Source: Bradyrhizobium sp. 186
GTDB taxonomy: Bacteria; Pseudomonadota; Alphaproteobacteria; Rhizobiales; Xanthobacteraceae
NCBI RefSeq assembly: GCF_023101685.1
Contig: NZ_CP082164.1
Span: 1,302,001-1,366,000 of the forward strand
Direction of reading: 5' to 3'
DNA length: 64,000 nt
A program made the translations under genes and the position numbers. Positions 1 to 64,000 of the stretch are shown here, in pieces (position 1 is the stretch's first letter; every line of letters begins with the position of its first letter). The notes under the pieces were generated by a model. The model had not been told where the DNA came from. It ran no database searches and worked only from the letters and a program-made list of their open reading frames with translations.

Positions 1-2
1 TT

Positions 3-883
3 GGCGGCGGACCGGCCGGACTAAGCGCTGCTCTGTTGCTGGGACGATGCCGTCGCGAGGTTCTTCTTTGCGATGACGGAAAGCCGCGCAACGGGGCCTC
101 GTGTGCCATCCATGGCCTGCACGGGCGGGAAGGTCGCTCTCCCTCCGTGTTCCTCTACGAAGCCCGCGATGAGCTCGCCCGCTATAAGTCCGTTTCGATC
201 CGCTCGACGCGGGTCCAGGATGTCCGGATCGCCGGTGACCGGTTCGCATTTGCTTGCACTGACGGAACCACGGGCCTCGCTTCCAGGGTTCTTCTAGCAA
301 CCGGTATCGTGGACGAACTTCCTGAAATCTCCGGGATCGAGGCCCTTTACGGTGTCTCGGTCCATCACTGCCTCTATTGCGACGGCTTCGAATATTTCGG
401 CAAACCGGTGGCTGCATTGGGCAAAGGGACAAGGGCGCCGACCTTGCCCTCATGATGAAGCACTGGATGGTGGATGTCGTGGCCTGCAGCGATGGCATCA
501 AGGTCAGCAGACCTGCGGCGCGTAGGCTAGAACGACACGGAATCCCGCTGCGGACCGAGCCCATCGTCGCGTTCGAAGGCACGGACGGCGTGCTCTCAAA
601 AATCAGGTTTGAAAGCGGAACGGACCTCGACCGCGAGGGTCTGTTCTTCTCGACCGGTTGCCAGCAGGCGTCCGATCTCTCCCAGCGCCTCCGGTGCAAA
701 CGCGATGAAAAGGGCGGCGTGGTGACGGATCCGGCAACTGAGGAAACCAGCGTGCCCGGAGTGTATGTAGCCGGCGACGTATCGCGTGACGTTCTCCTCG
801 TTGCCGTCGCCATTGCTGAGGGGGCTAAAGCTGCGGCGGCGATCAACAAGGCCTTCCTCCGGCGCGACGGCTTCTGCGAGTGA
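3..883 (+). pseudogene. NAD(P)/FAD-dependent oxidoreductase (thioredoxin-reductase-like), 5'-partial, frameshifted
   Basis: The reading frame is open from the window edge. It begins with the FAD-binding Rossmann motif GGGPAGLS, so the true start lies upstream. A CLYCDGFEY motif in the middle marks the pyridine-nucleotide disulfide oxidoreductase fold of the thioredoxin reductase type. The second half carries the late FAD motif GVYVAGDVS and ends at 883. The two halves are in different frames. Restoring one G in the GGG run at 426-428 joins AALGKG directly to DKGADLALMMK, the expected continuation. As written, the upstream frame stops near 455. The substrate cannot be deduced. This is either a real inactivating one-base deletion or a base-calling error in a short G run. 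Confidence 0.8.
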
Positions 884-941
884 CCGTTCCTCAAGGGTCT
901 GAGGAGGTCGTCGGTGCCAAAAGGGTAGTTGAGGGACCGAG

Positions 942-1196
942 CTACCGCGCTTCCTTCTCGGCCTTGGGAAGCCAGCGCCACACACCAAGCGCGTTGATCA
1001 GCAGCAGAACGGCATTTTGAATGACAAGCGACGTCTTGCGTTCGAGCCAGCCGTCGGCCATCCATGCGATGGCTGCGACAGTGAAAATCACAAAGCCCGC
1101 GACGGTTACGCGCGCATTCCAGTTGGCGGCGACGAGCGCAGCCGCGACGACCGTCGTGGCGGCTGCGAATGCTCTCAAGATCGCAAGTTCGTCCAT
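942..1196 (-). CDS. small hydrophobic membrane protein, unknown function
   Basis: An 84-residue protein with hydrophobic stretches at about residues 8-24, 30-48 and 55-73, so probably two or three membrane passes. The C-terminus is short and charged (PKAEKEAR). The ATG start opens MDELAILRAF. I recognise no catalytic motif and no assigned family. It is convergent with the oxidoreductase remnant on its left. Its right neighbour on the same strand, the manganese catalase, ends more than 450 bases away, so it is probably transcribed alone. Hydrophobic patterning and plausible codon use support a real gene. Confidence 0.55.
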   Translation of the reverse strand: MDELAILRAFAAATTVVAAALVAANWNARVTVAGFVIFTVAAIAWMADGWLERKTSLVIQNAVLLLINALGVWRWLPKAEKEAR

Positions 1197-1659
1197 CTGC
1201 CCGCTTTCACAGCCGTACGATGTTATGGGCTCGTATGACCATTTCGTCCTGGGACAATTCCTGTTCGAGGGCTTGCGCGCGTCGTTCCAGTAAGCTCGCC
1301 GTTCGGTTATGACCTCGATGACCGCGATCGGGTCGCGCGGGGTCTCGCCGCTGTTTCGCCACAGACCTTGGCCCGGGCCCGCACGAAGCTAATCGCTCCG
1401 CCGAACGAATTGGTCCGCTCACAATCACACCTCGTCGAGATATTCCTCCCCAAGGAAACAGGGGACGGCCGTCCTATCGGACAAGGTTGAGGGTCGCGGC
1501 CGGGATCTCCTTTCAAAATGGGACACGATAGTCGCTGTATCAGCTCATGAGCGAACTCAGGCCAGATCGTCAAACCATGTCCAGCGTTCGACGGCTGGAC
1601 GTTGCCAGTCGTCGAGGCCGGTCTTGATTTCATTCCTGCACTGCGGTGGCTCATTCAGC
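1197..1659. other. intergenic stretch without a convincing gene
   Basis: Short open frames occur on the minus strand (about 1207-1428 and 1307-1654). Their translations are rich in Arg, Pro and Ser and show no domain or ribosome-binding site. I see no RNA gene or repeat here. Confidence 0.5.
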
Positions 1660-2922
1660 CTATTCGATTGCAGCCGGCATCTTTGCGACCGACATCAGGG
1701 AACGCGCCACCTGGTTCAACAACTGGTCGGCATTCTCCTCTTCGGCCAGCGACTTCGAGAGCAGCGCGACGATGGCACTATGACGAAGCTGCTGGGCGAG
1801 ATTGCGCGAGGTGGTGTACCCGGCAATCTCGTAATGCTCGACCCGCTGAGCGGCACCGATCAGCGCCAGATCGGCGGCGGCATCTTCCTTCTTTTCGCCT
1901 TCGGACATGATTTCTTGCCCTTCCTCGACCAGGCCCATCATGCCCTTGCACGGCTTGGCGCGGGCGGATTTGCCGAGTAGCTCGAAACATTCGTTTATGC
2001 GCTCGATCTGGTTTTCCGTCTCCACCAGATGCTGCTCGAACAGTTCGCGCAACTGATCGAAGCGGGCGGCCTCCGCCATCTTCGGCAAGGCTTTCGTCAG
2101 TTGCTTCTCGGCATGAAGGATGTCGCGAAGCTCGTCGAGCAACAGCTCGCCAAGGCCGGCCTCGTCCGTGGGCGGCGAGCTTTCCGTCACGATCGCGGTT
2201 CCCGGGCCGGGTTCTCCCGCCTGGATGGCCGGGGATTCCGTGAAGACCAAGTCGCTGCCTTCGTTCCACGGCCCGCGCGTGTCGATCTCGCCATAGTCGC
2301 CGCTGCCCGTGGAATCGTTGAAGAACTGATTGACTAGTCCGGGTGTCGGGGCGATCCGGCCGATGCTGAAAGCAGGCTTGCCCATGCTCTCAAGCGCCAG
2401 CGAGAAGGCTTTCATATGCGTGATTTCGCGGGTCATCAGGAACTGCAAAGCGTCCTTGGTGCCGGCGTCGTCGCAGAAATTGATCAGCTGTTCATAGACG
2501 ATCTTGGCCCTTGCCTCGGCGGCGATGTTGCTGCGCAGGTCGACGTCGAGTTCTCCGGTGATCTTCAGATAGTCGGCGGTCCAGGCATTGCCCTGCGAGT
2601 TGAACAGGTTCACTCCGCCGCCGCCGGCGATCGCGATCAGCGGATCGGCTTCGGCGGCCTCGCGGTCGAACTTCATCGGCTTGAGGTGCATACGGGCGAG
2701 GGTGCCCACAATCTCCAGATGGCTCAATTCTTCGGTGCCGATGTCCATCAGCAGATCCTTGCGATCCGGATCCTCACAATTCAGGCCCTGTATCGAATAC
2801 TGCATCGCGGCGGCGAGTTCGCCGTTGGCGCCTCCAAACTGTTCGAGAAGCATATTGCCGAAACGGGGCTCCGGCTCGTCGACGCGGACGGTGAACATCA
2901 GCTTCTTGACGTGGTGATACAT
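1660..2922 (-). CDS. manganese catalase fused to a DUF892 (YciF-like ferritin) domain
   Basis: A 420-residue protein. Residues 1 to about 290 are a complete manganese catalase, which disproportionates hydrogen peroxide at a di-manganese centre. It starts with the family signature MYHHVKKLMFTVRVDEPEPR. Candidate metal ligands are Glu35, Glu65 and His68, with further Glu and His in YEQLINF and TREITHMKAF. After a linker of about 40 residues, a second four-helix domain of the DUF892 type begins at LLLDELRDILHAEKQL and runs to the end. I chose the ATG at 2922 over upstream starts because MYHH is the conserved N-terminus and GAGG sits six bases before it. It is divergent from the PAP2 gene. Fused forms of this type are, to my knowledge, found in rhizobia, and a role in general stress is likely. 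Confidence 0.9.
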   Translation of the reverse strand: MYHHVKKLMFTVRVDEPEPRFGNMLLEQFGGANGELAAAMQYSIQGLNCEDPDRKDLLMDIGTEELSHLEIVGTLARMHLKPMKFDREAAEADPLIAIAGGGGVNLFNSQGNAWTADYLKITGELDVDLRSNIAAEARAKIVYEQLINFCDDAGTKDALQFLMTREITHMKAFSLALESMGKPAFSIGRIAPTPGLVNQFFNDSTGSGDYGEIDTRGPWNEGSDLVFTESPAIQAGEPGPGTAIVTESSPPTDEAGLGELLLDELRDILHAEKQLTKALPKMAEAARFDQLRELFEQHLVETENQIERINECFELLGKSARAKPCKGMMGLVEEGQEIMSEGEKKEDAAADLALIGAAQRVEHYEIAGYTTSRNLAQQLRHSAIVALLSKSLAEEENADQLLNQVARSLMSVAKMPAAIE

Positions 2923-2957
2923 GGGAGACCTCGAATGCGAGCGGGGGATCGATTGCG

Positions 2958-2982
2958 AACCAGACGCGGAGAGGTTTGTTCC
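2958..2982 (-). promoter_or_regulatory. putative EcfG (general stress sigma factor) promoter for the catalase
   Basis: Reading the minus strand, GGAAC is followed after 16 bases by GGTT. This closely fits the alphaproteobacterial sigma-EcfG consensus (GGAAC, about 16-17 bases, CGTT). It ends 36 bases before the catalase start codon. Assignment is by motif only. Confidence 0.5.
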
Positions 2983-3100
2983 TACGGCGGTATAGGATTC
3001 GACGCTTCGAGAGCGCGCCTGCATCGGGAGCCGCATAAGAACTTTGAGGCTGTCCGCGCGTTGAAAAAGGTACCCGCCCTTTACCGGATCCCAGGGAGCC

Positions 3101-3718
3101 ATGTTCACCGCAACTCATCGCCTCAATCGTCGCAACTTTCCGATCTCCGTCCGGCCGACCGAAGCGGACGTCGCCATCGCCCGCGGAATCGCGCGCCACA
3201 CGGCTCCAGCTCCGGAGGAAGTGGCACGCGCCCTGACCTGGGGCGCCGATGAAAAAATCCTTTTGGTTCTGGCCACGGCCGGCTGGGTTTTCTCTCGCGG
3301 CCGCAGCGAACCGTTGCAGCGGGCGGGCAACCACGCGCTGCTGGTGACGGCCGCAGCGTCCCTGCTGCCGCACGTGCTGAAGTCGCTGTTCAATCAGACC
3401 CGCCCGGACCGCAGGACGGTGGTCGGGCACATCCACGACGTCTCGTTCTCCGGAAAGCGCCAGGATGCCTTTCCCTCCGGACATGCGCTGCACATGGGCG
3501 CTTTGGCGTCAGCAGCGGGCGCCTTGCCGCCTGGGCCGCGACGGACGGTCCGCGCGCTCGCGGTAGGAATCTCGCTGACGCGCATCGTGGTTCTGGCGCA
3601 CTGGGCGAACGACGTCGTCGCGGGTTTCGCGCTCGGAGCAGTGCTCGAACGCCTGCTGAGGCTATGGACGGGTTATCCCATCGCCTGTTCAAAGGAGATC
3701 GATCATGCCGACACTTGA
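3101..3718 (+). CDS. PAP2-family phosphatase
   Basis: A 205-residue membrane-associated acid phosphatase of the PAP2 type, which removes phosphate from lipid phosphates or related substrates. The three signature motifs are present in order: KSLFNQTRPDR (about residues 90-100), FPSGHALHM (about 124-132) and SLTRIVVLAHWANDV (about 152-166). Hydrophobic segments between them fit membrane passes. It overlaps the downstream cupin gene by 14 bases, which suggests one transcript. It diverges from the manganese catalase. The physiological substrate cannot be read from the sequence. Confidence 0.85.
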   Translation: MFTATHRLNRRNFPISVRPTEADVAIARGIARHTAPAPEEVARALTWGADEKILLVLATAGWVFSRGRSEPLQRAGNHALLVTAAASLLPHVLKSLFNQTRPDRRTVVGHIHDVSFSGKRQDAFPSGHALHMGALASAAGALPPGPRRTVRALAVGISLTRIVVLAHWANDVVAGFALGAVLERLLRLWTGYPIACSKEIDHADT

Positions 3719-4310
3719 GGACGTGAAAGGGTATGCGGAGCGCGCCACCGGCCTCCGGCGACCAGGTAAGGGCAAAGCCTCGGATCTCGCCCGGTTGCGC
3801 AAGCCTCACACGGTTCGCTCCAAGGACGACGGTCTCGTTCCCAATCATCCGCGATGGCCGCTGCTCATCTATCGGGGCGCCGTTGATCTCGACGAGGGGC
3901 ACGATCCGGCGGCGGTGATCGAGGATCTCTTCGAAGCGAACGGCTGGGGCGACACCTGGCGCGACGGCATCTACGACTACGTGCACTACCACTCGCGGAT
4001 CCATGAGGTGCTCGGCGTCGCCCGTGGCAAAGGGCGCGTCCGCTTCGGCGGGAAGAAGGGCAGGATCTTCACGCTCAAGGCCGGGGACATCGTGGTTCTG
4101 CCTGCCGGCACGGGCCATCAGTGCCTCTCGGCGGACAACGACTTTCTGGTCGTCGGCGCCTACCCGCCGGCCGGCACCTACGACGAATGCACCACGGTGG
4201 AAGATCGGCCGCGGGCGTTGAAGACAATTCCGAAGGTGCCGGTGCCGCGCAAGGATCCGGTCTATGGGTCCGGTGGACCGGCCTTGAAGCTCTGGAAGAA
4301 GGCCAAATGA
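3705..4310 (+). CDS. cupin-domain protein (YjlB-like)
   Basis: A 201-residue cytosolic protein with a single cupin barrel. The first cupin motif is visible as VHYHSRIHEVLGVARGKG (His-X-His, later Glu). The second is around GDIVVLPAGTGHQC, giving the metal-binding histidines. The N-terminus (residues 1-50) contains NHPRWPLLIYRGAVDL, typical of the YjlB subgroup. Gene order PAP2-cupin-DUF3147 with overlapping ends points to an operon. The start ATG at 3705 is preceded by AAAGGAGAT, a strong ribosome-binding site. The reaction is unknown. Confidence 0.8.
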   Translation: MPTLEDVKGYAERATGLRRPGKGKASDLARLRKPHTVRSKDDGLVPNHPRWPLLIYRGAVDLDEGHDPAAVIEDLFEANGWGDTWRDGIYDYVHYHSRIHEVLGVARGKGRVRFGGKKGRIFTLKAGDIVVLPAGTGHQCLSADNDFLVVGAYPPAGTYDECTTVEDRPRALKTIPKVPVPRKDPVYGSGGPALKLWKKAK

Positions 4311-4929
4311 GCGAGTACGTCGTCCGCTTTCTTATCGGAGGCGCCGTGGTGTCGGTCTTGCGATGCTCGGAGACGTCCTGAAGCCGAAGAGCTTCGCCGG
4401 CCTGTTCGGAGCCGCCCCTTCCGTCGCGCTCGCCACCCTCGGAATCGCAATCTATCAGCACGGCGCCGGTTATGCCGCCATCCAGGGCGGGTGGATGATG
4501 GCCGGCGCCGTCGCGCTCGCCCTCTACAGCGTCATCGTCTGTCATCTGCTCGTCCGCGCACGGCTGCGGGCCTTGCCCGCCACCAGTCATGACGCCAATC
4601 CGCGTCTCGCCGTCCTCGCTCAAGGCCGCTGGTATGAATATCTCATCCGTTTCGCGCTCGGCGGCGGAGCGACCGTCTTCACTGGCCTGATCAGCAGCCG
4701 TTACGGAGCGGCCGTCGGCGGCCTCTTTCTGGCGCTGCCCGCCATCTTTTGCGCCAGCGCTTCGCTGATCGAAAAGCACGAGATCCGACGGAAACGGGAG
4801 GCAGGCCTGTCAGGCGAGCGCCGCGGAAAAATGGCTGCTGCGCTCGACTCCGCCGGCGCCGCTTGGGGATCGCCCAGCGTGTTACCGCGCGGCCGTCGGC
4901 AGGGTGCCCAAGCGTGTGGCGTCGGGTAG
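4307..4929 (+). pseudogene. DUF3147-family membrane protein, frameshifted
   Basis: The start codon overlaps the cupin stop (ATGA). The first 16 or so residues, MSEYVVRFLIGGAVVS, then fall out of frame. The continuation LGDVLKPKSFAGLFGAAPS is found in another frame from 4363 onward. Adding one base near 4356-4360 joins them. The protein has two similar membrane halves: the first, and a second beginning WYEYLIRFALGGGATVF, followed by the conserved tail SASLIEKHEIRRKREAGL. The C-terminus after GAAWGS also looks altered. The duplicated layout suggests a fusion of two DUF3147 units. Probably non-functional as written. Confidence 0.7.
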
Positions 4930-5069
4930 GGGGCATGGCGCCACCCAAGCGGCAAAGTAGCTCTCGCAAAAATCCCTCGCGGGTCGCACGTGCATGTGGA
5001 AAACCCTTGCGGGTGGGCTTCCGAGGGCTGAGCGGATATCGGTCAGGTCGAGGTCGAGAGTCTGCTGTT

Positions 5070-5296
5070 GATCGATTCTGTTGAAAAACTCCTCTCCGGT
5101 GATCGGACCAATTTTCTAAGAGCCGCTGGTGCGCTTGGCGTTTTGGGACGTGGGGGATCACTCAGACTTGAGCCGCTTCATCCAGCGACCTTCCTACGTG
5201 CTGTAAGTGGGCATCGCCCGGCGAAGTCAAAGATCAGCCGTTTCTTCGGGGAATTTTGCTGAGAGGGCATTTTAGACTTTTTCAACACAATCGATC
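5070..5296. mobile_element. MITE-like element with 22-bp terminal inverted repeats
   Basis: Positions 5070-5091 and the reverse complement of 5275-5296 match at 20 of 22 bases (core TGTTGAAAAA). About 180 bases without a transposase lie between them. This is the structure of a miniature inverted-repeat element or an internally deleted IS. The parent family is not clear. The stretch from 4930 to the left end holds nothing else recognisable. Confidence 0.65.
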
Positions 5297-5315
5297 CAAA
5301 GCGGACATCAATGCG

Positions 5316-5507
5316 TCAAACAGAACCGGGAAAATAGGAACATGGACGTGTGACACTCAGGTTGGAGAGCCAACTAGGAGCACCCAGGTAAGACATTCGG
5401 GCGCTGACCCCTTGGGCTCGAGCGGCAGCAATGCTCTCGAATTCCTCGCCGGTTTGGTCGACGGTAATGAGCTCCGCTTCATGGTAGTCGAAATGGTATC
5501 GAGCCAT
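5316..5507 (-). CDS. DUF6894-like small protein, possibly truncated
   Basis: A 63-residue protein starting MARYHFDYHEAELITVDQTGEEF, the pattern of DUF6894 (aromatic N-terminus, acidic middle, Ala-rich helix AAARAQG). The family is usually around 75-80 residues, and the part after AARAQGVSARM does not look like the usual ending. The gene may therefore be damaged near its 3' end. A second, normal member lies at 9311. No clear ribosome-binding site is visible. Function unknown. Confidence 0.5.
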   Translation of the reverse strand: MARYHFDYHEAELITVDQTGEEFESIAAARAQGVSARMSYLGAPSWLSNLSVTRPCSYFPGSV

Positions 5508-5513
5508 GCCGGC

Positions 5514-6293
5514 CTAAATCAGTCCCGGTGGAGACGTTCCAAAAAAGCCCAAGCCAGCTTTGCCGAGCTTTGATCCTCCGCACGGGTTCAGCTCATGAAG
5601 ATATTCAGGGCTGAACTCGGCTACATCTTGAAGTTCCTGTGGGCGGAGCAGAGTCAGGTTTTGGTTCTGCCATTCAATGAGACCCTCACGCCTGAGTTCC
5701 TGGATCGTCCTGTTCACGTGAACTATTGAAAGCCCACATGCATCGGCAACATCTTGCTGCGTGAGCGGAAGTCGGAAGCTGAGGTTGTCTACCAGCCCAA
5801 CGAATTCCATGCGGGTGGCAAGCTCGCAAAGAAGATGCGCGACCCTACCCAAGGCATGGCGCGATCCAAGATTCTGAACCCACTCGCGATAGATGGCAGC
5901 GTGTATCAGCGTCTCGCGCCAAAAAGCGTGCGTAAGCCCGCAAGACTCCTTCATCATCTCTCTAAGAGATGAATGGGGCACAGACGCTATCGTCGAAGAG
6001 CCCACGCTGCAAAGGTCGCAATCCGCCACCGGCAAATGCAGGGAAGGCAAGTCGGGCATGTCCCCCGCCAGGTAAAACGACGAGATCTGATTTCGAGCAT
6101 TCACTACTCTTTGCCGAGCTAGAAAGCCGCTCATCACAACGATGCAGCTGCTAAGCTTCTCTCCCTCGCGCACCACGTATTCGCCACGGCCCAGGGATCT
6201 CACCTTATATGGCATGCGCCTGAGCCTAACCTGATCTTGTTCAGATAGACCGACCACCGCGCGTAGGCGCGCTATTAGCTTCTGATGCGGCAT
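5514..6293 (-). CDS. Crp/Fnr-family transcriptional regulator
   Basis: A 259-residue regulator. Residues about 15-130 form the cyclic-nucleotide-binding-type beta-roll (GEYVVREGEKLSSCIVVMSGF). Residues about 175-220 form the winged helix-turn-helix: LTQQDVADACGLSIVHVNRT as the recognition region, then LRREGLIEW. There is no FNR-type N-terminal cysteine cluster, so it is unlikely to bind an iron-sulfur cluster. The C-terminal tail of about 40 residues beyond the HTH is longer than usual. It lies six bases upstream of the DUF6894-like gene on the same strand, so the two may be co-transcribed. Ligand and targets are unknown. Confidence 0.85.
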   Translation of the reverse strand: MPHQKLIARLRAVVGLSEQDQVRLRRMPYKVRSLGRGEYVVREGEKLSSCIVVMSGFLARQRVVNARNQISSFYLAGDMPDLPSLHLPVADCDLCSVGSSTIASVPHSSLREMMKESCGLTHAFWRETLIHAAIYREWVQNLGSRHALGRVAHLLCELATRMEFVGLVDNLSFRLPLTQQDVADACGLSIVHVNRTIQELRREGLIEWQNQNLTLLRPQELQDVAEFSPEYLHELNPCGGSKLGKAGLGFFGTSPPGLI

Positions 6294-6747
6294 TGGATGC
6301 TTCCCGTGCGATGCAGGCGGGAGCCCAATGGTCTCTCAGCCACCGACGCCTACGGACAATGCCTTGGCCAGTGATGGCATATTAACGCGCGCTAAAGGGC
6401 CCTGTTCCAGTTAAAAATCTGCGGTTCTTGAACCCGGAAATTGAGCTGGCACCCCGTGTCTTAGTTCGGTCATTGAAATCTCACTTGTTCCTTCGCATCC
6501 GGGCTAGCGGGTTCGGCGCGTTTTCTATGTTCGGCAGGTCGGAAAAGGCCGCCTCGACGCGGAGGCCGGTCCCAAATCAACCGCCCGTCGATTTTCTTCG
6601 GCTTGCTCCTACGCTTAGCGAACTGATGGGGACGCGCGTCGGTTCGATCGTGTCGGGTGGTCCGGCGCGCGGGCGCGCGTCGAGACCAGCCTTTCTTTTG
6701 TCGAAATTCGGGCACTAGTTTTGTTTTCTGAAAAAGGGAGAAGTTAA
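6294..6747. other. upstream region of the cold-shock gene
   Basis: No convincing protein gene. The last 30 bases are A/T-rich (around 6716-6736) and lead into the GGGAG ribosome-binding site of the cold-shock gene. They probably contain its long 5' leader, as is usual for this family. Confidence 0.4.
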
Positions 6748-6951
6748 GTGGCGATGGGGACCGTGAAGTGGTTCAACCCGACAAAGGGTTATGGATTTAT
6801 ACAGCCTGACAACGGCGGCAAGGACGTCTTTGTTCACATCTCGGCAGTTGAGAAAGCTGGTTTCACCTCTCTCGCCGAGGGGGCCAAGGTCAGCTTCGAC
6901 GTCGTGAACAATCGCGGTAAAGACTCGGCGGAAAATCTACGGATAGGTTGA
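6748..6951 (+). CDS. cspA: cold-shock protein (CspA family)
   Basis: A 67-residue single cold-shock domain, the usual family length. Both nucleic-acid-binding motifs are present: GYGFIQP (RNP1-like) and DVFVHIS (RNP2-like). I start it at GTG 6748, because GGGAG lies about eight bases upstream and MAMGTVKWF is the common rhizobial N-terminus. The ATG two codons later is the alternative. Expected role: single-stranded RNA/DNA chaperone. Rhizobia have many paralogues, so cold induction is not certain. Confidence 0.93.
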
Positions 6952-6985
6952 TATAGCACGGCCAGTCGCTACGAGCGCTCGCTAA

Positions 6986-7174
6986 TCATTGTTTGTTGTT
7001 GGCATTCGCCTCCGGTTCGACGGCCGGTTGATCGGTTTTAGGTACTGCGGGTTCTCGCACGCTATCTTTGGGCGCTTGTAGGTTTCTTTGGAACGCCCAT
7101 CCGATCAATCCCGCCAGCACGAGGACAACTACGGCGAGCATCAACCAGTGGGGGTATTTGATCCTGGAAAGCAT
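6986..7174 (-). CDS. small single-pass membrane protein
   Basis: A 62-residue protein with one hydrophobic segment at about residues 9-26 (HWLMLAVVVLVLAGLIGWAF). A polar, Pro/Glu-rich tail follows. The start ATG at 7174 is preceded by GCGGGAAC. An IS630 element sits only about 12 bases upstream and separates it from a co-oriented small membrane gene (8653-8856). Without the IS, the stop codon of that gene would be 11 bases before this start, so the two were once an operon. Function unknown. Confidence 0.5.
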   Translation of the reverse strand: MLSRIKYPHWLMLAVVVLVLAGLIGWAFQRNLQAPKDSVREPAVPKTDQPAVEPEANANNKQ

Positions 7175-7196
7175 CGCTGTTCCCGCTAATGGTTCA

Positions 7197-8325
7197 TCAC
7201 AGTGATTTTGAGTCTTTGGGGGTGGCTGGATAGGCGCGGCCGAGTTTGGCGCGGGCTTTATCTGTTGTGAACATCCATTTGATGCGGGCTCGGATTTTAT
7301 TCCGTCTCTTTTGCCATGCTGCGATCTCGTTTCGGAGCCTTTTGGGATCGTCGATGCGGCGGCCGAGACACTGGCGCTGTAGCACGCTGATCTCGCACTC
7401 GACCATATTGAGCCAACTGGCGTGCTTCGGGGTGAAGTGGAATTCGAGGCGGCGCAGGATGCGCCGGGCCTCGGCGGGCGCGAAGGCCTCATACAGCGCC
7501 CCAGGCTTATGGATCGACAAATTGTCCTGCACGACACGGATGCAGGCGGCGTCGGGATAATGGACGTCGACGAGATCACGCATGCAGTGGGCGTAGTCCA
7601 CGGCGGCGCGGCGGTCGGTGACCTTGACGTCGCGCCAGCCCCGATGTGGATCGAAGGTGACGAAGAGATTGGCGGTGCCGTTGCGGCGATACTCGTAATC
7701 GTAGCGCTCGCGCTGTCCCGGTTGGGCCGGGATCGGCTGGCGCACCTCGCCGGTCAGCTGGATGGGAGTCTCGTCGAAGCAGACCAGCGGCCGGGCGCGA
7801 TTCTGCGTCTCGGCGTAGAGGTCGAGCACTCTCCATGCGGGCAAAGTATTCGCCGTCGACATGGGGAATGCACCACACGTCCCTGCGCCACGGCTTGAGG
7901 TCGTTCTCGGCCAGCCGGCGACGCACGGTCTCGCCCAACAGGCTGTTGTGATCGGTGAGCTTGACCATCGTGTCGGCCAACAGCGTCAGCGTCCAGCGTT
8001 TGCAGCCGGCGGGCGGCTTGGCGCATGCGGTCGCCACCAGCAGGGCTTCCTCCTTGCCGGTCAGCTTGCGCTCAGCGCCCGGACGCGGCTCCTCGCTCAA
8101 GGCTCGCTCCAGATTGCCTTCCACGAAGCGGCGCTTGGTCCGGCCGACGGTGGAGAGGCTGACACTCACGGTCCGGGCAATCTCCTCGTCGCGGCAGCCT
8201 CCATCGGCCGCCAGCAAAATCTGCGCCCGCTTAAGCTTGCGGGCGGCGTGCTTGCCGCCGCCGAGCATCGCCGTCAGTTCGTTGCGCTCGGCTTGGCTCA
8301 ATTCGACCCGATAACGTACATTCAT
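7197..8325 (-). pseudogene. IS630 transposase, in two frames
   Basis: Transposase with an N-terminal helix-turn-helix (DEEIARTVSVSLSTVGRTKR) and a C-terminal DDE domain: CFDETP for the first acid, VQDNLSIHK for the second, SWLNMVE for the Glu. The two parts are in different frames and join around 7845-7850. There YFARME is followed by VLDLYAETQ after one surplus base (or two missing). The start ATG 8325 has a perfect AGGAGG upstream. Some IS630 elements make their transposase by programmed frameshifting, so this may be regulated rather than dead. No obvious slippery run is present at the junction, so decay is my preferred reading. Confidence 0.75.
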
Positions 8326-8363
8326 GCTTTGCCTCCTTGTCGGAGGCCGGGACGAATCCAACG

Positions 8364-8645
8364 ATGAGTCAAAAATCAGGCGCGCGCTTCACCGAGAAGC
8401 AGGGTTATTACCTGGCTTTCATCCATACCTACGCCCACATGTTCGGACGTCCACCCGCCGAAGCCGACATCCAGCGCCACTTCCGCGTCAGCCCGCCTTC
8501 GGTCCACCAGATGATCGTCACCCTCGAACGAAACGGCTTCATCCGACGTCAACCTGGCGTCCCCAGAAGCATCGAAATCCTCGTGCCGCCGGAAAGCTTG
8601 CCGATCCTCGAATGGCTCGGTATCAAAACGTCGAAATCACTGTGA
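8364..8645 (+). CDS. LexA-like winged-helix protein, IS630 passenger
   Basis: A 93-residue protein beginning MSQKSGARFTEKQGYYLAFI. It resembles the N-terminal DNA-binding domain of LexA: helix QGYYLAFIHTYA, then PPAEADIQRHFRVSPPSVHQ as the recognition helix, then LERNGFIRR as the wing. There is no autoprotease domain. It lies entirely inside the IS630 inverted repeats, transcribed away from the transposase, with its stop codon within the right repeat. It may control transposition or its own expression. Similar small proteins accompany IS630 copies in bradyrhizobia as far as I recall. Confidence 0.7.
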   Translation: MSQKSGARFTEKQGYYLAFIHTYAHMFGRPPAEADIQRHFRVSPPSVHQMIVTLERNGFIRRQPGVPRSIEILVPPESLPILEWLGIKTSKSL

Positions 8646-8652
8646 TGAACCA

Positions 8653-8856
8653 CTAGTGCCCAACGCTCACCTTCGTGCCGCAGCGGCTGGGTACGCAACC
8701 GTTTTTGAGGGCAATGGTTTCGGCGACTGCTTGTTTTTTGGTCGGAAAGTGCGTTGCCCCCAACCATAGGACTCCGACGATGCAGAGGGTCGTCAAAGCG
8801 GCGCCTCCCACGCTCACCGAACCTCCCAATAGCAACTGCCCCAACGCGCGCAACAT
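8653..8856 (-). CDS. small membrane protein interrupted exactly at its stop codon by IS630
   Basis: A 67-residue protein with a hydrophobic segment at residues about 14-36 (VGGAALTTLCIVGVLWLGA). A Cys-containing polar tail follows. Its TAG stop codon supplies the TA target of the IS630 insertion, so the protein is unchanged. Transcription into the next gene (6986-7174) is now separated by 1.5 kb. Function unknown. Confidence 0.45.
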   Translation of the reverse strand: MLRALGQLLLGGSVSVGGAALTTLCIVGVLWLGATHFPTKKQAVAETIALKNGCVPSRCGTKVSVGH

Positions 8857-8973
8857 GGTATCCGCTTAGCCGGAAATACTTAATGAATGCTGCGCGCGAT
8901 CAGCGGCGCACACAAAAGCCCGCCGCATCGCGAGGCATCCTATCAGATCAAGGTTCCGTGGAAGCGAGCGAGC

Positions 8974-9150
8974 CTATTGCGTGCTGAGCGACACGCCAAG
9001 AACAAATGCCTTAGCCGCCGTCGCGCCCGGCGTTCGCTTCAACTTCTTTGCGATCTTCGTGACACCAGTCTTTTGATTCGCAAGTAACTTCAGCGTCTTC
9101 AGGTCGTCTTTCGTCCACTCGCGACGAACAGTCTTCTTTTTCTTGGCCAA
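8974..9150 (-). CDS. 58-residue basic helix-turn-helix-like protein, TTG start
   Basis: Translation from TTG 9150 gives a Lys/Arg-rich N-terminus (MAKKKKTVRREWTKDDLKTL). A helical segment follows (LANQKTGVTKIAKKLKRTPG), then TAAKAFVLGVSLSTQ. The layout is that of small SANT/HTH-like proteins common in bradyrhizobia. The TTG start is supported by GAAGGAG eight bases upstream. No ATG or GTG exists in frame, which is why a simple ORF scan would miss it. Probable DNA-binding protein; targets unknown. Confidence 0.7.
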   Translation of the reverse strand: MAKKKKTVRREWTKDDLKTLKLLANQKTGVTKIAKKLKRTPGATAAKAFVLGVSLSTQ

Positions 9151-9310
9151 CTCGGCGCTCCTTCATTGATAGGAGCGCGGTCTAACACATGGCGCGCGGT
9201 AAGCAAATCCCTGGTGAATGGCGCTGTTTGACGAACCCTGTCGTTTTTGACAGGTGCGGGCCGTCCCGAGATGTGGGCACGATCGCGGCTAAAGGACGAG
9301 GGCCGCGGCT

Positions 9311-9541
9311 ATGCGACGTTACTACTTCCCGATTTTCCACAACGGAGAGACACAGGCGGACGATGTGGGGGAGCTATTTGGCTCTGCTGAACTAGCGGCC
9401 CAATACGGCGCCCGTGTTGCTCGGGATATCGCCAGCGATCCCGACTATGATCACGCTAGCGGCACGGTCGTAATTGTGGTTGAGGCCTCCGATGCTGAGA
9501 TCGCGCGGCACAGAGTCGGTAGTGTTACCACTGCTGTCTAG
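9311..9541 (+). CDS. DUF6894-family protein
   Basis: A 76-residue protein starting MRRYYFPIFHNGETQADDVG, the normal DUF6894 pattern. A central Ala-rich helix follows, then a beta segment GTVVIVVEASDAE. The length is typical. The TAG stop (9539-9541) lies within the 8-bp target site duplicated by the adjacent IS66, which therefore inserted at the very end of the gene without altering the protein. AGGACGAGGG precedes the start. Function unknown; the family is abundant in rhizobia. Confidence 0.75.
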   Translation: MRRYYFPIFHNGETQADDVGELFGSAELAAQYGARVARDIASDPDYDHASGTVVIVVEASDAEIARHRVGSVTTAV

Positions 9542-9631
9542 CAGGTACGCCCACGATGAAGGCCGCCTTGTTCTGAGAGGCGGATTGAGCACTCATAAGC
9601 ACGTGTTTAAGAGCGAGCTTAAGAGCGATTG

Positions 9632-9976
9632 ATGGGTCAGATTTCGGTGCTGACGGGGCCGGAACGCCGGCGGCGTTGGAGCGAGGATGAGCGGTGCCGG
9701 ATCGTTGCGGAGGCCTTTGCGCCGGGATCGTGTGTGGCGCAGGTTGCGCGGGATCACGATATTTCAACGGGGCTGATTTACACCTGGCGGCGTCGGCTTC
9801 GCCAGGACCTTGCTGACCAGGGCTTTGTGGAAGCGGCGATGGAAGCGGAGCCGATCAAGGAAGCGGCACCGTCCGGTGAAGTGATCGTGGTGGAATTGAC
9901 GGGGAGCGGACGGATCAGGATTTGCGGGTCGGCGCCGCCCTTGCTGGTGTCGGCGGTGTTGAAGGCGCTGCGATGA
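9632..9976 (+). CDS. tnpA: IS66 TnpA (Orf1) accessory protein
   Basis: A protein of about 114 residues with an N-terminal helix-turn-helix: RRRRWSEDERCRIVAEAF, then VAQVARDHDISTGLIYTWRR. This is the usual IS66 OrfA arrangement. It probably binds the IS ends. Its stop overlaps the tnpB start (ATGA), giving translational coupling. I start at ATG 9632; a TTG lies one codon earlier. Confidence 0.88.
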   Translation: MGQISVLTGPERRRRWSEDERCRIVAEAFAPGSCVAQVARDHDISTGLIYTWRRRLRQDLADQGFVEAAMEAEPIKEAAPSGEVIVVELTGSGRIRICGSAPPLLVSAVLKALR

Positions 9977-10320
9977 TTCCGATCCCCTCTGGCGTGCGGG
10001 TATGGCTGGCGACGGGCCATACCGATATGCGGCGCGGCTTTCCGAGCCTGGCTTTGCAGGTGCAGGAGGTCTTGAAGCATGACCCACTGGGGGGTCATTT
10101 GTTTTGCTTCAGGGGGCGCCGTTCAGATCTGATAAAAATCATCTGGCACGATTCTCAGGGAGCGTGCCTGTTTACAAAAAGACTCGAAAGAGGAAGATTC
10201 ATCTGGCCTTCGGCTGCCGGTGAAGCCGTGACGATCTCTCCGGCGCAGCTTTCTTACCTGCTATCTGGGATCGACTGGCGGAATCCTCAAGAAACTTTGC
10301 GTCCAACGCGAGTTGGATAG
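9973..10320 (+). CDS. tnpB: IS66 TnpB (Orf2) accessory protein
   Basis: A 115-residue protein with the IS66 Orf2 signature: PSGVRVWLATGHTDMRRGF near the N-terminus and LFCFRGRRSDLIKIIWHD in the middle. It is translationally coupled to tnpA by overlapping stop and start. The biochemical role is unsettled, but the gene is needed for IS66 transposition in studied members. Confidence 0.92.
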   Translation: MIPIPSGVRVWLATGHTDMRRGFPSLALQVQEVLKHDPLGGHLFCFRGRRSDLIKIIWHDSQGACLFTKRLERGRFIWPSAAGEAVTISPAQLSYLLSGIDWRNPQETLRPTRVG

Positions 10321-10364
10321 CATTCTGCGATTGAACCTACCGGGAAATCTGATTCACTGGCTTC

Positions 10365-12101
10365 ATGAGTTTGAAGCCGGATGACCTTCCTTCGGATCTC
10401 GCCAGCGCCCAGGCGGCGCTGTTGATCGAACGTGAGGCGTTGCGGGCTGAACGCGACGCGCGGCTGAGGGTCGAGGTCGAACGCGATGCGGCCGCGGCGA
10501 AGGTCAGCCGGATACAGGCCGAAGCCATCAATTGGCAAGCCGAAGCGGCCAACGCGCGGGCGAAGCTGTCGGACAATGAGGCGCTGATCGCGCATCTCGA
10601 GCTGCGGATCGAGAAGCTCAAACGCGAACTGTACGGGCCGCGTTCCGAGCGCACGGCGCGGCTGATCGAGCAGTTGGAATTGGAACTTGAAGAACTCGTC
10701 ACCACGGCGAGCGAGGATGAGCTCGCCGCGCAGGCCGCGGCGGCAAAGGCGCAGAGCGTACGCGCCTTCACGCGCAAGCGGCCGGTGCGCAAGCCATGGC
10801 CGGATGACATCGAACGCGAGCGCGTCGTCATTGAGGCTCCAACGAGCTGCGCCTGCTGCGGTGGATCGCGGCTGGCGAAGATCGGTGAGGATGTGACCAA
10901 GACGCTGGAGGAGATCCCGCGCTGCTTCAAGGTCATCGAGACGGTACGCGAGAAGTTCACCTGCCGCGATTGCGAGAAGATCAGCCAGCCGCCGGCGCCG
11001 TTCCATGCCACGCCGCGCGGCTTCATCGGCCCGCAATTGCTGGCGACGATCCTGTTCGACAAGTTCGGTATGCATATCCCGCTCAATCGCCAGAGTGCGC
11101 GCTTTAAGTGCGAGGGGATCGACTTGCCGTTGTCGACCCTGGCCGATCAGGTCGGTCACGGGACCTTCGCCGTGATGCCGCTCTTCCACCTGATCGAGCG
11201 CCATGTACTCGCGGCCGAGCGCCTGCATGGCGACGACACCACCATCCGCATCCTGGCCAAGAGCAAGTGCACAACCGGGCGGATCTGGACTTATGTGCGC
11301 GATGACCGGCCCTTCGCCGGGCCTGCGCCGCCGGCGGCGGTCTATTACGCCTCGAGCGACCGGCGAGGTGAGCACCCGCAGAAGCATCTGGCCGCCTTCG
11401 CCGGCATCCTGCAAGCGGATTGCTACAGCGGCTTCGAGCCGTTGTTCGATCCGCAAAAGAAAGCGATGCCGATCACACCGGCGTTTTGCCTGGCCCATGC
11501 GCGGCGGGGCTTCTTCGAGCTGGCCGACATCGAGAAAAACGCCCGGGAAGGCCAGAAGGGCAAACCCATCTCCCCGATCGCACTGGAGGCGGTCAGACGC
11601 CTCGATGCGTTGTTCGAGATCGAACGCGCCATCAATGGCCGCAGCGCCGACGAGCGGCGTGCCGTGCGCCAGGAGAGGAGCAAACCACTTCTCGACGACA
11701 TGCACGCCTGGTTGCTCCGCGAGCGCGAAACCCTCTCGCGCTCCTCCGAGGTCCTGAAGCCTATGAACTACATGCTCAGGCGCTGGGACGACTTCGCCCG
11801 CTTCCTCGACGATGGCAGGATCTGCTTGACCAACAATTGTGCTGAGCGCGCATTGAGGGGCATCGCATTGGGAAGGCGCAACTGGACCTTCGCCGGCAGC
11901 CAGCGCGGTGCCGACCGTGCCGCCATCATGCTGACGATGATCACGACCTGTCGCCTCAACGACGTCGATCCCAAGGCCTGGCTCGCCGACGTCCTCGCCC
12001 GTATCGCCGATCTTCCCGCGTCGCGTCTGCACGAACTGCTGCCCTGGGAATGGAAGCTCCTGCGCCAAGCCGACAAGCCCGCCGATCAGCAGGCCGCCTG
12101 A
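10365..12101 (+). CDS. tnpC: IS66 TnpC transposase
   Basis: A 578-residue transposase of normal length. Residues about 20-110 form an Ala/Glu/Arg-rich coiled coil (the leucine-zipper region of the family) that includes KLKRELYGPRSER. A zinc-binding section carries CACCGG and CRDCEK. The catalytic DDE core follows, with HGDDTTIR and LQADCYSGF for the acids and TNNCAERALRGIALGRRNW around the Glu. The open antisense frame across this gene is a composition artefact. The protein appears intact. Confidence 0.93.
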   Translation: MSLKPDDLPSDLASAQAALLIEREALRAERDARLRVEVERDAAAAKVSRIQAEAINWQAEAANARAKLSDNEALIAHLELRIEKLKRELYGPRSERTARLIEQLELELEELVTTASEDELAAQAAAAKAQSVRAFTRKRPVRKPWPDDIERERVVIEAPTSCACCGGSRLAKIGEDVTKTLEEIPRCFKVIETVREKFTCRDCEKISQPPAPFHATPRGFIGPQLLATILFDKFGMHIPLNRQSARFKCEGIDLPLSTLADQVGHGTFAVMPLFHLIERHVLAAERLHGDDTTIRILAKSKCTTGRIWTYVRDDRPFAGPAPPAAVYYASSDRRGEHPQKHLAAFAGILQADCYSGFEPLFDPQKKAMPITPAFCLAHARRGFFELADIEKNAREGQKGKPISPIALEAVRRLDALFEIERAINGRSADERRAVRQERSKPLLDDMHAWLLRERETLSRSSEVLKPMNYMLRRWDDFARFLDDGRICLTNNCAERALRGIALGRRNWTFAGSQRGADRAAIMLTMITTCRLNDVDPKAWLADVLARIADLPASRLHELLPWEWKLLRQADKPADQQAA

Positions 12102-12241
12102 CCTTCACGCAACGCCATCATAGAGCTCGCCGTGCCCGCGCGCATGTCTCAATCAGGCGGTCTTCGTCGTATGCGTACTCTAGCAGGAGGGCGTCGAGCT
12201 TTGTTGCTGCGGTGAGGGATGCCAAACCACCTTAGTTGCGT

Positions 12242-12784
12242 TCAAGGGTCTAGGTCTTGCGCGAACAGCTTTCCTTCAATGCGAATGCGCTCGACAATCA
12301 CACCTCTGCGCACGCAGATGAAAATTATGACCGCAAGGTCACGGGGCTCTACGTCCTTTGAATTTTTGGGACGGGCAATCTCAGGGGAATCCGATCGAAG
12401 CTTGGCATAGGTCGATTGCACAACCTTCTTTGTTTGTGGTCCGAGCGAGTTGTAGAGATTGTTGACCTCCTGTCCGCTCAGCTTCATGTCCAGCCTGTGC
12501 GCGAGGCCGTTGCGCAAGCTGCCTATAGTTCTCAGCGCTGATGCGAATTCTTGATCCAGACCTAAGATCAGAGCGAGCCGAACTGTGCCGGCAAAATCTG
12601 TCTCTGAGAATTTGAGGTGCTCAGGCTTGGGCGCCGCGGCCAGAACGAACTGTTGCAGCTAGTGCTCAATGTGAATGTGCGCACGAACAACCATCCCGAG
12701 GTCATCATCGCCTTGGAGAGCTAAAAAGAAGGTCTGATCCCTAACCTTAAGACCAGTGATCAAGCTGTGAGCAAGCGTCGGCAT
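12242..12784 (-). pseudogene. HEPN-domain protein with an internal amber codon
   Basis: An open frame from ATG 12784 runs to 12242 with one in-frame TAG at 12659-12661 (codon 42). The part after the stop contains TIGSLRNGLAHRLDM. That is the R-N-X3-H motif of HEPN RNases and related MltR/DUF4145 helical proteins. The N-terminus reads MPTLAHSLITGLKVRDQTFF. The gene begins 12 bases after the end of the upstream nuclease gene on the same strand, so the two form an operon. Family placement rests on one motif and helical content. Function if intact: possibly an RNase toxin or a structural partner in a defence module. Confidence 0.6.
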
Positions 12785-12796
12785 CTTGACCTTCTA

Positions 12797-14403
12797 CTAA
12801 ATCCGAAGACATTGGACTGAACGGCCGTCAGCTGCGTTTTTGCTGTTGGTCCGCTCCGAGCCCCATTGCTCGCAGACCCAAATCGCTAGGTCTTTCTGAC
12901 TAAGGTGCCGCACGCGATCGTACAAAGGATGATCCTTCATCCATTCTAAAAGCGTCTCGCGAGAGGTGTCCTTGTAGACAGAGTAGAAAAAATCCGCCAA
13001 ATCCGCTGCACTTTTCACCTGCTGGGTGACGTGCTGAACTACTCCGAAGAACGTCTCGGGGCTTCGGCGGTACACTGCCACTTCGTGGTCTGTCATTGGC
13101 CCCTCCACAGAGAAGTTCACTCCATTCAACGCGAAGATGCCATGCATTCGACCTTGATCGGGCATCGCACAGGCGCTTTGCACGGTGGCAACCACCTCGA
13201 TGTTATTGGGTCCCGGCACAAGATATTCGTTGCCAATGAGCCATCTCGGATACTTCCGCTTGCCGTAAACGAATTCTGGAGCTTGGCCATCGAAAGTTGA
13301 CGGTGGCCCGCTGTGAGCGTTTATGGACTGAATCAAAGCTTGCATCTCCGGGTGAGCTTCTCGTGCGAGCACATGATCGCGAAAGGTGATAGTGCCTCGT
13401 GGTTGAAATGTAGGGACTTTGAATCCGAGGGCGCTAATCATGGGCGCACCTTCAAGTGCGGTAAGGTTATAGTGGAATGGCTGGTTGGTTAGAAACAAAT
13501 AGGCCGAAGGAGCGGGCGCGCCCTTGATCTTGAGCGAACGTTCGGCCTGTTCCACTTCTGAGAGGACCTCAGAAAGAAGCGGGTCGTCTTGATCGACTAT
13601 AACGTCAGGAATGTTCAAATCGACGAAAACGACACGCGACCACGGCAAGTCCTTCTTCAGGGCTTGAGACAGTTTATTCTTTAACTTGATCTGATCTTTC
13701 AAAGTTTCGTTTGGCCGTAAAGTGGCCGATCTGGTTTTGACTTCGACCGAGAACCGACGACCCGTCAGGGGATACGTCGCGACAAACTCCGCGTGATGTC
13801 CGGCTTGAAGATCGTCCTCATACTCGATGATGAATCCGGCGTTCAGGAAGGCCGCAGCGGCATTGGTCTCTGCCACAGTTGCTAAAAAGCCATCAGCTCT
13901 GTGCAATCGCCCGACGAAGCGATCAAACAGCGGCTTGTCGTACTGCTCATAATGATGCTCGATCAGGTATATGTTGTAAGCCAACGAAAGGACGCTTCGA
14001 AAGCCGTTGTTGATTTTCCTAGAAGTCACCACTCCCGGCGGCGGATGGTCATGAGCGCCGCGCATCGCGGAGGCCCATTGTCCAATCAAGTGGCCGTCCG
14101 CTCCCTTGCGCATTTCCTCTGCGATCCACGATCGGCCCATGCGCTCAGCTAGGTAGTCAAGCAGGAAGTCGGTAAATGTTGACCATCGGCCGATCATGCG
14201 CGCCCGGCCGATAATAAGCGCAATGCCGTCCTTGACCTTGTAAAATTGTATCGGCTTGCCGAGCCCCTGTTGAGCTGACGATCGCGGATATCTGCCTCGC
14301 GCCGACGACGCAGGATTTCGTTTCGGTCGTCCGCTCCGTGTCGACCGTGACAATGCTTGAATTTCTTACCTGAGCCGCATGTGCACGGCGCGTTTTCTCT
14401 TCG
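12797..14403 (-). pseudogene. SEC-C zinc-motif protein with a PD-(D/E)XK-like nuclease region, frameshifted
   Basis: The main frame (from about 14290 down to 12797) encodes about 500 residues, beginning around QQGLGKPIQFYKVKDG. A candidate nuclease core lies at HHAEFVATYPLTGRRF then SVEVKTRSA, an E-X-K signature. Upstream in another frame is a clean SEC-C zinc motif, APCTCGSGKKFKHCHGRHG. It joins the main frame if one base is corrected near 14275. No start codon exists between the TGA at 14404-14406 and the SEC-C motif, so the 5' end is also damaged. SEC-C motifs often mark nucleic-acid-associated or defence proteins. It shares an operon with the downstream HEPN gene. Confidence 0.6.
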
Positions 14404-14560
14404 TCAATGCCCTACTTGAACGCTTTCTTCACGGTCATTGAAAGTCATCGTTTGCTCGCCAATTGGTAGCGAAGCTGTTGGCCAGCTTCGGCCACCGATA
14501 GGGGTCGGATTTTTGTTGCACCAGTCGCGCAACCAAACATTCATCGCGGCGAGGTCGACC

Positions 14561-15008
14561 CTAGCGCCGAACGACGACCACCGAGGGAGAGGCGAGCCAT
14601 ACAGCTGCAGCGGCCGATTCTTGCGCGCCGACCGATCGATTTGCGAGGTTGCGACGCTGTTCTTCTGCTGCGATGTCTGACTGAGTTTGCGTCGCCTCTT
14701 GATTAGCTTCGGCAACCGTCATTTTCCCGGCCTGCACTCGTTCAGCAATGACGGCTCGGGTCGCCTAATACTTGTCGAAAAAGGTCGGGATAGGTTGTGA
14801 AAGGCCTGATCGCCAGCGCGGCCGTGGCGTTGCACTTATTTTTCTCGACCATGTTTTTGGTGCCCTCAGGAAACTGCACCTTGCAGCTCTCAAAGCCCTG
14901 CTGCATGGCCGCGGCGGCGGCAGCCTGCTGCTGCTCGCGCTCTTGGCGCGCGGCAAGGCCGCAGCCGGCCAATAGAAGGCAGATCCCCACAACGATCAGG
15001 TGACGCAT
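14561..15008 (-). pseudogene. lipoprotein with a frameshift and an amber codon
   Basis: Starts MRHLIVVGICLLLAGCGLAA, a clear type II signal peptide with the lipobox LAGC. A Gln/Ala-rich helix and a Cys-containing section follow (ESCKVQFPEGTKN). After TTYPDLF the frame breaks: removing one T from the run of five (14778-14782) restores DKY. Then a TAG (14765-14767) stands where a Trp codon TGG would fit. Coding continues as ATRAVIAERVQAGKMTVAEA and QRRNLANRSV to 14561. Two lesions make this a real pseudogene. The intact protein would be anchored in the outer or inner membrane; function unknown. Confidence 0.7.
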
Positions 15009-15124
15009 TTCCCCCTCCATTACCCTTGGCGCTTTGATAGGCACAACCGTCGGGGGAGGGCAATCGGCATTTCTACTAATATCGCGCTCAAGCCGTCACG
15101 GACAACCGTAATGCACTATGAAGA

Positions 15125-15372
15125 TCATCCGATGCTCGAAGACCCGGCGTGCAGGGCCGTCCGGTCTCCGGTGATCTGCTCGACATAGTCGTCGATCGCG
15201 TCAATCAGCGGGCGCACGTAGCCGCCGGCCTGTGCTTAATGAGGTAACTGCGAAGGCGGTCGAGCTCCACTAGGTCCGCCTGCACCGCCTCTGACCGAGC
15301 TGCATCTCGGCGCTGCCGCTCGCGCTCCTCGTGCCAAGCTTTCGCGGCCGCTCTGTTCTCTGCCTTAGTCAT
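15125..15372 (-). pseudogene. small charged helical protein, frameshifted
   Basis: From ATG 15372 the frame gives MTKAENRAAAKAWHEERERQ and LDRLRSYLIKHRPAATCAR, then stops. One added base near 15219 restores LIDAIDDYVEQITGDRTALH and ends at 15125. The reconstructed protein is about 82 residues, strongly helical and Arg/Glu-rich. I recognise no named family. The upstream side abuts an IS5 fragment, so promoter and ribosome-binding site may have been lost. Confidence 0.5.
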
Positions 15373-15423
15373 GGCGAGAGGATAGGAGCGAGTCGGGCGG
15401 CGGGCCAGCCACTGGGGCTTGCG

Positions 15424-15592
15424 GGTACGGACCGAAGTTGTCCGGCAGATCGCGCCATGGCGCTCCAGATCGCAAGACCCAGAAGATGCCATTGAGAACA
15501 CGACGATCATTCACCCGCGGGACGCCGCGCGGCTTGTTCGGTAGCATCGGCTTGATTGCAGCCCACTCTTCACCGGTGAGTTCGTAGCGCAT
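15424..15592 (-). mobile_element. IS5-family transposase 5' fragment
   Basis: The frame from 15592 reads MRYELTGEEWAAIKPMLPNK, then NGIFWVLRSGAPWRDLPDNF. This is the N-terminal domain of IS5-type transposases. Similarity stops at about residue 56, where the sequence runs into unrelated DNA. The DDE core is absent. Confidence 0.8.
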
Positions 15593-15723
15593 GATTCGTC
15601 CCCCTCGATAGGGGCTTGAAGCATGGGAAGACGGTCCGGCTCAAGATGGCCGCCAGGGACGGCCGGTCGCTATGCAACCAAAAGCGGACCTATTATGCTC
15701 ACCTCGAGTTTTGTCGTTGATGA

Positions 15724-17382
15724 CCCAGGCCGTGTGAAAATCGCGCAACTTGGGGCGCCGCGGCGCATTTCGCGGCCGTCGTGCTTCTAATTCGGTGGAA
15801 TCGACCTCCGGTCATCTCCCTGGCAACCAGGAGCTCCGTGTAGGCGCTGATTTGGTCGCGCAGCGGCCGGCCTCACGCCTGCATCGCCTCCAGCAATCCA
15901 CCTACGCCCACGATCATCATCACGCGCTTCATGTTGTAGGCGAGCACGTTGAGCGCCATCTCGGTGGCCACCTTTGGTAGCTTTTTCGTGAGAAAGTGCG
16001 TTGCTCCCATCCAACACTTCATCGTGCCGAACGGATGCTCCGCTGTCTGACGGCGGACACCCATTGCATTGGGGTTGTGATCGAGCCGATCCTGAACTTT
16101 CTCCAGAACGGCCTCGTGCTCCCAGCGTGAGATGCGGCGCTCGGGGGCTGTCGTGCACTGAGCTTTGAGCGCGCAGGTTTTGCAGGTGCTCATCCAATAG
16201 CGGCGCAGTGTCTTTCCGTCCTCTACGTTCGTATAGTGATAGGTTAGCCGCTCGCCGGCGGGACAGCGATAAACATCGTCGGCGGCGACATAGACGAAGT
16301 CCTGTTTGCCGAAGCGGCCAGCAGCTTTGGCGCCCGAAGTCATCGGCTTCGGCAACGTCACCGTGATGTCGGCTTCCTCGCAGGCCCTGATCTCCTCTCC
16401 ATCGTAATAGCCGCGGTCTGCCACGACTTCTAGTGTCTCGACAGCCATCTCGTCGCGAGCCTGCCTAGCCATGTTGGCGAGTTGGTGGCGATCGGTGCCC
16501 ACGTTGGTCACCTCGTGAGCCACGATGAGATGATGCTGCGTATCAACTGCGATCTGCACGTTATAGCCAACGATCCCGGTGTCCTTGCCACTCGTCGCCA
16601 TCGAGCGCGCGTCAGGATCGGTCAGCGAGATCTGCTTGTCCTCGCTCTTCATCATCTCCGCATTGATCGCGTTGAGCCGGACGATCTCCTCCTTGAGCTT
16701 CTCGATCTTGCCCTTCAACCTCGCAACTTTCGTCTCTGGCACTGCATCGCCATGCCGATCGGCGGTCTCGAGCTGCGAGAGATACCGGGCGATGCTCTCG
16801 TCGATCCGCTCCAGCCGTCGCTTCATCTTCGCCTCGGTGAAGTTCTTGTCCCGCGCATTGACGGCCTTGAACTTCGACCCATCGATGGCGACGCTCGCTG
16901 CAACAAGCAGGTCAAGCTTGCGGCACAGCGCGACGAACTCGCGGCAGACCTCACGAATGGCCTTGCCATTATCCTTGCGGAAATCCGCGATGGTCTTGAA
17001 GTCCGGCGCCAACTGCCCGGTTAGCCAGATCATCTCGATATTGCGCTGGCATTCCCGTTCCAGGCGTCGGCTCGACGGCACGCGATTGAGGTAGCCATAG
17101 ATGTAGAGCTTGAGCATCATGCCGGGATGGTAGCCGGGTCGCCCCGTCTCGAGTGGCTGGACGCCAACGAACCCGAGCTTATCGAGATCGAGACCGTCGA
17201 CGAACACGTCGACCGCACGCACCGGGTTATCCTCGGTTACATAGTCGTCGAGCAATGCCGGAAACAGCGTGCTCTGCCCGCGATCCAACCTTCAACAAAG
17301 CGCTTCATCAGATGCCCCGCAAAGTCGCCGGGAATCTTATCGCGCGAATCATGGCAAATGGAGCATTTTCACACGGCCTGGG
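15724..17382 (-). mobile_element. IS1182-family element, copy 1
   Basis: Inverted repeats CCCAGGCCGTGTGAAAAT lie at 15724-15741 and, reversed, at 17365-17382. The transposase between them is on the minus strand. The repeats are identical over 18 bases, so the element is structurally complete. A related but truncated copy lies at 20643-22130. Confidence 0.85.
15873..17288 (-). CDS. IS1182-family transposase (N-terminus shifted by one base)
   Basis: The 471-residue frame covers the IS1182 transposase. It has the N-terminal DUF772 domain (DNPVRAVDVFVDGLDLDKLG; GYLNRVPSSRRLE), the DDE acids in VAIDGSKFKAVNARD and VVADRGYYDG, and a Cys-rich insert CKTCALKAQCTT. The late signature is RQTAEHPFGTMKCWMGATHF. 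It begins at TTG 17288. The expected start is ATG 17308 (MKRFVEG), as in the other copy, but it is out of frame by one missing base near 17288. Translation may still begin at the TTG. Activity is uncertain. Confidence 0.85.
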   Translation of the reverse strand: MDRGQSTLFPALLDDYVTEDNPVRAVDVFVDGLDLDKLGFVGVQPLETGRPGYHPGMMLKLYIYGYLNRVPSSRRLERECQRNIEMIWLTGQLAPDFKTIADFRKDNGKAIREVCREFVALCRKLDLLVAASVAIDGSKFKAVNARDKNFTEAKMKRRLERIDESIARYLSQLETADRHGDAVPETKVARLKGKIEKLKEEIVRLNAINAEMMKSEDKQISLTDPDARSMATSGKDTGIVGYNVQIAVDTQHHLIVAHEVTNVGTDRHQLANMARQARDEMAVETLEVVADRGYYDGEEIRACEEADITVTLPKPMTSGAKAAGRFGKQDFVYVAADDVYRCPAGERLTYHYTNVEDGKTLRRYWMSTCKTCALKAQCTTAPERRISRWEHEAVLEKVQDRLDHNPNAMGVRRQTAEHPFGTMKCWMGATHFLTKKLPKVATEMALNVLAYNMKRVMMIVGVGGLLEAMQA

Positions 17383-17561
17383 CCCTTAGCGGACATCCTG
17401 TGTGAGTGGCGTCGCCATGCTGGTGTTCTCGCTATCTGCACTAATTTCTTGTGCATCTGTTGGATAGCGCGTCAAACCTGCCTGCAGCCCAATCCCGCCC
17501 GCGACAGCTCGTCATCGCGGTTGTCACGAGCCGCTTACCCATTCGATGCCAGACCATTAGG

Positions 17562-17933
17562 TCAATGCACATCAAAAGGGAGGACGCACACGTCGCCAAC
17601 GGGCCGCACCGGCGGGAGTGCATTGGGCAGATTAAGCTGAATGATGCTTGCACTCACCGGCTTTGGTGCGCGGCGGCGCACAACGAACACCACGCCCGAA
17701 ATGGTTGCCCGCCTCCATACCACTCGACAGGCAAGCGTCTTGTGAAGCCCGCTGAACAACAGATCAAACTCGCTGGCGAATATATAATAGGGCGCGGAAA
17801 GGCAAGCGCCAAAGGCATTGATGTCGCGCACCACACACGGATGCACCCCCATAATTCCATCGAAGGAAAGCAAGGCCGGCACATTAACGATCTCGCGCGG
17901 CAGAGCGCGACGTTCCATTGACCTTTCAATCAT
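17562..17933 (-). CDS. PilZ-like domain protein
   Basis: A protein of about 123 residues from ATG 17933 (MIERSMERRALPREIV). It follows the PilZ order: an ERR(A) N-terminal arginine motif, a beta-rich core VPALLSFDGIMGVHPCVVRD, INAFGACLS as the D/NxSxxG-like region, then CRVVWRRATISGVVFV. PilZ domains bind cyclic di-GMP through RxxxR and D/NxSxxG. Here the second motif is degenerate (INAFGA), so binding is doubtful. The C-terminal 30 residues look unrelated and may be read-through. It lies isolated between two IS elements. Confidence 0.6.
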   Translation of the reverse strand: MIERSMERRALPREIVNVPALLSFDGIMGVHPCVVRDINAFGACLSAPYYIFASEFDLLFSGLHKTLACRVVWRRATISGVVFVVRRRAPKPVSASIIQLNLPNALPPVRPVGDVCVLPFDVH

Positions 17934-18177
17934 GGCGAGAACTCCGCACAAGCTTCTTTGCTTCAGTTGCCGGTCCCGCCGAACCTCGTCAAACAAGATA
18001 GTTCGCGCACTCCGCCAGACAAGCAGTTCTGCTGTCTAATTAGAGTTGACTCTAATTCTTCCATTAAAGCGAAGAACGGACGGTTCAAAAAATTCGCGCG
18101 ATACACGAAAACGCGCAGATCGAGGCTGCCCAGGCGGATGAATTGAGAAGCACTTTTGGCAGCTGTTGGCCCTTAGC

Positions 18178-19611
18178 ATTACAGTTGCTTTGTTTGCGGG
18201 CTTCTGAATCCATGGGCAACCATGATTCGAATGTCGTGGACGCGGGCCGCGTCGGTTGAGGAGACGCTTGCGTTGTGGGCGGCGTCGCTTCGAGAGATCA
18301 AGCAACGGATACGTCCGTTGTTCACGCAAGAGCGTGTGGCGACGAATGCAGGCTTGTTCCTGGAAGGTCTGCTCGGAGATGAGCAGCGCAAGACCGGCTG
18401 GATGCGCGCGGAGGCGGCTGGCGATCCTGGCCCATGGCGTCAGCAGGCAATTCTGGGTCGTGGAGATTGGGACGCTGATGCCCTGCGCGATATCGTCCGC
18501 GACTATGTCATCGAGCATTTGGCGGATGACGATGCGGTGCTGGTGATCGACGAGACCGGCTTTCTCAAGCAGGGTAAGGCCTCATGCGGAGTGGCACGGC
18601 AATACACTGGTTCGGCAGGGAAGATTACGAACTGCCAGATCGGCGTCTTCGCTACCTACGTTTCGCGTCATGGTCATGCGTTCATCGATCGCGCGTTGTA
18701 TCTTCCGAAGGAATGGACTGACGATCCAGATCGTCTGGAAGCCGCATATGTGCCTGCCGATGTCGGCTTTGCGACCAAACCAAAGCTTGCGACGAGAATG
18801 ATCGCACGTGCGATAGCCGCGTCTGTACCATTCAAGTGGGTTGCCGGTGACACGGTCTACGGTGTTGGCGATATCGAACAGCAGCTACGGCGGGCAGGCA
18901 AAGGCTATGTGCTCGGGGTCAGCAGCTCTCATGTCTTCCGATCCTGGGGCAAGCGACAGCCGGTCGCCGGCAAGGCCGAAGACATCGCCCGGACGCGGCG
19001 CCCGTCCGACTGGAAGCGCTTGTCGGCGGGAGCCGGAACCAAAGGACCGAGGCTGCATGACTGGTGTTATCTCGAACTGGCCGATCTCGAGGTCGAGCAG
19101 TTCAACAGCGCAAATGATGGTTTATGGACGCGCGGTCTGCTGATCCGTCGCCATATCGCCGATGGCGATCTCGCCTTCTTCACCACCTGGTGCCCAGCGG
19201 GAACATCAATTGAAACGCTGGTCGCGGTCGAAGGCCATCGATGGGCGATCGAGGACAGCTTTGAAACCGCGAAAAACGAGTTCGGGCTCGATCACAACGA
19301 GAGCAGGTCCTGGCATGGCTGGCATCGCCACGTGTCCCTGGTGATGCTCGCCTTCGCCATGATGGCGGCGATCCGCCATCGCGCCAATCCGCCACCGCCC
19401 AAAAAAACCAAACGCCGCCCCCCGGCAAAAGCCAAAGCACACCCACGCCGCCGCTGATCCGTTGGTCAATCCAGGAAATCCGCCGCATCGCCATCAGGCT
19501 TGCTCGAAAGCGGATCCAACCCGCGCATGTCATCGCATGGTCATTCTGGCGCAGAGCTCACCAGGCTGCCGCTCAGCGCGCGCATCTCAAAGCAAAACGG
19601 CAACTGTAATG
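18178..19611 (+). mobile_element. IS701-family element, copy 1
   Basis: The ends are CATTACAGTTGC-type inverted repeats (right end reversed as GCAACTGTAATG). They are flanked by the 4-bp target duplication TTAG (18174-18177 and 19612-19615). The family is known for YTAR-type targets. The left boundary could be off by one base. Copy 2 lies at 44501-45935. The right TTAG is also the left target of an IS5-family element. Confidence 0.88.
18222..19457 (+). CDS. IS701-family transposase, copy 1
   Basis: A 411-residue DDE transposase of the IS4/IS701 group. First acid in VLVIDETGFLKQGKAS, second in WVAGDTVYGVGDIE, Glu region in GHRWAIEDSFETAKNEFGLD. The protein ends in a basic Pro/Lys tail. Immediately after the stop, the -1 frame encodes about 50 further residues that look conserved (LIRWSIQEIRRIAIRLARKR to KAKRQL). 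The family member may normally be longer. Both copies have the same ending, so the change predates their separation. Confidence 0.9.
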   Translation: MIRMSWTRAASVEETLALWAASLREIKQRIRPLFTQERVATNAGLFLEGLLGDEQRKTGWMRAEAAGDPGPWRQQAILGRGDWDADALRDIVRDYVIEHLADDDAVLVIDETGFLKQGKASCGVARQYTGSAGKITNCQIGVFATYVSRHGHAFIDRALYLPKEWTDDPDRLEAAYVPADVGFATKPKLATRMIARAIAASVPFKWVAGDTVYGVGDIEQQLRRAGKGYVLGVSSSHVFRSWGKRQPVAGKAEDIARTRRPSDWKRLSAGAGTKGPRLHDWCYLELADLEVEQFNSANDGLWTRGLLIRRHIADGDLAFFTTWCPAGTSIETLVAVEGHRWAIEDSFETAKNEFGLDHNESRSWHGWHRHVSLVMLAFAMMAAIRHRANPPPPKKTKRRPPAKAKAHPRRR

Positions 19612-19614
19612 TTA

Positions 19615-20555
19615 GTGTCTGTCCGGGAACATCTTGAATCATCGGAATCATTTATGATTCAAGGGTGGCGGTCCGATTCGAAGGGGCGCCCATGTGGACG
19701 AAGGAGAACCGCGGTCGTTACGACCGAAGCCGGCTACGCTATCCAAGCGATTTGACTGATGAGGAATGGGCGTTGGTGGAGCCGCTGATTGCGCCAGCCA
19801 AGCGAGGCGGCAACAAGCGCACGGTCGATGTGCGCGAGGTGATCAATGGCCTGATGTATGTGCTGAGCACCGGTTGCCAATGGCGAGCGATCCCGAAGGA
19901 CCTGCCGCCACGCAGCACGGTGCACGACTATTTTGACTTGTGGGCTTGGAACGGCACGCTCGATCGCATCCATCACGCGCTCTATGTACAATGTCGAGAA
20001 TTGGCCAACCGAGAACCCAGCCCGAGCGCCGCCATCATCGACAGTCAAAGCGTCAAGAGCGCGGAAAAAGGGGGGCGTGGATCGACCCGCATGGCTACGA
20101 TGCGGGCAAGAAGATCAAGGGCAAGAAGCGCCACATCCTAGCATCCTAGTCGATACTCAAGGCTTGCTGCTCCACGCCCTCGTGCATTCGGCGGACATCC
20201 AGGATCGTGACGGTGGGGTGCTGGTGATGGCCACGCTGTTTGGCCTGCATCCATTCCTGCTGAAGCTCTATGCTGACGGCGGCTATCAGGGGCCGATCTT
20301 TCAGTCCGCCGTTCGCAAAATCCTCCGGCAAATCGACGTCGAGATCGTCAAGCGCTCCGATACAGCAAAGAGTTTTGCGATCTTGCCCAAGCGATGGATC
20401 GTCGAACGCACCATCGCCTGGCTCAACCGCTGCCGCCGTTTGGCCAAGGATTGGGAGTGCCTCAACCGAAAGGCATTGGCGTTCTTGCGCCTCGCCTCAA
20501 TCCGCCTCATGCTGCGAAAGCTCTGCCAAAAAACAGCATGATCCCGGACAGACTC
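19615..20555 (+). mobile_element. IS5-family element (IS427-like), copy 1
   Basis: Inverted repeats GTGTCTGTCCGGGA (left) and GAGTCTGTCCGGGA (right, reversed) are flanked by the 3-bp repeat TTA (19612-19614 and 20556-20558). It sits exactly at the right target duplication of the IS701 element. An 8-bp tandem duplication (20133-20148, unit around GCATCCTA) distinguishes it from copy 2 at 45939-46871. Confidence 0.88.
19692..20541 (+). pseudogene. IS5-family transposase, copy 1, disrupted by 8-bp duplication
   Basis: The first frame from ATG 19692 reads MWTKENRGRYDRSRLRYP and the IS5 N-terminal domain up to SVKSAEKGG. At an A5G6 run (20065-20075) a -1 shift leads into IDPHGYDAGKKIKGKKRHIL. The 8-bp duplication at 20133-20148 then breaks this frame before the rest of the DDE domain (DTQGLLLHALVHSADIQDRD; RWIVERTIAWLNRCRRLAKD). 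Because copy 2 lacks the duplication, copy 1 is probably dead. Confidence 0.8.
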
Positions 20556-20642
20556 TTAGCATCAGTTGCGCGCATCGCACTGACATGTCCGGAGTCGGGG
20601 AGAGACCGGAAGCCTTCGACTCAGGGCGGACCGACGCGAATG

Positions 20643-22135
20643 ACCCTGGCTGCGTGAAAACGAGCTGTCTGCTATGATTCGCTTGGCGATTTGCCGGGGG
20701 GCAATTCATGAAGCGCTTCGTTGAGGGTGCCGATCGCGGACAATCGACGCTGTTGCCGGAATGCCTCGATGAGTGGGTCGAGGAGAGCAATTCCGTTCGT
20801 GTGGTGGATTCCTTTGTCGACGGGCTCGATCTCGCCGATCTCGGCTTCGAAGGCGTCGAGCCTGCAGCGACAGGCCGGCCTGCCTACCACCCCTCGGTTG
20901 TACGGCTATCTCAACCGGGTGCAGTCGAGCCGCCGGCTTGAGCGCGAGGCCGGCCGGAACCTGGAAGTCATATGGCTACTCGGACGGCTCGTTCCCGATG
21001 ACAAGGTGATTGCCGATTTCCGCAAGGACAATGGCCCAGCGATCCGCAGGGTGTGCGCGAGCTTCGTCAATCTCTGTCGCCATATGGGTCTGCTGGCGAG
21101 GGCGAGCGTTGCGATCGACGGCAGCAAGTTCAAAGCGGTCAATAATCGAGATCGCAATTTTACACGAGGGAAGATCGATCGCCAGCGTGCGCAGCTCGAG
21201 GAGAGTGTGGCGCGATATCTCTCCCAGCTCGATACGGCGGATCGGCAGGAACCGTCCGACGTGCTCGTGCTCAAGACGACGCGGCTCAAGGAGAAGCTCG
21301 ACAAGCTGAAAGAGGAAATGGGCAAGCTCGCAGCCTACGAGAAGCAAATGTTGGCCTCGCCCGACAGCCAAATCTCGCTCACTGATCCCGACAGCCGCTC
21401 GATGGCAACGAGTGGGCGTGGCTCGGGCGTCGTCGGCTACAATGTGCAGGTCGCGGTCGACACTGTGAACCATCTGATCGTAACGCACGAAGTGACGAAT
21501 ACCGGCTCGGATCGCTCACAACTGGCGAACGTGGCGCGGGAAGCCAAGGCCGTTCTGCAAGCCGATAAACTCGAGGCCGTCGCCGACCGCGGCTACTTCA
21601 GTGGCGAGGACATCCTGGCCTGCGAGCAGGCAGGCATCTGCGTGACGTTGCCCAAACCGATGACATCGGGCGCGAAGTCGGAAGGCCGCTTCGGCAAGCA
21701 GGACTTCGTCTATATGCCGGAGGAGGATGTCTATCGCTGCCCCGCCGGCGAGAAGCTCAAATTCTACTATGCCAACGAGGAACACGGGCAGAAGATGCGC
21801 CGCTACTGGACGAACGCCTGCAAGACCTGCGCAATCAAGGATCAGTGCACCACAGGCAAAGAACGCCGCATCACGCGATGGGAGCATGAGCACGTTCTCG
21901 AAACCGTGCAGCAGCGGCTGGATCAGGACCCCCAGGCCATGCGCCGCCGGCGCGAGACGGTTGAGCATCCCTTCGGCACGCTCAAGATGCGGATGGGCGC
22001 GACGCACTTCCTGATGAAGACGCTGCCGAAGGTCGCGAGCGAGATGGCGCTCAGCGTGCTCGCCTACAATCTGACGCGCGTCATGAATATCATCGGTACA
22101 AGGGCGTTGCTGGCAGCGATCAAAGCGTGAGCGTG
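20643..22135 (+). mobile_element. IS1182-family element, copy 2, right end missing
   Basis: A left-end repeat CCCTGGCTGCGTGAAAAC near 20643 resembles the terminal repeat of copy 1. The transposase follows on the plus strand. I cannot find the matching right-end repeat after 22130, so the element is truncated there. The 80 bases between the IS5 copy and this left end hold nothing recognisable. Confidence 0.75.
20708..22130 (+). pseudogene. IS1182-family transposase, copy 2, internal deletion
   Basis: Starts MKRFVEGADRGQSTLLPECL with the normal N-terminus. After GRPAYHPSVV about 15-16 bases that should encode the LLKLYI section are missing. The frame therefore shifts, and GYLNRVQSSRRLEREAG continues in another frame to the end. 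The DDE acids (VAIDGSKFKAVNNRD; AVADRGYFSGED) and the HPFGTLKMRMGATHF signature are otherwise present. It is clearly diverged from copy 1, so it represents a separate IS type rather than a duplicate. Confidence 0.85.
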
Positions 22136-22343
22136 GAGACCCAATTGCGCGCCGATCTCGCGCCAGACCCTGCCCAGCATTCCTCACGATGACTCAGAGA
22201 CGGTCCCGGATCGTCCAACCCGAAAAAATTGCTCAGATCGGCCGTGTCGGACTACATTAACCGGATCGTGGACGGTCGCGGGCTGCGTCAGCGCGTTATC
22301 ACGCAACCAAGACCCAAAACGGAAGTCGGCTGGCCAGGTTTTC

Positions 22344-23957
22344 TCAAGCGCGCGCCCGCCACAGCGTAACCGCAAGCAGTATATAGGCAGCACAAGTCCA
22401 CAGCGACTGCCAATTGTCCGGCCCTTCGCTAAGCGCCGCATAGATGGCTGCCACCAAGAATACGCCGGCAAATATCGCTTCCGCCATGGGGCGGATTCCT
22501 TTCTTGGGGCGATTGAGCTGCGTCATAGCCGCAAAAGGGACCGCCGCCATAGTGAGGGCCGCAAAAGGAAAATCCTTTTCGCGCGGGTCAAACATAAAGC
22601 CCAGCGCGGTCTCCGTGCCGATCACGATGGTTACGATCAAGATCAATCCGTGCATGATCGCCAGCCCCGATGGGGTCCGGTAGTCCTTCGGACCCAGCAA
22701 TTCCAGAAATGTGGGCGGTGCGCGCCCGGACATCAGGGCGTTGGCGCCGAACAGCGGCGAGGCAGTTGCCGCCACCAGAAGTGCGCCCCACAGAAGCCAG
22801 CTGCCCGCGTCGTAGCTTTCATAGAACATCTTTTGAGCGGCCACCCCAAACAGGACTCCGGCGGTGGTTGCCGATATTCCGACCGCAAACCATGAGACGA
22901 GCCGGGGCTGCGAGGGCTTCCGGCGCGAGGTCAGCCATGCAGCGCCGAACACCAGGATCGCCAGCGCCATTCCGCTGCTCATTTGCAGTTTCCAGAGCGG
23001 ATAATTGCTGACGGGGATGCCGGGCGGATATTTCAGCGTGCGCTGCGCGGAATCGAATAAGCCCCACGATCCGCCGACAGTGCCCTCGAACTCATGCTTC
23101 CACAATTCATCATACGCCTCGAACAGGTTGACGCGGAAATTCTCGCGCCGGGCAACATCGAGGACCTCCGAGATCACCCGCGCCTGATTGGTGCGCGACG
23201 GTAGCGCCGAATCGCGCATCCGCCCTTCGCTCGGCCAACCAGTTTCTCCAATCAGGATTTCCTTGCCCGGAAACGCCGACGCCACCTGCTTTCGGACGGC
23301 GTCGACGTGAGCAGCGGCAGATTTCGCCGGGACCGGGACGTTTTCCCAATATGGCAGGATATGAACGGTGACGAAATCGACGGCGTCATCGAGTTCCCGA
23401 TAGCGCAGCCAGTACTCCCAGACGTCGGAATAGGTGACGGGGACCGGCACTTGTGCCTTGACCGAGCGGATCAAGGCAGCAAGGTCGGAAGGCGTCATCT
23501 TCCGATGCAACAGAACCTCATTGCCGACCACGAGTGCGGTGATGGTTTCCGGATAATGCTGGGCGAGGCGTATGCCCGTGGATATCTGTGCCGCGTTCTT
23601 CTGTCGGTCCCTATCGAGCCAAATTCCCTGAATGACTTTCAGCCCCGCCTTGGATGCAAGTTCGGGGATCTGATCGAGACCAAGATCAGTCGCATAGGTA
23701 CGGATACAGTCGGTTATTTTGGCAAGCTGGGCGAGATCTTCCGCGATCTGGTCCCGCGGCACTGGTGTCGGCGACTCTGACGTTTGGTTGTTGCGGAAGG
23801 GCGCGTAGGATATGCATTGCAGTTTGGCATTCGGATCGATCGGTGCGCGCGCCAAGTTGATCGGCATGGCCAGCCACCACCACACCGCGGCGATCGCACC
23901 TAGGGATATGATGAGAAGCGCCAGAGGCGTACGAAGCGAAATAGTTCGACCCTCCAA
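22344..23957 (-). CDS. ndvC: GH17-family membrane glucan enzyme, NdvC-like
   Basis: A 537-residue protein. An N-terminal membrane anchor (residues about 8-30) is followed by a GH17 (beta-1,3-glucanase/glucanosyltransferase) barrel at about 45-320. The proposed acid/base Glu is in ALVVGNEVLLHRK and the nucleophile Glu in LIGETGWPSEG. Residues about 325-537 carry around seven further hydrophobic segments. This architecture matches Bradyrhizobium NdvC, needed for the beta-1,6 linkages of cyclic beta-(1,3),(1,6)-glucans that support osmotic adaptation and nodulation. The usual partner NdvB is not in the window. The GH17 assignment is firm; the gene name is by analogy. Confidence 0.8.
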   Translation of the reverse strand: MEGRTISLRTPLALLIISLGAIAAVWWWLAMPINLARAPIDPNAKLQCISYAPFRNNQTSESPTPVPRDQIAEDLAQLAKITDCIRTYATDLGLDQIPELASKAGLKVIQGIWLDRDRQKNAAQISTGIRLAQHYPETITALVVGNEVLLHRKMTPSDLAALIRSVKAQVPVPVTYSDVWEYWLRYRELDDAVDFVTVHILPYWENVPVPAKSAAAHVDAVRKQVASAFPGKEILIGETGWPSEGRMRDSALPSRTNQARVISEVLDVARRENFRVNLFEAYDELWKHEFEGTVGGSWGLFDSAQRTLKYPPGIPVSNYPLWKLQMSSGMALAILVFGAAWLTSRRKPSQPRLVSWFAVGISATTAGVLFGVAAQKMFYESYDAGSWLLWGALLVAATASPLFGANALMSGRAPPTFLELLGPKDYRTPSGLAIMHGLILIVTIVIGTETALGFMFDPREKDFPFAALTMAAVPFAAMTQLNRPKKGIRPMAEAIFAGVFLVAAIYAALSEGPDNWQSLWTCAAYILLAVTLWRARA

Positions 23958-24534
23958 CGTAGAGATCGTCGGTCAACCGGCATGCTGTCGTGACCCGACA
24001 ACAACAGAAATCATCGTCCACCGGTACCTACTTGACCTGTGAAAGCTGCTGCCAGATCGTCCGTGCCGCAAGAGGCGAGTCAACATCCAACGAAGGCCTT
24101 AAGGCTACCGCAGGGCAGGTAGAAATAATCTTCGCCATCTCCCGAGATGGCCTTCGGGGACCGGCAGCAGAGTGGCCTTTCTCTGACGGTCGCCGTGCCG
24201 GCTAACGAACGTCGCCTGTTGGCCCACAAGCGAAGTCAGGCTCCGTCCGCTTCCCCGCCGCTGTCGGGAGCATAGCAGACATCAAGTGCAGCGTTGGGGC
24301 TCGTGAGCGAGGCCGGCAAATGGGCTGCACTCCATCATCCGGACGGTTCGCTGCGGCTAGAACACGCGCGTGCCGCATGGGCGAAGCGAACTTCGGAAGA
24401 GGAGATCATCCTGCTGGGCATCCGTCAGCAGCAATCCTGAAACAGGCGCCTCATCCGCAAGGGTGGGGCTCTTTTCTTGCTCTATTTGCCGACTGGCGTT
24501 AACGCTGCTTCTGGGGCTGCGTTAGGGAAATACG
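23958..24534. other. intergenic, no gene seen
   Basis: Only short frames without motifs or ribosome-binding sites. The promoter of the ndvC-like gene presumably lies just right of 23957. No RNA gene or repeat was noticed. Confidence 0.45.
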
Positions 24535-24780
24535 GTGAGCAAGGCTCGCGAGTTTATCGACTTCTGGACCGAAAACAGCATCCACGCTGTCGAGCAGTAT
24601 CGGACTGCCGGCGCGTCGCAGGATGTGGCGGAGCTCAGCCGGCGTCTTGTCGAGGCCGCCAAGGGGCAGGGTATTTCGGAGTCCGACTTGCAGGCCGAGA
24701 TCGGCGAAATCTCCGCCTATATTGGAGACCGGCTCAAGGCAGCGAACAGGGCTGAGAGCGAGCGGCGGCAGTCGACCTAG
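24535..24780 (+). CDS. small helical protein, DUF768-like
   Basis: An 81-residue protein from GTG 24535 (MSKAREFIDFWTENSIHAVE). The order is FIDFWTENSIH, then VAELSRRLVEAAKGQGISES, then an acidic helix ISAYIGDRL. It resembles the small DUF768 proteins common in Mesorhizobium and Bradyrhizobium. The resemblance is by pattern only. The reading frame is compositionally coding-like. Function unknown. Confidence 0.5.
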   Translation: MSKAREFIDFWTENSIHAVEQYRTAGASQDVAELSRRLVEAAKGQGISESDLQAEIGEISAYIGDRLKAANRAESERRQST

Positions 24781-24795
24781 GCGCGATAGCCTCAC

Positions 24796-25110
24796 CTATC
24801 CAACTTGATCGCCGGGCGCGAGGTTAAGCTCCTCGAAAAGGCGCTGCTGCTTGGGCGTCAGTGCGACATCCAACACTTCCGCAGTCCACCCTTCAGGAAC
24901 GGCGGCGAGGACTAGTGTCAGCGCTTGGCTGGGCTTGGCTACTGCAATCCAAATCTGCGTTTCACCGTCCTCGCCCGTCACCTCAACGACAGTAAAGGAC
25001 TTGCCGAAGGACTCTCCCATGACAGCCAATCCGGCAGCAAACGAAGCCAGTCCAAGAGGATGAAGTAGCCGTCTCAGTTCGGCGGCTTTAAACCCGGCGA
25101 GGTCAACCAT
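24796..25110 (-). CDS. hypothetical cytosolic protein
   Basis: A 104-residue protein from ATG 25110 (MVDLAGFKAAELRRLLHPLG). An amphipathic N-terminal helix is followed by a beta-rich segment (SFTVVEVTGEDGETQIWIAV; ALTLVLAAVPEGWTAEVLD) and an acidic C-terminus. The first 36 bases overlap the end of the upstream gene in another frame, which suggests coupling. I recognise no family. Confidence 0.5.
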   Translation of the reverse strand: MVDLAGFKAAELRRLLHPLGLASFAAGLAVMGESFGKSFTVVEVTGEDGETQIWIAVAKPSQALTLVLAAVPEGWTAEVLDVALTPKQQRLFEELNLAPGDQVG

Positions 25111-25274
25111 TCGCTCAGGTGCGAGCCGGTTTCGGCCTGTCTGGCTTTGCGGAGGAGGTCCTCTCGTTGAGGACCGTGGGGGAGGACTTTGGCTTGTTCG
25201 CGGAGGCGTTTCGCTTCTTCGGAAAGTCGTTCTTCCAGTGACACGGTTTGTTTGAAACGGCGACGCTGCTGCAT
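25074..25274 (-). CDS. small charged helical protein common in bradyrhizobia
   Basis: A 66-residue protein starting MQQRRRFKQTVSLEERLSEE. A Glu/Lys/Arg-rich helix follows (AKRLREQAKVLPHGPQREDL), then LRKARQAETGSHLSEWLTSP. This exact layout (basic N-terminus, ERL-AKRLR helix, ET-H-EWL-SPG ending) is familiar from many short rhizobial hypothetical proteins. Function unknown. It overlaps the next gene on the same strand. Confidence 0.65.
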   Translation of the reverse strand: MQQRRRFKQTVSLEERLSEEAKRLREQAKVLPHGPQREDLLRKARQAETGSHLSEWLTSPGLKPPN

Positions 25275-25456
25275 GATACGACCTCGGGTCCTGACCGCGG
25301 TGTTTGAATTCTCGATTCTTAATTATGCCGACCCCGGCACACCGGTTCCTAAATTCAGTTCGGGCCACTTGCTGGCTGTTTTATTTTCTGGCTACATACT
25401 GGCTATAAATTCTGAAGCCAGCTATTTGATGATGTAGCTAAGTCTATGATTTTGCT

Positions 25457-25504
25457 TGGTGAGCGCGCTGGGGCTCGAACCCAGGACCCCGTGATTAAAA
25501 GTCA
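25457..25504 (-). other. 3' half of a tRNA-Lys(TTT): probable attachment-site remnant
   Basis: Reading the minus strand, the sequence contains the anticodon loop CTTTTAA, the variable region, a complete T arm (GGGTTCGAGCCCC), the acceptor 3' strand CGCGCTC, then A-CCA. The 5' half (D arm and 5' acceptor strand) is absent: sequence beyond 25504 cannot form it. Such 3' tRNA halves are typical products of integrase-mediated insertion. By orientation, inserted DNA should lie to the right. It is not a functional tRNA. Confidence 0.7.
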
Positions 25505-25739
25505 TTTGCTTCCCACGCGCCCCAGTTATCCCACAGGAGCCTCGTATTCGGAGGCGCGAGAACGCCACCGTTTTTACAGCAGAAATGGCCGATTTTGTTG
25601 GGCATCTCTATGAGATCACTACGCTCATAACGGCTCGCCTGTTCTGCCTTGGTGATGTGAGCCAACGGCCTCCACTCGGTGATCGCCGTCGGTGGGCCCG
25701 TGTTGTTGGGAAATGCCCCAACTTCGTTGCTGCCGTCTA

Positions 25740-26101
25740 TCATCGCGGCAGGTCCAGCGTTTTGAGCCGCTTGCGCCCGGCGTAGAAAACCTCATTCGAG
25801 ACCATGCCGGATTTGGTCAGCGCATGGCGCTCGTCGCGAGTCTTGCTGAGAAACATTTCTCTGCAATCGAATGCCCGACAAATCGGCGGGGCTCGGTCGT
25901 GTATGGTGCGCCCGTCTCAACCGACAAGATACACTCGCCGGTTTTGGCGCACTGTAGGACCGCCGTTGGTCCGGCAGTCGTCGCTATAACTTCGTGCTCA
26001 TAGGTCCAGATCAGATCGCCGCGTTCTGGCATCAGTGGGATCATGTCGTGGAGACAGCAGGCGCGGCAGCCATCGCAGGGGACGTTGCCGAGGGCGGTCA
26101 C
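25740..26101 (-). pseudogene. YkgJ-like zinc/iron-chelating protein (CxxCxxCC), frameshifted
   Basis: From GTG 26101, with GAGG eight bases upstream, the protein begins MTALGNVPCDGCRACCLHDM. It carries the CxxCxxCC cluster of the YkgJ family (DUF putative metal chelators). After AKTGECI the correct continuation is in another frame: TIHDRAPPICRAFDCREMF, then SKTRDERHALTKSGMVSNEV to a stop at 25740. A one-base deletion near 25905-25915 explains it, and a cluster Cys codon may have been altered as well. Function of the family is not established. Confidence 0.65.
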
Positions 26102-26326
26102 GGGGGATCCTCAGCGAGGTTTCCATACCGCATGATCCGGCCGCAGCGAGCATTCGTCAATTGTCCCGAACCGAAGGGAAAGCTACATCCGCCAACACGG
26201 CCGCAATCAGCTTCCAAGCGAGGTCCTATCAGGATTCGAATTCAGGATAACTTGCACATCCATTTTGTTCATGATATGTTCTCAAAGCGGCACGCCGTTT
26301 AAATACATCCTCCCAACTGGCCCGTC

Positions 26327-28747
26327 ATGGCAGATCAGATCGTCATCACGGAGAAAACCAGCCAGGCCAAAGACGTCCGCGCCGCAATTGGTTCGCGCTA
26401 CGGTGATGTTCTTCCAGCCGAGGGTCATTTGTTCGATCTCCTGGAACCGGAGGACGTCGTTCCAGCCTGGAAGCGATGGTCGCCGATACTTTTACGGCCT
26501 GTTGGTCTTTACGGTACACGCCCGGCAGAGGGCGGTAACAAGGCCGCTAAGCTCAAGGTCATTCGCGAGGCTTTACGCACTGCCAAGCGAGTTTGGCTTG
26601 CAACCGATTGCGACCGCGAGGGTCAGTTGATCGGTCAGGAAATTCTTGAACATTACGAGTATCGCGGTCAGGTAATGCGGGTGCTGTTCACCGCGCAGGA
26701 TTCGCAGACCATCCGTGACGCATTCGGTAGGGCAAAGCCGAATGCCGAATACTCCCGCCTATACGCTGCCGCCGTTGCGCGCCGACAGGCTGATCAAATT
26801 TATAACCTGTCACTGACCCGCACTGCGACCGTCATCCTGGGACAGGGCGTGCGGAGAGTGATCGGCGTCGGCCGCGTAAAAACGCCGACGTTGGCAATTG
26901 TTTGCAAGCGCGAGTTGGAAATTCGAAACTTCGTGCCGCTTGCTTATTTTGAAATTGTCGCCACCGCGAAAGTGGCGGGCGGGCAATTCCAGATGCGGCA
27001 CGCGCCGCAGGACCGAATTGCTAAGCGCGAGATCGCCCAGGACGTAGTCAAAGCGGCTGAAGGTTTCGAGGGCGCGCTCAGCGTGCGCGTCGAAGACAAG
27101 CGGCAAGCGCCACCTAAGCTGCATGATTTGCCGTCGTTGCAGAAACTCTGTGGCTCGAGCTTCGGCTGGTCAGCCAGCAAAACGCTCGAAGTGGCGCAGG
27201 AGCTGTATGACGGCCAAGGCAAGAAGATTGTCACCTATCCTCGCGCAGAGGTACGCTACCTGCCGCAGAGCTTGGTATCTGACGTGCCGCGAATCATTGC
27301 CGGACTGCGGGTGGGCCAATCGTTCAGCGCGATCCCTGTACCCGAGCCGCCGGTCATCCGCAGAGGTGCGAGCGGCACCTTTTACGACAAGGGGCTGGAG
27401 GGTGCGAGCCACCATGCCGTCATTCCCAATGTCAACGCCATCGACAAACTGCCGGAGGTCTGGCCTCGTCTGTCGTCTGACGAGAAGAAACTCTTTGACG
27501 TCATCGCGCGGGCATATATGGCCGCGCTGATGCCGGACTTCCGTTATCGGCAGACAACCGCGGCGCTCGATGTGCACGGTTTTGAATTCCGCGCAGCCGG
27601 TCGCCAACCCATCGATCTCGGCTGGCGAGCAGCATTCCCGGAGTGGCAACCCGCCGACGAAAAGGGTGATGAGGCGCAATTGCTGCCGCCGCTGCGCAAC
27701 GGCGAGATCGCGCAACTGCAAGATCCAAAAATTGAAAACAAGGAGACCCGGCCGCCGTCCCGTTACAACGAAGGCACTCTGATCGAGGCTATGCAGAATG
27801 CCTGGCGTTTTGTTGATGACGAGGTTCTTCGGGATCGCTTGAAGGAAGCCAAGGGTATCGGCACGCCTGCGACCCGAGCCGAGATCATCGGCGGGCTGAA
27901 GAAGCAGGGTTTCCTGATTGCCCAGGGAAAGAATATTGTGCCGACCGAGACCGGCTTGTCGTTGTTCGGGGTTCTCAAACAAGCCGATCCGGCGCTAGTC
28001 GATCCGGGCGTGACGGCACAACTTGAATGCTTGCTCGATGATGTCGTTGTTGGCAAACAGGAGATGGTCGGCGCGATTGACGCCGTATGCGATGTCGCCG
28101 AGCGCATTATCAGCAAGCTGAAGGAGGATGGTACTGCGGCGGGACCTTCTTTGCTTGGCAGCGCAGGGGGCAATGGCACAGGAACGTATCCACCGACGCC
28201 TGCGATGAAACGCTTTGCTGACAGCCTCATCCGACAAAAAGGCATCAAACCACCGCCCGGCTATAAAACATCGATATCGATCTGTCGCAAATTCCTTAGC
28301 GAACACGCGCCTAAAAAGTTCGACGGCGAAAAGCTCGTCCCCAAGCCGGTAAGCCCAGCACAGTTGTTGTACGCCAAGAAGCTGGCGCAGCGGAAAGGTC
28401 TTGTCATTCCCGAAGATTCAACGACCAACTCGGTCGCGATGTCCGCGTGGATTGATAAGAATCGAGACAAGAAACGCCGCATTGGTAGTCGCAAAACCTC
28501 CAACAGGCCGGTAGGGTCGGCTGCACCCCAAGTTGCACCGCCGAAGATGTCCCGAAAGCGAAACGTTAACGCCGATGCCGCTTCAACCGCTCCCGTGCCA
28601 GCAAATTCAAGCAGGACGCCGCTGCGGATTCCTTATGGCAACAAGGAGGTCGCTCTGAAGCTCGGAGCCCGTTATGGCTCAGGGGGATGGTATGCCCCGC
28701 CTGGAGTTGATCTTTCTGTATTTGGCGAGCGGGGGTGGCTGCTTTAG
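26327..28747 (+). CDS. topB: DNA topoisomerase III with C-terminal DUF5710 domain
   Basis: An 806-residue type IA topoisomerase of the plasmid/ICE type. Residues about 1-150 are the Toprim domain (TEKTSQAKDV; ATDCDREGQLIGQEI). The catalytic Tyr is in VTYPRAEVRYLP at about residue 307, where most relatives have TD or SD instead of AE. The late core motif is GTPATRAEIIGGLKKQGF. After the core come two similar helical repeats (TPAMKRFADSLIRQKGI; SPAQLLYAKKLAQRKGLVIP). A C-terminal DUF5710-like module follows (RIPYGNKEVALKLGARYG; GWYAPPGVDLSVFGERGWL). Enzymes of this sort travel with integrative elements and plasmids and resolve DNA intermediates. It leads a co-oriented gene series up to 31597. 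Confidence 0.92.
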   Translation: MADQIVITEKTSQAKDVRAAIGSRYGDVLPAEGHLFDLLEPEDVVPAWKRWSPILLRPVGLYGTRPAEGGNKAAKLKVIREALRTAKRVWLATDCDREGQLIGQEILEHYEYRGQVMRVLFTAQDSQTIRDAFGRAKPNAEYSRLYAAAVARRQADQIYNLSLTRTATVILGQGVRRVIGVGRVKTPTLAIVCKRELEIRNFVPLAYFEIVATAKVAGGQFQMRHAPQDRIAKREIAQDVVKAAEGFEGALSVRVEDKRQAPPKLHDLPSLQKLCGSSFGWSASKTLEVAQELYDGQGKKIVTYPRAEVRYLPQSLVSDVPRIIAGLRVGQSFSAIPVPEPPVIRRGASGTFYDKGLEGASHHAVIPNVNAIDKLPEVWPRLSSDEKKLFDVIARAYMAALMPDFRYRQTTAALDVHGFEFRAAGRQPIDLGWRAAFPEWQPADEKGDEAQLLPPLRNGEIAQLQDPKIENKETRPPSRYNEGTLIEAMQNAWRFVDDEVLRDRLKEAKGIGTPATRAEIIGGLKKQGFLIAQGKNIVPTETGLSLFGVLKQADPALVDPGVTAQLECLLDDVVVGKQEMVGAIDAVCDVAERIISKLKEDGTAAGPSLLGSAGGNGTGTYPPTPAMKRFADSLIRQKGIKPPPGYKTSISICRKFLSEHAPKKFDGEKLVPKPVSPAQLLYAKKLAQRKGLVIPEDSTTNSVAMSAWIDKNRDKKRRIGSRKTSNRPVGSAAPQVAPPKMSRKRNVNADAASTAPVPANSSRTPLRIPYGNKEVALKLGARYGSGGWYAPPGVDLSVFGERGWLL

Positions 28748-28950
28748 GTGGCGGGACGAAGACTGCAGTCCGAGCATGTCCATGTGGCGGAGCTGCAACC
28801 TTGCGCGATTCAATAACAAGGCTATCTATTATTCGTTGCTCGTCATCCCACGATAAACGAACGGCGCTGGTAGCGCTGCGACCGACAAAGATTTCGGCAA
28901 GCCATCCGCCGTCAACGTGGTGGCCTGGGGAGCGTTAACGTTAGCGACAC

Positions 28951-29724
28951 ATGACAACGGGGAATATCGTGACCAAGGTTGTGCCGTCTCAGATCCTATC
29001 ATTCATCGATCAATTTTACCCAACCGCAAAATCTACGCCCAATATACAGGTTTATTCCGCCGATTCCGCCGTCCTTGGCGCGATCATTGACCTTGCCGAC
29101 GATCTTCCTATCGAGTTGCTGACCATCAGTGGCGATGACTATACCAGCTACGTCTTCGGTCTTGAGGCAATGCAAGCCGCCATTGATCGATGGAATCACC
29201 ATGGCACGGACACCCCTCCACGAAGCCACGACGGGAAGAGCCCAATCTACCTCGTCCGAGAAGCGCTATCAAAATGCCCGGACCAGAATCCTTCGGCGCA
29301 GGCCGTTACGCTTGCGTTTATTTCAGACAGGCAGCTCGCGGACAGTATTCGTCTAGACCTAGATAGTGCGACCAATGCATTGCATCGCAATGACTTCAAG
29401 GCCGCGACGGTACTCAGCGGGGCCGCGATGGAAGCGCTACTTCTCTGGAAAATTCAAGACGTTGGCATCGCTTCGCCTATTCCAGGGATGCGGCAGAACA
29501 TCAAAAAGCAGTCAACACCAGAAGACTGGTTTCTGGAGGATTACATAACAGCCGCCGAGCTTCGAGGTTTGATCAAGCCGGATACCGTCAAACAAGTACG
29601 GCTTGCACAAAACTATCGAAATCTCATCCACCCCGGTCGCGCTGTCCGCCTGACGCAAACCTGCAATCGCGGCACGGCTTTTGGAGCGCTGGCAGCGGTT
29701 CATCTAGTCGTTGCTGATTTCTGA
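28951..29724 (+). CDS. HEPN-like domain protein
   Basis: A 257-residue cytosolic protein with no recognised N-terminal domain (residues 1-125). The C-terminal helical half carries AATVLSGAAMEALLLWKI and ends with AQNYRNLIHPGRAVRL. The latter is the R-N-X2-H-P motif common in HEPN/DUF4145-type proteins. Some HEPN proteins are RNases in toxin-antitoxin or phage defence; others are structural. It lies between topB and the SRAP gene, nine bases before the latter, so probably the same transcript. ATG 28951 is used; an alternative start is not evident. Confidence 0.6.
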   Translation: MTTGNIVTKVVPSQILSFIDQFYPTAKSTPNIQVYSADSAVLGAIIDLADDLPIELLTISGDDYTSYVFGLEAMQAAIDRWNHHGTDTPPRSHDGKSPIYLVREALSKCPDQNPSAQAVTLAFISDRQLADSIRLDLDSATNALHRNDFKAATVLSGAAMEALLLWKIQDVGIASPIPGMRQNIKKQSTPEDWFLEDYITAAELRGLIKPDTVKQVRLAQNYRNLIHPGRAVRLTQTCNRGTAFGALAAVHLVVADF

Positions 29725-29733
29725 GCGGTTTTG

Positions 29734-30393
29734 ATGTGCAACCTCTACAGCATCACCACGAACCAAGCCGCTATCGCCGCGCTCTTCCGCGTCGTCAATC
29801 GCTACGTCGGCAATCTTGCGCCAATGCCCGGCGTGTTTCCCGACTATCCAGCGCCACTGATCCGAAACACTGAGAACGGCACCGAGCTAACCCTGATGCG
29901 ATAGGGAATGCCGCCACCACCACGAACCGGCGGCCCACCTGTTACCAACATACGCAATACCTCGTCGCCACACTGGCGCGGATGGCTCAAGCCGGAGAAC
30001 CGGTGCCTTGTGCCGTTCAACAGCTTTGCCGAATACGCACCCGAACCGAATCCTGATACCAAGAAGAAAGACGTGGTGTGGTTCGCGCTGAATGAGGACA
30101 GGCCGCTGACGGCATTCGCTGGCATCTGGACCGTCTACAAGGGTGATCGTGGCACCAAGTCAAAGCCGGTGCCTGGCCCGCACGATGTGTATGGATTTCT
30201 GACTACGACTCCCAATGCCGTCGTTGAACCGATACACCCTAAAGCGATGCCCGTGATCCTGATCACCGACGAAGAGCGCGACGTTTGGATGCGTGCGCCT
30301 TGGGATGAGGCTAAGGCATTGCAGCGGCCGTTGGCGGATGATGGGCTGATGATCGTGAGGCGTGGCGCCGACAAGGAGGATTTAGTGGAATAA
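29734..30393 (+). pseudogene. yedK: YedK/SRAP (HMCES-like) protein with an amber codon
   Basis: SRAP proteins crosslink to abasic sites in single-stranded DNA through Cys2. Here MCNLYSITT preserves Cys2. The conserved RWGMPPPP motif reads R-TAG-GMPPPP: a TAG at 29902-29904 (codon 57) replaces the invariant Trp. The rest is intact, with asparagine and glutamate sites around [26 protein letters not shown], and the late motif [14 protein letters not shown] with its catalytic His. One G-to-A change would explain it. Unless suppressed, only 56 residues are made; re-initiation at ATG 29908 would lack Cys2. The gene overlaps the next by one base (TAATG). Confidence 0.85.
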
Positions 30394-31079
30394 TGTTGAA
30401 AGCCGTAGAGAAAGAGCGAGAACAGCTACTCCAACACTGGCGCTCGCGCGTGTCAAAGCGCCCCGATTGGATCGCTTCTGAATGGCTGCAAGTCAGTCGA
30501 GTTTTGGCCGCTAGCAGAGGTGAAGCGGTCCCGCACAAGACGTTGGCATCATCGCTTCGTCAATTCCATGACAAGCTCGGCTTCATGGCAAAGGGCACCG
30601 TCCCAAAGGGAGGCTTGTGCGCTGGCGCACTATTTAGAACAGCGGCATTCATTGCCGTTGAAAGCAGGTGCGGCGCAAAAGGCGCTGGCAAGAACGTACA
30701 TATTGAACACACGTTTCCGGTCAATCAGCTAGAACGCGCGATAACTAACCGCCGCTTAGATGGTTATGCCGGAGCGTTAGCTTGGCTGCTAAAACATTCA
30801 GTTGCAACGGCATTCTACGAAACCGAGCAGAAGCATCTGGACGGCAGAACGCAAAGCTCCGAAGCCCTTACGTCAGGCTCGACTGAATATCAGAAGCCGT
30901 TCATGCGCTACAGTATATTGCACGATGCGAAAGGCGTCGTTTGGAACGTTTTTGATCGCGAACCCGTCAGCCCTAAAACCTTCACCTTCGATGATCATCT
31001 TGATCTTGTCTGCCGCGTACTGCGGACCGTCGGCGCTTCAAGTTCAATGATCGAGAAGCTTCAAACGGCTGGGGCTTGA
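30393..31079 (+). CDS. hypothetical protein with HNH-like motif
   Basis: A 228-residue soluble protein. The segment GKNVHIEHTFPVNQLERAI resembles the core of HNH nucleases (EH, then Pro, then Asn/Leu). A paired zinc or third His is not obvious, so the nuclease reading is tentative. The N-terminal 60 residues are helical and basic. The start ATG overlaps the SRAP stop (TAATG) and the end overlaps the thermonuclease start (TTGA). The three genes are therefore translationally coupled, which supports a DNA-related role. Confidence 0.5.
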   Translation: MLKAVEKEREQLLQHWRSRVSKRPDWIASEWLQVSRVLAASRGEAVPHKTLASSLRQFHDKLGFMAKGTVPKGGLCAGALFRTAAFIAVESRCGAKGAGKNVHIEHTFPVNQLERAITNRRLDGYAGALAWLLKHSVATAFYETEQKHLDGRTQSSEALTSGSTEYQKPFMRYSILHDAKGVVWNVFDREPVSPKTFTFDDHLDLVCRVLRTVGASSSMIEKLQTAGA

Positions 31080-31597
31080 CCATCCGAATTCAAGCAACCT
31101 TGGGTGTCTTCCTACTGTGCCTTTCGACTGCGGCAGGTGCTGGCGATATTGTTGGCCGCGCCAGCATCATCGACGGCGACACGCTCGAAATCCATGGCAC
31201 CCGCATTCGGCTTTGGGGCATCGACGCCCCCGAAAGCGATCAGCTTTGCCGTGGTGACGATAGCTTACAGTATCGCTGCGGTGCAAAGGCGGCGAATGAA
31301 TTGGACAAGTTCGTCGCTTCCCGTCCGGTGGCCTGTGTGCGGATCGATACCGATCGATATCGCCGCACGGTTGCCGCTTGTTCCGTCGATGGTGTTGATC
31401 TCGCGGAGTGGCTTGTGGTTCACGGCCACGCGCTTGACTGGCCTCGTTATTCGAAAGGCAAATACGCGAACGAACAACGACAAGCCGAACAGACCGAACA
31501 GGGCATATGGGCTGGTAGCTTTGCCAAGCCGTGGCAGTATCGGGCATGCGTGAAAGCGGGCGGGAGTCTTGCCAATTGTTCGGATGAGACGCTTTAG
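31076..31597 (+). CDS. secreted thermonuclease-family (SNase) protein
   Basis: A 173-residue protein with an N-terminal signal peptide (TLGVFLLCLSTAAGAG). A staphylococcal-nuclease fold follows: ASIIDGDTLEIHGTRIRLWG, then IDAPESDQLC, then DRYRRTVAACSVDGVDLAEW. The active-site Asp, Arg and Glu positions of the family are recognisable. Four extra cysteines suggest disulfides outside the cytoplasm. Translation starts at TTG 31076, overlapping the previous stop. It probably degrades DNA/RNA in the periplasm or outside the cell. Confidence 0.85.
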   Translation: MTIRIQATLGVFLLCLSTAAGAGDIVGRASIIDGDTLEIHGTRIRLWGIDAPESDQLCRGDDSLQYRCGAKAANELDKFVASRPVACVRIDTDRYRRTVAACSVDGVDLAEWLVVHGHALDWPRYSKGKYANEQRQAEQTEQGIWAGSFAKPWQYRACVKAGGSLANCSDETL

Positions 31598-32001
31598 GTT
31601 CTCCGCCAGCCCTGAACTCGCTCGCGAGCGCCTGCAAAGCTGGTCTTAGCGGTATCTGCCGCGCCAGCCGTCATTCCTCTCACGGTCTCTGTGACGGCGG
31701 CCTTGGCCCGCTCCATGCGCTCGCTCCGGGCTTCGGCCGCTGCCGCACGGCGTGTAGCCGCCTCTTCCCGCAGTTTGGCGCGACGGCGCTTCGCAATCAG
31801 TTGGCGTCGGTACTGGAAGGCAAAGACCACCAGCGAAACGACAGACAATACTGCCGCCAAGGTAGCGCTTATTAACATCTTGAGATCGATCAGAACCGTC
31901 GTAGCGAATAGCAGGACAACTAAAGCACCAAGAGCAATTACGGTGCGACCGAAAACTGAAAAGGCGAAAGTCATCGCCGAACGGAATGCCAGCTGGATCA
32001 T
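31594..32001 (-). CDS. membrane protein with long basic helix
   Basis: A 135-residue protein. Two hydrophobic segments lie at about residues 18-38 (VFGRTVIALGALVVLLFAT) and 42-63 (ISATLAAVLSVVSLVVFAF). About 65 residues of Ala/Arg/Glu-rich, probably coiled-coil tail follow. It starts one base after the stop of the XRE gene, so it is controlled with it. Its end is convergent with, and overlaps by four bases, the thermonuclease gene. No known family. Confidence 0.55.
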   Translation of the reverse strand: MIQLAFRSAMTFAFSVFGRTVIALGALVVLLFATTVLIDLKMLISATLAAVLSVVSLVVFAFQYRRQLIAKRRRAKLREEAATRRAAAAEARSERMERAKAAVTETVRGMTAGAADTAKTSFAGARERVQGWRRT

Positions 32002-32002
32002 C

Positions 32003-32227
32003 TTACTTTCGTGCGCCCCTTGATCGTTTTAGAAATTCCTCAGGTTCAGCATCCAACACGTCCGCAAGCTTGCCGATAATCTTGATGCTAACATGAAAAG
32101 AGCCGCGTTCGAGTTGACTGAGATAACTGCGGCTGATCTCGGCATCGGCGGCGAGATCATCCTGCGACAATCCTTTTGCGCGCCGTAGGCGACGCAGATT
32201 GAGCGCAAAGATTTCCCGCAGGTCCAT
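32003..32227 (-). CDS. XRE-family repressor-like protein
   Basis: A 74-residue single HTH_3 domain: LRRLRRAKGLSQDDLAADAE, then ISRSYLSQLERGSFHVSIKI. This is the classical Cro/C1 fold with nothing added. A perfect 13-bp inverted repeat sits directly upstream (32246-32280), between this gene and a divergent membrane-protein gene. Autoregulation and control of both directions are likely. Confidence 0.88.
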   Translation of the reverse strand: MDLREIFALNLRRLRRAKGLSQDDLAADAEISRSYLSQLERGSFHVSIKIIGKLADVLDAEPEEFLKRSRGARK

Positions 32228-32245
32228 GGCGGAAAATCATGCAGC

Positions 32246-32280
32246 TTGTTCAGTATATTACACCTCGATATACTGAACAA
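32246..32280. promoter_or_regulatory. 13-bp perfect inverted repeat, probable XRE operator
   Basis: TTGTTCAGTATAT (32246-32258) and ATATACTGAACAA (32268-32280) are exact reverse complements separated by nine bases. They lie 18 bases upstream of the XRE start and 20 upstream of the divergent gene. TATA-like cores within both arms could double as -10 elements. Confidence 0.7.
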
Positions 32281-32299
32281 AGCAAGGGGGCGAGACGTT

Positions 32300-32713
32300 A
32301 TGCACCACGTTACTAAAGCTGAACTTCTGATCCAAATCGGCACGCTTCTCCTCTTGCTTGACGCGGGCGTCGGCATACTCGCCTATATGAGAGGCCGAAG
32401 TTTCGCGCGCTGGGCGATAGCATCGTTCCTGGTATCGCCATTGATCGCGATCGTCCTTTTTGTCTTACCTGATCTGCGAAGTGCAAGACGGCGAGCGGCG
32501 CAAGAGACGGCAGAGCGCCCTTCAGCGCCGTCGTTGCCGGTCCGAACGATCAAGGCCGCTGGATTCAGGATGGGGCAGACGCGCCCGATATCCACGCTAT
32601 CAAACGCCAAATCTTCCGCCCGGCGCAGCCTAGAGGAGTTTTCGACGCGCGCAGAATTGGACCGGGAAATCTCGCGTACAGTTGGTGACCAATTTCATGA
32701 GCGGGGCGGCTGA
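32300..32713 (+). CDS. two-pass membrane protein, divergent from XRE gene
   Basis: A 137-residue protein from ATG 32300, with AAGGGGG a few bases upstream. Hydrophobic segments are at about 8-27 (LLIQIGTLLLLLDAGVGILA) and 36-56 (WAIASFLVSPLIAIVLFVLP). A polar, Arg/Ser-rich tail follows. The topology resembles that of the membrane protein at 31594-32001 on the other side of the operator. No family recognised. Confidence 0.5.
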   Translation: MHHVTKAELLIQIGTLLLLLDAGVGILAYMRGRSFARWAIASFLVSPLIAIVLFVLPDLRSARRRAAQETAERPSAPSLPVRTIKAAGFRMGQTRPISTLSNAKSSARRSLEEFSTRAELDREISRTVGDQFHERGG

Positions 32714-32773
32714 AAGTGGAACGATTCGGCCCGCTTGCGCTTGAATCCGCGCGTTCGGTTACGTCGCGGCGGT

Positions 32774-33671
32774 ATGCGTAAGAGTCCACCAATCGGCGTA
32801 AAAGCCCCTTTTCCGGGCCTCATCGAACCCGCCTTGGCCACAAAAATGGAGCGGGTGCCGCGCGGGGATAGATGGGTTCATGAAGTGAAGTGGGATGGAT
32901 ACCGTGTGCAGGTCCACATTGCCAACGCGGAAATCAAGGTCTTCACCCGACGCGGCCATGATTGGACACACCGCTTTCGCAAGATCGCGAGCGATGCCTT
33001 CGAAATCAAAGCAGGGTCGGCCATCATTGATGGTGAAGTCGTTGTGCCGTCTGCAAACGGTACGACTGACTTTTCCGTACTGCAAAATGAACTGAAGGGG
33101 CGATCAATGAAGATCGTGTTGGTCGCCTTCGATCTTTTTTACCTGAACGGTCGTCCTCCCGCTCTTCGATCGGAAGGCGCAATTGCGCAAGATCATCAGT
33201 GGTGCGGACATTCAGTTCAGCGAAAGCTTCGAGATCGATGACCAGGAAATGTTCAAGCACGCGTGCAAGACCGGCTTGGAAGGCGTCGTGTCCAAGGTGC
33301 GCGATGGTCGATATGTCAGCGGCCGAACTGGAAATTGGACGAAGGTCACTTGTGCGCAGCGTGAGACATTGCCCATCGCCGGATTCGCGCTAGACGGGAC
33401 GAAATGGGATGGCATGTACATCGGCCGACGCAAGGGCGGTGAGTTCGTCTATGCGGGAAAGGTCGATCACGGCTTTTCGCCAGCCGATGCCAAAGAACTA
33501 CAGAAGAGACTGAAGCCGCTGATCCGCAAGACACAACCTTACACAAGGCGCGTCGCGCATCGTGGGATTTGGGTTGAGCCGGAATTGCTGGCCGAAGTCG
33601 AGTACAGGGCCAAGAGCGCCGAAGGGAAATTGCGGCACCCGTTCTTTAAGGAATTGCGGGAGGATCTTTGA
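32774..33671 (+). pseudogene. ATP-dependent DNA ligase (LigC/LigD ligase domain type), with small deletion
   Basis: The adenylation domain is clear: EVKWDGYRVQVH contains the catalytic Lys of KxDG, followed by AIIDGEVVV and LVAFDLFYLNGR. After LNGR about 11 bases appear lost. The continuation LPLFDRKAQLRKIISGADIQ is in another frame and runs through EGVVSKVRDGRY, then GFALDGTKWDGMYIGRRKGG (the OB-fold part) to 33671. Such ligases serve non-homologous end joining with Ku; no ku gene is in the window. The stop overlaps the next start (TGATG). As written only an N-terminal fragment could be made. An upstream TTG (32735) is an alternative start. Confidence 0.8.
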
Positions 33672-33982
33672 TGGCAAGTGACGCATTCGACAAGTGGCAC
33701 CAATGGCGTGAGAAGTCGCCAGATGATCGATTGTCGATCACGGCCGAACTGTATCACGCCGTAATGAGGCTTCCAGCGACCGACCAGCTTGACCGTGAGA
33801 AGGTCAACGAGGCGGCGCAAGAGGTGCCGGAGACGGTCTGGATTTACGAAGACGGTCACAAACATATCGGTGATGTCGATTGGGTGAAGGTCTTCGCGTC
33901 CGAAGACGCCGCAAACGAATGGCTTGCCGCAAATGATCCTGGAGGAGTGGCGTGGGCCTACCCGATTGAACCGGAGAGATAG
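33671..33982 (+). CDS. hypothetical protein with a VKVFAS-type module
   Basis: A 103-residue acidic protein. Its second half (VWIYEDGHKHIGDVDWVKVF, then ASEDAANEWLAANDPGGVAW, then YPIE) is clearly repeated in the next gene. The start ATG overlaps the ligase stop. It is followed after two bases by that paralogue. No named family known to me. Probably co-expressed with the ligase remnant. Confidence 0.6.
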   Translation: MASDAFDKWHQWREKSPDDRLSITAELYHAVMRLPATDQLDREKVNEAAQEVPETVWIYEDGHKHIGDVDWVKVFASEDAANEWLAANDPGGVAWAYPIEPER

Positions 33983-33984
33983 CG

Positions 33985-34350
33985 ATGACCAGCGTATGGT
34001 TATATGTCAGCGTTCCATTCGATTGTGTGAAGGTGTTCGCATCTTACGATTCTGCAATCGAGTGGCTGCGCGAAAACGATCCCGAAGGAATGGCAGTTGA
34101 GTACCCGCTTGAGGAAGAGAGTGAGCCGTCAATCGTGCCCAAGCGATCGGACATTCAGACACTCGTAAGCGCGTTCTTGGAAGCGCGTTCGATCCTGAGT
34201 GACTACCTAGTGCCGAACATGCCGCGAAGTGCCGGGATGACGGTAGACAAGTTGATGGATGCGTTGACCAACGATGATGTGTTGGCGGCGCTTAGACGGA
34301 TCGAAGGGCGGCAGCGGTTCGGGTTGGTTGAGGCTGAGTACACCGGATGA
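33985..34350 (+). CDS. hypothetical protein, paralogous module to the preceding gene
   Basis: A 121-residue protein. The N-terminus VWLYVSVPFDCVKVFASYDS, then AIEWLRENDPEGMAVEYPLE, matches the second half of the previous gene. A helical C-terminal section follows (IQTLVSAFLEARSILSDYL; MDALTNDDVLAALRRIEGR). Two bases separate the genes. Function unknown. Confidence 0.6.
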   Translation: MTSVWLYVSVPFDCVKVFASYDSAIEWLRENDPEGMAVEYPLEEESEPSIVPKRSDIQTLVSAFLEARSILSDYLVPNMPRSAGMTVDKLMDALTNDDVLAALRRIEGRQRFGLVEAEYTG

Positions 34351-34421
34351 ACGGGAGAGACATCTAGGAACTTAGCCGGGAGCGGAATCGTTTTGTGGCA
34401 GTCAGCACGTCGGAGTCACCC

Positions 34422-34898
34422 ATGGCGATCGATGATTTCAGAAGCACAAAGCCACTCCTTCTTCCCGAGCAGTTCTTCGTCGGACGGCTTGAGGGTTGGG
34501 CAGTCTTGGAAAATTTGGTCGGCGGACTTTTAAAGCGTGCGACAATTTCGGGCCATGGTGAATTCGACTCAGACACGGAAACGGTTCTATTCACCGAGGC
34601 TTACACCTTCGATGACGGGCATTCGGACACGCTGCATTGGACGATACGAAAGGGCGATGCAGGCAAATATACCGGATTGGAAAACCGACTTGAAGGCGAA
34701 GCGATAGGCGAGCAAGCCGGTTGCGCGTTCCACTGGAAGTACACGCGCGACACACCGCAAGCTAACGGTAAATCCTTCAAGCTGAACTTCGACGATTGGT
34801 TCTATGCAATCGATGAGCGCGCTTGCATCGTTCGCGGCAGTGCCGGTCGTGCTGGCATTCCGTTCGCAACGGCACACGTTACTTATCGGAAGCTTTAA
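34422..34898 (+). CDS. DUF3833-like protein
   Basis: A protein of about 158 residues rich in beta strands: EQFFVGRLEGWAVLENLVGG; ISGHGEFDSDTETVLFTEAY; KYTGLENRLEGEAIGEQAG; KLNFDDWFYAIDERACIVRG. This order matches DUF3833, a lipocalin-like family usually carrying a lipoprotein signal. None is present here, so the protein would be cytosolic. I prefer ATG 34422 because GGAG lies six bases before it; GTG 34395 is the alternative. It ends convergently against the phasin gene with a four-base overlap. Confidence 0.6.
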   Translation: MAIDDFRSTKPLLLPEQFFVGRLEGWAVLENLVGGLLKRATISGHGEFDSDTETVLFTEAYTFDDGHSDTLHWTIRKGDAGKYTGLENRLEGEAIGEQAGCAFHWKYTRDTPQANGKSFKLNFDDWFYAIDERACIVRGSAGRAGIPFATAHVTYRKL

Positions 34899-35191
34899 CG
34901 CTTCGGCGCTAGCTCACGCATGAACTCGCTCGCGTGCCCGATTTGGATACGCAATAATTCCGCTTGAAGCTCAATCACTTCCTGCAAATTCTTGGCGCGC
35001 GCGAGCTTGCGCGCGAATTCGAACGCGGTTGCCATGTTCCGCTGAGCGAGATCAAGCGCAAGATCGCCCGGTGGCGGAAGTGGCACCTTGGCCGCTTCAA
35101 AAAAGTACCCGAACGCTCTCTCGGTTTGGTCGATTGTTTTTTCGACCAGTTCACGAACGTCAGCCGGGACTTCCAACATCTGGTCTTTCAT
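34895..35191 (-). CDS. phasin-family protein
   Basis: A 98-residue amphipathic, helix-rich protein without cysteine. It reads VPADVRELVEKTIDQTERAF, then LAQRNMATAFEFARKLARAK, then LQEVIELQAELLRIQIGHAS, the Phasin_2 pattern (NLQE-ELQ-E-R-Q). Phasins coat polyhydroxyalkanoate granules. Short versions on mobile islands are common in bradyrhizobia. It stands alone on this strand, between two plus-strand blocks. Confidence 0.8.
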   Translation of the reverse strand: MKDQMLEVPADVRELVEKTIDQTERAFGYFFEAAKVPLPPPGDLALDLAQRNMATAFEFARKLARAKNLQEVIELQAELLRIQIGHASEFMRELAPKR

Positions 35192-35305
35192 TTCAGCGCC
35201 AGTCTCTCGAATTGTAGTTTTGCCGCCGCTTGCTGTATTTCACGTCAAAACTCAGGGTCGCGGAGGGTTGCGAGCGCGCAGAACTGGTCAGCCTGGTAGA
35301 GCGCC

Positions 35306-35659
35306 CTAGAGCTTGTTGCCTGTGCGCGAACTTACCACATTCTTAATGGATTTAGCCTTCGTGCGAGTAGCTGGTGCAGGGGGCGTAGGCGTTTCCTTCT
35401 GCCGAATGCCGACCGGAACATAAGGCTTCAGCGGCCACGCGCGAACCTTCACCCCGTCTTCCGTGAAATCAATCCCGGCGGCCGTAAGCTGATCCAGCAC
35501 AACCATTAAGGTGATTTCGTGTGGGACACGCCGGTTTGCTTCAAGGTCAATGATCGTGGATTTGTTCACATTGGCACCTTCAGCAAGATATCCCTGCGAC
35601 CAGCCGAGGATGGCCCTAGCCGCTCGAACCTGTGCCGCCAACAGAGAGTAATCTTTCAT
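35306..35659 (-). CDS. XRE-family regulator
   Basis: A 117-residue protein. The N-terminal helix-turn-helix (QVRAARAILGWSQGYLAEGA; NVNKSTIIDLEANRRVPHEI) is followed by a short domain LVVLDQLTAAGIDFTEDGVK typical of small rhizobial XRE proteins. The C-terminus is basic and probably disordered (TPPAPATRTKAKSIKN). It is divergent from the excisionase-like and integrase genes, so it may repress them. Confidence 0.85.
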   Translation of the reverse strand: MKDYSLLAAQVRAARAILGWSQGYLAEGANVNKSTIIDLEANRRVPHEITLMVVLDQLTAAGIDFTEDGVKVRAWPLKPYVPVGIRQKETPTPPAPATRTKAKSIKNVVSSRTGNKL

Positions 35660-35725
35660 TGGTAGTGCCCAAGCTTGAGTATTGACAAAAGTTGGAAATC
35701 CGATAAAAAGACGGAATCATCATCA

Positions 35726-36100
35726 ATGTCAAGCTTCATGATTATTCCCGTTCCGGCGAACGACAATATCGGTCCTGACCATCTTCTGCCCCTGAAGGAA
35801 GCGTGCAAGGTAGCGTTTCCAAGGGGCGGGATGACGGTCAGCGGTTTACGGCGGGAAGCGGCGCGTGGGCACCTTGTCGTCATGCGAATAGCAAACAGGG
35901 ATTTCACCACTCTCCGTAGCATCCAAGAAATGGGGAATCTATGCCGCGTCGCAGCCGAGGACCTTACCTCTATTGGCGGAGCGAACGCCGTAAAGCTGGA
36001 AAAATCATCGGCCGTGCAACATGGATCATCATCGACGGCAGCAAGCATGTTGCCACGGGATGCGTTGCTGGCGAAGATTCAAAGGCACAAGAGTGCCTAG
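35726..36100 (+). CDS. excisionase-like DNA-binding protein
   Basis: A protein of about 124 residues. The segment HLLPLKEACKVAFPRGGMTV then SGLRREAARGHLVVMRIANR has the winged-helix layout of recombination directionality factors. A DFTTLRSIQEMGNLC segment follows. It overlaps the integrase start by 160 bases in another frame. The position directly before the integrase and divergent from an XRE gene fits an Xis role. The start is uncertain (35675 or 35726); no good ribosome-binding site is visible for either. Confidence 0.65.
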   Translation: MSSFMIIPVPANDNIGPDHLLPLKEACKVAFPRGGMTVSGLRREAARGHLVVMRIANRDFTTLRSIQEMGNLCRVAAEDLTSIGGANAVKLEKSSAVQHGSSSTAASMLPRDALLAKIQRHKSA

Positions 36101-37221
36101 CGCAGTATATCATCAAGAAGCATAGCCCTGTTCGTCGCGAACGGCTGATCGAGAACATCGATGTCGCGGATGTGCTGAACGTCTATTACGACGACACTCG
36201 CGTGCGCCAAGCCAACAAATCCAAGTTAGATGAGCGAATATCTCGTCTTGCGAATTGGTGGGGCGGAAAGGTACTCGCGGATGTAAATGGCGAGTCTTGT
36301 CGAGGTTACGCAACTTGGCGCGGCAGCGACGGCGGCGCGCGCCGCGATCTTGAAGACTTGAGGGCTGCGATCAATCACCATGAAAAGGAAGGTTATCATC
36401 GCGGCCGAGTTCGCGTGGTTTTGCCGGAGAAGGGACTTCGTCGCGAACGGTGGTTGACACGTTCGGAGGCGGCAGCACTGGTATGGGCGTGTTGGCGCTA
36501 TCGCGAAACCCAAACCGTCCATGTTGGAAAGCTCAAGGGCACGAAGGTCGAAACCGATAAGCGACCACTGCGACACGTTGCGCGGTTCATTCTCATGGGG
36601 CTTTATACAGGCACTCGCGCGGGAGCGATCGCCAGCGCATCACCGTCCCGCGAGCCGGGAAAGTCCTTCGTTGATTTGGAATCCGGCATCTTCTACCGGC
36701 TTGCCATTGGAAAGCGCGCGACCACCAAGCGACAGACACCTGTACCTCTTCCGAAGCGTCTTCTGACTCACATGCGACGGTGGTCGCGGCTTGGAATATC
36801 GAAGCTGCATTTCGTCGAATGGAACGGGCGACCCGTCGCTTCCGTGAAAACGGGATTTGCATCCGCCGTCCGCCTTGCCAAGATTGACCTTTCGGCTGGG
36901 AACGTCACGCCGCACACGCTGCGGCACACTGCAGCGACTTGGCTGATGCAACGCGGAGTGCCCCTGTGGGAAGCCGCCGGATACCTTGGAATGAGTGAAA
37001 AGACTCTCCGGGAAGTCTATGGCCATCACCATCCCGACCATTTGCACCGGGCAGCGAACGCAATCGGTACACACGCGGCACCGAGGAAGAACGTTCCTTT
37101 GGTTATCCCATTGGTTGAGGAAAGAGCGAAGCGAGATAGAGCCGCGCAAGCCCTTGAAAATACTGGTGGGCCCGGCAGGACTCGAACCTGCAACCAGACC
37201 GTTATGAGCGGCCGGCTCTAA
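35941..37221 (+). CDS. int: tyrosine recombinase (integrase) adjoining tRNA
   Basis: A 426-residue phage-type integrase. N-terminal arm and SAM-like DNA-binding domain extend to about residue 190. The catalytic domain has the first Arg in MGLYTGTRAGAI, HTLRHTAATWLMQRG for the His-X2-Arg box, the late His near GYLGMSEKTL, and the nucleophile Tyr in REVYGHHHPDHLHRAA. The last residues (GGPGRTRTCNQTVMSGRL) are the translation of the tRNA gene on the other strand, so the reading frame ends inside the tRNA. This is the classic arrangement of an element integrated at a tRNA 3' end. The island should extend to the left. Confidence 0.92.
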   Translation: MPRRSRGPYLYWRSERRKAGKIIGRATWIIIDGSKHVATGCVAGEDSKAQECLAQYIIKKHSPVRRERLIENIDVADVLNVYYDDTRVRQANKSKLDERISRLANWWGGKVLADVNGESCRGYATWRGSDGGARRDLEDLRAAINHHEKEGYHRGRVRVVLPEKGLRRERWLTRSEAAALVWACWRYRETQTVHVGKLKGTKVETDKRPLRHVARFILMGLYTGTRAGAIASASPSREPGKSFVDLESGIFYRLAIGKRATTKRQTPVPLPKRLLTHMRRWSRLGISKLHFVEWNGRPVASVKTGFASAVRLAKIDLSAGNVTPHTLRHTAATWLMQRGVPLWEAAGYLGMSEKTLREVYGHHHPDHLHRAANAIGTHAAPRKNVPLVIPLVEERAKRDRAAQALENTGGPGRTRTCNQTVMSGRL

Positions 37222-37239
37222 CCATTGAGCTACGGGCCC
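37164..37239 (-). tRNA. tRNA with CAT anticodon, Ile2 (lysidine) type
   Basis: A 76-base cloverleaf on the minus strand. Acceptor GGGCCCG pairs with CGGGCCC, followed by ACCA encoded in the gene. D arm is GCTCAATGGTTAGAGC, anticodon loop CTCATAA, T arm GCAGGTTCGAGTCCTGC. A CAT anticodon could be Met or Ile2. The acceptor and anticodon stems fit the Ile2 type modified by TilS better than the initiator or elongator Met tRNAs. The 3' end is the integration site for the adjacent integrase. Confidence 0.9.
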
Positions 37240-37853
37240 CGCTGCTGGCGACCGCGGAACGACGCTCGGACCGGCGCGGGGGCTCGTTTACAGGGGGGCT
37301 GACATTCTGGCAATCCCATTGAAAGAGCCTCCCTCCTGTCCTCCTCCCTCCCGAGAAGTGCCGATTGAGTCATGCCTTAGCTCATTCTCGCTGAACAGAA
37401 CAGGCCGACTAACCAGGTGAGCTTCTCGCGTCGGTCCAGCGGGCGCGCAGGCAGTCGCCGCCACACGATGGCAATGACGCTTACACACGAATATCAATCT
37501 ATACCGACTGCACCCAGCCCGATCGCCGCGATTGCGGTGGGGCGGGGATCGACAGCGGTTGTCGCGCTGGCCGCAGTGTCAGGCGCATCGCCATCGCGTT
37601 CTCTTCAATTTAAGTAAAGGATGCCACAGCTTCAAACAGACATCTGGCTGTAGCGTATTTGTTAGCTTCGTCCTCCATTATCGCTGATCTCTACTTTGGT
37701 TGCTCTCACATTGGCCACCCGAGCTTGAGGATTGGTTGGCTTCACCGAACCCAATAGGCGACGGCTGGCCAGGTCCCCGGAGTTCGGATCGATCGCTGTG
37801 GAGTTACCCCAAACCTATACTGGCTCGCCTGCTTGAGACTGTGGGATCTCCAA
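37240..37853. other. intergenic region upstream of the tRNA, no gene seen
   Basis: Short frames only. The tRNA promoter should lie just right of 37239. I see no convincing protein, RNA or repeat. Confidence 0.4.
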
Positions 37854-38050
37854 ATGAACGCCGCTACAACTGCGCTTCTACGGTCGGTCCTCGATGAGGT
37901 CTGCGTAAGCCTTTCCGCTACGAGACAGGCGCTCGCGTTGATGTCGCCTCGAAAATTCTGGAAGCTGCCAGCAGAGGCGAGACGAGGCCCGAGCGACTCA
38001 AAGAGATCGGTCGGCAAGCGCTTTCCAAAGCTGCGACCATCCCGCGATAG
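37854..38050 (+). pseudogene. small helical rhizobial protein, frameshifted
   Basis: From ATG 37854 the frame reads MNAATTALLRSVLDEVCVSL and then breaks near 37912. In the next frame RYETGARVDVASKILEAASR then GETRPERLKEIGRQALSK leads to a stop at 38050. Together they make a protein of about 65 residues of a type common in bradyrhizobia (LDEVC, RVASKILEAA, LK-IGR-AL). One missing base explains it. Function unknown. Confidence 0.6.
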
Positions 38051-38414
38051 GTCCTCGGCACCACGCGGGCTTCCCAGGACGACCTACTACACGAGTGTTC
38101 CGCCGCGCGGCTGTGCCCAGTCGCGCTTAAAACATGCGTTCCGCCGTGGAAAGCCGCAGGAAGTCTGCTCTAAGGCTCGGCCGATTTTCCGGGAATAGCA
38201 GGACCGCGGCCAGGTGCCGTACCATTCCGACCTCTTATTGCTGCGCCTGTTGCATCCAGCGTCCCGCTCAAGTTTGGTCGCGCTCGCACCATTCATACTG
38301 AAGCCTCTTTCTGAGGTCCTGACGGACTGGACCGGCTATCTTCCATTGATTAAGATCAAACGGCGCAATTCGGATGCTCTATCTTCAGCGAGCTTAACGG
38401 AGGCAAGAGATCTC

Positions 38415-38678
38415 ATGCGCTACCTTCTCCTTACCGGAGTGTTAGCACCCATCCTCGTCGGCTTTGGATCGCGCTCGACCGCTGCTTCGCCGGTTCATTC
38501 GTACACCCCATCGGTTCGCCAAGACGTTTATTGCCTGCAGGGACGTAGTTGGGGATATCCGGGCAATTGCCAGTTCTCAACCTATAGCCAGTGCATGGCT
38601 ACCGCATCCGGTACCTACACCTATTGCGGTATCAATCCGATCTACGCTTTTGAGAGACAAGGAAGACAACAGCGCTGA
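38415..38678 (+). CDS. DUF3551-family secreted protein
   Basis: An 87-residue protein from ATG 38415, chosen because CGGAGG lies about ten bases upstream. A hydrophobic signal sequence (YLLLTGVLAPILVGFGS) is followed by the DUF3551 core: DVYCLQGRSWGYPGNCQFST, then YSQCMATASGTYTYCGINPI. Four cysteines probably form two disulfides in the periplasm. The family is nearly restricted to Bradyrhizobium and relatives, so it is a useful taxonomic clue. Function unknown. Confidence 0.85.
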   Translation: MRYLLLTGVLAPILVGFGSRSTAASPVHSYTPSVRQDVYCLQGRSWGYPGNCQFSTYSQCMATASGTYTYCGINPIYAFERQGRQQR

Positions 38679-39431
38679 TGTGAATCAGAATTGCTAGATG
38701 AGCCAAGCGGCGGCTTCGGACTCAAGATCTGCCCTTCGAGGCTCTTGTTGCCCTCGTCCGACCTCACCTGGTTCTGCGCTGAATTCCGCTTTTCTGGAGG
38801 GAGGCTGGGTCCCGCGGCGTATCCCAAAGCCCTGCGCTTATCCTCCCACAAACAACTGAGGACCACGAGATCTGTTCGAACAGTGGTGGCTGAACGGAGA
38901 TTCATCAAGACAGCCCCCAAGACGCCGGAAAATATCAGGCGATTCGGCTTAACATCGGTGGGCCGGCTGTGGCTGTCGATTTGGGCCGGCGGCTGCAAGC
39001 AGACTGGCAAGGCGCCGTCCTGTGTGATGCTGAGGCAGGGCGGCCCCACTGCTTTGATTGCCTACCAGAGTGTGGGTGCACTCGGCCGTTAGGCGCCAGT
39101 TCTGAGCAGATATGCGGCGCCTGAGCGCCCGCAATGGCCGCTAATCGTTGTGGTTGTGATGCTGCATCGCCCCATATTTCTGTGGGAGGTCAGCCATTGG
39201 TTAGATCACCTATTTCGTCATCGCCGCGATGCTCTTTTGGGGCGCTCTCAGTGCATTCTCTACTCTCTTTGGAAGTTGCCGTTCTAGTGATCGCGCTGGC
39301 CGGTCTCAGACTATCGGGATGCTGATTGGCATGATCTTTCGAAAAGTTTGGTCCTCTTGCGACTTCCCGGGACCCGGCTGGCAAGTGCTTCATCCCGAGG
39401 ATTGTGCGGAGGTGATGGGGCAGGGGCTTTT
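38679..39431. other. region without a convincing gene
   Basis: Frames of up to 135 codons exist on both strands, but their translations are low in recognisable structure. A short hydrophobic stretch around 39205-39290 (ITYFVIAAMLFWGALSAF) could be the remnant of a small membrane protein. Confidence 0.35.
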
Positions 39432-39923
39432 TCAGTCTTGCGTCGGCCCGAAGTCGCTCGCCAAGAACTGATCTTGTGTCCACTGCCTCAGCGCATCATC
39501 GTTGAGCGCCGAGTTGACTAGGGCATTCCAGTTCTTACCTGCCTCTTTCCATTTCGTTTTCCGGTCCGGAAGGTTCCGCAGCAACTGGAATGCGCTCGTT
39601 GCAATCTTGCTTGCCTCTTTACCTTCAGCAGCCTCGCGGATCAGGTCTTTGAACATTTGCTCCGGAAAAATCCACCCGGCGCCCGTGAAGCGGCCGGCAA
39701 ATATGTATTCGAATGAGGCGCGAAACATGACGGCAGCTAAGGCATCCTCATGTTCCGTCCCTGCACTGCGCACGTCAAACCATTGCAGCAGTCTTCGAAC
39801 AGCGGCAGCAGGGGCAAACTGGCGATCACCGAGGGTCAGAGATACGAACATGTATGCGATGTCCGATTGAAGTTCGTCGTCCAGGGACACGTACCAATCT
39901 TTGATCGCTTGAATAGGTGTCAT
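39432..39923 (-). CDS. hypothetical cytosolic protein
   Basis: A 163-residue acidic, helix-rich protein starting MTPIQAIKDWYVSLDDELQS. Aromatic-rich helical segments follow (AVRRLLQWFDVR; FEYIFAGRFTGAGWIFPEQM; NWNALVNSALNDD). Composition and length look like a real gene; I recognise no family. It lies alone between decayed stretches. Confidence 0.5.
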   Translation of the reverse strand: MTPIQAIKDWYVSLDDELQSDIAYMFVSLTLGDRQFAPAAAVRRLLQWFDVRSAGTEHEDALAAVMFRASFEYIFAGRFTGAGWIFPEQMFKDLIREAAEGKEASKIATSAFQLLRNLPDRKTKWKEAGKNWNALVNSALNDDALRQWTQDQFLASDFGPTQD

Positions 39924-40532
39924 GAAAAAATCTCAAGAAAAACGTAGTGAGATAGGGGATGCGCGATCTAGCACGCTTGTTCACGTACTGCCACGGCTCT
40001 CAATGCAGCCTGATTGTCTGCAGAGACCGGCGGGTTACGAATCGCTGCGTCTCTGCTGTGCGGCATCGACGATGGTGCTCGCAGCAGCTCGATCGCACCT
40101 CGCTGTCGCTGCAAAACGAAAGGCTCCGAACAGAAAAGGATATGAAGCAACGGCGAACAGGTGGTAAGTCCTGTCAATGAAACATTTCGGCCGGTTGTCC
40201 TCACATTCGAGGGCGAGATCATTCTGACGATCAATCTAATCTGCGCCGTCGAGGACGACGCCAAGGCACGTGGTGAGAAGCTGCTCGAGGATGACGTTTT
40301 TAGAACTCTGAGATGGACCATTAGCCAAATGCTGCAGAGCCACTGCTTCTCATCGTCCCACGGAAAAAGATGCGGAAACCGATCGGCCGAGCGCGCAAAC
40401 TCGACGACGGCCTGCCGCTCGAGCTGTTCCACGAGATGCGAAAGTAGATCCAAGTCGCGATCTCAGGATTTGGCTTCGGCTTGTTGTGATCGCCGGAGCG
40501 ACGTAGGTTGTTCATTCTGAATTATTAACACG
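39924..40532. other. degenerate stretch
   Basis: Plus-strand frame pieces around 40180-40446 look like parts of a former gene (VVLTFEGEIILTINLICAVE; MRKPIGRARKLDDGLPLELF). They do not lie in one frame and have no recognised family. Nothing else is seen. Confidence 0.3.
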
Positions 40533-41105
40533 CTAATCTTCCCGCGCTTGCTGCTCTCTTGGGGATGGTTCCTGCGTCTTTAATGCGGCGTGCAGGCGAG
40601 CTTTTTCCAGCCGATGCCTGACTCCGCTAAGGCAGCTAGCCAATTTGGCGAATTCCTTAATACCAAGATAATCAAGACAAAGTGTTCGAGTTCTTCCTGC
40701 TGTGCCGCGATGCTCGCAAGACGTTTGCGAGCGTTATCTGTTAGCGACAGGTGTACAACTCGGGCATCCCTTCGTGCAGGGCTTGCGGCGCACAAACCGT
40801 TTTTCCTCAAGCCGCTTCGAGTGTATCGTGATAAAGGATGAGTCAACCTTCATCAACTTTGCAACCACGTTGACCGGAACACCGTCATCGCTGTCCAAGT
40901 CTGTGAGCGCCATCAAGATCATCATTTGCGCTCCAGCAATACCGAGCGCATTCGCCTGGAAACAGCGAAGGTCGTCCAGACATACATTGATGGATATGAT
41001 TTCCCACGTCTGAGTACATCCTGACTCGCGGCAGGGCTCTTTCTGAGCCTTCTTATTAATCCAGGCAACTTCGGCGCCATCAAATCTCAGGAGCTCCATC
41101 CTCAA
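40533..41105 (-). pseudogene. MarR-family regulator with two frameshifts
   Basis: The first frame (from about 41105) includes ANALGIAGAQMMILMALTDL then VNVVAKLMKVDSSFITIHSK, a winged helix-turn-helix of MarR type, then RLEEKRFVRRKP. The wing and dimerisation part continue in a second frame (DARVVHLSLTDNARKRLASI) and, after another shift near 40670, in a third (DYLGIKEFAKLASCLSGVRH to a stop at 40533). Two independent indels make this a true pseudogene. An exact start for the intact gene cannot be fixed. Confidence 0.7.
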
Positions 41106-41748
41106 ACTATTCCGGGCGAGCAGAGCTCAACAAGCGGGAATAAATGTTCGCCTGCCCGAAGCGTCGAATCTCAGGTCAATGAGCTGAAATCCCGCCCACT
41201 CGCTCCCGTACCAACCTTCTTTGCAGGGAGGTCCGGTGCTTAAGCTGCCAAGGGTACAAATCAACCTCACACGATCACGGTGATGAAATCGGTCAAAAAT
41301 CTGCTCTTAAACGCAGATTCGAGCGTCACTCCGGGTTCTCAGGCTCATCTAATCGACAACTGTGCGCGCAGAAAGTCGCGACTCGCGGGGCGCGGCTTGA
41401 ACTGTCCAACGAGGACGTAGAATAGGTTGATCCGCACACGCGTGGAGCTCAGCGTCACGAGCCGCTTTGAGCGCGACTTCATGCCGATCTGGATCATCCG
41501 TCGTCGTGGCGCAGGTTACGTTAATAGGCTCACTGTTGACGCGTCATGTAGCTGATAGCGCAAATCATCCTGTACGCAGATTTTCTGCGGATACCTTGGC
41601 TGAGCTGCCAGTCTTGATCTCGAAGCTGATCAAGGCTCCCTCTGCAAGATGGATGTGTGTCCCCCGGCGTGGTGTAGCACCGCGTTCCCCGGCAAGAGCC
41701 GGGCCGGTCAGCTGGCGAGTGCCGGAAGGCTGACGGTTGGAGCATCGC
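41106..41748. other. region without a gene
   Basis: No frame with recognisable content. The right part (about 41640-41748) probably contains the non-coding end of the IS256-type remnant that follows. Confidence 0.35.
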
Positions 41749-41888
41749 TCAACGCTCGATGGTTTCCCGCGTCATGTATCGGGCACGCTGGACCGCCCAT
41801 CGTTCTGTTCGAGCAGGATCGCTCCGATGAGGCGGACGATGGCATCCTCATTGGGGGAAGATACCGAGCACCTCGGTCCGCCTCATTT
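41749..41888 (-). mobile_element. IS256-family transposase 3' remnant
   Basis: Minus-strand pieces read RRTEVLGIFP, NEDAIVRLIGAILLEQND and AVQRARYMTRETIER. This is the characteristic C-terminus of IS256 transposases (NEDAIVRLVGA-LEQNDEWAVQRARYM). An extra base in a C run (about 41855) and a 4-bp deletion at the EW position disrupt it. The DDE part is missing. Confidence 0.75.
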
Positions 41889-42040
41889 CCTCTCCGTCTT
41901 GTGCTTCACGATGAACCGGCCATCTCGGGTCCGCCCGCAGTAGTGGGTGAAGCCGAGGAGGCGAAGGTCTCCTGGACAGCCCAGTGCTCCACGAAGGCGA
42001 GCCTACATTTCCCGAAGAGACACAGCCAAACCTCGCGAGA
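41883..42040 (-). mobile_element. group II intron reverse-transcriptase C-terminal remnant
   Basis: The frame ending at 41883 reads LRLLGFTHYCGRTRDGRFIV then KHKTERK. This is the hallmark LGFTHYCG motif at the end of the RT domain of group II intron ORFs. The intron RNA and the rest of the ORF are absent. It is joined almost directly to the IS256 remnant, suggesting an old nested insertion. Confidence 0.7.
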
Positions 42041-42085
42041 GTGAGTTCCCAATCTAAGGTAGCGACAGAGCAAGAAGATTGAAAA

Positions 42086-42478
42086 CTACCATACGCGCGT
42101 GAAGGTATCGGCACCCTTCAACTTGCCGGGCTTGCCGTTCTTGTCAACGTAGAACAGCGTCCATGAGGTCGGCATTTGAGACCCGTTGAGTTTTCCAACC
42201 CACCGGGTGAAGGAATTGCACTGGGCAAAGGTAACAACAAAATACAAGCCAGTTGGGCTAACGGCTCCCGATGCAGGATAAGGAATGCCCTGGCACGCAA
42301 ACCCTTGAGCATGGTTTGTGAAAGTCCCTTGTATTGCCCCGCTATTGGCGGACCAAACAAAAAGTTCTGAACCTCGTTCATTCTTCCAGTATGAGGGAGC
42401 AGGAAGCCCCTGCGCAATGGCCTCGGCGGAAAGAAAGAAGGAATGGGCGAGCAGCAAGAGTCCCAGAAGTCTCTTCAT
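42086..42478 (-). CDS. avidin-family secreted protein, bradavidin II-like
   Basis: A 130-residue protein from ATG 42478. Signal peptide MKRLLGLLLLAHSFFLSAEA is followed by an avidin beta-barrel: PSYWKNERGSELFVWSANSG, then AIQGTFTNHAQGFACQGIPY, then FAQCNSFTRWVGKLNGSQMP, then TSWTLFYVDKNGK. It shows the Trp, Asn/Ser and FTRW residues of the biotin-binding repeats. It very closely resembles bradavidin II, a biotin-binding protein described from Bradyrhizobium. Two Cys probably form a disulfide. I do not use the earlier ATG (42514) because it precedes the signal peptide. Biological role unproven; biotin sequestration is the usual suggestion. Confidence 0.85.
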   Translation of the reverse strand: MKRLLGLLLLAHSFFLSAEAIAQGLPAPSYWKNERGSELFVWSANSGAIQGTFTNHAQGFACQGIPYPASGAVSPTGLYFVVTFAQCNSFTRWVGKLNGSQMPTSWTLFYVDKNGKPGKLKGADTFTRVW

Positions 42479-42827
42479 ATTGAAGCCCCAAAAAAGGTCA
42501 CTTAAAGGTCGCAACGTGGATCATCTAGCGTGATACAACTTGAGGTCATATTCGCTGCTCTTATCTCGCTTTCGGCAAAGGAATGCGGCGCATATACCCG
42601 AAATCGCGCTGGATCGCGGCGTAGCCGGACCCTGTCGAGCCCTCGGCGCTTTTCATCCTCGAATCGGTTCGCCTGGGCGGCTGCGCGCCGAGCCGATGCT
42701 CGGTTATTTTGATGTGAGGCAGCAACGCCATGACTATGGTCGTCGGAGGAGATGCGGAGAGTAGAGGTCATTGTCCACGAGCTGTATCGGATCGGGCAAT
42801 CCGCGCCAGGACGTCCATCCCGTGTTG
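42479..42827. other. intergenic between avidin gene and IS701
   Basis: No convincing gene. The frame from 42502 to 42891 on the minus strand is a run-on through the IS end and has no motif. Confidence 0.35.
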
Positions 42828-42831
42828 CTAG

Positions 42832-44351
42832 TTCTACTGCGTCACAAATTTCGGGCGTGGTCGCATTTTGCTTTGGCCGCAACACGGGCATCGCGGCAAG
42901 GTTCTGGCGATCGCGTTGGCCAAACGGATGCGCATGGTCGCGATTGAGTTCGGGATGTGACGTTCAGGCCGCAACGGCAGTACCTCTGGGTCGGTAACCT
43001 GCGGGAAGGGCAAGTTGCGGGAAGATCGGGGCGTGACGAGGTCCTGAGGGGGGAATCGTCTCCCTTTCGGAGATCAGGAATCCGTAAGCTGCGATGCAGA
43101 GCGTTGCGTGATGATGGAAGCCACGCCATCCCCGACCTTCAAAATGCCCGAGGCCGACTTCTTGCTTGAGCTCCTGATAGTCGCGCTCAATGCGCCAACG
43201 CAGCTTGGCGAAGTAGACCAGACGGTGAAAGGCGATATCGGCGGGAAGCGTCGACAAAAAGTATTTGGTCGGCTCGGTCTCGTCCTTGGGCCACTCGATC
43301 AAGAGCCATTCTTGCGGGCACGGCTCGTGGCGCCTTTCGTCACGCCGCGCGGCACGCACCCGCACCCGCGCAAAGCGCGAAGACATGGTTTCCGCCGAAC
43401 CTTCTCGCCATTCGATGGTGCGCCAGGCGCGCTTGGGCAGGCCGAGTGCAAGGTCTTTGACTGAGACCGGCCAATGCTTGGCGTCGCGCTGCAGGCGCTT
43501 TGGTGGCCGTCCGCGGCCCGACCAAGTCTTCGGCGGCAGCGGTCCCGTCCCGTCTGCCCACACCGTCGTATTCGACAGAATGCCCGCGACGTAAGCCAGC
43601 CCCAGGGCCGTGATGTCGGCGCGCAGATTGCTGTTATTGCCATAGCCGGCATCCAGCAGCGCCGCGCCACGCGGCAGACCAGCCGCGCAGGCCCAGTGCA
43701 GTTGCTCCAGCGCGATCTCATGCTTGGTCTTGAAGCCAATATCTTCAGGAACCCCCACCTTGCGCAGACGATCGCTATCCTCCGCCCATTCCTGCGGCAG
43801 ATACAGCCGGTACGCCACCGGCAGGCTCGCATGTTCGTTGGCAATCGACAGCGACACCGCGACCTGGCAGTTGTCCTCCTTACCAAGTTGACCGCAATAT
43901 TGCCGCGCAACACCGACCGACTGCCGCCCCTTCTTCGGCAGTCCAGTATCGTCGATAATCCACGCTTCGATCGGGCCGTGACGCTCGATCTCGGGCAAGA
44001 CCTTCTCGCGCACCTTGGCCAAGACGCGTTCGTCGGACCAACGTCCCTCGCCGACAAAATGCAGAAGCGATTGATGCTGGGCGGCCACCCGCGCCGGTGC
44101 CGTGACCGCTGCGATCGGTTCGACGCTCTTGCGCTCGCCTCGCAGCATCAGCCCGGTGCAATAATCGCGAAGCGGCTGCTCTCGGTCTTTGTGCCCGATC
44201 ACGCTCGCAAGCCCCTCGACATAGGCGGCAAATCGCGATTCACTGCTCTTAAACCTTCGGCGATCCATCCTCAGCCCCTACCGCTGGCCTGAATCCCGCC
44301 CACTACCTGATTCCTGAATCCCTGGTACTGCGACTTTCTGACTCAGTAGAA
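42832..44351 (-). mobile_element. IS701-family element of a second type
   Basis: Inverted repeats starting TTCTACTG (left 42832; right reversed, ending 44351) are flanked by the 4-bp repeat CTAG (42828-42831 and 44352-44355), an expected YTAR-type target. 1,520 bases with one transposase. Sequence is unrelated at nucleotide level to the IS701 at 18178 and 44501. Confidence 0.85.
42964..44268 (-). CDS. IS701-family transposase (second type)
   Basis: A 434-residue DDE transposase. DUF4338-like N-terminus FAAYVEGLASVIGHKDREQP; first acid in AWIIDDTGLPKKGRQSVGVA; second in ALLDAGYGNNSNLRADI; Glu region in LRWRIERDYQELKQEVGLG. After the stop, a different frame encodes HIPNSIATMRIRLANAIART then a Cys-rich end (RCPCCGQ). 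That sequence is normally the C-terminal tail of this group, so the 3' end may carry a frameshift. Element ends are intact. Confidence 0.88.
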   Translation of the reverse strand: MDRRRFKSSESRFAAYVEGLASVIGHKDREQPLRDYCTGLMLRGERKSVEPIAAVTAPARVAAQHQSLLHFVGEGRWSDERVLAKVREKVLPEIERHGPIEAWIIDDTGLPKKGRQSVGVARQYCGQLGKEDNCQVAVSLSIANEHASLPVAYRLYLPQEWAEDSDRLRKVGVPEDIGFKTKHEIALEQLHWACAAGLPRGAALLDAGYGNNSNLRADITALGLAYVAGILSNTTVWADGTGPLPPKTWSGRGRPPKRLQRDAKHWPVSVKDLALGLPKRAWRTIEWREGSAETMSSRFARVRVRAARRDERRHEPCPQEWLLIEWPKDETEPTKYFLSTLPADIAFHRLVYFAKLRWRIERDYQELKQEVGLGHFEGRGWRGFHHHATLCIAAYGFLISERETIPPSGPRHAPIFPQLALPAGYRPRGTAVAA

Positions 44352-44500
44352 CTAGCATCATCGTCTTTAATGGTCCGAAAAACGCGTGCAGATCAAGAAG
44401 CAGGCCCCGCCCGCACGACTTTCGTGGGCCAATGATCTCAGATAGCGCCTGGTGATACGATACGTGGTATTCGATCAATCCTTGGGGAAGAAGACCTTAG

Positions 44501-45935
44501 CATTACAGTTGCTTTGTTTGCGGGCTTCTGAATCCATGGGCAACCATGATTCGAATGTCGTGGACGCGGGCCGCGTCGGTTGAGGAGACGCTTGCGTTGT
44601 GGGCGGCGTCGCTTCGAGAGGTCAAGCAGCGGATACGTCCGTTGTTCACGCAAGAGCGTGTGGCGACGAATGCAGGCCTGTTCCTGGAAGGTCTGCTCGG
44701 AGATGAGCAGCGCAAGACCGGTTGGATGCGCGCGGAGGCGGCTGGCGATCCCGGCCCATGGCGGCAGCAGGCGATCCTGGGTCGCGGGGATTGGGACGCT
44801 GATGCCCTGCGCGACATCGTCCGGGACTATGTCATCGAGCACTTGGCGGATGACGATGCGGTGCTGGTGATCGACGAGACCGGCTTTCTCAAGCAGGGTA
44901 AGGCCTCGTGCGGAGTGGCGCGGCAATACACTGGTTCGGCAGGGAAGATCACGAACTGCCAGATCGGCGTCTTCGCTACCTACGTTTCGCGTCATGGTCA
45001 TGCGTTCATCGATCGCGCGTTGTATCTTCCGAAGGAATGGACCGACGATCCAGATCGTCTGGAAGCCGCATACGTGCCTGCCGATGTCGGCTTTGCGACC
45101 AAACCAAAGCTTGCGACGAGAATGATCGCACGTGCGATAGCCGCGTCTGTACCATTCAAGTGGGTTGCCGGTGACACGGTCTACGGTGTTGGCGATATCG
45201 AACAGCAGCTACGGCGGGCAGGCAAAGGCTATGTGCTCGGGGTCAGCAGCTCTCATGTCTTCCGATCCTGGGGCAAGCGACAGCCGGTCGCCGGCAAGGC
45301 CGAAGACATCGCCCGGACGCGGCGCCCGTCCGACTGGAAGCGCTTGTCGGCGGGAGCCGGAACCAAAGGACCGAGGCTGCATGACTGGTGTTATCTCGAA
45401 CTGGCCGATCTCGAGGTCGAGCAGTTCAACAGCGCAAATGATGGTTTATGGACGCGCGGTCTGCTGATCCGTCGCCATATCGCCGATGGCGATCTCGCCT
45501 TCTTCACCACCTGGTGCCCAGCGGGAACATCAATTGAAACGCTGGTCGCGGTCGAAGGCCATCGATGGGCGATCGAGGACAGCTTTGAAACCGCGAAAAA
45601 CGAGTTCGGGCTCGATCACAACGAGAGCAGGTCCTGGCATGGCTGGCATCGCCACGTGTCCCTGGTGATGCTCGCCTTCGCCATGATGGCGGCGATCCGC
45701 CATCGCGCCAATCCGCCACCGCCCAAAAAAACCAAACGCCGCCCCCCGGCAAAAGCCAAAGCACACCCACGCCGCCGCTGATCCGTTGGTCAATCCAGGA
45801 AATCCGCCGCATCGCCATCAGGCTTGCTCGAAAGCGGATCCAACCCGCGCATGTCATCGCATGGTCATTCTGGCGCAGAGCTCACCAGGCTGCCGCTCAG
45901 CGCGCGCATCTCAAAGCAAAACGGCAACTGTAATG
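44501..45935 (+). mobile_element. IS701-family element, copy 2
   Basis: Same element as 18178-19611, flanked by TTAG at 44497-44500 and 45936-45939. Compared by eye with copy 1, about eighteen differences lie in the first half, while the last 850 bases or so appear identical. It begins 145 bases after the second-type IS701; that gap holds no gene. Confidence 0.9.
44546..45781 (+). CDS. IS701-family transposase, copy 2
   Basis: A 411-residue protein almost identical to copy 1 (one visible amino-acid change near residue 26, ReV for ReI). Nucleotide changes are mostly silent. Same catalytic motifs (VIDETGFLKQ; AGDTVYGVGD; HRWAIEDSFETAKNE) and the same 50-residue tail in the -1 frame after the stop. 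Silent substitutions with conserved protein suggest both copies stayed under selection or spread separately. Confidence 0.9.
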   Translation: MIRMSWTRAASVEETLALWAASLREVKQRIRPLFTQERVATNAGLFLEGLLGDEQRKTGWMRAEAAGDPGPWRQQAILGRGDWDADALRDIVRDYVIEHLADDDAVLVIDETGFLKQGKASCGVARQYTGSAGKITNCQIGVFATYVSRHGHAFIDRALYLPKEWTDDPDRLEAAYVPADVGFATKPKLATRMIARAIAASVPFKWVAGDTVYGVGDIEQQLRRAGKGYVLGVSSSHVFRSWGKRQPVAGKAEDIARTRRPSDWKRLSAGAGTKGPRLHDWCYLELADLEVEQFNSANDGLWTRGLLIRRHIADGDLAFFTTWCPAGTSIETLVAVEGHRWAIEDSFETAKNEFGLDHNESRSWHGWHRHVSLVMLAFAMMAAIRHRANPPPPKKTKRRPPAKAKAHPRRR

Positions 45936-45938
45936 TTA

Positions 45939-46871
45939 GAGTCTGTCCGGGATCATGCTGTTTTTTGGCAGAGCTTTCGCAGCATGAGGCGGATTGAGGC
46001 GAGGCGCAAGAACGCCAATGCCTTTCGGTTGAGGCACTCCCAATCCTTGGCCAAACGGCGGCAGCGGTTGAGCCAGGCGATGGTGCGTTCGACGATCCAT
46101 CGCTTGGGCAAGATCGCAAAACTCTTTGCTGTATCGGAGCGCTTGACGATCTCGACGTCGATTTGCCGGAGGATTTTGCGAACGGCGGACTGAAAGATCG
46201 GCCCCTGATAGCCGCCGTCAGCATAGAGCTTCAGCAGGAATGGATGCAGGCCAAACAGCGTGGCCATCACCAGCACCCCACCGTCACGATCCTGGATGTC
46301 CGCCGAATGCACGAGGGCGTGGAGCAGCAAGCCTTGAGTATCGACTAGGATGTGGCGCTTCTTGCCCTTGATCTTCTTGCCCGCATCGTAGCCATGCGGG
46401 TCGATCCACGCCCCCCTTTTTCCGCGCTCTTGACGCTTTGACTGTCGATGATGGCGGCGCTCGGGCTGGGTTCTCGGTTAGCCAATTCTCGACATTGTAC
46501 ATAGAGCGCGTGATGGATGCGATCGAGCGTGCCGTTCCAAGCCCACAAGTCAAAATAGTCGTGCACCGTGCTGCGTGGCGGCAGGTCCTTCGGGATCGCT
46601 CGCCATTGGCAACCGGTGCTCAGCACATACATCAGGCCATTGATCACCTCGCGCACATCGACCGTGCGCTTGTTGCCGCCTCGCTTGGCTGGCGCAATCA
46701 GCGGCTCCACCAACGCCCATTCCTCATCAGTCAAATCGCTTGGATAGCGTAGCCGGCTTCGGTCGTAACGACCGCGGTTCTCCTTCGTCCACATGGGCGC
46801 CCCTTCGAATCGGACCGCCACCCTTGAATCACAAATGATTCCGATGATTCAAGATGTTCCCGGACAGACAC
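45939..46871 (-). mobile_element. IS5-family element (IS427-like), copy 2, inverted relative to copy 1
   Basis: Same terminal repeats (GAGTCTGTCCGGGA at 45939; GTGTCTGTCCGGGA reversed at 46871) and TTA target duplications (45936-45938 and 46872-46874). 933 bases: lacks the 8-bp duplication of copy 1. Again placed exactly at the right target site of an IS701 copy, but in the opposite orientation. Confidence 0.88.
45953..46794 (-). CDS. IS5-family transposase with probable programmed -1 frameshift
   Basis: Frame A from ATG 46794 (MWTKENRGRYDRSRLRYP) encodes the N-terminal half up to SVKSAEKGG. A run of A5G6 (minus strand; 46411-46421) allows a -1 slip that produces AWIDPHGYDAGKKIKGKKRH. The DDE domain then runs to 45953 (DTQGLLLHALVHSADIQDRD; YADGGYQGPIF; RWIVERTIAWLNRC). 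The fused product would be about 280 residues, the family's usual size. Several IS5-group elements are known or proposed to use such frameshifting. Copy 2 is therefore possibly active. Confidence 0.75.
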
Positions 46872-47525
46872 TTAGGTCCGGGCGCTCCTGATAGATCCGT
46901 GTTCGCCGAACAGAGACTCGGAAATCACGGCTTCCTGGAACGAACCAAATAGCAGCCCTCCGGATCTCGATTCAAGTCGGCGACGTATCGATCGTGTATC
47001 ACCGCGATCCTTGCAATCCCCAATTCAGGCAGGAAGCCGTAGACCCGGGAGGTGCCAGTCGGTTGTTTCTTAGCCATCTTCGAAGAAGCAGCGTGAAAGC
47101 CCGCTCAATGGATGGCTGAATGAAGGCGCCGCTGTGGAGTCAGCGGCTTGCGAGGCACGTCGCGTCAACAAGCAACAGCCGCCCTCGCTGCGACTGCCTT
47201 CGAGCGACAGGGCTTCCTGACAGCGTCCAATGAACCCTTTGCCGGCGGCTATGTGATCAGAAAGCACTACAGCCCTTCACCGAAGCGCGGCTGATCGAAC
47301 TGCGATACACAAGTATATGGATTGCGGTTGTCTTGATGATCCGGTCCGGCCATGCTGCTGAATCCGGCCACAGCGCCGACTCTGGTCGTCTGCGCCAGGA
47401 TCACCTTTGTGGCCCGCGCTTGGGAATTGCGTTGTCCCGCGCTCATCGACGAGAAATCGTAGGCGTATGTCGGCTGCGGTTGAGCTAGATCGAGCACTCG
47501 TCGAGGGCGAGCAAATTTTTGTTAG
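46872..47525. other. region with fragments only
   Basis: Pieces such as DRYVADLNRDPEGCYLVRSR (minus, about 46920-46990) and FLTASNEPFAGGYVIRKHYS (plus, about 47210-47290) look like 3' ends of former genes. No complete gene can be supported. Confidence 0.3.
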
Positions 47526-48007
47526 ATGGCTGGCGCGGCCCTTGAGACCAAGATCACGAGTGTATGGTTGCAGGCAGCTATCGCTTTCGCTTATGAGCAA
47601 CGACTCGTTGAGGCTGAGCGGCTTGCCGACGTCGCGGTGAAGCTCGCTTGGCGCCGTCACAGCCATGTCGCCGTCGATGCCGAAATCCTGTCCACAGTGC
47701 TGCGGCTCGACACATCGAACGATTTGGCCAATTATCGCGCCGTCACCGCGTACATTGGCAGTCAAAATGCCGAACTCAAGTCACATCTTTCAGTCACACT
47801 CACGTTCTTGGATCGGATCTGGTTGAGCAATCGGCCACCGAGTTGCGCGAGTTGAAGGCGACCGGCATTCTGCTCGAACAATTGACGCGCTTTCGTCAGA
47901 GCGATTGGGCATTGGTGCTCGCGCTGGTGAAGGATCAAGCGCCTCCAAATTTGCGGAGATACATCGACCAATGGGTGGGAGGTCACTTTCTGGGACGGCA
48001 CAAGTAG
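47526..48007 (+). pseudogene. possible helical protein in two frames
   Basis: Frame one (from ATG 47526) reads MAGAALETKITSVWLQAAIA, then VAVDAEILSTVLRLDTSNDL. A second frame, from about 47820, continues SATELRELKATGILLEQLTR, then FRQSDWALVLALVKDQAPPN, to a stop at 48007. Both parts are helix-rich with coding-like composition. They may be halves of one protein separated by an indel, or two fragments. No family recognised. Confidence 0.35.
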
Positions 48008-48427
48008 CCTGAGGCAGAGCGCCAGCTTCAGGCGTTTCGCATGGCCAACGGTGCCGAACGGGCTCCGCCACGCAAGCGCAGACGGCGTTTCTGATCGATC
48101 CCCATAAGTGGGAAGAGCAATCCGAAACTTGGTAAGCCTTTGTGCCAGCGTGGAACGCCGGTTCTCGCTTGTGCTGTCGCCACCCGGAATAGGCCAGGCT
48201 GGAAGTGATAGAGGCGGTCATCGAGCGACACGCCCAGATGGTGTGGATCGCGCCGACGCCGGGCTCGATCGATGAGCTGCGCCGGGCAATGGGGAACCCA
48301 CGGCCGTCGACAGCGCGGCCGGACCCAAGCTGATCGAGCAGAAAGACGGCGCATCACAAGGGTCAAACGCTGCTAATCGCCATGGTTGCGATGGTAAAAG
48401 TCCCTCGCCGACTGACTGGGGGGCAAC

Positions 48428-48661
48428 ATGGTTAAGGCATTTCGCAATACGGTCATGGCACTTACTTTTGTAGGAGTTGCCGGCTGCAACATGTTTTTGA
48501 ATTTCATGAATGACTATTTGGTCTGCGGCCTTGCGCTGGCGGCTTCAGTGACCGCCGGCTTTTGCGTTGAGCGCATCTTCATCGAGCGGTCCCGTCGGGA
48601 GATGATCCGCCTCCACGGCGCGAACTGGCATTCGGCGGAGAACCGACAGGTCGACTCATGA
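48428..48661 (+). CDS. small membrane protein
   Basis: A 77-residue protein from ATG 48428 (MVKAFRNTVMALTFVGVAGC) with two hydrophobic segments at about 8-22 and 30-48. A charged tail follows (RIFIERSRREMIRLHGANWH). GGGGGGCAAC precedes the start. No family recognised. Region 48008-48427 before it shows no gene. Confidence 0.45.
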   Translation: MVKAFRNTVMALTFVGVAGCNMFLNFMNDYLVCGLALAASVTAGFCVERIFIERSRREMIRLHGANWHSAENRQVDS

Positions 48662-49962
48662 ACGTCACCCGTCGCCCGCTCGTTATTTTCATCATCCGAT
48701 TGTTCGCATTCGACCCGAGGGGCCTGGCCCGATGATCAAACCGGTCCATCCATTCCGGTTCGCTCGCATCGAGCGCCTGCGAGAGCTGCTTGAACCAGAC
48801 CACGGAATGGCAGTTGATCCGAATGCGGGCGTGAGCACCACGAAGCTGGTGAGACCCGATCCGCAACTGCTCGATGCAGGTTTGGTACTCGGTCGTGATC
48901 CAGGAGGGTGCGAGTTGGGTCCTTCGTTGCGAGCCTGCAAGCGCTACGGCACGCAACCGGTCGATACGCCCGAGTAACATCACGATCTGGAAGGGCGACG
49001 ACCATAAGCTGACCCGACGTAGGGGGCGATTGGGCGCGCCCGTGCATCCACCGCCCAGCATCGCGCCAAGTGCGGACTTTTGGATTCCATACGCAACAGA
49101 ATGTTGCGGTTGAATCGAGGTGGATTTGTATGCCGGCTGGCAAGATCGGGACATAGCTAGGGGCTTGCGCGAGTTATCGCAGAACTTCGGCTGGAGTGTT
49201 GCGCAGCTTGCCAGTGAGCTGAAGCTGGAGCGGACGCTGGTTTGGTGAGCGAAGAACGATAGGCCTATCACAGAGGCGGATGCAGCGCGTCTCATGATTG
49301 GAGTGGGACGATTCTCGGTCGGAGCGGTCGGCTGTCGTGATGGCGCATATCCATGAAATCTGTTGCGTTTGTTGCTGCGTGCAGTTGAGGTATTCGAGGT
49401 CGACGATGCGGTTCGGACAAGGCGGGAGACCTGATGCGCTATATCGTCTCGAAGACCGCGACGCTGCCCTGGCTGGAGAGTTTTGCCGCGCGCATGGCCG
49501 GGGCCACTCGCTCTACGCTTTAAGTCTGTCCCACGCTATGCAGGTGGCGATCGTCCGTCTGAACACGCGGCCCCGACTTCCGCTGACTTTCGACGCTTCG
49601 CGCCATCCGCTCACGTCGCGAGCACACGACGCTCCAGAGCGTCTTCGCCTATCCGCCGCTGGCGCACCGTATCAGCTCTCGTTTTGAATTCAACGCTGGT
49701 TCGGCCAGGCGTGAGTTTGTGCGTGCGTTCGAGGTCTATCGGTCGCAAAACCTTCACGTCCTTGTCAGCTACAGTGACACGATTCATTCCGATCGCAGAT
49801 CTCGCGGGACCCAACGAGAAAGTCCTCGCAGATGTGTGAGCGCATTCGACATCATTCCCAAGGAGCGAGTTTGGGCGTTCGGGCTAGTCAGGGGCAAGTG
49901 ACTGAATCTGTGCTCGTTGCGCGTCCGTAGAGCTTCACTGGACTACTCACAACCTCATTTGC
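48662..49962. other. long stretch without a convincing gene
   Basis: Frames of 70-240 codons on both strands have Arg/Ser/Pro-rich translations without motifs. A short HTH-like stretch (LRELSQNFGWSVAQLASELK, plus, about 49165-49245) ends at a stop and may be a remnant. Nothing else is supported. Confidence 0.4.
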
Positions 49963-50454
49963 TCATGCGGGGTCATCCTGGCGAATGAGCCGCTTCTCGT
50001 AAAAGATCACTGCATATCCGTGCAACATCCCTTCCCCGCGGCGAACATAGCCAGCGCTCTCATAAAGTCTTTGGGCCCCTACTTGGATCGTTGTTGTGTC
50101 GAGCATTATCCACTTGAAACCGAGAGCAACAGCTCGCGACTCCAATTCACGAAGCACCCTCCTTCCAAACCCTCGTCGCTGAAAGACGGGGTCGACCCGC
50201 ATACGTTTTAGTTCTGCGACATCATCATCAAAAGGTTTCAGCCCACCCATGGCAGCGAATCGGGGACCAATATGCGCAACTACGAAGTCTCCGCCCGAGG
50301 CGATGTATACTTCCCCGATATTGCGTAAATCATCCTCCCAAGCCCCTTCCGGGCCACACACACCAACATCCTGCGATGCGCTTCTGTGCAGATGCCATAC
50401 ATCATCGCTATCCCCGGACGCGAACCGACGAACGATCAGTTCGTCTTGAGACAT
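49963..50454 (-). CDS. GNAT-family N-acetyltransferase
   Basis: A 163-residue protein with the GNAT fold: N-terminal strand ELIVRRFASGDSDDVWHLHR, then VAHIGPRFAAMGGLKPFDDD, then AELKRMRVDPVFQRRGFGRR, with QRRGFG as the acetyl-CoA pyrophosphate loop. The end is LYESAGYVRRGEGMLHGYAV. Substrate unknown. It follows the PrnB-like gene on the same strand after 84 bases, so it could be the third gene of that operon, perhaps modifying its product. A chance neighbour cannot be excluded. Confidence 0.85.
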   Translation of the reverse strand: MSQDELIVRRFASGDSDDVWHLHRSASQDVGVCGPEGAWEDDLRNIGEVYIASGGDFVVAHIGPRFAAMGGLKPFDDDVAELKRMRVDPVFQRRGFGRRVLRELESRAVALGFKWIMLDTTTIQVGAQRLYESAGYVRRGEGMLHGYAVIFYEKRLIRQDDPA

Positions 50455-50538
50455 CGACTATTACCTCTCGACCGGTGGCGGACGCCTGCGCCTCTGGCAT
50501 CGTTGTCTGTTTTTAGCCGCGCAGAGACCACCGTCGGC

Positions 50539-51753
50539 TTACCGGCGCGCCTCTGTCAACAGCCGCTGAGAAAGGACAGCCTCAACACTTTCCGATACCT
50601 CAACTCCGACAACTGGACGACCCGGCTCAACCGTATATTTTAAGGCCGTACTACGGTGCATCCGGGTAAACCGATCCAGTGCACAAACACAGGACGTGCG
50701 CAGCGTTCCGATTTCGCCGCCGTGATGCTCCACGACTGGCGAAATGGTCGCAACCCTGGGAAACTCCGCTTTCCCCTTTAGCCAACCTGGCTTGAGCGGT
50801 GCACTCCCTTTGCCTGACGACAGCCAGCGGAATACCTCGTGAATGCATCTCTGCGGATAATATTCGGACAGCCGATACAGATCCCTATAAAATTGCGGTT
50901 TCTGGTGGAAGAGTTCTTCACCGACCAGTAGCACCGAGACCGCCACGATACGGGCCGAGAAGCGGCCGCTTGGACCAAGCGTATTCTTGTAAGGATTCTT
51001 TCCGTAAAACACACGAAATTGGCCAAATAAGTCCGGCGACATATGTTCATAAAAGCGCGTCAGAACATTGTTTGCTGACTCAAGGCGCTCCAGGCATAGC
51101 GCAAGACATTGCCCCGCATCCACGTCGGCCACATCACGCAACTTAAGCAGAGCGTCCATTGCTGACTGCAATTCGCTCTCGATGATCTGATGGCCCAAGC
51201 AAAAATCTCGCTCCTCGACCCCGGCCGCGCCGAGGCAGTATACGCGTGGATCGTTCTGCAACGGATTCGTAAGGATCATATCTTCATAGGAGAGGACCTC
51301 AATGCCAGGCTGCCGTTGACAACTTGAGCGCGCAAGGCGGCTCAGTACCTCTCCCACCGTCAGCTCGGCGTCCACGGGATGAAGGCCGGCAAACGCAGAC
51401 ATCTGATAAGCACAATTTACGAGATATTGGATGTCTGTCTTAGCGATCTCGAAGTCCGACTGCGGCAGACTTAGCAGCTGCGCTTCATAGTCCGTCTCCG
51501 CAATCATCGCGTTGATGCTACGCCCAAGAGCCTTAACCGCTTCATCTGGTCGTTCACTGCATTTGATCTCCGCAATGCAGTGCGGCAGTTGATCGGCGAC
51601 AAAATTGCTGACCAGCCCAAGCGGGCGTTCTCGCTGCCGGCGATCAATGCTATCGGTCAGATGCGAAAATATGTCCTCCGCCTGGCAGGGCGACCCTTGC
51701 GGGGTGGAAACGGAAAAAGGAGCGACCATAAATGAGCGCGCCCGCGACTTCAT
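50539..51753 (-). CDS. PrnB/IDO-like putative heme protein
   Basis: A 404-residue, mostly helical protein. It contains FYGKNPYKNTLGPSGRFSAR, then IVAVSVLLVGEELFHQKPQF, and a C-terminal part with VVEHHGGEIGTL and LDRFTRMHRSTALKYT. The GPSG segment and late His-rich helices are the pattern I associate with the DUF1864/PrnB group (monodechloroaminopyrrolnitrin synthase), related to indoleamine and tryptophan dioxygenases. MHR would be the candidate heme ligand. Those enzymes rearrange or oxidise the indole ring of tryptophan. The start ATG overlaps the stop of the radical-SAM gene (ATGA), so the two are translationally coupled. Family placement is moderate; substrate is unknown. Confidence 0.55.
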   Translation of the reverse strand: MKSRARSFMVAPFSVSTPQGSPCQAEDIFSHLTDSIDRRQRERPLGLVSNFVADQLPHCIAEIKCSERPDEAVKALGRSINAMIAETDYEAQLLSLPQSDFEIAKTDIQYLVNCAYQMSAFAGLHPVDAELTVGEVLSRLARSSCQRQPGIEVLSYEDMILTNPLQNDPRVYCLGAAGVEERDFCLGHQIIESELQSAMDALLKLRDVADVDAGQCLALCLERLESANNVLTRFYEHMSPDLFGQFRVFYGKNPYKNTLGPSGRFSARIVAVSVLLVGEELFHQKPQFYRDLYRLSEYYPQRCIHEVFRWLSSGKGSAPLKPGWLKGKAEFPRVATISPVVEHHGGEIGTLRTSCVCALDRFTRMHRSTALKYTVEPGRPVVGVEVSESVEAVLSQRLLTEARR

Positions 51754-53225
51754 CGAAACGCAACTTGCATTTCGGCACTTGACCCGTATCGTGCGGCCGG
51801 TGAGTAATCGTGTTTTTCGAGCAGATCAGTTCGTTTGTCTATTATCCTACTGTCGTTGTACGCGACCCGCTCGAGTATATTGTTCGAGAAAAATAGCAGC
51901 GATACGGCGCCCGAATTGATAGTGCCGGCGGCAGTTAACGAAAGCAGGCCATCGTTTGAAATGCAGATGAGACCTGCCTCCTTCAAGAGTTCAAGCTCGC
52001 GGCCAAAGCATTTCTCGATGGACACCCCAAACTCCCGCTCGAAGCGGGAGAGCAACACCCCACTGCTTCGCAGGGCAAACATTACCGTTCTGCGCATGAG
52101 ATCATCTTGCGACAGGACAACACCCTTCCACACAGGCTTCTCGCCCGCCTCAACCCTATACAGGTAGCGATCTAAATCTGCCTCGTTATAGAACTGGCAC
52201 TGGCTCATGTAACCAAATCCGGCAACCCCAAACGGGACCAGATTATTGTCGTTCCAGGAATCGTATTTGCGGCTCTGTTGAACCGAGTGTGGCTGCGACT
52301 GCTTACTCCAATAGAAAATCGGCCCATGGCGATAGCCGAGTTTCGTGAGGATGTGCTCGGCCATAAAATGCATGATAATGCGCTCCTTAGCCCCGGCAAA
52401 TTGATATCGTCCCCGAGCCAAATGGCGGGCTACGGGGTCTGTAGATTTAAACATCAATGGGAATACATTGAACTTCTCTATTCCCATATCCAGTAAGCCG
52501 ATAAGTGAGTCGTACCAGCTCCGGAGCGTTTGCTGCGGCAACCCATACATGAGGTCAAGCGACAGATTCTCAACGCCCATCTCATTCAGTAACTTTACGA
52601 GTTGTACTACCTCGTCCACGTGGTGCCCGCGGTTCAATATGCGTAAAATGCTCGGATCTAGACTCTGAACGCCCAATACGAAGCGGTTTACGCCGGCTCT
52701 AAGCAGTGTGGAGATGCGATCTGCAGCGTCCACTTGCTTTGCAAGAGAGGGATGCAATTCGAAACTCACCTCCGACTTAGACAAATCAAAGCGCCGGCTA
52801 ATCATACCAAATAGCGTTTCGAGTTGACGGTTGGTCAAGAACGAGGGAGTGCCGCCTCCAAAAAAAGCAGTCTCAACAGCTCTGCCGGCCAGCGCCGCGT
52901 CCGACCAACTCATCTCTTTATCTAAAGCCGCCAGATAGCGCTCCACTCGCCCGGAAGATGGATTGATTTCCTTGGCGAAGTGGCAAAAGGTACAATACTG
53001 ATCACAGAAGGGGATGTGAAAATAGAGATCAATTGACGACGTAACCTGAAGCAACAACTTTTCGGCATTCAGGTCTCCCATTGCCTTGAGAGGCGGATAT
53101 GTGCCGACAAGATAATCGTTGTGCGTGTCAAGGTGCAAATTCCGTGACCTCAACATGTCAAGGTTAATGTCGTACGAGCGGTCGATCGCGAATTCCAAGG
53201 CCTCGGAATAGGTCGGCGCGCGCAT
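51750..53225 (-). CDS. HemN/HemW-like radical SAM enzyme
   Basis: A 491-residue radical SAM protein. The cluster motif is YFHIPFCDQYCTFCHFAKE (CxxxCxxC). The glycine motif is FFGGGTPSFL, the SAM ribose region includes FELHPSLAKQ, and GVNRFVLGVQSLDPSILRIL and DLMYGLPQQTLRSWYDSL follow as in HemN/HemW. A C-terminal HemN-type domain comes next. After the third Cys it has HF rather than the extra Cys of true HemN. It is thus closer to HemW, heme-degrading or class C methyltransferase/cyclopropanase enzymes than to coproporphyrinogen dehydrogenase. The start ATG has AGGAG eight bases upstream. It is coupled to the PrnB-like gene by a four-base overlap. Rhizobial genomes annotate similar proteins as hemN. 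Confidence 0.85.
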   Translation of the reverse strand: MRAPTYSEALEFAIDRSYDINLDMLRSRNLHLDTHNDYLVGTYPPLKAMGDLNAEKLLLQVTSSIDLYFHIPFCDQYCTFCHFAKEINPSSGRVERYLAALDKEMSWSDAALAGRAVETAFFGGGTPSFLTNRQLETLFGMISRRFDLSKSEVSFELHPSLAKQVDAADRISTLLRAGVNRFVLGVQSLDPSILRILNRGHHVDEVVQLVKLLNEMGVENLSLDLMYGLPQQTLRSWYDSLIGLLDMGIEKFNVFPLMFKSTDPVARHLARGRYQFAGAKERIIMHFMAEHILTKLGYRHGPIFYWSKQSQPHSVQQSRKYDSWNDNNLVPFGVAGFGYMSQCQFYNEADLDRYLYRVEAGEKPVWKGVVLSQDDLMRRTVMFALRSSGVLLSRFEREFGVSIEKCFGRELELLKEAGLICISNDGLLSLTAAGTINSGAVSLLFFSNNILERVAYNDSRIIDKRTDLLEKHDYSPAARYGSSAEMQVAFR

Positions 53226-53504
53226 TTTTTAAACTCCTCTAGCTTTCGTGTGAAGGCAAGGCGCGATGGCAGCTTCGTTCCTCGTGTCACATCGCGCTCT
53301 TCAGCTCGGGCTCGATACCGAAGTCGTGCATTTCGATCAAAGGCGCGGATTTGTCGGCTCCCACTCGAGGCAACCACCGTAGACCAGAACGAGTGTCGCC
53401 ATCCGCTCGGGGACACGCGGGATGATTATGGTTCGGCGAGGAAGACAGATGCCGTGGCCGAGGCCGAATGTCCTTGGCGTTGCGAAACGGAACCGAGGAA
53501 GACT

Positions 53505-53930
53505 TCAGGCGCCGAGGAGTGCGAATACTGCTCGAGAAAATGGTGCTCCACCTCCGAGTGTGACCAGCACCGAGTCGGGCGCCGAGCTCGATCTCCTCCA
53601 GCGTGCCATTAAACAACTTCTGTCCGCTCCCCTCTTCGAAAGGAGGCGGCCATTGCTCGAGACCAAGCTTGATTTGGTTTCCTCCCGGTCCGACGCCGAC
53701 ATTCGCATACCGCTGCATGCATTCGCCACAGAGCCGCCCAAACGTGTCACACTGGTTTGGATTTGCTCGGGAGTAAGCGCGCTGAATGCTAGTCGCTTCT
53801 GGTGGTCTTGAGAGTTATCCAACGCGAAGAACCACAGCGGCACCCGCGAGGGACGCGGCAAAGCTTTAGGCAGGACCGCACTCAATAGCGCAGCGTCCAG
53901 GGCGATTTGGATCAATCGAGCAAGTTTCAT
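53505..53930 (-). CDS. hypothetical protein with hydrophobic N-terminus, possibly damaged
   Basis: A 141-residue frame from ATG 53930 with an excellent AGGAG five bases upstream. The N-terminus MKLARLIQIALDAALLSAVL looks like a membrane anchor or targeting helix. The rest is Ser/Arg-rich without motif, and a frame on the same strand (53287-53718) overlaps its end. The gene may therefore be frameshifted. It lies upstream of the radical-SAM gene on the same strand, 280 bases away. No family recognised. Confidence 0.4.
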   Translation of the reverse strand: MKLARLIQIALDAALLSAVLPKALPRPSRVPLWFFALDNSQDHQKRLAFSALTPEQIQTSVTRLGGSVANACSGMRMSASDREETKSSLVSSNGRLLSKRGADRSCLMARWRRSSSAPDSVLVTLGGGAPFSRAVFALLGA

Positions 53931-54412
53931 TTGAACTCCTGGGCCGGCGAATGCGAGACCGTCATGGTCGTGCGGATCCTTTACGGTGTCCTAGCAATCC
54001 ACGTGCCACCAAAGAGATTTGCGAGCCGCCTCGCTTGAAGAGGGCAACACGATGTGCTTCGCGTCCACCGACGGAATACTCGCTCCTCAGTGTCTGGTCC
54101 CGGACATTAACGTCTTCAGCCGGACACGGCTGAACACGACAACGCGGAATGTTGAATGACGATGGCGGCCTCTCATGCCGAACTCGAACATCCGCTCCAA
54201 CGGCGACCTTACGACCGAATCGCTCGTCTGATGGATGCAGCGTCCCGGCACGTGATCGATATGCAAATGAACTCGTCGCTTTCTTGCGGTGGGGTGGCCA
54301 CGGAGCGACTTCGATCTATTGGCGGCGCTCGGCGCGGACTTGCCATGCGCGGTGCGCGTCGTTCCGAGCGACGAGGCTCGCCGCAGCGCGTCGGCGCGGC
54401 CGACTCTCCGGT

Positions 54413-54660
54413 CAAGGTGCCGTGGATCATTCTGCCCGGTTTCATCGATCTCCATGACCATCTCACCTGGAATATCCAGCCGCGATGGCTCACCGGCCGG
54501 AGTTTAACAACTGCTATGAATGGTAGGATTCCGCGGAATAGGATTGCTTGCTGAAAATCCGCACTGCCGGGCAATCCCAACTTTGGCCTGCGAAGCGCAG
54601 ATGTACGCGGAGATCAAGGCGCTTGCCGGTGGGGCGATCTCGGTCCTCGGCGATTGCTGA
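54413..54660 (+). pseudogene. amidohydrolase N-terminal remnant
   Basis: The frame reads VPWIILPGFIDLHDHLTWNI, the metal-binding start of amidohydrolases (GFIDLHDH, a variant of HxH). It then degrades; in another frame NPHCRAIPTLACEAQMYAEI then KALAGGAISVLGDC ends at 54660. The catalytic C-terminal domain is absent. The upstream stretch from 53931 to here holds no complete gene. Confidence 0.6.
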
Positions 54661-54870
54661 GCAGCGATAAGAGCTCTGCAAACCATCCGCGCGTGCGGGA
54701 CTTGCCCGAAATCTGGATAGGGGTTCCGGCTTCTCGCAACAGCAACCGGTCTCCAACCGGCCGTGCGCCGGGAGCCTCCACCTGCACGCACCAAGCCCAT
54801 TGGCACTTGCTGTGGAGCGCGCCTCTGTGCAAGACAATTCGTCCCAGAAGGGCAGTAAGGGAACCGCACT

Positions 54871-55314
54871 GTGAGAGCTTCTCTCGATGGCGAAATTCGC
54901 GACGGCGGCCATCATATGCAGGTCCGCGTCTATTTCGAAGATACTGACTCCGGTCAGATTGTTTATCACGCAAATTTTTTGCGCTTCATGGAACGCGGTA
55001 GAACGAACTACTTGCGCCTGCTCGGAACCACTCAGCAAGCGCTACTCAAAGAAGCCAAGAACGATGCGCCCGGCTTTGCCTTCGTTGTCCGCTCCATGAC
55101 GATCGATTTTCTAAAACCGGCGGTCTTGGATGACCTGCTTGACGTCGTCACAGTCCCGCAAGAGGTGAGGGGAGCGTCGATTGCCTTGCTGCAGGAATGC
55201 AGGCGCGGAGACGATCTCCTAGTCACGGCGCGTGTACGCGTGGCGTTTATTTCAGCCGGAAAGGCGCAGCGCATCCCGAAGTCGCTGCGGCTCGCTATGG
55301 AAGGGCTTAGATAA
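54871..55314 (+). CDS. YbgC/FadM-type acyl-CoA thioesterase
   Basis: A 147-residue hot-dog-fold thioesterase. The catalytic signature is VYFEDTDSGQIVYHANFLRF, with Asp in DTD followed by MERGRTNYLRLLG. The core strand section VRSMTIDFLKPAVLDDLLDV is also present. It hydrolyses acyl-CoA; in Tol-Pal-linked members the role concerns envelope lipids, but no tol genes are near. Start GTG 54871; an in-frame ATG at MQVRVYFED is the alternative. A second, truncated copy follows at 55399. Confidence 0.88.
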   Translation: MRASLDGEIRDGGHHMQVRVYFEDTDSGQIVYHANFLRFMERGRTNYLRLLGTTQQALLKEAKNDAPGFAFVVRSMTIDFLKPAVLDDLLDVVTVPQEVRGASIALLQECRRGDDLLVTARVRVAFISAGKAQRIPKSLRLAMEGLR

Positions 55315-55398
55315 ATCTGCCGCCTCGTTCAAGCTTTTGCCTTCCAGCGCCCCAATGAAATCAAGTCATTAAGCTTCTGTTGCGACATAGTCAAACCA

Positions 55399-55767
55399 GT
55401 GTTTAGCCAAGCGGTGTATCACGCCAATTACCTGCGGTTTATGGAACGCGGCAGGACCAATTTCTTGCGGTTGCTCGGGACCGATCAGCGGGCTTTGTTC
55501 GCAGAAGCCAGTGCCGATGGGGCCGGGTTCGCCTTTGTGGTCCGATCGATGCAAATCGATTTCCTGAAACCCGCATTCATGGACGATGTGCTGGATATTA
55601 TCACCGCCCCTCAAGAGGTTAGAGGCGCATCGATCACGCTGTTACAGCAATGCAAGCGCGGCGATGATCTCTTGGTCGAGGCTCGCGTGCGGGTCGCCTT
55701 TGTTGCCGCCGGCAAGGCACAGCGCATTCCCAAGGCGCTCCGGGCCGCGATGACCGGCCACGAATAA
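55399..55767 (+). pseudogene. YbgC-type thioesterase, tandem copy lacking the catalytic N-terminus
   Basis: From AVYHANYLRFMERGRTNFLR onward it matches the previous gene closely (MQIDFLKPAFMDDVLDIITA; GASITLLQQCKRGDDLLVEA). The first 30 or so residues including the FEDTD catalytic Asp are replaced by MFSQ, read from a GTG. Without the Asp it should not be an active thioesterase. It could form mixed dimers or be a dead duplicate. The 84-base gap shows no gene. Confidence 0.75.
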
Positions 55768-55909
55768 GCCGCCGGGGTAATGCCCACCAAGGGGCCAAAA
55801 GGGATCATCAAGTCAAGCCTCCGCCGCGCGCCAGCGGCCCAAAGCGATGACCTTGCCGTGTTGCGATAGCGTATGTCCCGCTTTGGCAGATTTCCCGCAC
55901 AGTACATTC

Positions 55910-56220
55910 ATGTCCACGCACGTGCCCGCCGATGGTCGTTACATGACCACTATCGAAACCGAAATTCCGGGAATACTCGCCAACGACGTATCAGCCATCG
56001 CGAGCAATATTCAATTCTACCTGGACGGCTACGACATCATTGTTAACCGCACGATTGCCGCGCGCGGGCAAAAGGTTCTTCTTGAAAGTGAACCGGAGGT
56101 CTGTCGCTTTTGCAGCCAGACTAAACCGGCTTGTGACGTTCATAGGAGGCTCACGCCGTTCCAGCATTGGCCGGAAATAGGACTGTAGCTCTTGGCGTGG
56201 TATTAAACGTTATCGAATCT
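55910..56220 (+). pseudogene. HNH/zinc-motif protein 5' fragment
   Basis: From ATG 55910 the frame reads MSTHVPADGRYMTTIETEIP, then ASNIQFYLDGYDIIVNRTIA, then SEPEVCRFCSQTKPACDV. After the CxxC it shifts; in the next frame AHAVPALAGNRTVALGVV follows. A CxxC followed by AHA-P-L-GN is the start of an HNH-like domain found in several prophage and defence-associated proteins. The remainder of that domain is missing. The gene is truncated and frameshifted (near 56140). Confidence 0.5.
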
Positions 56221-56245
56221 TCAATGTGACAGTGAAGCGGTCGCC

Positions 56246-57080
56246 GTGGCTAATGCTCCGAATTTTCGATATGCGGCACGCGAGTCTCTGGCGCGCGCGA
56301 AGACCGAGCTTGGAGCCGATGATCCGCATCGGCTTCGTTACGCTGCGCTAGAACTGCGCGATGCCATGGAAGCACTGACCTATGATCGCGCATTAGCTTT
56401 CAAGGACGACATTCCGCCTGAGGAATACAAGACTTGGCAGCCACGCAAGGTGATGGCCGTGCTGCTCGAGATCGATCCCTCCATAGGCATGACATCCACC
56501 ATCGCCTTTGGGCTGGAAGAGGAATACGGCAAGCCCGCGCCGCGCGAAAACATGAAGCTGCTTGGCACCGACGTTGTTTTCACACTCGCGGACCTCAAAG
56601 CCCACTATGACGCCATTGGGTCTTACCTGCACATGCCCTCGCTGGAGCAGGTCCAATCCGGTTCCGGCGAAGCTACGGGAGCGTTGTGGGGTCGTCATTT
56701 GTCTCGTCGAGAGAGTTCTGAGCTCTCAAGTGTGGAATAGCACGTTGGGGGTTACTGCCACGCTTGATCAATGCATGAACGAGGATTGTAAAAAGCCGAT
56801 CAGAAAGCGGATCCCTTCCGGTCAGGAGAAGGTCGATGCGCAGTGCTTCGAATGCAAAGCCGAGTATACGATCACATCAGAGTCAGACGACCGTGTTCTT
56901 TGGACGCCGAAGATGACAGATGCTCCATGTTCGACACCTCAATGTCCGGAGAAGATGTCTCTTTGGCCACGCGAGATCAGATCCGGACCCCATTGGCGTT
57001 GCCGCGGCTGTGGCGCACACAACGGTATTGCTCTTACGGTCACGAAGGTCGAGGATGAAAATAACACCGCCTCTTCGTGA
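56246..57080 (+). pseudogene. hypothetical protein with C-terminal zinc ribbons, frameshifted
   Basis: Frame one from GTG 56246 reads MANAPNFRYAARESLARAKT, then AALELRDAMEALTYDRALAF, a helical, HEPN-like arrangement, up to MPSLEQVQSG. One indel near 56660 leads to the second frame: KLRERCGVVICLVERVLSSQ, then a Cys-rich end with CMNEDCKK, CFECKAEY and CRGCGAHNG, two probable zinc ribbons, to 57080. It directly follows the broken HNH-type gene, so the two may have worked together. No named family. Confidence 0.55.
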
Positions 57081-57140
57081 TTGGACTGAGGCCAGGATGA
57101 TATGTCATCGCGCGCGGGTCTGACCGATTGGCGGTGCGAA

Positions 57141-58427
57141 CTAGGCTGATAACTTTCGCGCCGCCGCACGCTCGCCGTGTTCGAAAGCGTCCACGAATTG
57201 CTCAAGCTCGTTTTCCGTCAAGCCAAGCGCGCGACCTTCCTCACGCCAGCGCGCAACAGCGGCCTCGACTTGGCCTAAGATTTCTTTCGCGCGCGCGTTG
57301 ACGATGCGGAAATACGCGATGACCGACATCAATGCGTCGATACTGGCCTCCGGTCCGGCATCCTCCGAAATCCAGGTCTTCAACTCCCGGACACGTTCCG
57401 GAAAGGGATTGATGTCGAAGGCCGGCGCCAGACGCCACTGACCCCGATCGACATGGAGAAATCCATGATTCATCAAGTGGTCGTCCACATTGGTGATCAG
57501 GATCGAAAAGGCGATCCGCCGCCAAAGTTCTTCAATATCCGCCTGCGGTTGCGAACCATGCTGGCGAAGCGCGTCGACGATTTCGGTATAGGCGTGTTCG
57601 CCCGGATCGCTGGGCTCGGCGCCCAACATGGTCGCGGCTGAGACATACATCAATCGGCCGCCCCCATCCGGCCGATCAAATCGGCGGATGAGCGCGACAG
57701 ATGCACCATCGCTGTCGATCAGCTGTGCCTGGGCTGCGTTAATGCCCGCGGCCGCTGCAAGACGAAGCGCGAGCACCTCGCCTTTCGTCACCGCTCGCTC
57801 GTCGGTGACGCTCGGAAATTTCCCGATGGACAGCCGGCCATCATCATCGACAACGGTGCATTTTGGACGCAGCCCACCAAGCGATGTTCCGCGGCCGCGC
57901 AAATAAGCGAGATCAGCCGCCGTCTCGGTGTTTGTCTCGACGGCTCTGCTGGCGGCCAACAGATGCGCTAACTCAACCAATGGGGGCGCGGTGCGCCGTC
58001 CCTCCTCGATCGCGCGCTGGAATACGCCATCTTCATCTCGGAGACGAAGGGCGCCAACCCGGCTGACATCATCGACAGAGAGCAAGTAATCAAGAGCGTT
58101 CAGTGGCTGTACGTCCATCTCCGCACCAGTGCGGCGAGCTTCCTGGCGACGCTTGGCATAATCGCGCTGGATCACGCGCCGGCCCCATCCGTCCGGTTCG
58201 GTGTCGGCGATGGCCAGATGGAAGATCGAGCCGTCCTTCGCCTTGCGATGAAACTGCGCGCCCGTGACCAGCGGTAATGCCGGATCGATTGCGAACCGAT
58301 CCGGCGCCGCGAGCCAGGCCGGATCGTATTCGAACGCAGCGCTCTCGCGTGCTCCTTGCTGGTTGTAGTGGATGGCGCCGAGAGGCCGGGCGTCGTCGCC
58401 GATCTGAAGCTGGATCGTGCGTTTCAT
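57141..58427 (-). CDS. hipA: HipA-family kinase toxin
   Basis: A 428-residue HipA protein. N-terminal subdomain includes LPLVTGAQFHRKAKDGSIFH. The Gly-rich loop GRGTSLGGLRPKC, a Lys in SIGKFPSVTD, the catalytic loop LITNVDDHLMNHGFLHV (D and N present), and the metal motif APAFDINPFP follow in order. All key residues are retained, so it should be an active Ser/Thr kinase. In HipA of E. coli the target is glutamyl-tRNA synthetase; other clades differ. The four-base overlap with hipB couples their translation. Confidence 0.92.
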   Translation of the reverse strand: MKRTIQLQIGDDARPLGAIHYNQQGARESAAFEYDPAWLAAPDRFAIDPALPLVTGAQFHRKAKDGSIFHLAIADTEPDGWGRRVIQRDYAKRRQEARRTGAEMDVQPLNALDYLLSVDDVSRVGALRLRDEDGVFQRAIEEGRRTAPPLVELAHLLAASRAVETNTETAADLAYLRGRGTSLGGLRPKCTVVDDDGRLSIGKFPSVTDERAVTKGEVLALRLAAAAGINAAQAQLIDSDGASVALIRRFDRPDGGGRLMYVSAATMLGAEPSDPGEHAYTEIVDALRQHGSQPQADIEELWRRIAFSILITNVDDHLMNHGFLHVDRGQWRLAPAFDINPFPERVRELKTWISEDAGPEASIDALMSVIAYFRIVNARAKEILGQVEAAVARWREEGRALGLTENELEQFVDAFEHGERAAARKLSA

Positions 58428-58756
58428 AGTGCGGTCGCCGATTTCTTCACCCGCACCCGCTTCGGCAAGCGCTCCGCGTCGAGCAGGAGGCCTTGGTCGT
58501 CGCGACGCGGATCAACAATTTCGCCGAGCGCGTCGCCGAAGCCCAAAACGAACAGCGCCATGGCGTAGACTCCCATGGAAACCGTAGGATCTCCTTTCTC
58601 GACGCGGAGATAGGTGCTCTTCGCGACGCCCAGCCGCTCAGCCATCATCACCGTGGTCAGGTTGCGCTTTTTGCGCGCCGTGGCGATGTCAGCGCCCAGC
58701 TTGACCAGCGAGCGTCGGACCTTGGGCGGAAGGGTGTCTGTAATGGCCGATTTCAT
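58424..58756 (-). CDS. hipB: HipB-family antitoxin, XRE regulator
   Basis: A 110-residue XRE protein: LVKLGADIATARKKRNLTTV, then MMAERLGVAKSTYLRVEKGD, then PTVSMGVYAMALFVLGFGDA, the usual HipB core. A Lys/Arg-rich tail follows (RLPKRVRVKKSATAL). It neutralises HipA and represses the operon. A 12-bp perfect palindrome lies 22 bases upstream. It precedes hipA with a four-base overlap. Confidence 0.92.
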   Translation of the reverse strand: MKSAITDTLPPKVRRSLVKLGADIATARKKRNLTTVMMAERLGVAKSTYLRVEKGDPTVSMGVYAMALFVLGFGDALGEIVDPRRDDQGLLLDAERLPKRVRVKKSATAL

Positions 58757-58778
58757 CTTAAGGTCTCATACATGAACC

Positions 58779-58790
58779 AGTATCGATACT
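58779..58790. promoter_or_regulatory. perfect palindrome AGTATCGATACT, probable HipB operator
   Basis: Located 22 bases upstream of the hipB start and just downstream, on the minus strand, of an A/T-rich TATATA sequence. A TGACAG about 16 bases further upstream could be the -35. The position fits autorepression. Confidence 0.55.
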
Positions 58791-58951
58791 ACAGGATCAT
58801 ATATAACACCTTAATTCTGCCTGTCACCCTTCTGGCAAGGACGATGGACGGCCAGCCCTCAGCGGCGCCTAAGCCACTCCCACAGAGCCTGTGTGTGGAA
58901 CATCCACACGACCAGTCGAATTTCGGTTGAAAGGCGCTTGTCGCCGGCAGC

Positions 58952-59024
58952 GATCTTGTCGCCCTCGCGATAGCTCTCGCGCAACAGGATCGCGGGCGGT
59001 GAGTTGCGGTTGGGAATGCGGGCG
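58952..59024 (-). mobile_element. IS1634-type transposase N-terminal remnant
   Basis: The frame reads RIPNRNSPPAILLRESYREG then DKI, identical to the start of the transposase at 63619, and then diverges. The start codon itself is not preserved. It marks an old insertion of the same IS type. Confidence 0.7.
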
Positions 59025-59040
59025 GCACAATTTTGCTGGG

Positions 59041-59757
59041 GGCGATGCCCTCGCCAATCCGATAATACCCCGAACCGAGATCTTCTCGTGGTGTCGATAG
59101 GAATGTCAGACTTCGACCCGAAGTGACCTGGCGGGAACGCCTGTCGGGTCAAGTACGGCAGGTTCGACACAGAACCTCCTTGTGATTGGCAGGGTGTGCA
59201 GCGTCCTGTTGCACAGTTGGGTCGCCGCTGCCCTCTTTTTCGTCAGGGCCGATCATGTCTATTGAGAGCGGGATTCGAGAGATGGCCTTGTAGGCTACTA
59301 CTCTCGTGCAAGCTCGCTTTATGTCGCAGAAATAGGACCTACATTTGGACACTAAATGGAAGGGACAGTCTTCATATAAAAGCATGGCTGAGATCGATAA
59401 AGACAGGTCATCCCAGCGCCGCTCCGAAAGATGCAACATGCCAAGTCATTTACGAGGCCGCGCGGCACAAGTTCGCGGGCAGCGGCTTGCCGCGACCAGC
59501 ATTGAGACGGTGGCGCGTCTTCAGCAGCACGGTGCCGCAAGAGGCCGGCAAGTTCTCCGATATCGCCGGGGTGTATTATACGAACGGTATTCAGCGCCGT
59601 GAATAATCGTTCAAGAGGGATCCCTTCCCGGGTCGAAACTCCGTAAGAAATCAGCGAGCGGAAGCCATCCACGATCTTAAAGGCGAAGCCGGCCGAAGTT
59701 CGTCGCTCAGGCAGACTGACCTGCCGTTCTTGTGTCCCGCAATGACCGCGTCCAAGT
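59041..59757. other. region without a convincing gene
   Basis: Frames on both strands of 80-135 codons, none with recognisable features. The A/T content is slightly higher around 59270-59400. Confidence 0.35.
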
Positions 59758-59940
59758 TCACTTGCGAGTCAGCGCATAATCGATCGAAAATTCCAACGAC
59801 CCGGTGATCGAGGCCCGCTGAGAAAGCCAAATCCAGTTGCCATCCGGATCACGTACCATCGACACCCGTGCAGTTGTCCCTAGTGTCTATGGTGCGCGGG
59901 CTTCCAGCAGCACTTCGTCACCGCACACAATCCGCGGGCG
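59758..59940 (-). pseudogene. glyoxalase/VOC-family 3' remnant with amber codon
   Basis: Reading to the stop at 59758, the frame gives VCGDEVLLEARAP, a TAG (59887-59889), then TARVSMVRDPDGNWIWLSQR and ASITGSLEFSIDY. VRDPDGN-I-LSQRA is the final strand of the VOC fold with the metal-binding Glu replaced by Trp. The first half of the gene is missing. Confidence 0.55.
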
Positions 59941-59943
59941 GTG

Positions 59944-60420
59944 TTACTGCGTCAGAAATTTATATGCGACAATCAGAGCTACCATGCTCACGAAAATCAG
60001 CAGTGCCGGGAGGGATTTTCGGATCATTGGCATCGTCGAATGGCGCGCAGCCGATAGACCGGGCTGAGGTTTAGGCCCTCTCTGGAACCGCCCGACTTTG
60101 CTCTCTGTCGTTGGTGTGCGAGCCTTTGGTTCCGGCGCCGCGCCCACACCTCCCAGCTCGCTGTAATAAGCGCTGTAGACCTCGCGAACGGCCAAGGCCG
60201 CGGACTCGGCCTCGCTCATCGTCTCGAGTCGGGTTCGATAGCTAGTCAGGAAGCTCTGTGCGTTTGACGGAAGGTCATCGAAACCACCGAGCTTTGCCAT
60301 CATAAGCCAGGTGGCAAAATCCGCCTCGGCTTTCGTGCGAGCTTTCTTGGCGATACTGGTGTTGGAGCTAGAGGACATGGTGGTCCGATTGGTTCGCCCA
60401 CCAAACTCGTCGGCGTTCAT
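59944..60420 (-). CDS. C-terminal-anchored membrane protein, unknown
   Basis: A 158-residue frame; the second Met (MSSSSNTSIA) may be the real start. Residues about 25-95 are helical (AKKARTKAEADFATWLMMAK; NAQSFLTSYRTRLETMSEAE). A Pro/Gly-rich basic linker follows, then a single hydrophobic segment at the very end (SLPALLIFVSMVALIVAYKF). That is a tail-anchored topology with the soluble part in the cytoplasm. I recognise no family. Confidence 0.5.
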   Translation of the reverse strand: MNADEFGGRTNRTTMSSSSNTSIAKKARTKAEADFATWLMMAKLGGFDDLPSNAQSFLTSYRTRLETMSEAESAALAVREVYSAYYSELGGVGAAPEPKARTPTTESKVGRFQRGPKPQPGLSAARHSTMPMIRKSLPALLIFVSMVALIVAYKFLTQ

Positions 60421-60581
60421 GGCTATCGTTGGACAGTTCGCTTAGGTATCTCGGTTGACGTCAGGTGTCCCGCCGACGAGATTAGCGGCTCGCTGCAGCC
60501 CCATGACTGCCGCGCCGGTATGCTCCTAGCAATCCGGGTGTCGACTAGCCTGTAGTTGGCAGTCGGTATATAGCATCTCCT

Positions 60582-60690
60582 ATGGGTTGGGATGCGGAAG
60601 ACGTAGCACTGCTCAAAAAACTCTGGGCCGCAGGACGGAGCGCCGCGCAGATCGCACGTCGTCTCGGGTATATGCGCCAGTCAACCGACC
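60582..60690 (+). pseudogene. GcrA-like helix-turn-helix fragment
   Basis: From ATG 60582 the frame reads MGWDAEDVALLKKLWAAGRS then AAQIARRLGY, the N-terminal helix-turn-helix of GcrA-type or related SANT-like regulators. It then runs into unrelated sequence (MRQSTDHMRP). Only about 32 residues remain. Confidence 0.55.
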
Positions 60691-60804
60691 ATATGCGACC
60701 ATGGCCTTGGCGTGGTGCCGGAGACTTTCGGAATGGCGTACAGCATGGCGGCCGGCTCGATGAATTCGCGCTTGTGGCGCTCGATTGCGTGTTCGTCCAT
60801 TGTC

Positions 60805-61000
60805 TTAGCCAGGCCCGCCGAGCTCCTTAAGTTCAACGAGGAACGCCGCGCCGACTTCGACGGCCCGCTCGGCTGCTTCCACATCGACGTCCATGCCATG
60901 CGACGCTTCATTCATAACGCGCAAGGCCTCTAGGAACCGTTCGGTGCTTGCGGGCACAAGGCCACGCTGACGCAGGTCGCGTAGCATGAAGGTTCTGCCG
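60805..61000 (-). pseudogene. helical protein 3' remnant (DUF4145/HEPN-like)
   Basis: The frame reads LRDLRQRGLVPASTERFLEA, then LRVMNEASHGMDVDVEAAER, then AVEVGAAFLVELKEL. The N-E-A-S-H pattern within helices resembles HEPN-type domains. The N-terminal part is missing beyond about 61000. The region 61001-61333 shows no gene. Confidence 0.45.
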
Positions 61001-61333
61001 AGGCAGGTCTTAGCCAGACGTTTCGTAGGAAGTCTTGGGTCCGAACCGATAACGGCAGGACCAAGCCTAGACAGCAAGCGTGGAGGGTGTGAATTGGGCC
61101 GCGTAATGGGATCGTCGCGGTCGCCGAGCCTGCTTCAAAAGTCGAAGGCAACGGGCCGGCCGTCCTCCCTTTTGTCGTCTCGAAATTCTTTGACGGGAAA
61201 AGATCGCCCCCCTCGTAGCGACGCACCGATCTGGCGGAGAGCGGGCATATCGAACGACAGCTAAAGATCACGTAAGGTCAAAAAAACGCGCGGTAGAACT
61301 CAAGAACATGCGAATCTTGTTGTGTCATGTTCC

Positions 61334-62248
61334 TCACTTAAGAACTGCGATCAACTGAGCCACAAGCTTTTCGCGATCTGCGGCACGCAGCTTATCAAGA
61401 TTGATCTGCTTCCATCGGACTGCGGGAAGCTCTGCCGCTCCATCGACGCCCAACAGAGCCCAATCTGGCTTCCCGCGCTTGAATCCGATCAGAAATTCCC
61501 GATGCTCCTTCGGCATCTTTCCAGCTACCTCGGCGATCAAGTCCTCGCGGGCCTTCAATAGCTCATCCAGCGAGACCGGATCTGAAGTCATACCCTCGAA
61601 GCCGTGCTCGAACTCCTGGCGGATATCCTTTCGCCGCGGCACCACAACTTCAGAAATGGGCCGGTCATGGCTGATGAGATAGACGATGAAAGCGCGCCTC
61701 AGGTCGTCGCTGATGCCCTCATTCGCCAGAAGATCGCGGATGTCAAAAAGATCGCGAGGATGTTGGCGGTCAAGGGCGGCGACGATTTTTCCCGCGTAGA
61801 GGTCGGAAAACGAGACGACTTGTGTCTCCGCAAAACCAAAGCTCTCCTCGACGTTCGGAAGCACGGATCTCATCTCGGGATCGAAGACGCAGCCGCGAAG
61901 GACGGGAGTGACTTCGATCTTGATCTGGGCGTCGGCCCTCTGAAGTGTCAGCTTGGTAACGATGCCTTCCGCGCGGTTCACGACCTCATTCACCTTGACG
62001 CCCGGAATTCCCTTGCCAATGGCGACAGCCATTCTTTTCATGCCCGCATCGATCGCGGCCAGCGATTCCGGCCGGCCGGCGACAGGCAGGTAGGTCAAGT
62101 CGATATCGACTGACAAACGCGGCATATCGCGCACGAATAGATTGATCGCAGTCCCGCCTTTGAGAGCAAAATCCTTTTCCGCCGCAACGAATGGCAAGGT
62201 CTCGATCAGCAGCGCAACCTGATGCCGATAGCGTTCAGATAGGGGCAC
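61334..62248 (-). CDS. abiEii: AbiEii/AbiGii-family nucleotidyltransferase toxin
   Basis: A 304-residue protein of the DNA-polymerase-beta nucleotidyltransferase superfamily. FALKGGTAINLFVRD (GG motif) is followed by LSVDIDLTYLPV (the two Asp). Then come QIKIEVTPVLRG and the conserved FSDLYAGKIVAALDRQHPRD. All motif residues are present. It is the toxin of the AbiE bacteriostatic system, thought to modify tRNA ends and give abortive phage resistance. Its start overlaps the end of the antitoxin gene by 14 bases. Confidence 0.92.
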   Translation of the reverse strand: MPLSERYRHQVALLIETLPFVAAEKDFALKGGTAINLFVRDMPRLSVDIDLTYLPVAGRPESLAAIDAGMKRMAVAIGKGIPGVKVNEVVNRAEGIVTKLTLQRADAQIKIEVTPVLRGCVFDPEMRSVLPNVEESFGFAETQVVSFSDLYAGKIVAALDRQHPRDLFDIRDLLANEGISDDLRRAFIVYLISHDRPISEVVVPRRKDIRQEFEHGFEGMTSDPVSLDELLKAREDLIAEVAGKMPKEHREFLIGFKRGKPDWALLGVDGAAELPAVRWKQINLDKLRAADREKLVAQLIAVLK

Positions 62249-63086
62249 TGAGATCCTCCGGCACGGTGATCAAATATTTCGGATCGAGCCTTCCGCCTTT
62301 CACCAGCATGCGCTTTCCTTTCCCCAAATCGACCTTGTCACGGTCTATTTGCTTCAGCCATGAATGGTTGTGCCGGTCGGCAAACCAGAAGAACAGCCTT
62401 TTGACTTTCACGCTTCTGCAACTGTCCAGCAGCTTTTGCAGCTTGCGGGGACTGAGGTTGCGCAAGCCCTCAACAAGCATGTCGACCTGGTGGAAGCTCT
62501 CGCTATGCGGCAGCTCGTCGAGCAGTTCGAGCAACGCCCGTTCGGGCGATGAGATGGTGAGCGGCCATTCGCTCTCGCCCCATATCTGCTTGAATGGTCC
62601 TGCCTGAAACTCATCGGCAGCTGCGCCGGTATTGTTCTGGACATTCCAGGCGAAGTTCTTGAGCCCCTTCGTCACGAGATCGGCTTTGAAGAGCGTTGTG
62701 CTCTTGCGGAATGTGAAGTGCTCTTTGAGCGGAAGCTTGAAGAGCCATCCGGGCGGAGCATCCGGACCGTAAAGATAAACAACGGTCGGTCCACTCGCTC
62801 TGAGGTAGTGCGAAAAGCCTTGCAGTTCGAGCGCTGTTCGCCCTCCGACGATCAGGGGGCACTCAAGCAGCGTCTGAAGCGATATGACCGCCTTCTGCCA
62901 TGTCAGAGTGCCAAGCGGGCGCTTGAAAGTTCCACGCGTCGGCTGAACCAGCCAGCCAGCCGAGACATACTGGCTGCGCAGGCCTGTCGAATAGCCATGC
63001 TTCGTCATCCACCCAGCATCGACCAATAGGCCTTCCGGCAGGGTATGTTCGAGGCAGTTTAGCTTTCCGCCGGAAGGCTTAGTCAT
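62235..63086 (-). CDS. abiEi: AbiEi-family antitoxin
   Basis: A 283-residue protein. The N-terminal winged helix (LLVDAGWMTKHGYSTGLRSQ; YVSAGWLVQPTRGTFKRPLG) is followed by the larger C-terminal domain typical of AbiEi (LIVGGRTALELQGFSHYLRA; ISSPERALLELLDELPHSES). AbiEi represses its own operon through inverted repeats and counteracts AbiEii, acting as a type IV antitoxin. The start ATG 63086 has no Shine-Dalgarno but sits seven bases after a good -10, so the transcript is likely leaderless. Confidence 0.92.
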   Translation of the reverse strand: MTKPSGGKLNCLEHTLPEGLLVDAGWMTKHGYSTGLRSQYVSAGWLVQPTRGTFKRPLGTLTWQKAVISLQTLLECPLIVGGRTALELQGFSHYLRASGPTVVYLYGPDAPPGWLFKLPLKEHFTFRKSTTLFKADLVTKGLKNFAWNVQNNTGAAADEFQAGPFKQIWGESEWPLTISSPERALLELLDELPHSESFHQVDMLVEGLRNLSPRKLQKLLDSCRSVKVKRLFFWFADRHNHSWLKQIDRDKVDLGKGKRMLVKGGRLDPKYLITVPEDLSAPI

Positions 63087-63155
63087 ACTTAGCGATATAA
63101 CAGTATTTCAAACCAAGAGCAAGTTTATAGATTTGCATATTTGCTAAGCCTGACT
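63081..63155 (-). promoter_or_regulatory. abiE promoter flanked by 13-bp inverted repeats
   Basis: Minus strand: -35 TTGCTC (63117-63122), 17-base spacer, -10 TATATC (63094-63099), start codon at 63086. The arms AGTCATACTTAGC (63081-63093) and GCTAAGCCTGACT (63143-63155) are inverted repeats matching at 11 of 13 bases and bracket the promoter. This is as expected for AbiEi operators. Confidence 0.65.
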
Positions 63156-63259
63156 ATGCAGAAAACTCATAATCAAAACCTGGCTTGCCAGGCACGCCAA
63201 TCACATTTCTATCTCTAATGCGCAGCCATGGGTGATACGCGGGACTCTGCGGCCTCGAG

Positions 63260-63414
63260 GACGTCTGATCGTCGGGTGTAATGCAGGTTTGGCCGGCTTC
63301 TCCCATCTTGCGGACCAGCGTGCTCTTGCCGGCCCGGCGCGGTCCCACAATCATGACCACAGGGATATCCGAAAGCGCTTCTTCCGCCCAACGCTCTACG
63401 AACCGCTCGAACAT
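63260..63414 (-). pseudogene. AAA ATPase (DUF4143-type) N-terminal remnant
   Basis: From ATG 63414: MFERFVERWAEEALSDIPVV, then MIVGPRRAGKSTLVRKMGEA with a perfect Walker A, then TCITPDDQT, after which similarity ends. The Walker B and C-terminal DUF4143 domain are missing. The usual family length is about 400 residues. Confidence 0.7.
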
Positions 63415-63618
63415 GCCAACTCCGAATCCCGATCGATCGGAACTATCGGTATCGGCTGATTGGAAGTCTATGAGACGGCGATCTAGACCGAACTTCCCCT
63501 CGGGATTTTTGTTAGAGCGTTGAGAGGATTTGAGAAGTTTGGATCGGGCTGATTTTGTAGGCATGTAAATGATGATTTTTGGCTTGCGAATGGCAGGTTT
63601 CCGTGATTCGATTCCGGC

Positions 63619-64000
63619 ATGTTCGTCGCCCGCATTCCCAACCGCAACTCACCGCCCGCGATCCTGTTGCGCGAGAGCTATCGCGAGGGCGACAAGATCA
63701 AGTCGCGCACGCTGGCCAACCTGTCGCATTGGCCGGATGAGAAGATCGATGCGCTGCGCCGCGTCCTGAAAGGCGAGGAGCTGGTCTCGCCGGCCGAGCA
63801 ACTGCGGATCGAGCGCTCGCTGCCGCACGGCCACGTGGCCGCGGTGCTCGGCATGGCGCGCCAGCTCGGACTGCATCGCCTTGTCCCGGACAAGCCCAGA
63901 CGGTTGGCCAGGCTGGCTTTGGCCTTGATCGTGGCACGGGTGATCGAACCGGCCGCCAAGCTGGCCACGGCGCGCCAGCTCAGCGAGGCGACGGCGGCGC
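63619..64000 (+). CDS. IS1634-type transposase, 3' end outside the window
   Basis: The frame opens at ATG 63619 (MFVARIPNRNSPPAILLRES) and stays open to the last base: HWPDEKIDALRRVLKGEELV, then LPHGHVAAVLGMARQLGLHR, then LALALIVARVIEPAAKLATA. This is the N-terminal part of IS1634/IS4-group transposases. The DDE core would follow beyond 64000. The IS left end should lie between 63415 and 63618, but I could not identify the terminal repeat. Confidence 0.85.
   Translation, partial: MFVARIPNRNSPPAILLRESYREGDKIKSRTLANLSHWPDEKIDALRRVLKGEELVSPAEQLRIERSLPHGHVAAVLGMARQLGLHRLVPDKPRRLARLALALIVARVIEPAAKLATARQLSEATAA

Follow-up and report, generated by a model that had tools for sequence, protein, structure and literature searches.

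A putative NifA/sigma-54-controlled operon of symbiotic rhizobia encoding a HemN-fold radical SAM protein, an IDO-fold protein and a GNAT acetyltransferase

Three adjacent genes in a 64-kb stretch of a 10.77-Mb Bradyrhizobium genome (1.302-1.366 Mb; hereafter the window) are best explained as one operon of symbiotic rhizobia that serves a small-molecule pathway under NifA/sigma-54 control, and we give this explanation as a whole nearly an even chance. What was observed is the gene order, the predicted fold, the conservation of residues, the selection on the genes, the promoter and activator sites, and the distribution of the genes among strains. From these we infer the binding of heme, the substrate, the reactions and their order, and expression in bacteroids. 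The 404-residue product of the second gene is called the heme protein below for short.

Gene organisation and conservation

An earlier note on this DNA had described a radical SAM gene, a 404-residue gene and a GNAT gene, all on the minus strand, and the three frames are present as it stated (Table 1). Its four-base ATGA overlap between the first two genes and its 84-nt gap before the third are both correct for the longest frames. The 491-residue protein scores well over the Pfam cut-offs for Radical_SAM and HemN_C, and the third product well over that for GNAT. Many database relatives of the 404-residue protein begin at a position equal to Met9, and this may be its true start. Of 26 other loci, 21 have a radical SAM gene that closes with ATGA. 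In 15 of the 26 the overlapping ATG/GTG shares the frame of the second gene; in the remaining 11 it does not, and the second gene there must begin farther on.

Table 1. Features of the putative operon and its upstream region (positions in the window)
Feature	Position	Strand	Remarks
HemN-fold radical SAM enzyme	51750-53225	-	491 aa, Pfam Radical_SAM + HemN_C
IDO-fold, probably histidine-ligated heme oxygenase-like protein	50539-51753	-	404 aa, start possibly Met9
GNAT N-acetyltransferase	49963-50454	-	163 aa; fused with heme protein in some rhizobia
NifA-type upstream activator sequence TGT-N10-ACA	54091-54106	-	98 nt start-to-start upstream of sigma-54 site
Sigma-54 (RpoN) -24/-12 promoter TGGCACG-N4-TTGCT	53993-54008	-	perfect match of TGGCACNNNNNTTGCW
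Long leader, promoter to first gene	53226-53992	-	includes open frame 53505-53930

Genome contigs were scanned with two family-specific patterns, which more remote relatives could escape, and 40 loci were found (28 in Bradyrhizobium, 7 in Mesorhizobium, 4 in Rhizobium and 1 in Sinorhizobium). With the window counted in, 26 of 41 loci have an intact radical SAM gene; the gene is frameshifted in one, reduced to a remnant in four and without a match in ten, one of which (L033) sits at a contig end. Full-length frames were recovered for the heme protein in 35 and for the GNAT in 37, and for all three genes in 26. The genes are thus conserved jointly, as the earlier note had required of its proposal in advance, with an intact trio in Bradyrhizobium, Mesorhizobium and Rhizobium; in R. 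gallicum IE4872 both trio and promoter are carried by plasmid pRgalIE4872c. In 15 of the 40 collected loci (L033 at its contig end included) the heme gene persists with the radical SAM gene missing or broken, and among nine plasmid records holding at least 80% of the heme protein a radical SAM orthologue is full in three and partial in two. R. tropici CIAT 899 has only a radical SAM remnant, before a fused heme protein-GNAT gene (RTCIAT899_RS33970, plasmid pRtrCIAT899b), and B. elkanii USDA 76 has an intact heme gene (JEY66_RS44875) together with a GNAT gene that has fallen into three frames, while a radical SAM gene is absent from the vicinity of the heme gene. These two strains lack a working radical SAM gene, which implies that the enzyme is not obligatory.

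The earlier note took the intact frames as a sign of selection, and substitution rates agree with it. By the Nei-Gojobori method, applied only to pairs with dS 0.05-1.2, the median dN/dS was 0.107 for the radical SAM gene (range 0.06-0.20; 26 sequences, 290 pairs), 0.214 for the heme protein (0.14-0.45; 35 sequences, 548 pairs) and 0.205 for the GNAT (0.12-0.51; 37 sequences, 641 pairs). The pairwise distances of the three proteins also correlate over the 26 loci with all genes intact (r 0.90-0.94), and none of 2000 permutations gave a value as high.

Promoter, activator site and leader

The promoter is the single perfect -24/-12 match on either strand of the 64 kb, where dinucleotide shuffles predict 0.05. 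Of 27 loci, namely those 26 with an intact radical SAM gene and the frameshifted L012, all but one have a perfect TGGCAC-N5-TTGC(A/T) at 200-790 nt upstream of the radical SAM start; since the loci are related to each other, these are not independent events. The site is found within 700 nt in 19 loci and at 732-790 nt in the seven of the window's clade, and the exception, L016, has two mismatches. Mononucleotide shuffles of the 700-nt regions never produced a match (0/1080), and the 27 loci together hold 35 perfect sites in 936,480 strand-bases, the 26 included. The usual NifA activator site is TGT-N10-ACA, and an exact copy lies near the promoter in 12 of the 27 loci, the window among them; the other 15 have one-mismatch NifA-type sites at similar spacing, mostly paired. 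The promoter consensus is as given for Mesorhizobium loti in the relevant passage of PMC3538637, which prints the activator site as TGT-N10-AGA.

Another 17 loci were scanned, most of which lack an intact radical SAM gene, and there the promoter is perfect in two (L118, which is R. gallicum, and L025), has one mismatch in five (L020, L034-L037) and was not found in ten (L117, L028-L031, L033 with almost no upstream DNA, L038-L040 and L120). No sigma-54 site was seen within 3 kb of the fused gene of R. tropici CIAT 899, nor in 3 kb at B. elkanii USDA 76. Promoter and radical SAM gene thus tend to persist or disappear as a pair. NifA/sigma-54-type control and the restriction to nodA-bearing strains described below were absent from the earlier note, and they are the most informative features of the locus.

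Many loci share a motif, ATGAAACTT..CGATTGATC, often with GGAG, at some 53-63 nt downstream of the promoter, and for this reason a small peptide gene, a RiPP precursor, was considered in the leader. It was rejected: the end of the frame varies by clade, it is cut short in L005, L016 and L021, and the frame in the window's clade has a dN/dS of 0.5-1.5 (15 pairs from 6 close loci, with few changes), giving no clear coding selection. FNR/FixK-like boxes (TTGAY-N4-RTCAA) are present in some leaders only, are not general, and were dropped.

The heme protein

The earlier note likened the 404-residue protein to the PrnB/indoleamine-dioxygenase group. The likeness holds for the fold of the superfamily, but the protein is nearer to IDO than to PrnB, and the search that the note proposed against DUF1864 (PF08933) gave no match: none of 25 family members match at E <= 1, and the window's own genome has no match at E <= 0.001. 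Membership of the PrnB family was rejected on the results from Pfam, NCBIfam and this genome search. Against Pfam IDO (PF01231) the protein alone scores 10.7 bits (E 0.22), short of the curated cut-off of 26 bits; 16 of the 25 members match at E <= 1, the best at 2.8e-5. The fold was assessed on a heme-free AF2 model of medium confidence (pLDDT 75, pTM 0.76), and structure comparison of this model indicates the IDO/TDO-type helical fold of the HDAO superfamily, the point at which the earlier note had been prepared to see its proposal fail.

The predicted fold is shared with IDO1/IDO2 and the bacterial IDO SO4414 over 311-329 aligned residues, with the proximal His and the carboxylate Arg collinear and the distal His as in two bacterial IDOs. 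His366 aligns with the proximal heme histidine of IDO, Arg247 and His188 align with bacterial IDO, and all three are present in 25 of 25 aligned sequences, so that heme is probably bound through His366, as judged from the alignment. Unlike IDO, the protein has its own motifs, ERDFxxGH and GPSGRF, it is only 11-18% identical in the structural alignments, and it is encoded in an operon with NifA-type control. With PrnB of pyrrolnitrin biosynthesis it has in common the superfamily, the predicted fold (2v7i is ninth in Foldseek, E 3.4e-3) and, as proposed here, a pathway-type role, but the profile comparison is weak (E 0.12). PrnB is not among the 50 VIA matches listed although Foldseek places it ninth, an absence that carries no weight. 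MarE and TDO have the same pair of distal His and Arg, and the GPSG loop after the Arg resembles their PASG/DATG (motifs compared by eye with those in an excerpt of PMC11904535), but they rank 25th or lower in Foldseek, behind IDO and PrnB. No counterpart of the cap loop GTGGS of TDO or SLGGR of MarE could be recognised by eye after His366, which suggests that the substrate may differ from theirs. The protein is best read as one that works like an HDAO pathway enzyme and probably stands outside the PrnB and IDO families proper.

Distant relatives include P0041 and P0042 (31-32% identity) and a homologue on a Kitasatospora plasmid (30.6% over 53% of the query), in which ERDFxxGH, the Arg and the His are preserved along with a GASG loop. 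The latter adjoins a gene annotated as biotin carboxylase, and the 31 features listed around it include no radical SAM gene, which weakens the case for a universal gene pair.

The radical SAM protein

The suggestion in the earlier note that a routine hemN annotation conceals a different enzyme is supported by the scores. Relatives of the protein are annotated as the coproporphyrinogen-III oxidase family, yet it falls under every NCBIfam cut-off listed, and its subfamily has no NCBIfam model of its own. HemN was rejected at 195.7 bits against a cut-off of 324.95 (TIGR00538), HemW at 155.5-156.2 against 205.4 (TIGR00539), and HutW/ChuW at 170.3 bits (E 6e-50) against 400 (TIGR04107). HNxxYW is the heme motif of HemW; here it is replaced by KYDSWND, whereas the genome's own HemW has HNLVYW. 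The protein differs from HemN (25% identity) and from the class C methylases NocN, NosN and C10P in belonging to a TYPPLK subfamily, which actinomycete relatives at 39-48% identity show to be a wider one. It has the HemN fold, CxxxCxxC and residues at the second-SAM contacts (equivalence to NocN assigned by spacing only), as class C enzymes do, but HemN has these as well and they are therefore not diagnostic of a methylase. A methylase or cyclopropanase activity would fit the predicted fold.

The acetyltransferase

The heme protein and the GNAT are one polypeptide in four Rhizobium loci and in P0028, and GNAT matches at E <= 1e-20, present in 26 of 146 genomes, lie in every case next to a whole or partial heme gene. 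The N-acetyltransferase bll1906 of Bradyrhizobium diazoefficiens, an NrgA homologue, changes by log2 -5.0 in nifA-mutant nodules according to the sections on it in PMC4926349, PMC10454721 and PMC6515984. NrgA/bll1906 is, from the relevant parts of PMC4926349 and PMC6515984, likewise a GNAT with NifA control, a likeness from which we assume no kinship; it differs in that the window type is found at E <= 1e-20 only beside the heme gene.

Distribution

The heme protein, whole or in part, occurs in 52 of 265 Bradyrhizobium genomes (as fragments only in a few, among them G304, G384 and G396), and 139 of the 265 have a strong NodA match (E < 1e-50), a further 24 NodA matches being weak. All 52 are among the 139 nodA-positive genomes, against none of the 126 others (Fisher p 1.1e-17, with genomes counted as independent). 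The gene is absent from the remaining 87 of the 139 and is therefore not essential for nodulation. Of 377 genomes sampled evenly across the order, two have the heme protein, both Bradyrhizobium. The distance to the listed nodA was taken as circular, with rounded sizes, in 19 genomes of 1-3 contigs picked for having both genes on the main contig; it is 32-559 kb in 12 and 2.0-3.6 Mb in seven, the window's genome included. There nifH lies about 300 kb from the operon, and nifA is 12 kb from nodA and 3.6 Mb from the operon.

Discussion

The best reading of these observations is a bacteroid small-molecule pathway in which the radical SAM enzyme is the more dispensable partner. The operon would be turned on by NifA and sigma-54 RNA polymerase, along with the nif genes, in bacteroids that fix nitrogen under microaerobic conditions. 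The heme protein would hold heme through His366 and the carboxylate of an aromatic amino acid through Arg247, with His188 as distal base. Residues with which IDO, TDO and MarE bind the indole amino acid are conserved here, which makes tryptophan or a derivative the likeliest substrate, into which the protein would most likely insert oxygen. As the two proteins are fused in some species, the heme protein and the GNAT would act together, the GNAT acylating the amine of the heme enzyme's product. The radical SAM enzyme would bind two SAM molecules and attach or shift a one-carbon group at an sp2 carbon in the substrate or product, as in class C chemistry, a tailoring step that would have been lost in some lineages.

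A different role for the radical SAM protein is conceivable, that of a dedicated HemW-like chaperone which loads heme into the IDO-like enzyme and leaves the substrate untouched. The gene overlaps or abuts that of the presumed heme protein, the protein scores high against HemN and HemW, if below the thresholds, and the loss in some lineages would be readily accounted for if the housekeeping HemW substitutes. We consider this unlikely in view of the missed HemW cut-off, the KYDSWND in place of the motif that the genome's own HemW carries, and the wider subfamily to which the actinomycete relatives point. It is also rather improbable that the operon depletes tryptophan in the nodule, as the first step of IDO-type degradation or as a brake on auxin synthesis, with the other two enzymes processing the product. 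The IDO fold and the conserved landmarks of the tryptophan pocket would suit such a role, and by analogy so would the nodules of B. diazoefficiens nifA and nifH mutants, which are richer in tryptophan according to a passage of PMC4926349. However, the window protein misses the PF01231 cut-off, the loop that caps the substrate is different, plain catabolism seldom involves a radical SAM step, and nifA-mutant nodules of a different rhizobium, Paraburkholderia phymatum, are slightly lower in tryptophan in the corresponding part of PMC8305402.

Heme or another tetrapyrrole could itself be the substrate, opened or methylated by the radical SAM enzyme as by ChuW/HutW, while the IDO-fold protein only binds heme. 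The HutW profile gives 170 bits, and in 8-10 Bradyrhizobium loci the trio is preceded by genes for a tetrapyrrole (corrin-type) methylase and CobB/CobQ. In these loci NiFe-hydrogenase genes stand downstream (neighbour families checked on eight genes). The HutW cut-off is far higher, though, the invariant distal His and Arg suit an amino-acid pocket, and the cobalamin-type genes are confined to one locus group and lie several kb off, so we regard this as quite improbable. Decay of the trio at several loci (among them L020, L025, L037, L040 and B. elkanii USDA 76) could suggest a functionless relic in a pseudogene-rich island. This is very improbable: every pair used has a dN/dS under 1, which contradicts a relic for the intact copies, and the promoter is conserved together with the full-length frames of the 26 loci.

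Returning to the bacteroid small-molecule pathway, its product may be indole-derived. A more specific proposal, possible but doubtful, is a natural product coupled to nitrogen fixation: a new heme oxygenase family, a class-C-like radical SAM enzyme and an acyltransferase would make a modified tryptophan-derived molecule (for example C-methylated, oxidised and N-acylated) only inside fixing nodules, and it would act on the legume or on the auxin/tryptophan balance of the nodule. A literature search, mainly of open-access papers, found no paper combining PrnB, indoleamine and radical SAM, nor one that describes this operon in its title or the start of its abstract. Few bacterial regulons have been studied as thoroughly as the nif regulon. 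Several NifA-dependent genes outside nitrogenase, such as nrgA and nrgBC, are of unknown function according to the portion of PMC10454721 that treats them. If the present reading is true, the heme protein adds a family to the small HDAO superfamily. The pairing, in the microaerobic nodule, of a heme enzyme presumed to use O2 with a radical enzyme presumed to be sensitive to it would indicate a signal or protective compound made by the bacteroids, and bacteria with the operon may make an as yet undescribed small molecule inside roots.

The leader of the minus-strand operon (HemN-fold radical SAM, IDO-fold heme oxygenase-like protein and GNAT genes) has a conserved start codon, with a ribosome-site-like GGAG, downstream of the sigma-54 promoter. 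No clear sign of coding selection was found in the leader; it could be what remains of a lost first gene, or an RNA that is not translated. The two thioesterase genes immediately upstream of the operon are adjacent and similar to each other.

Features of the window and of two related loci (L116, Kitasatospora fiedleri plasmid; L117, Rhizobium tropici CIAT 899 plasmid pRtrCIAT899b)
Feature	Position	Remark
Manganese catalase domain + DUF892 domain	1660-3108	
DDE transposase-type gene, 411 aa, two copies	18222-19457; 44546-45781	Pfam DDE_5
Leader, 767 nt	53226-53992	3' of sigma-54 promoter
Thioesterase (4HBT) genes, two	54871-55314; 55399-55767	plus strand
HipA-like gene	57141-58427	
Toxin-antitoxin pair, AbiEii/AbiEi-type	61334-63086	
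IDO-like homologue + adjoining gene	L116:17737-20211	
hxsA/hxsC, His-Xaa-Ser radical SAM maturation genes	L117:18003-19203	

The two DDE_5 copies are identical over their final 708 bases, and every mismatch falls within the first 528, a pattern that looks like recent gene conversion. The catalase and DUF892 domains are united in a single frame.

On pRtrCIAT899b, hxsA/hxsC lie about 7-8 kb from the gene that fuses the heme protein and GNAT in one polypeptide (RTCIAT899_RS33970). On the Kitasatospora plasmid, the IDO-like homologue is adjoined by a gene annotated as biotin carboxylase, which, judged by eye, reads like an ATP-grasp ligase. This pair is possibly another small pathway of the IDO-like heme family.
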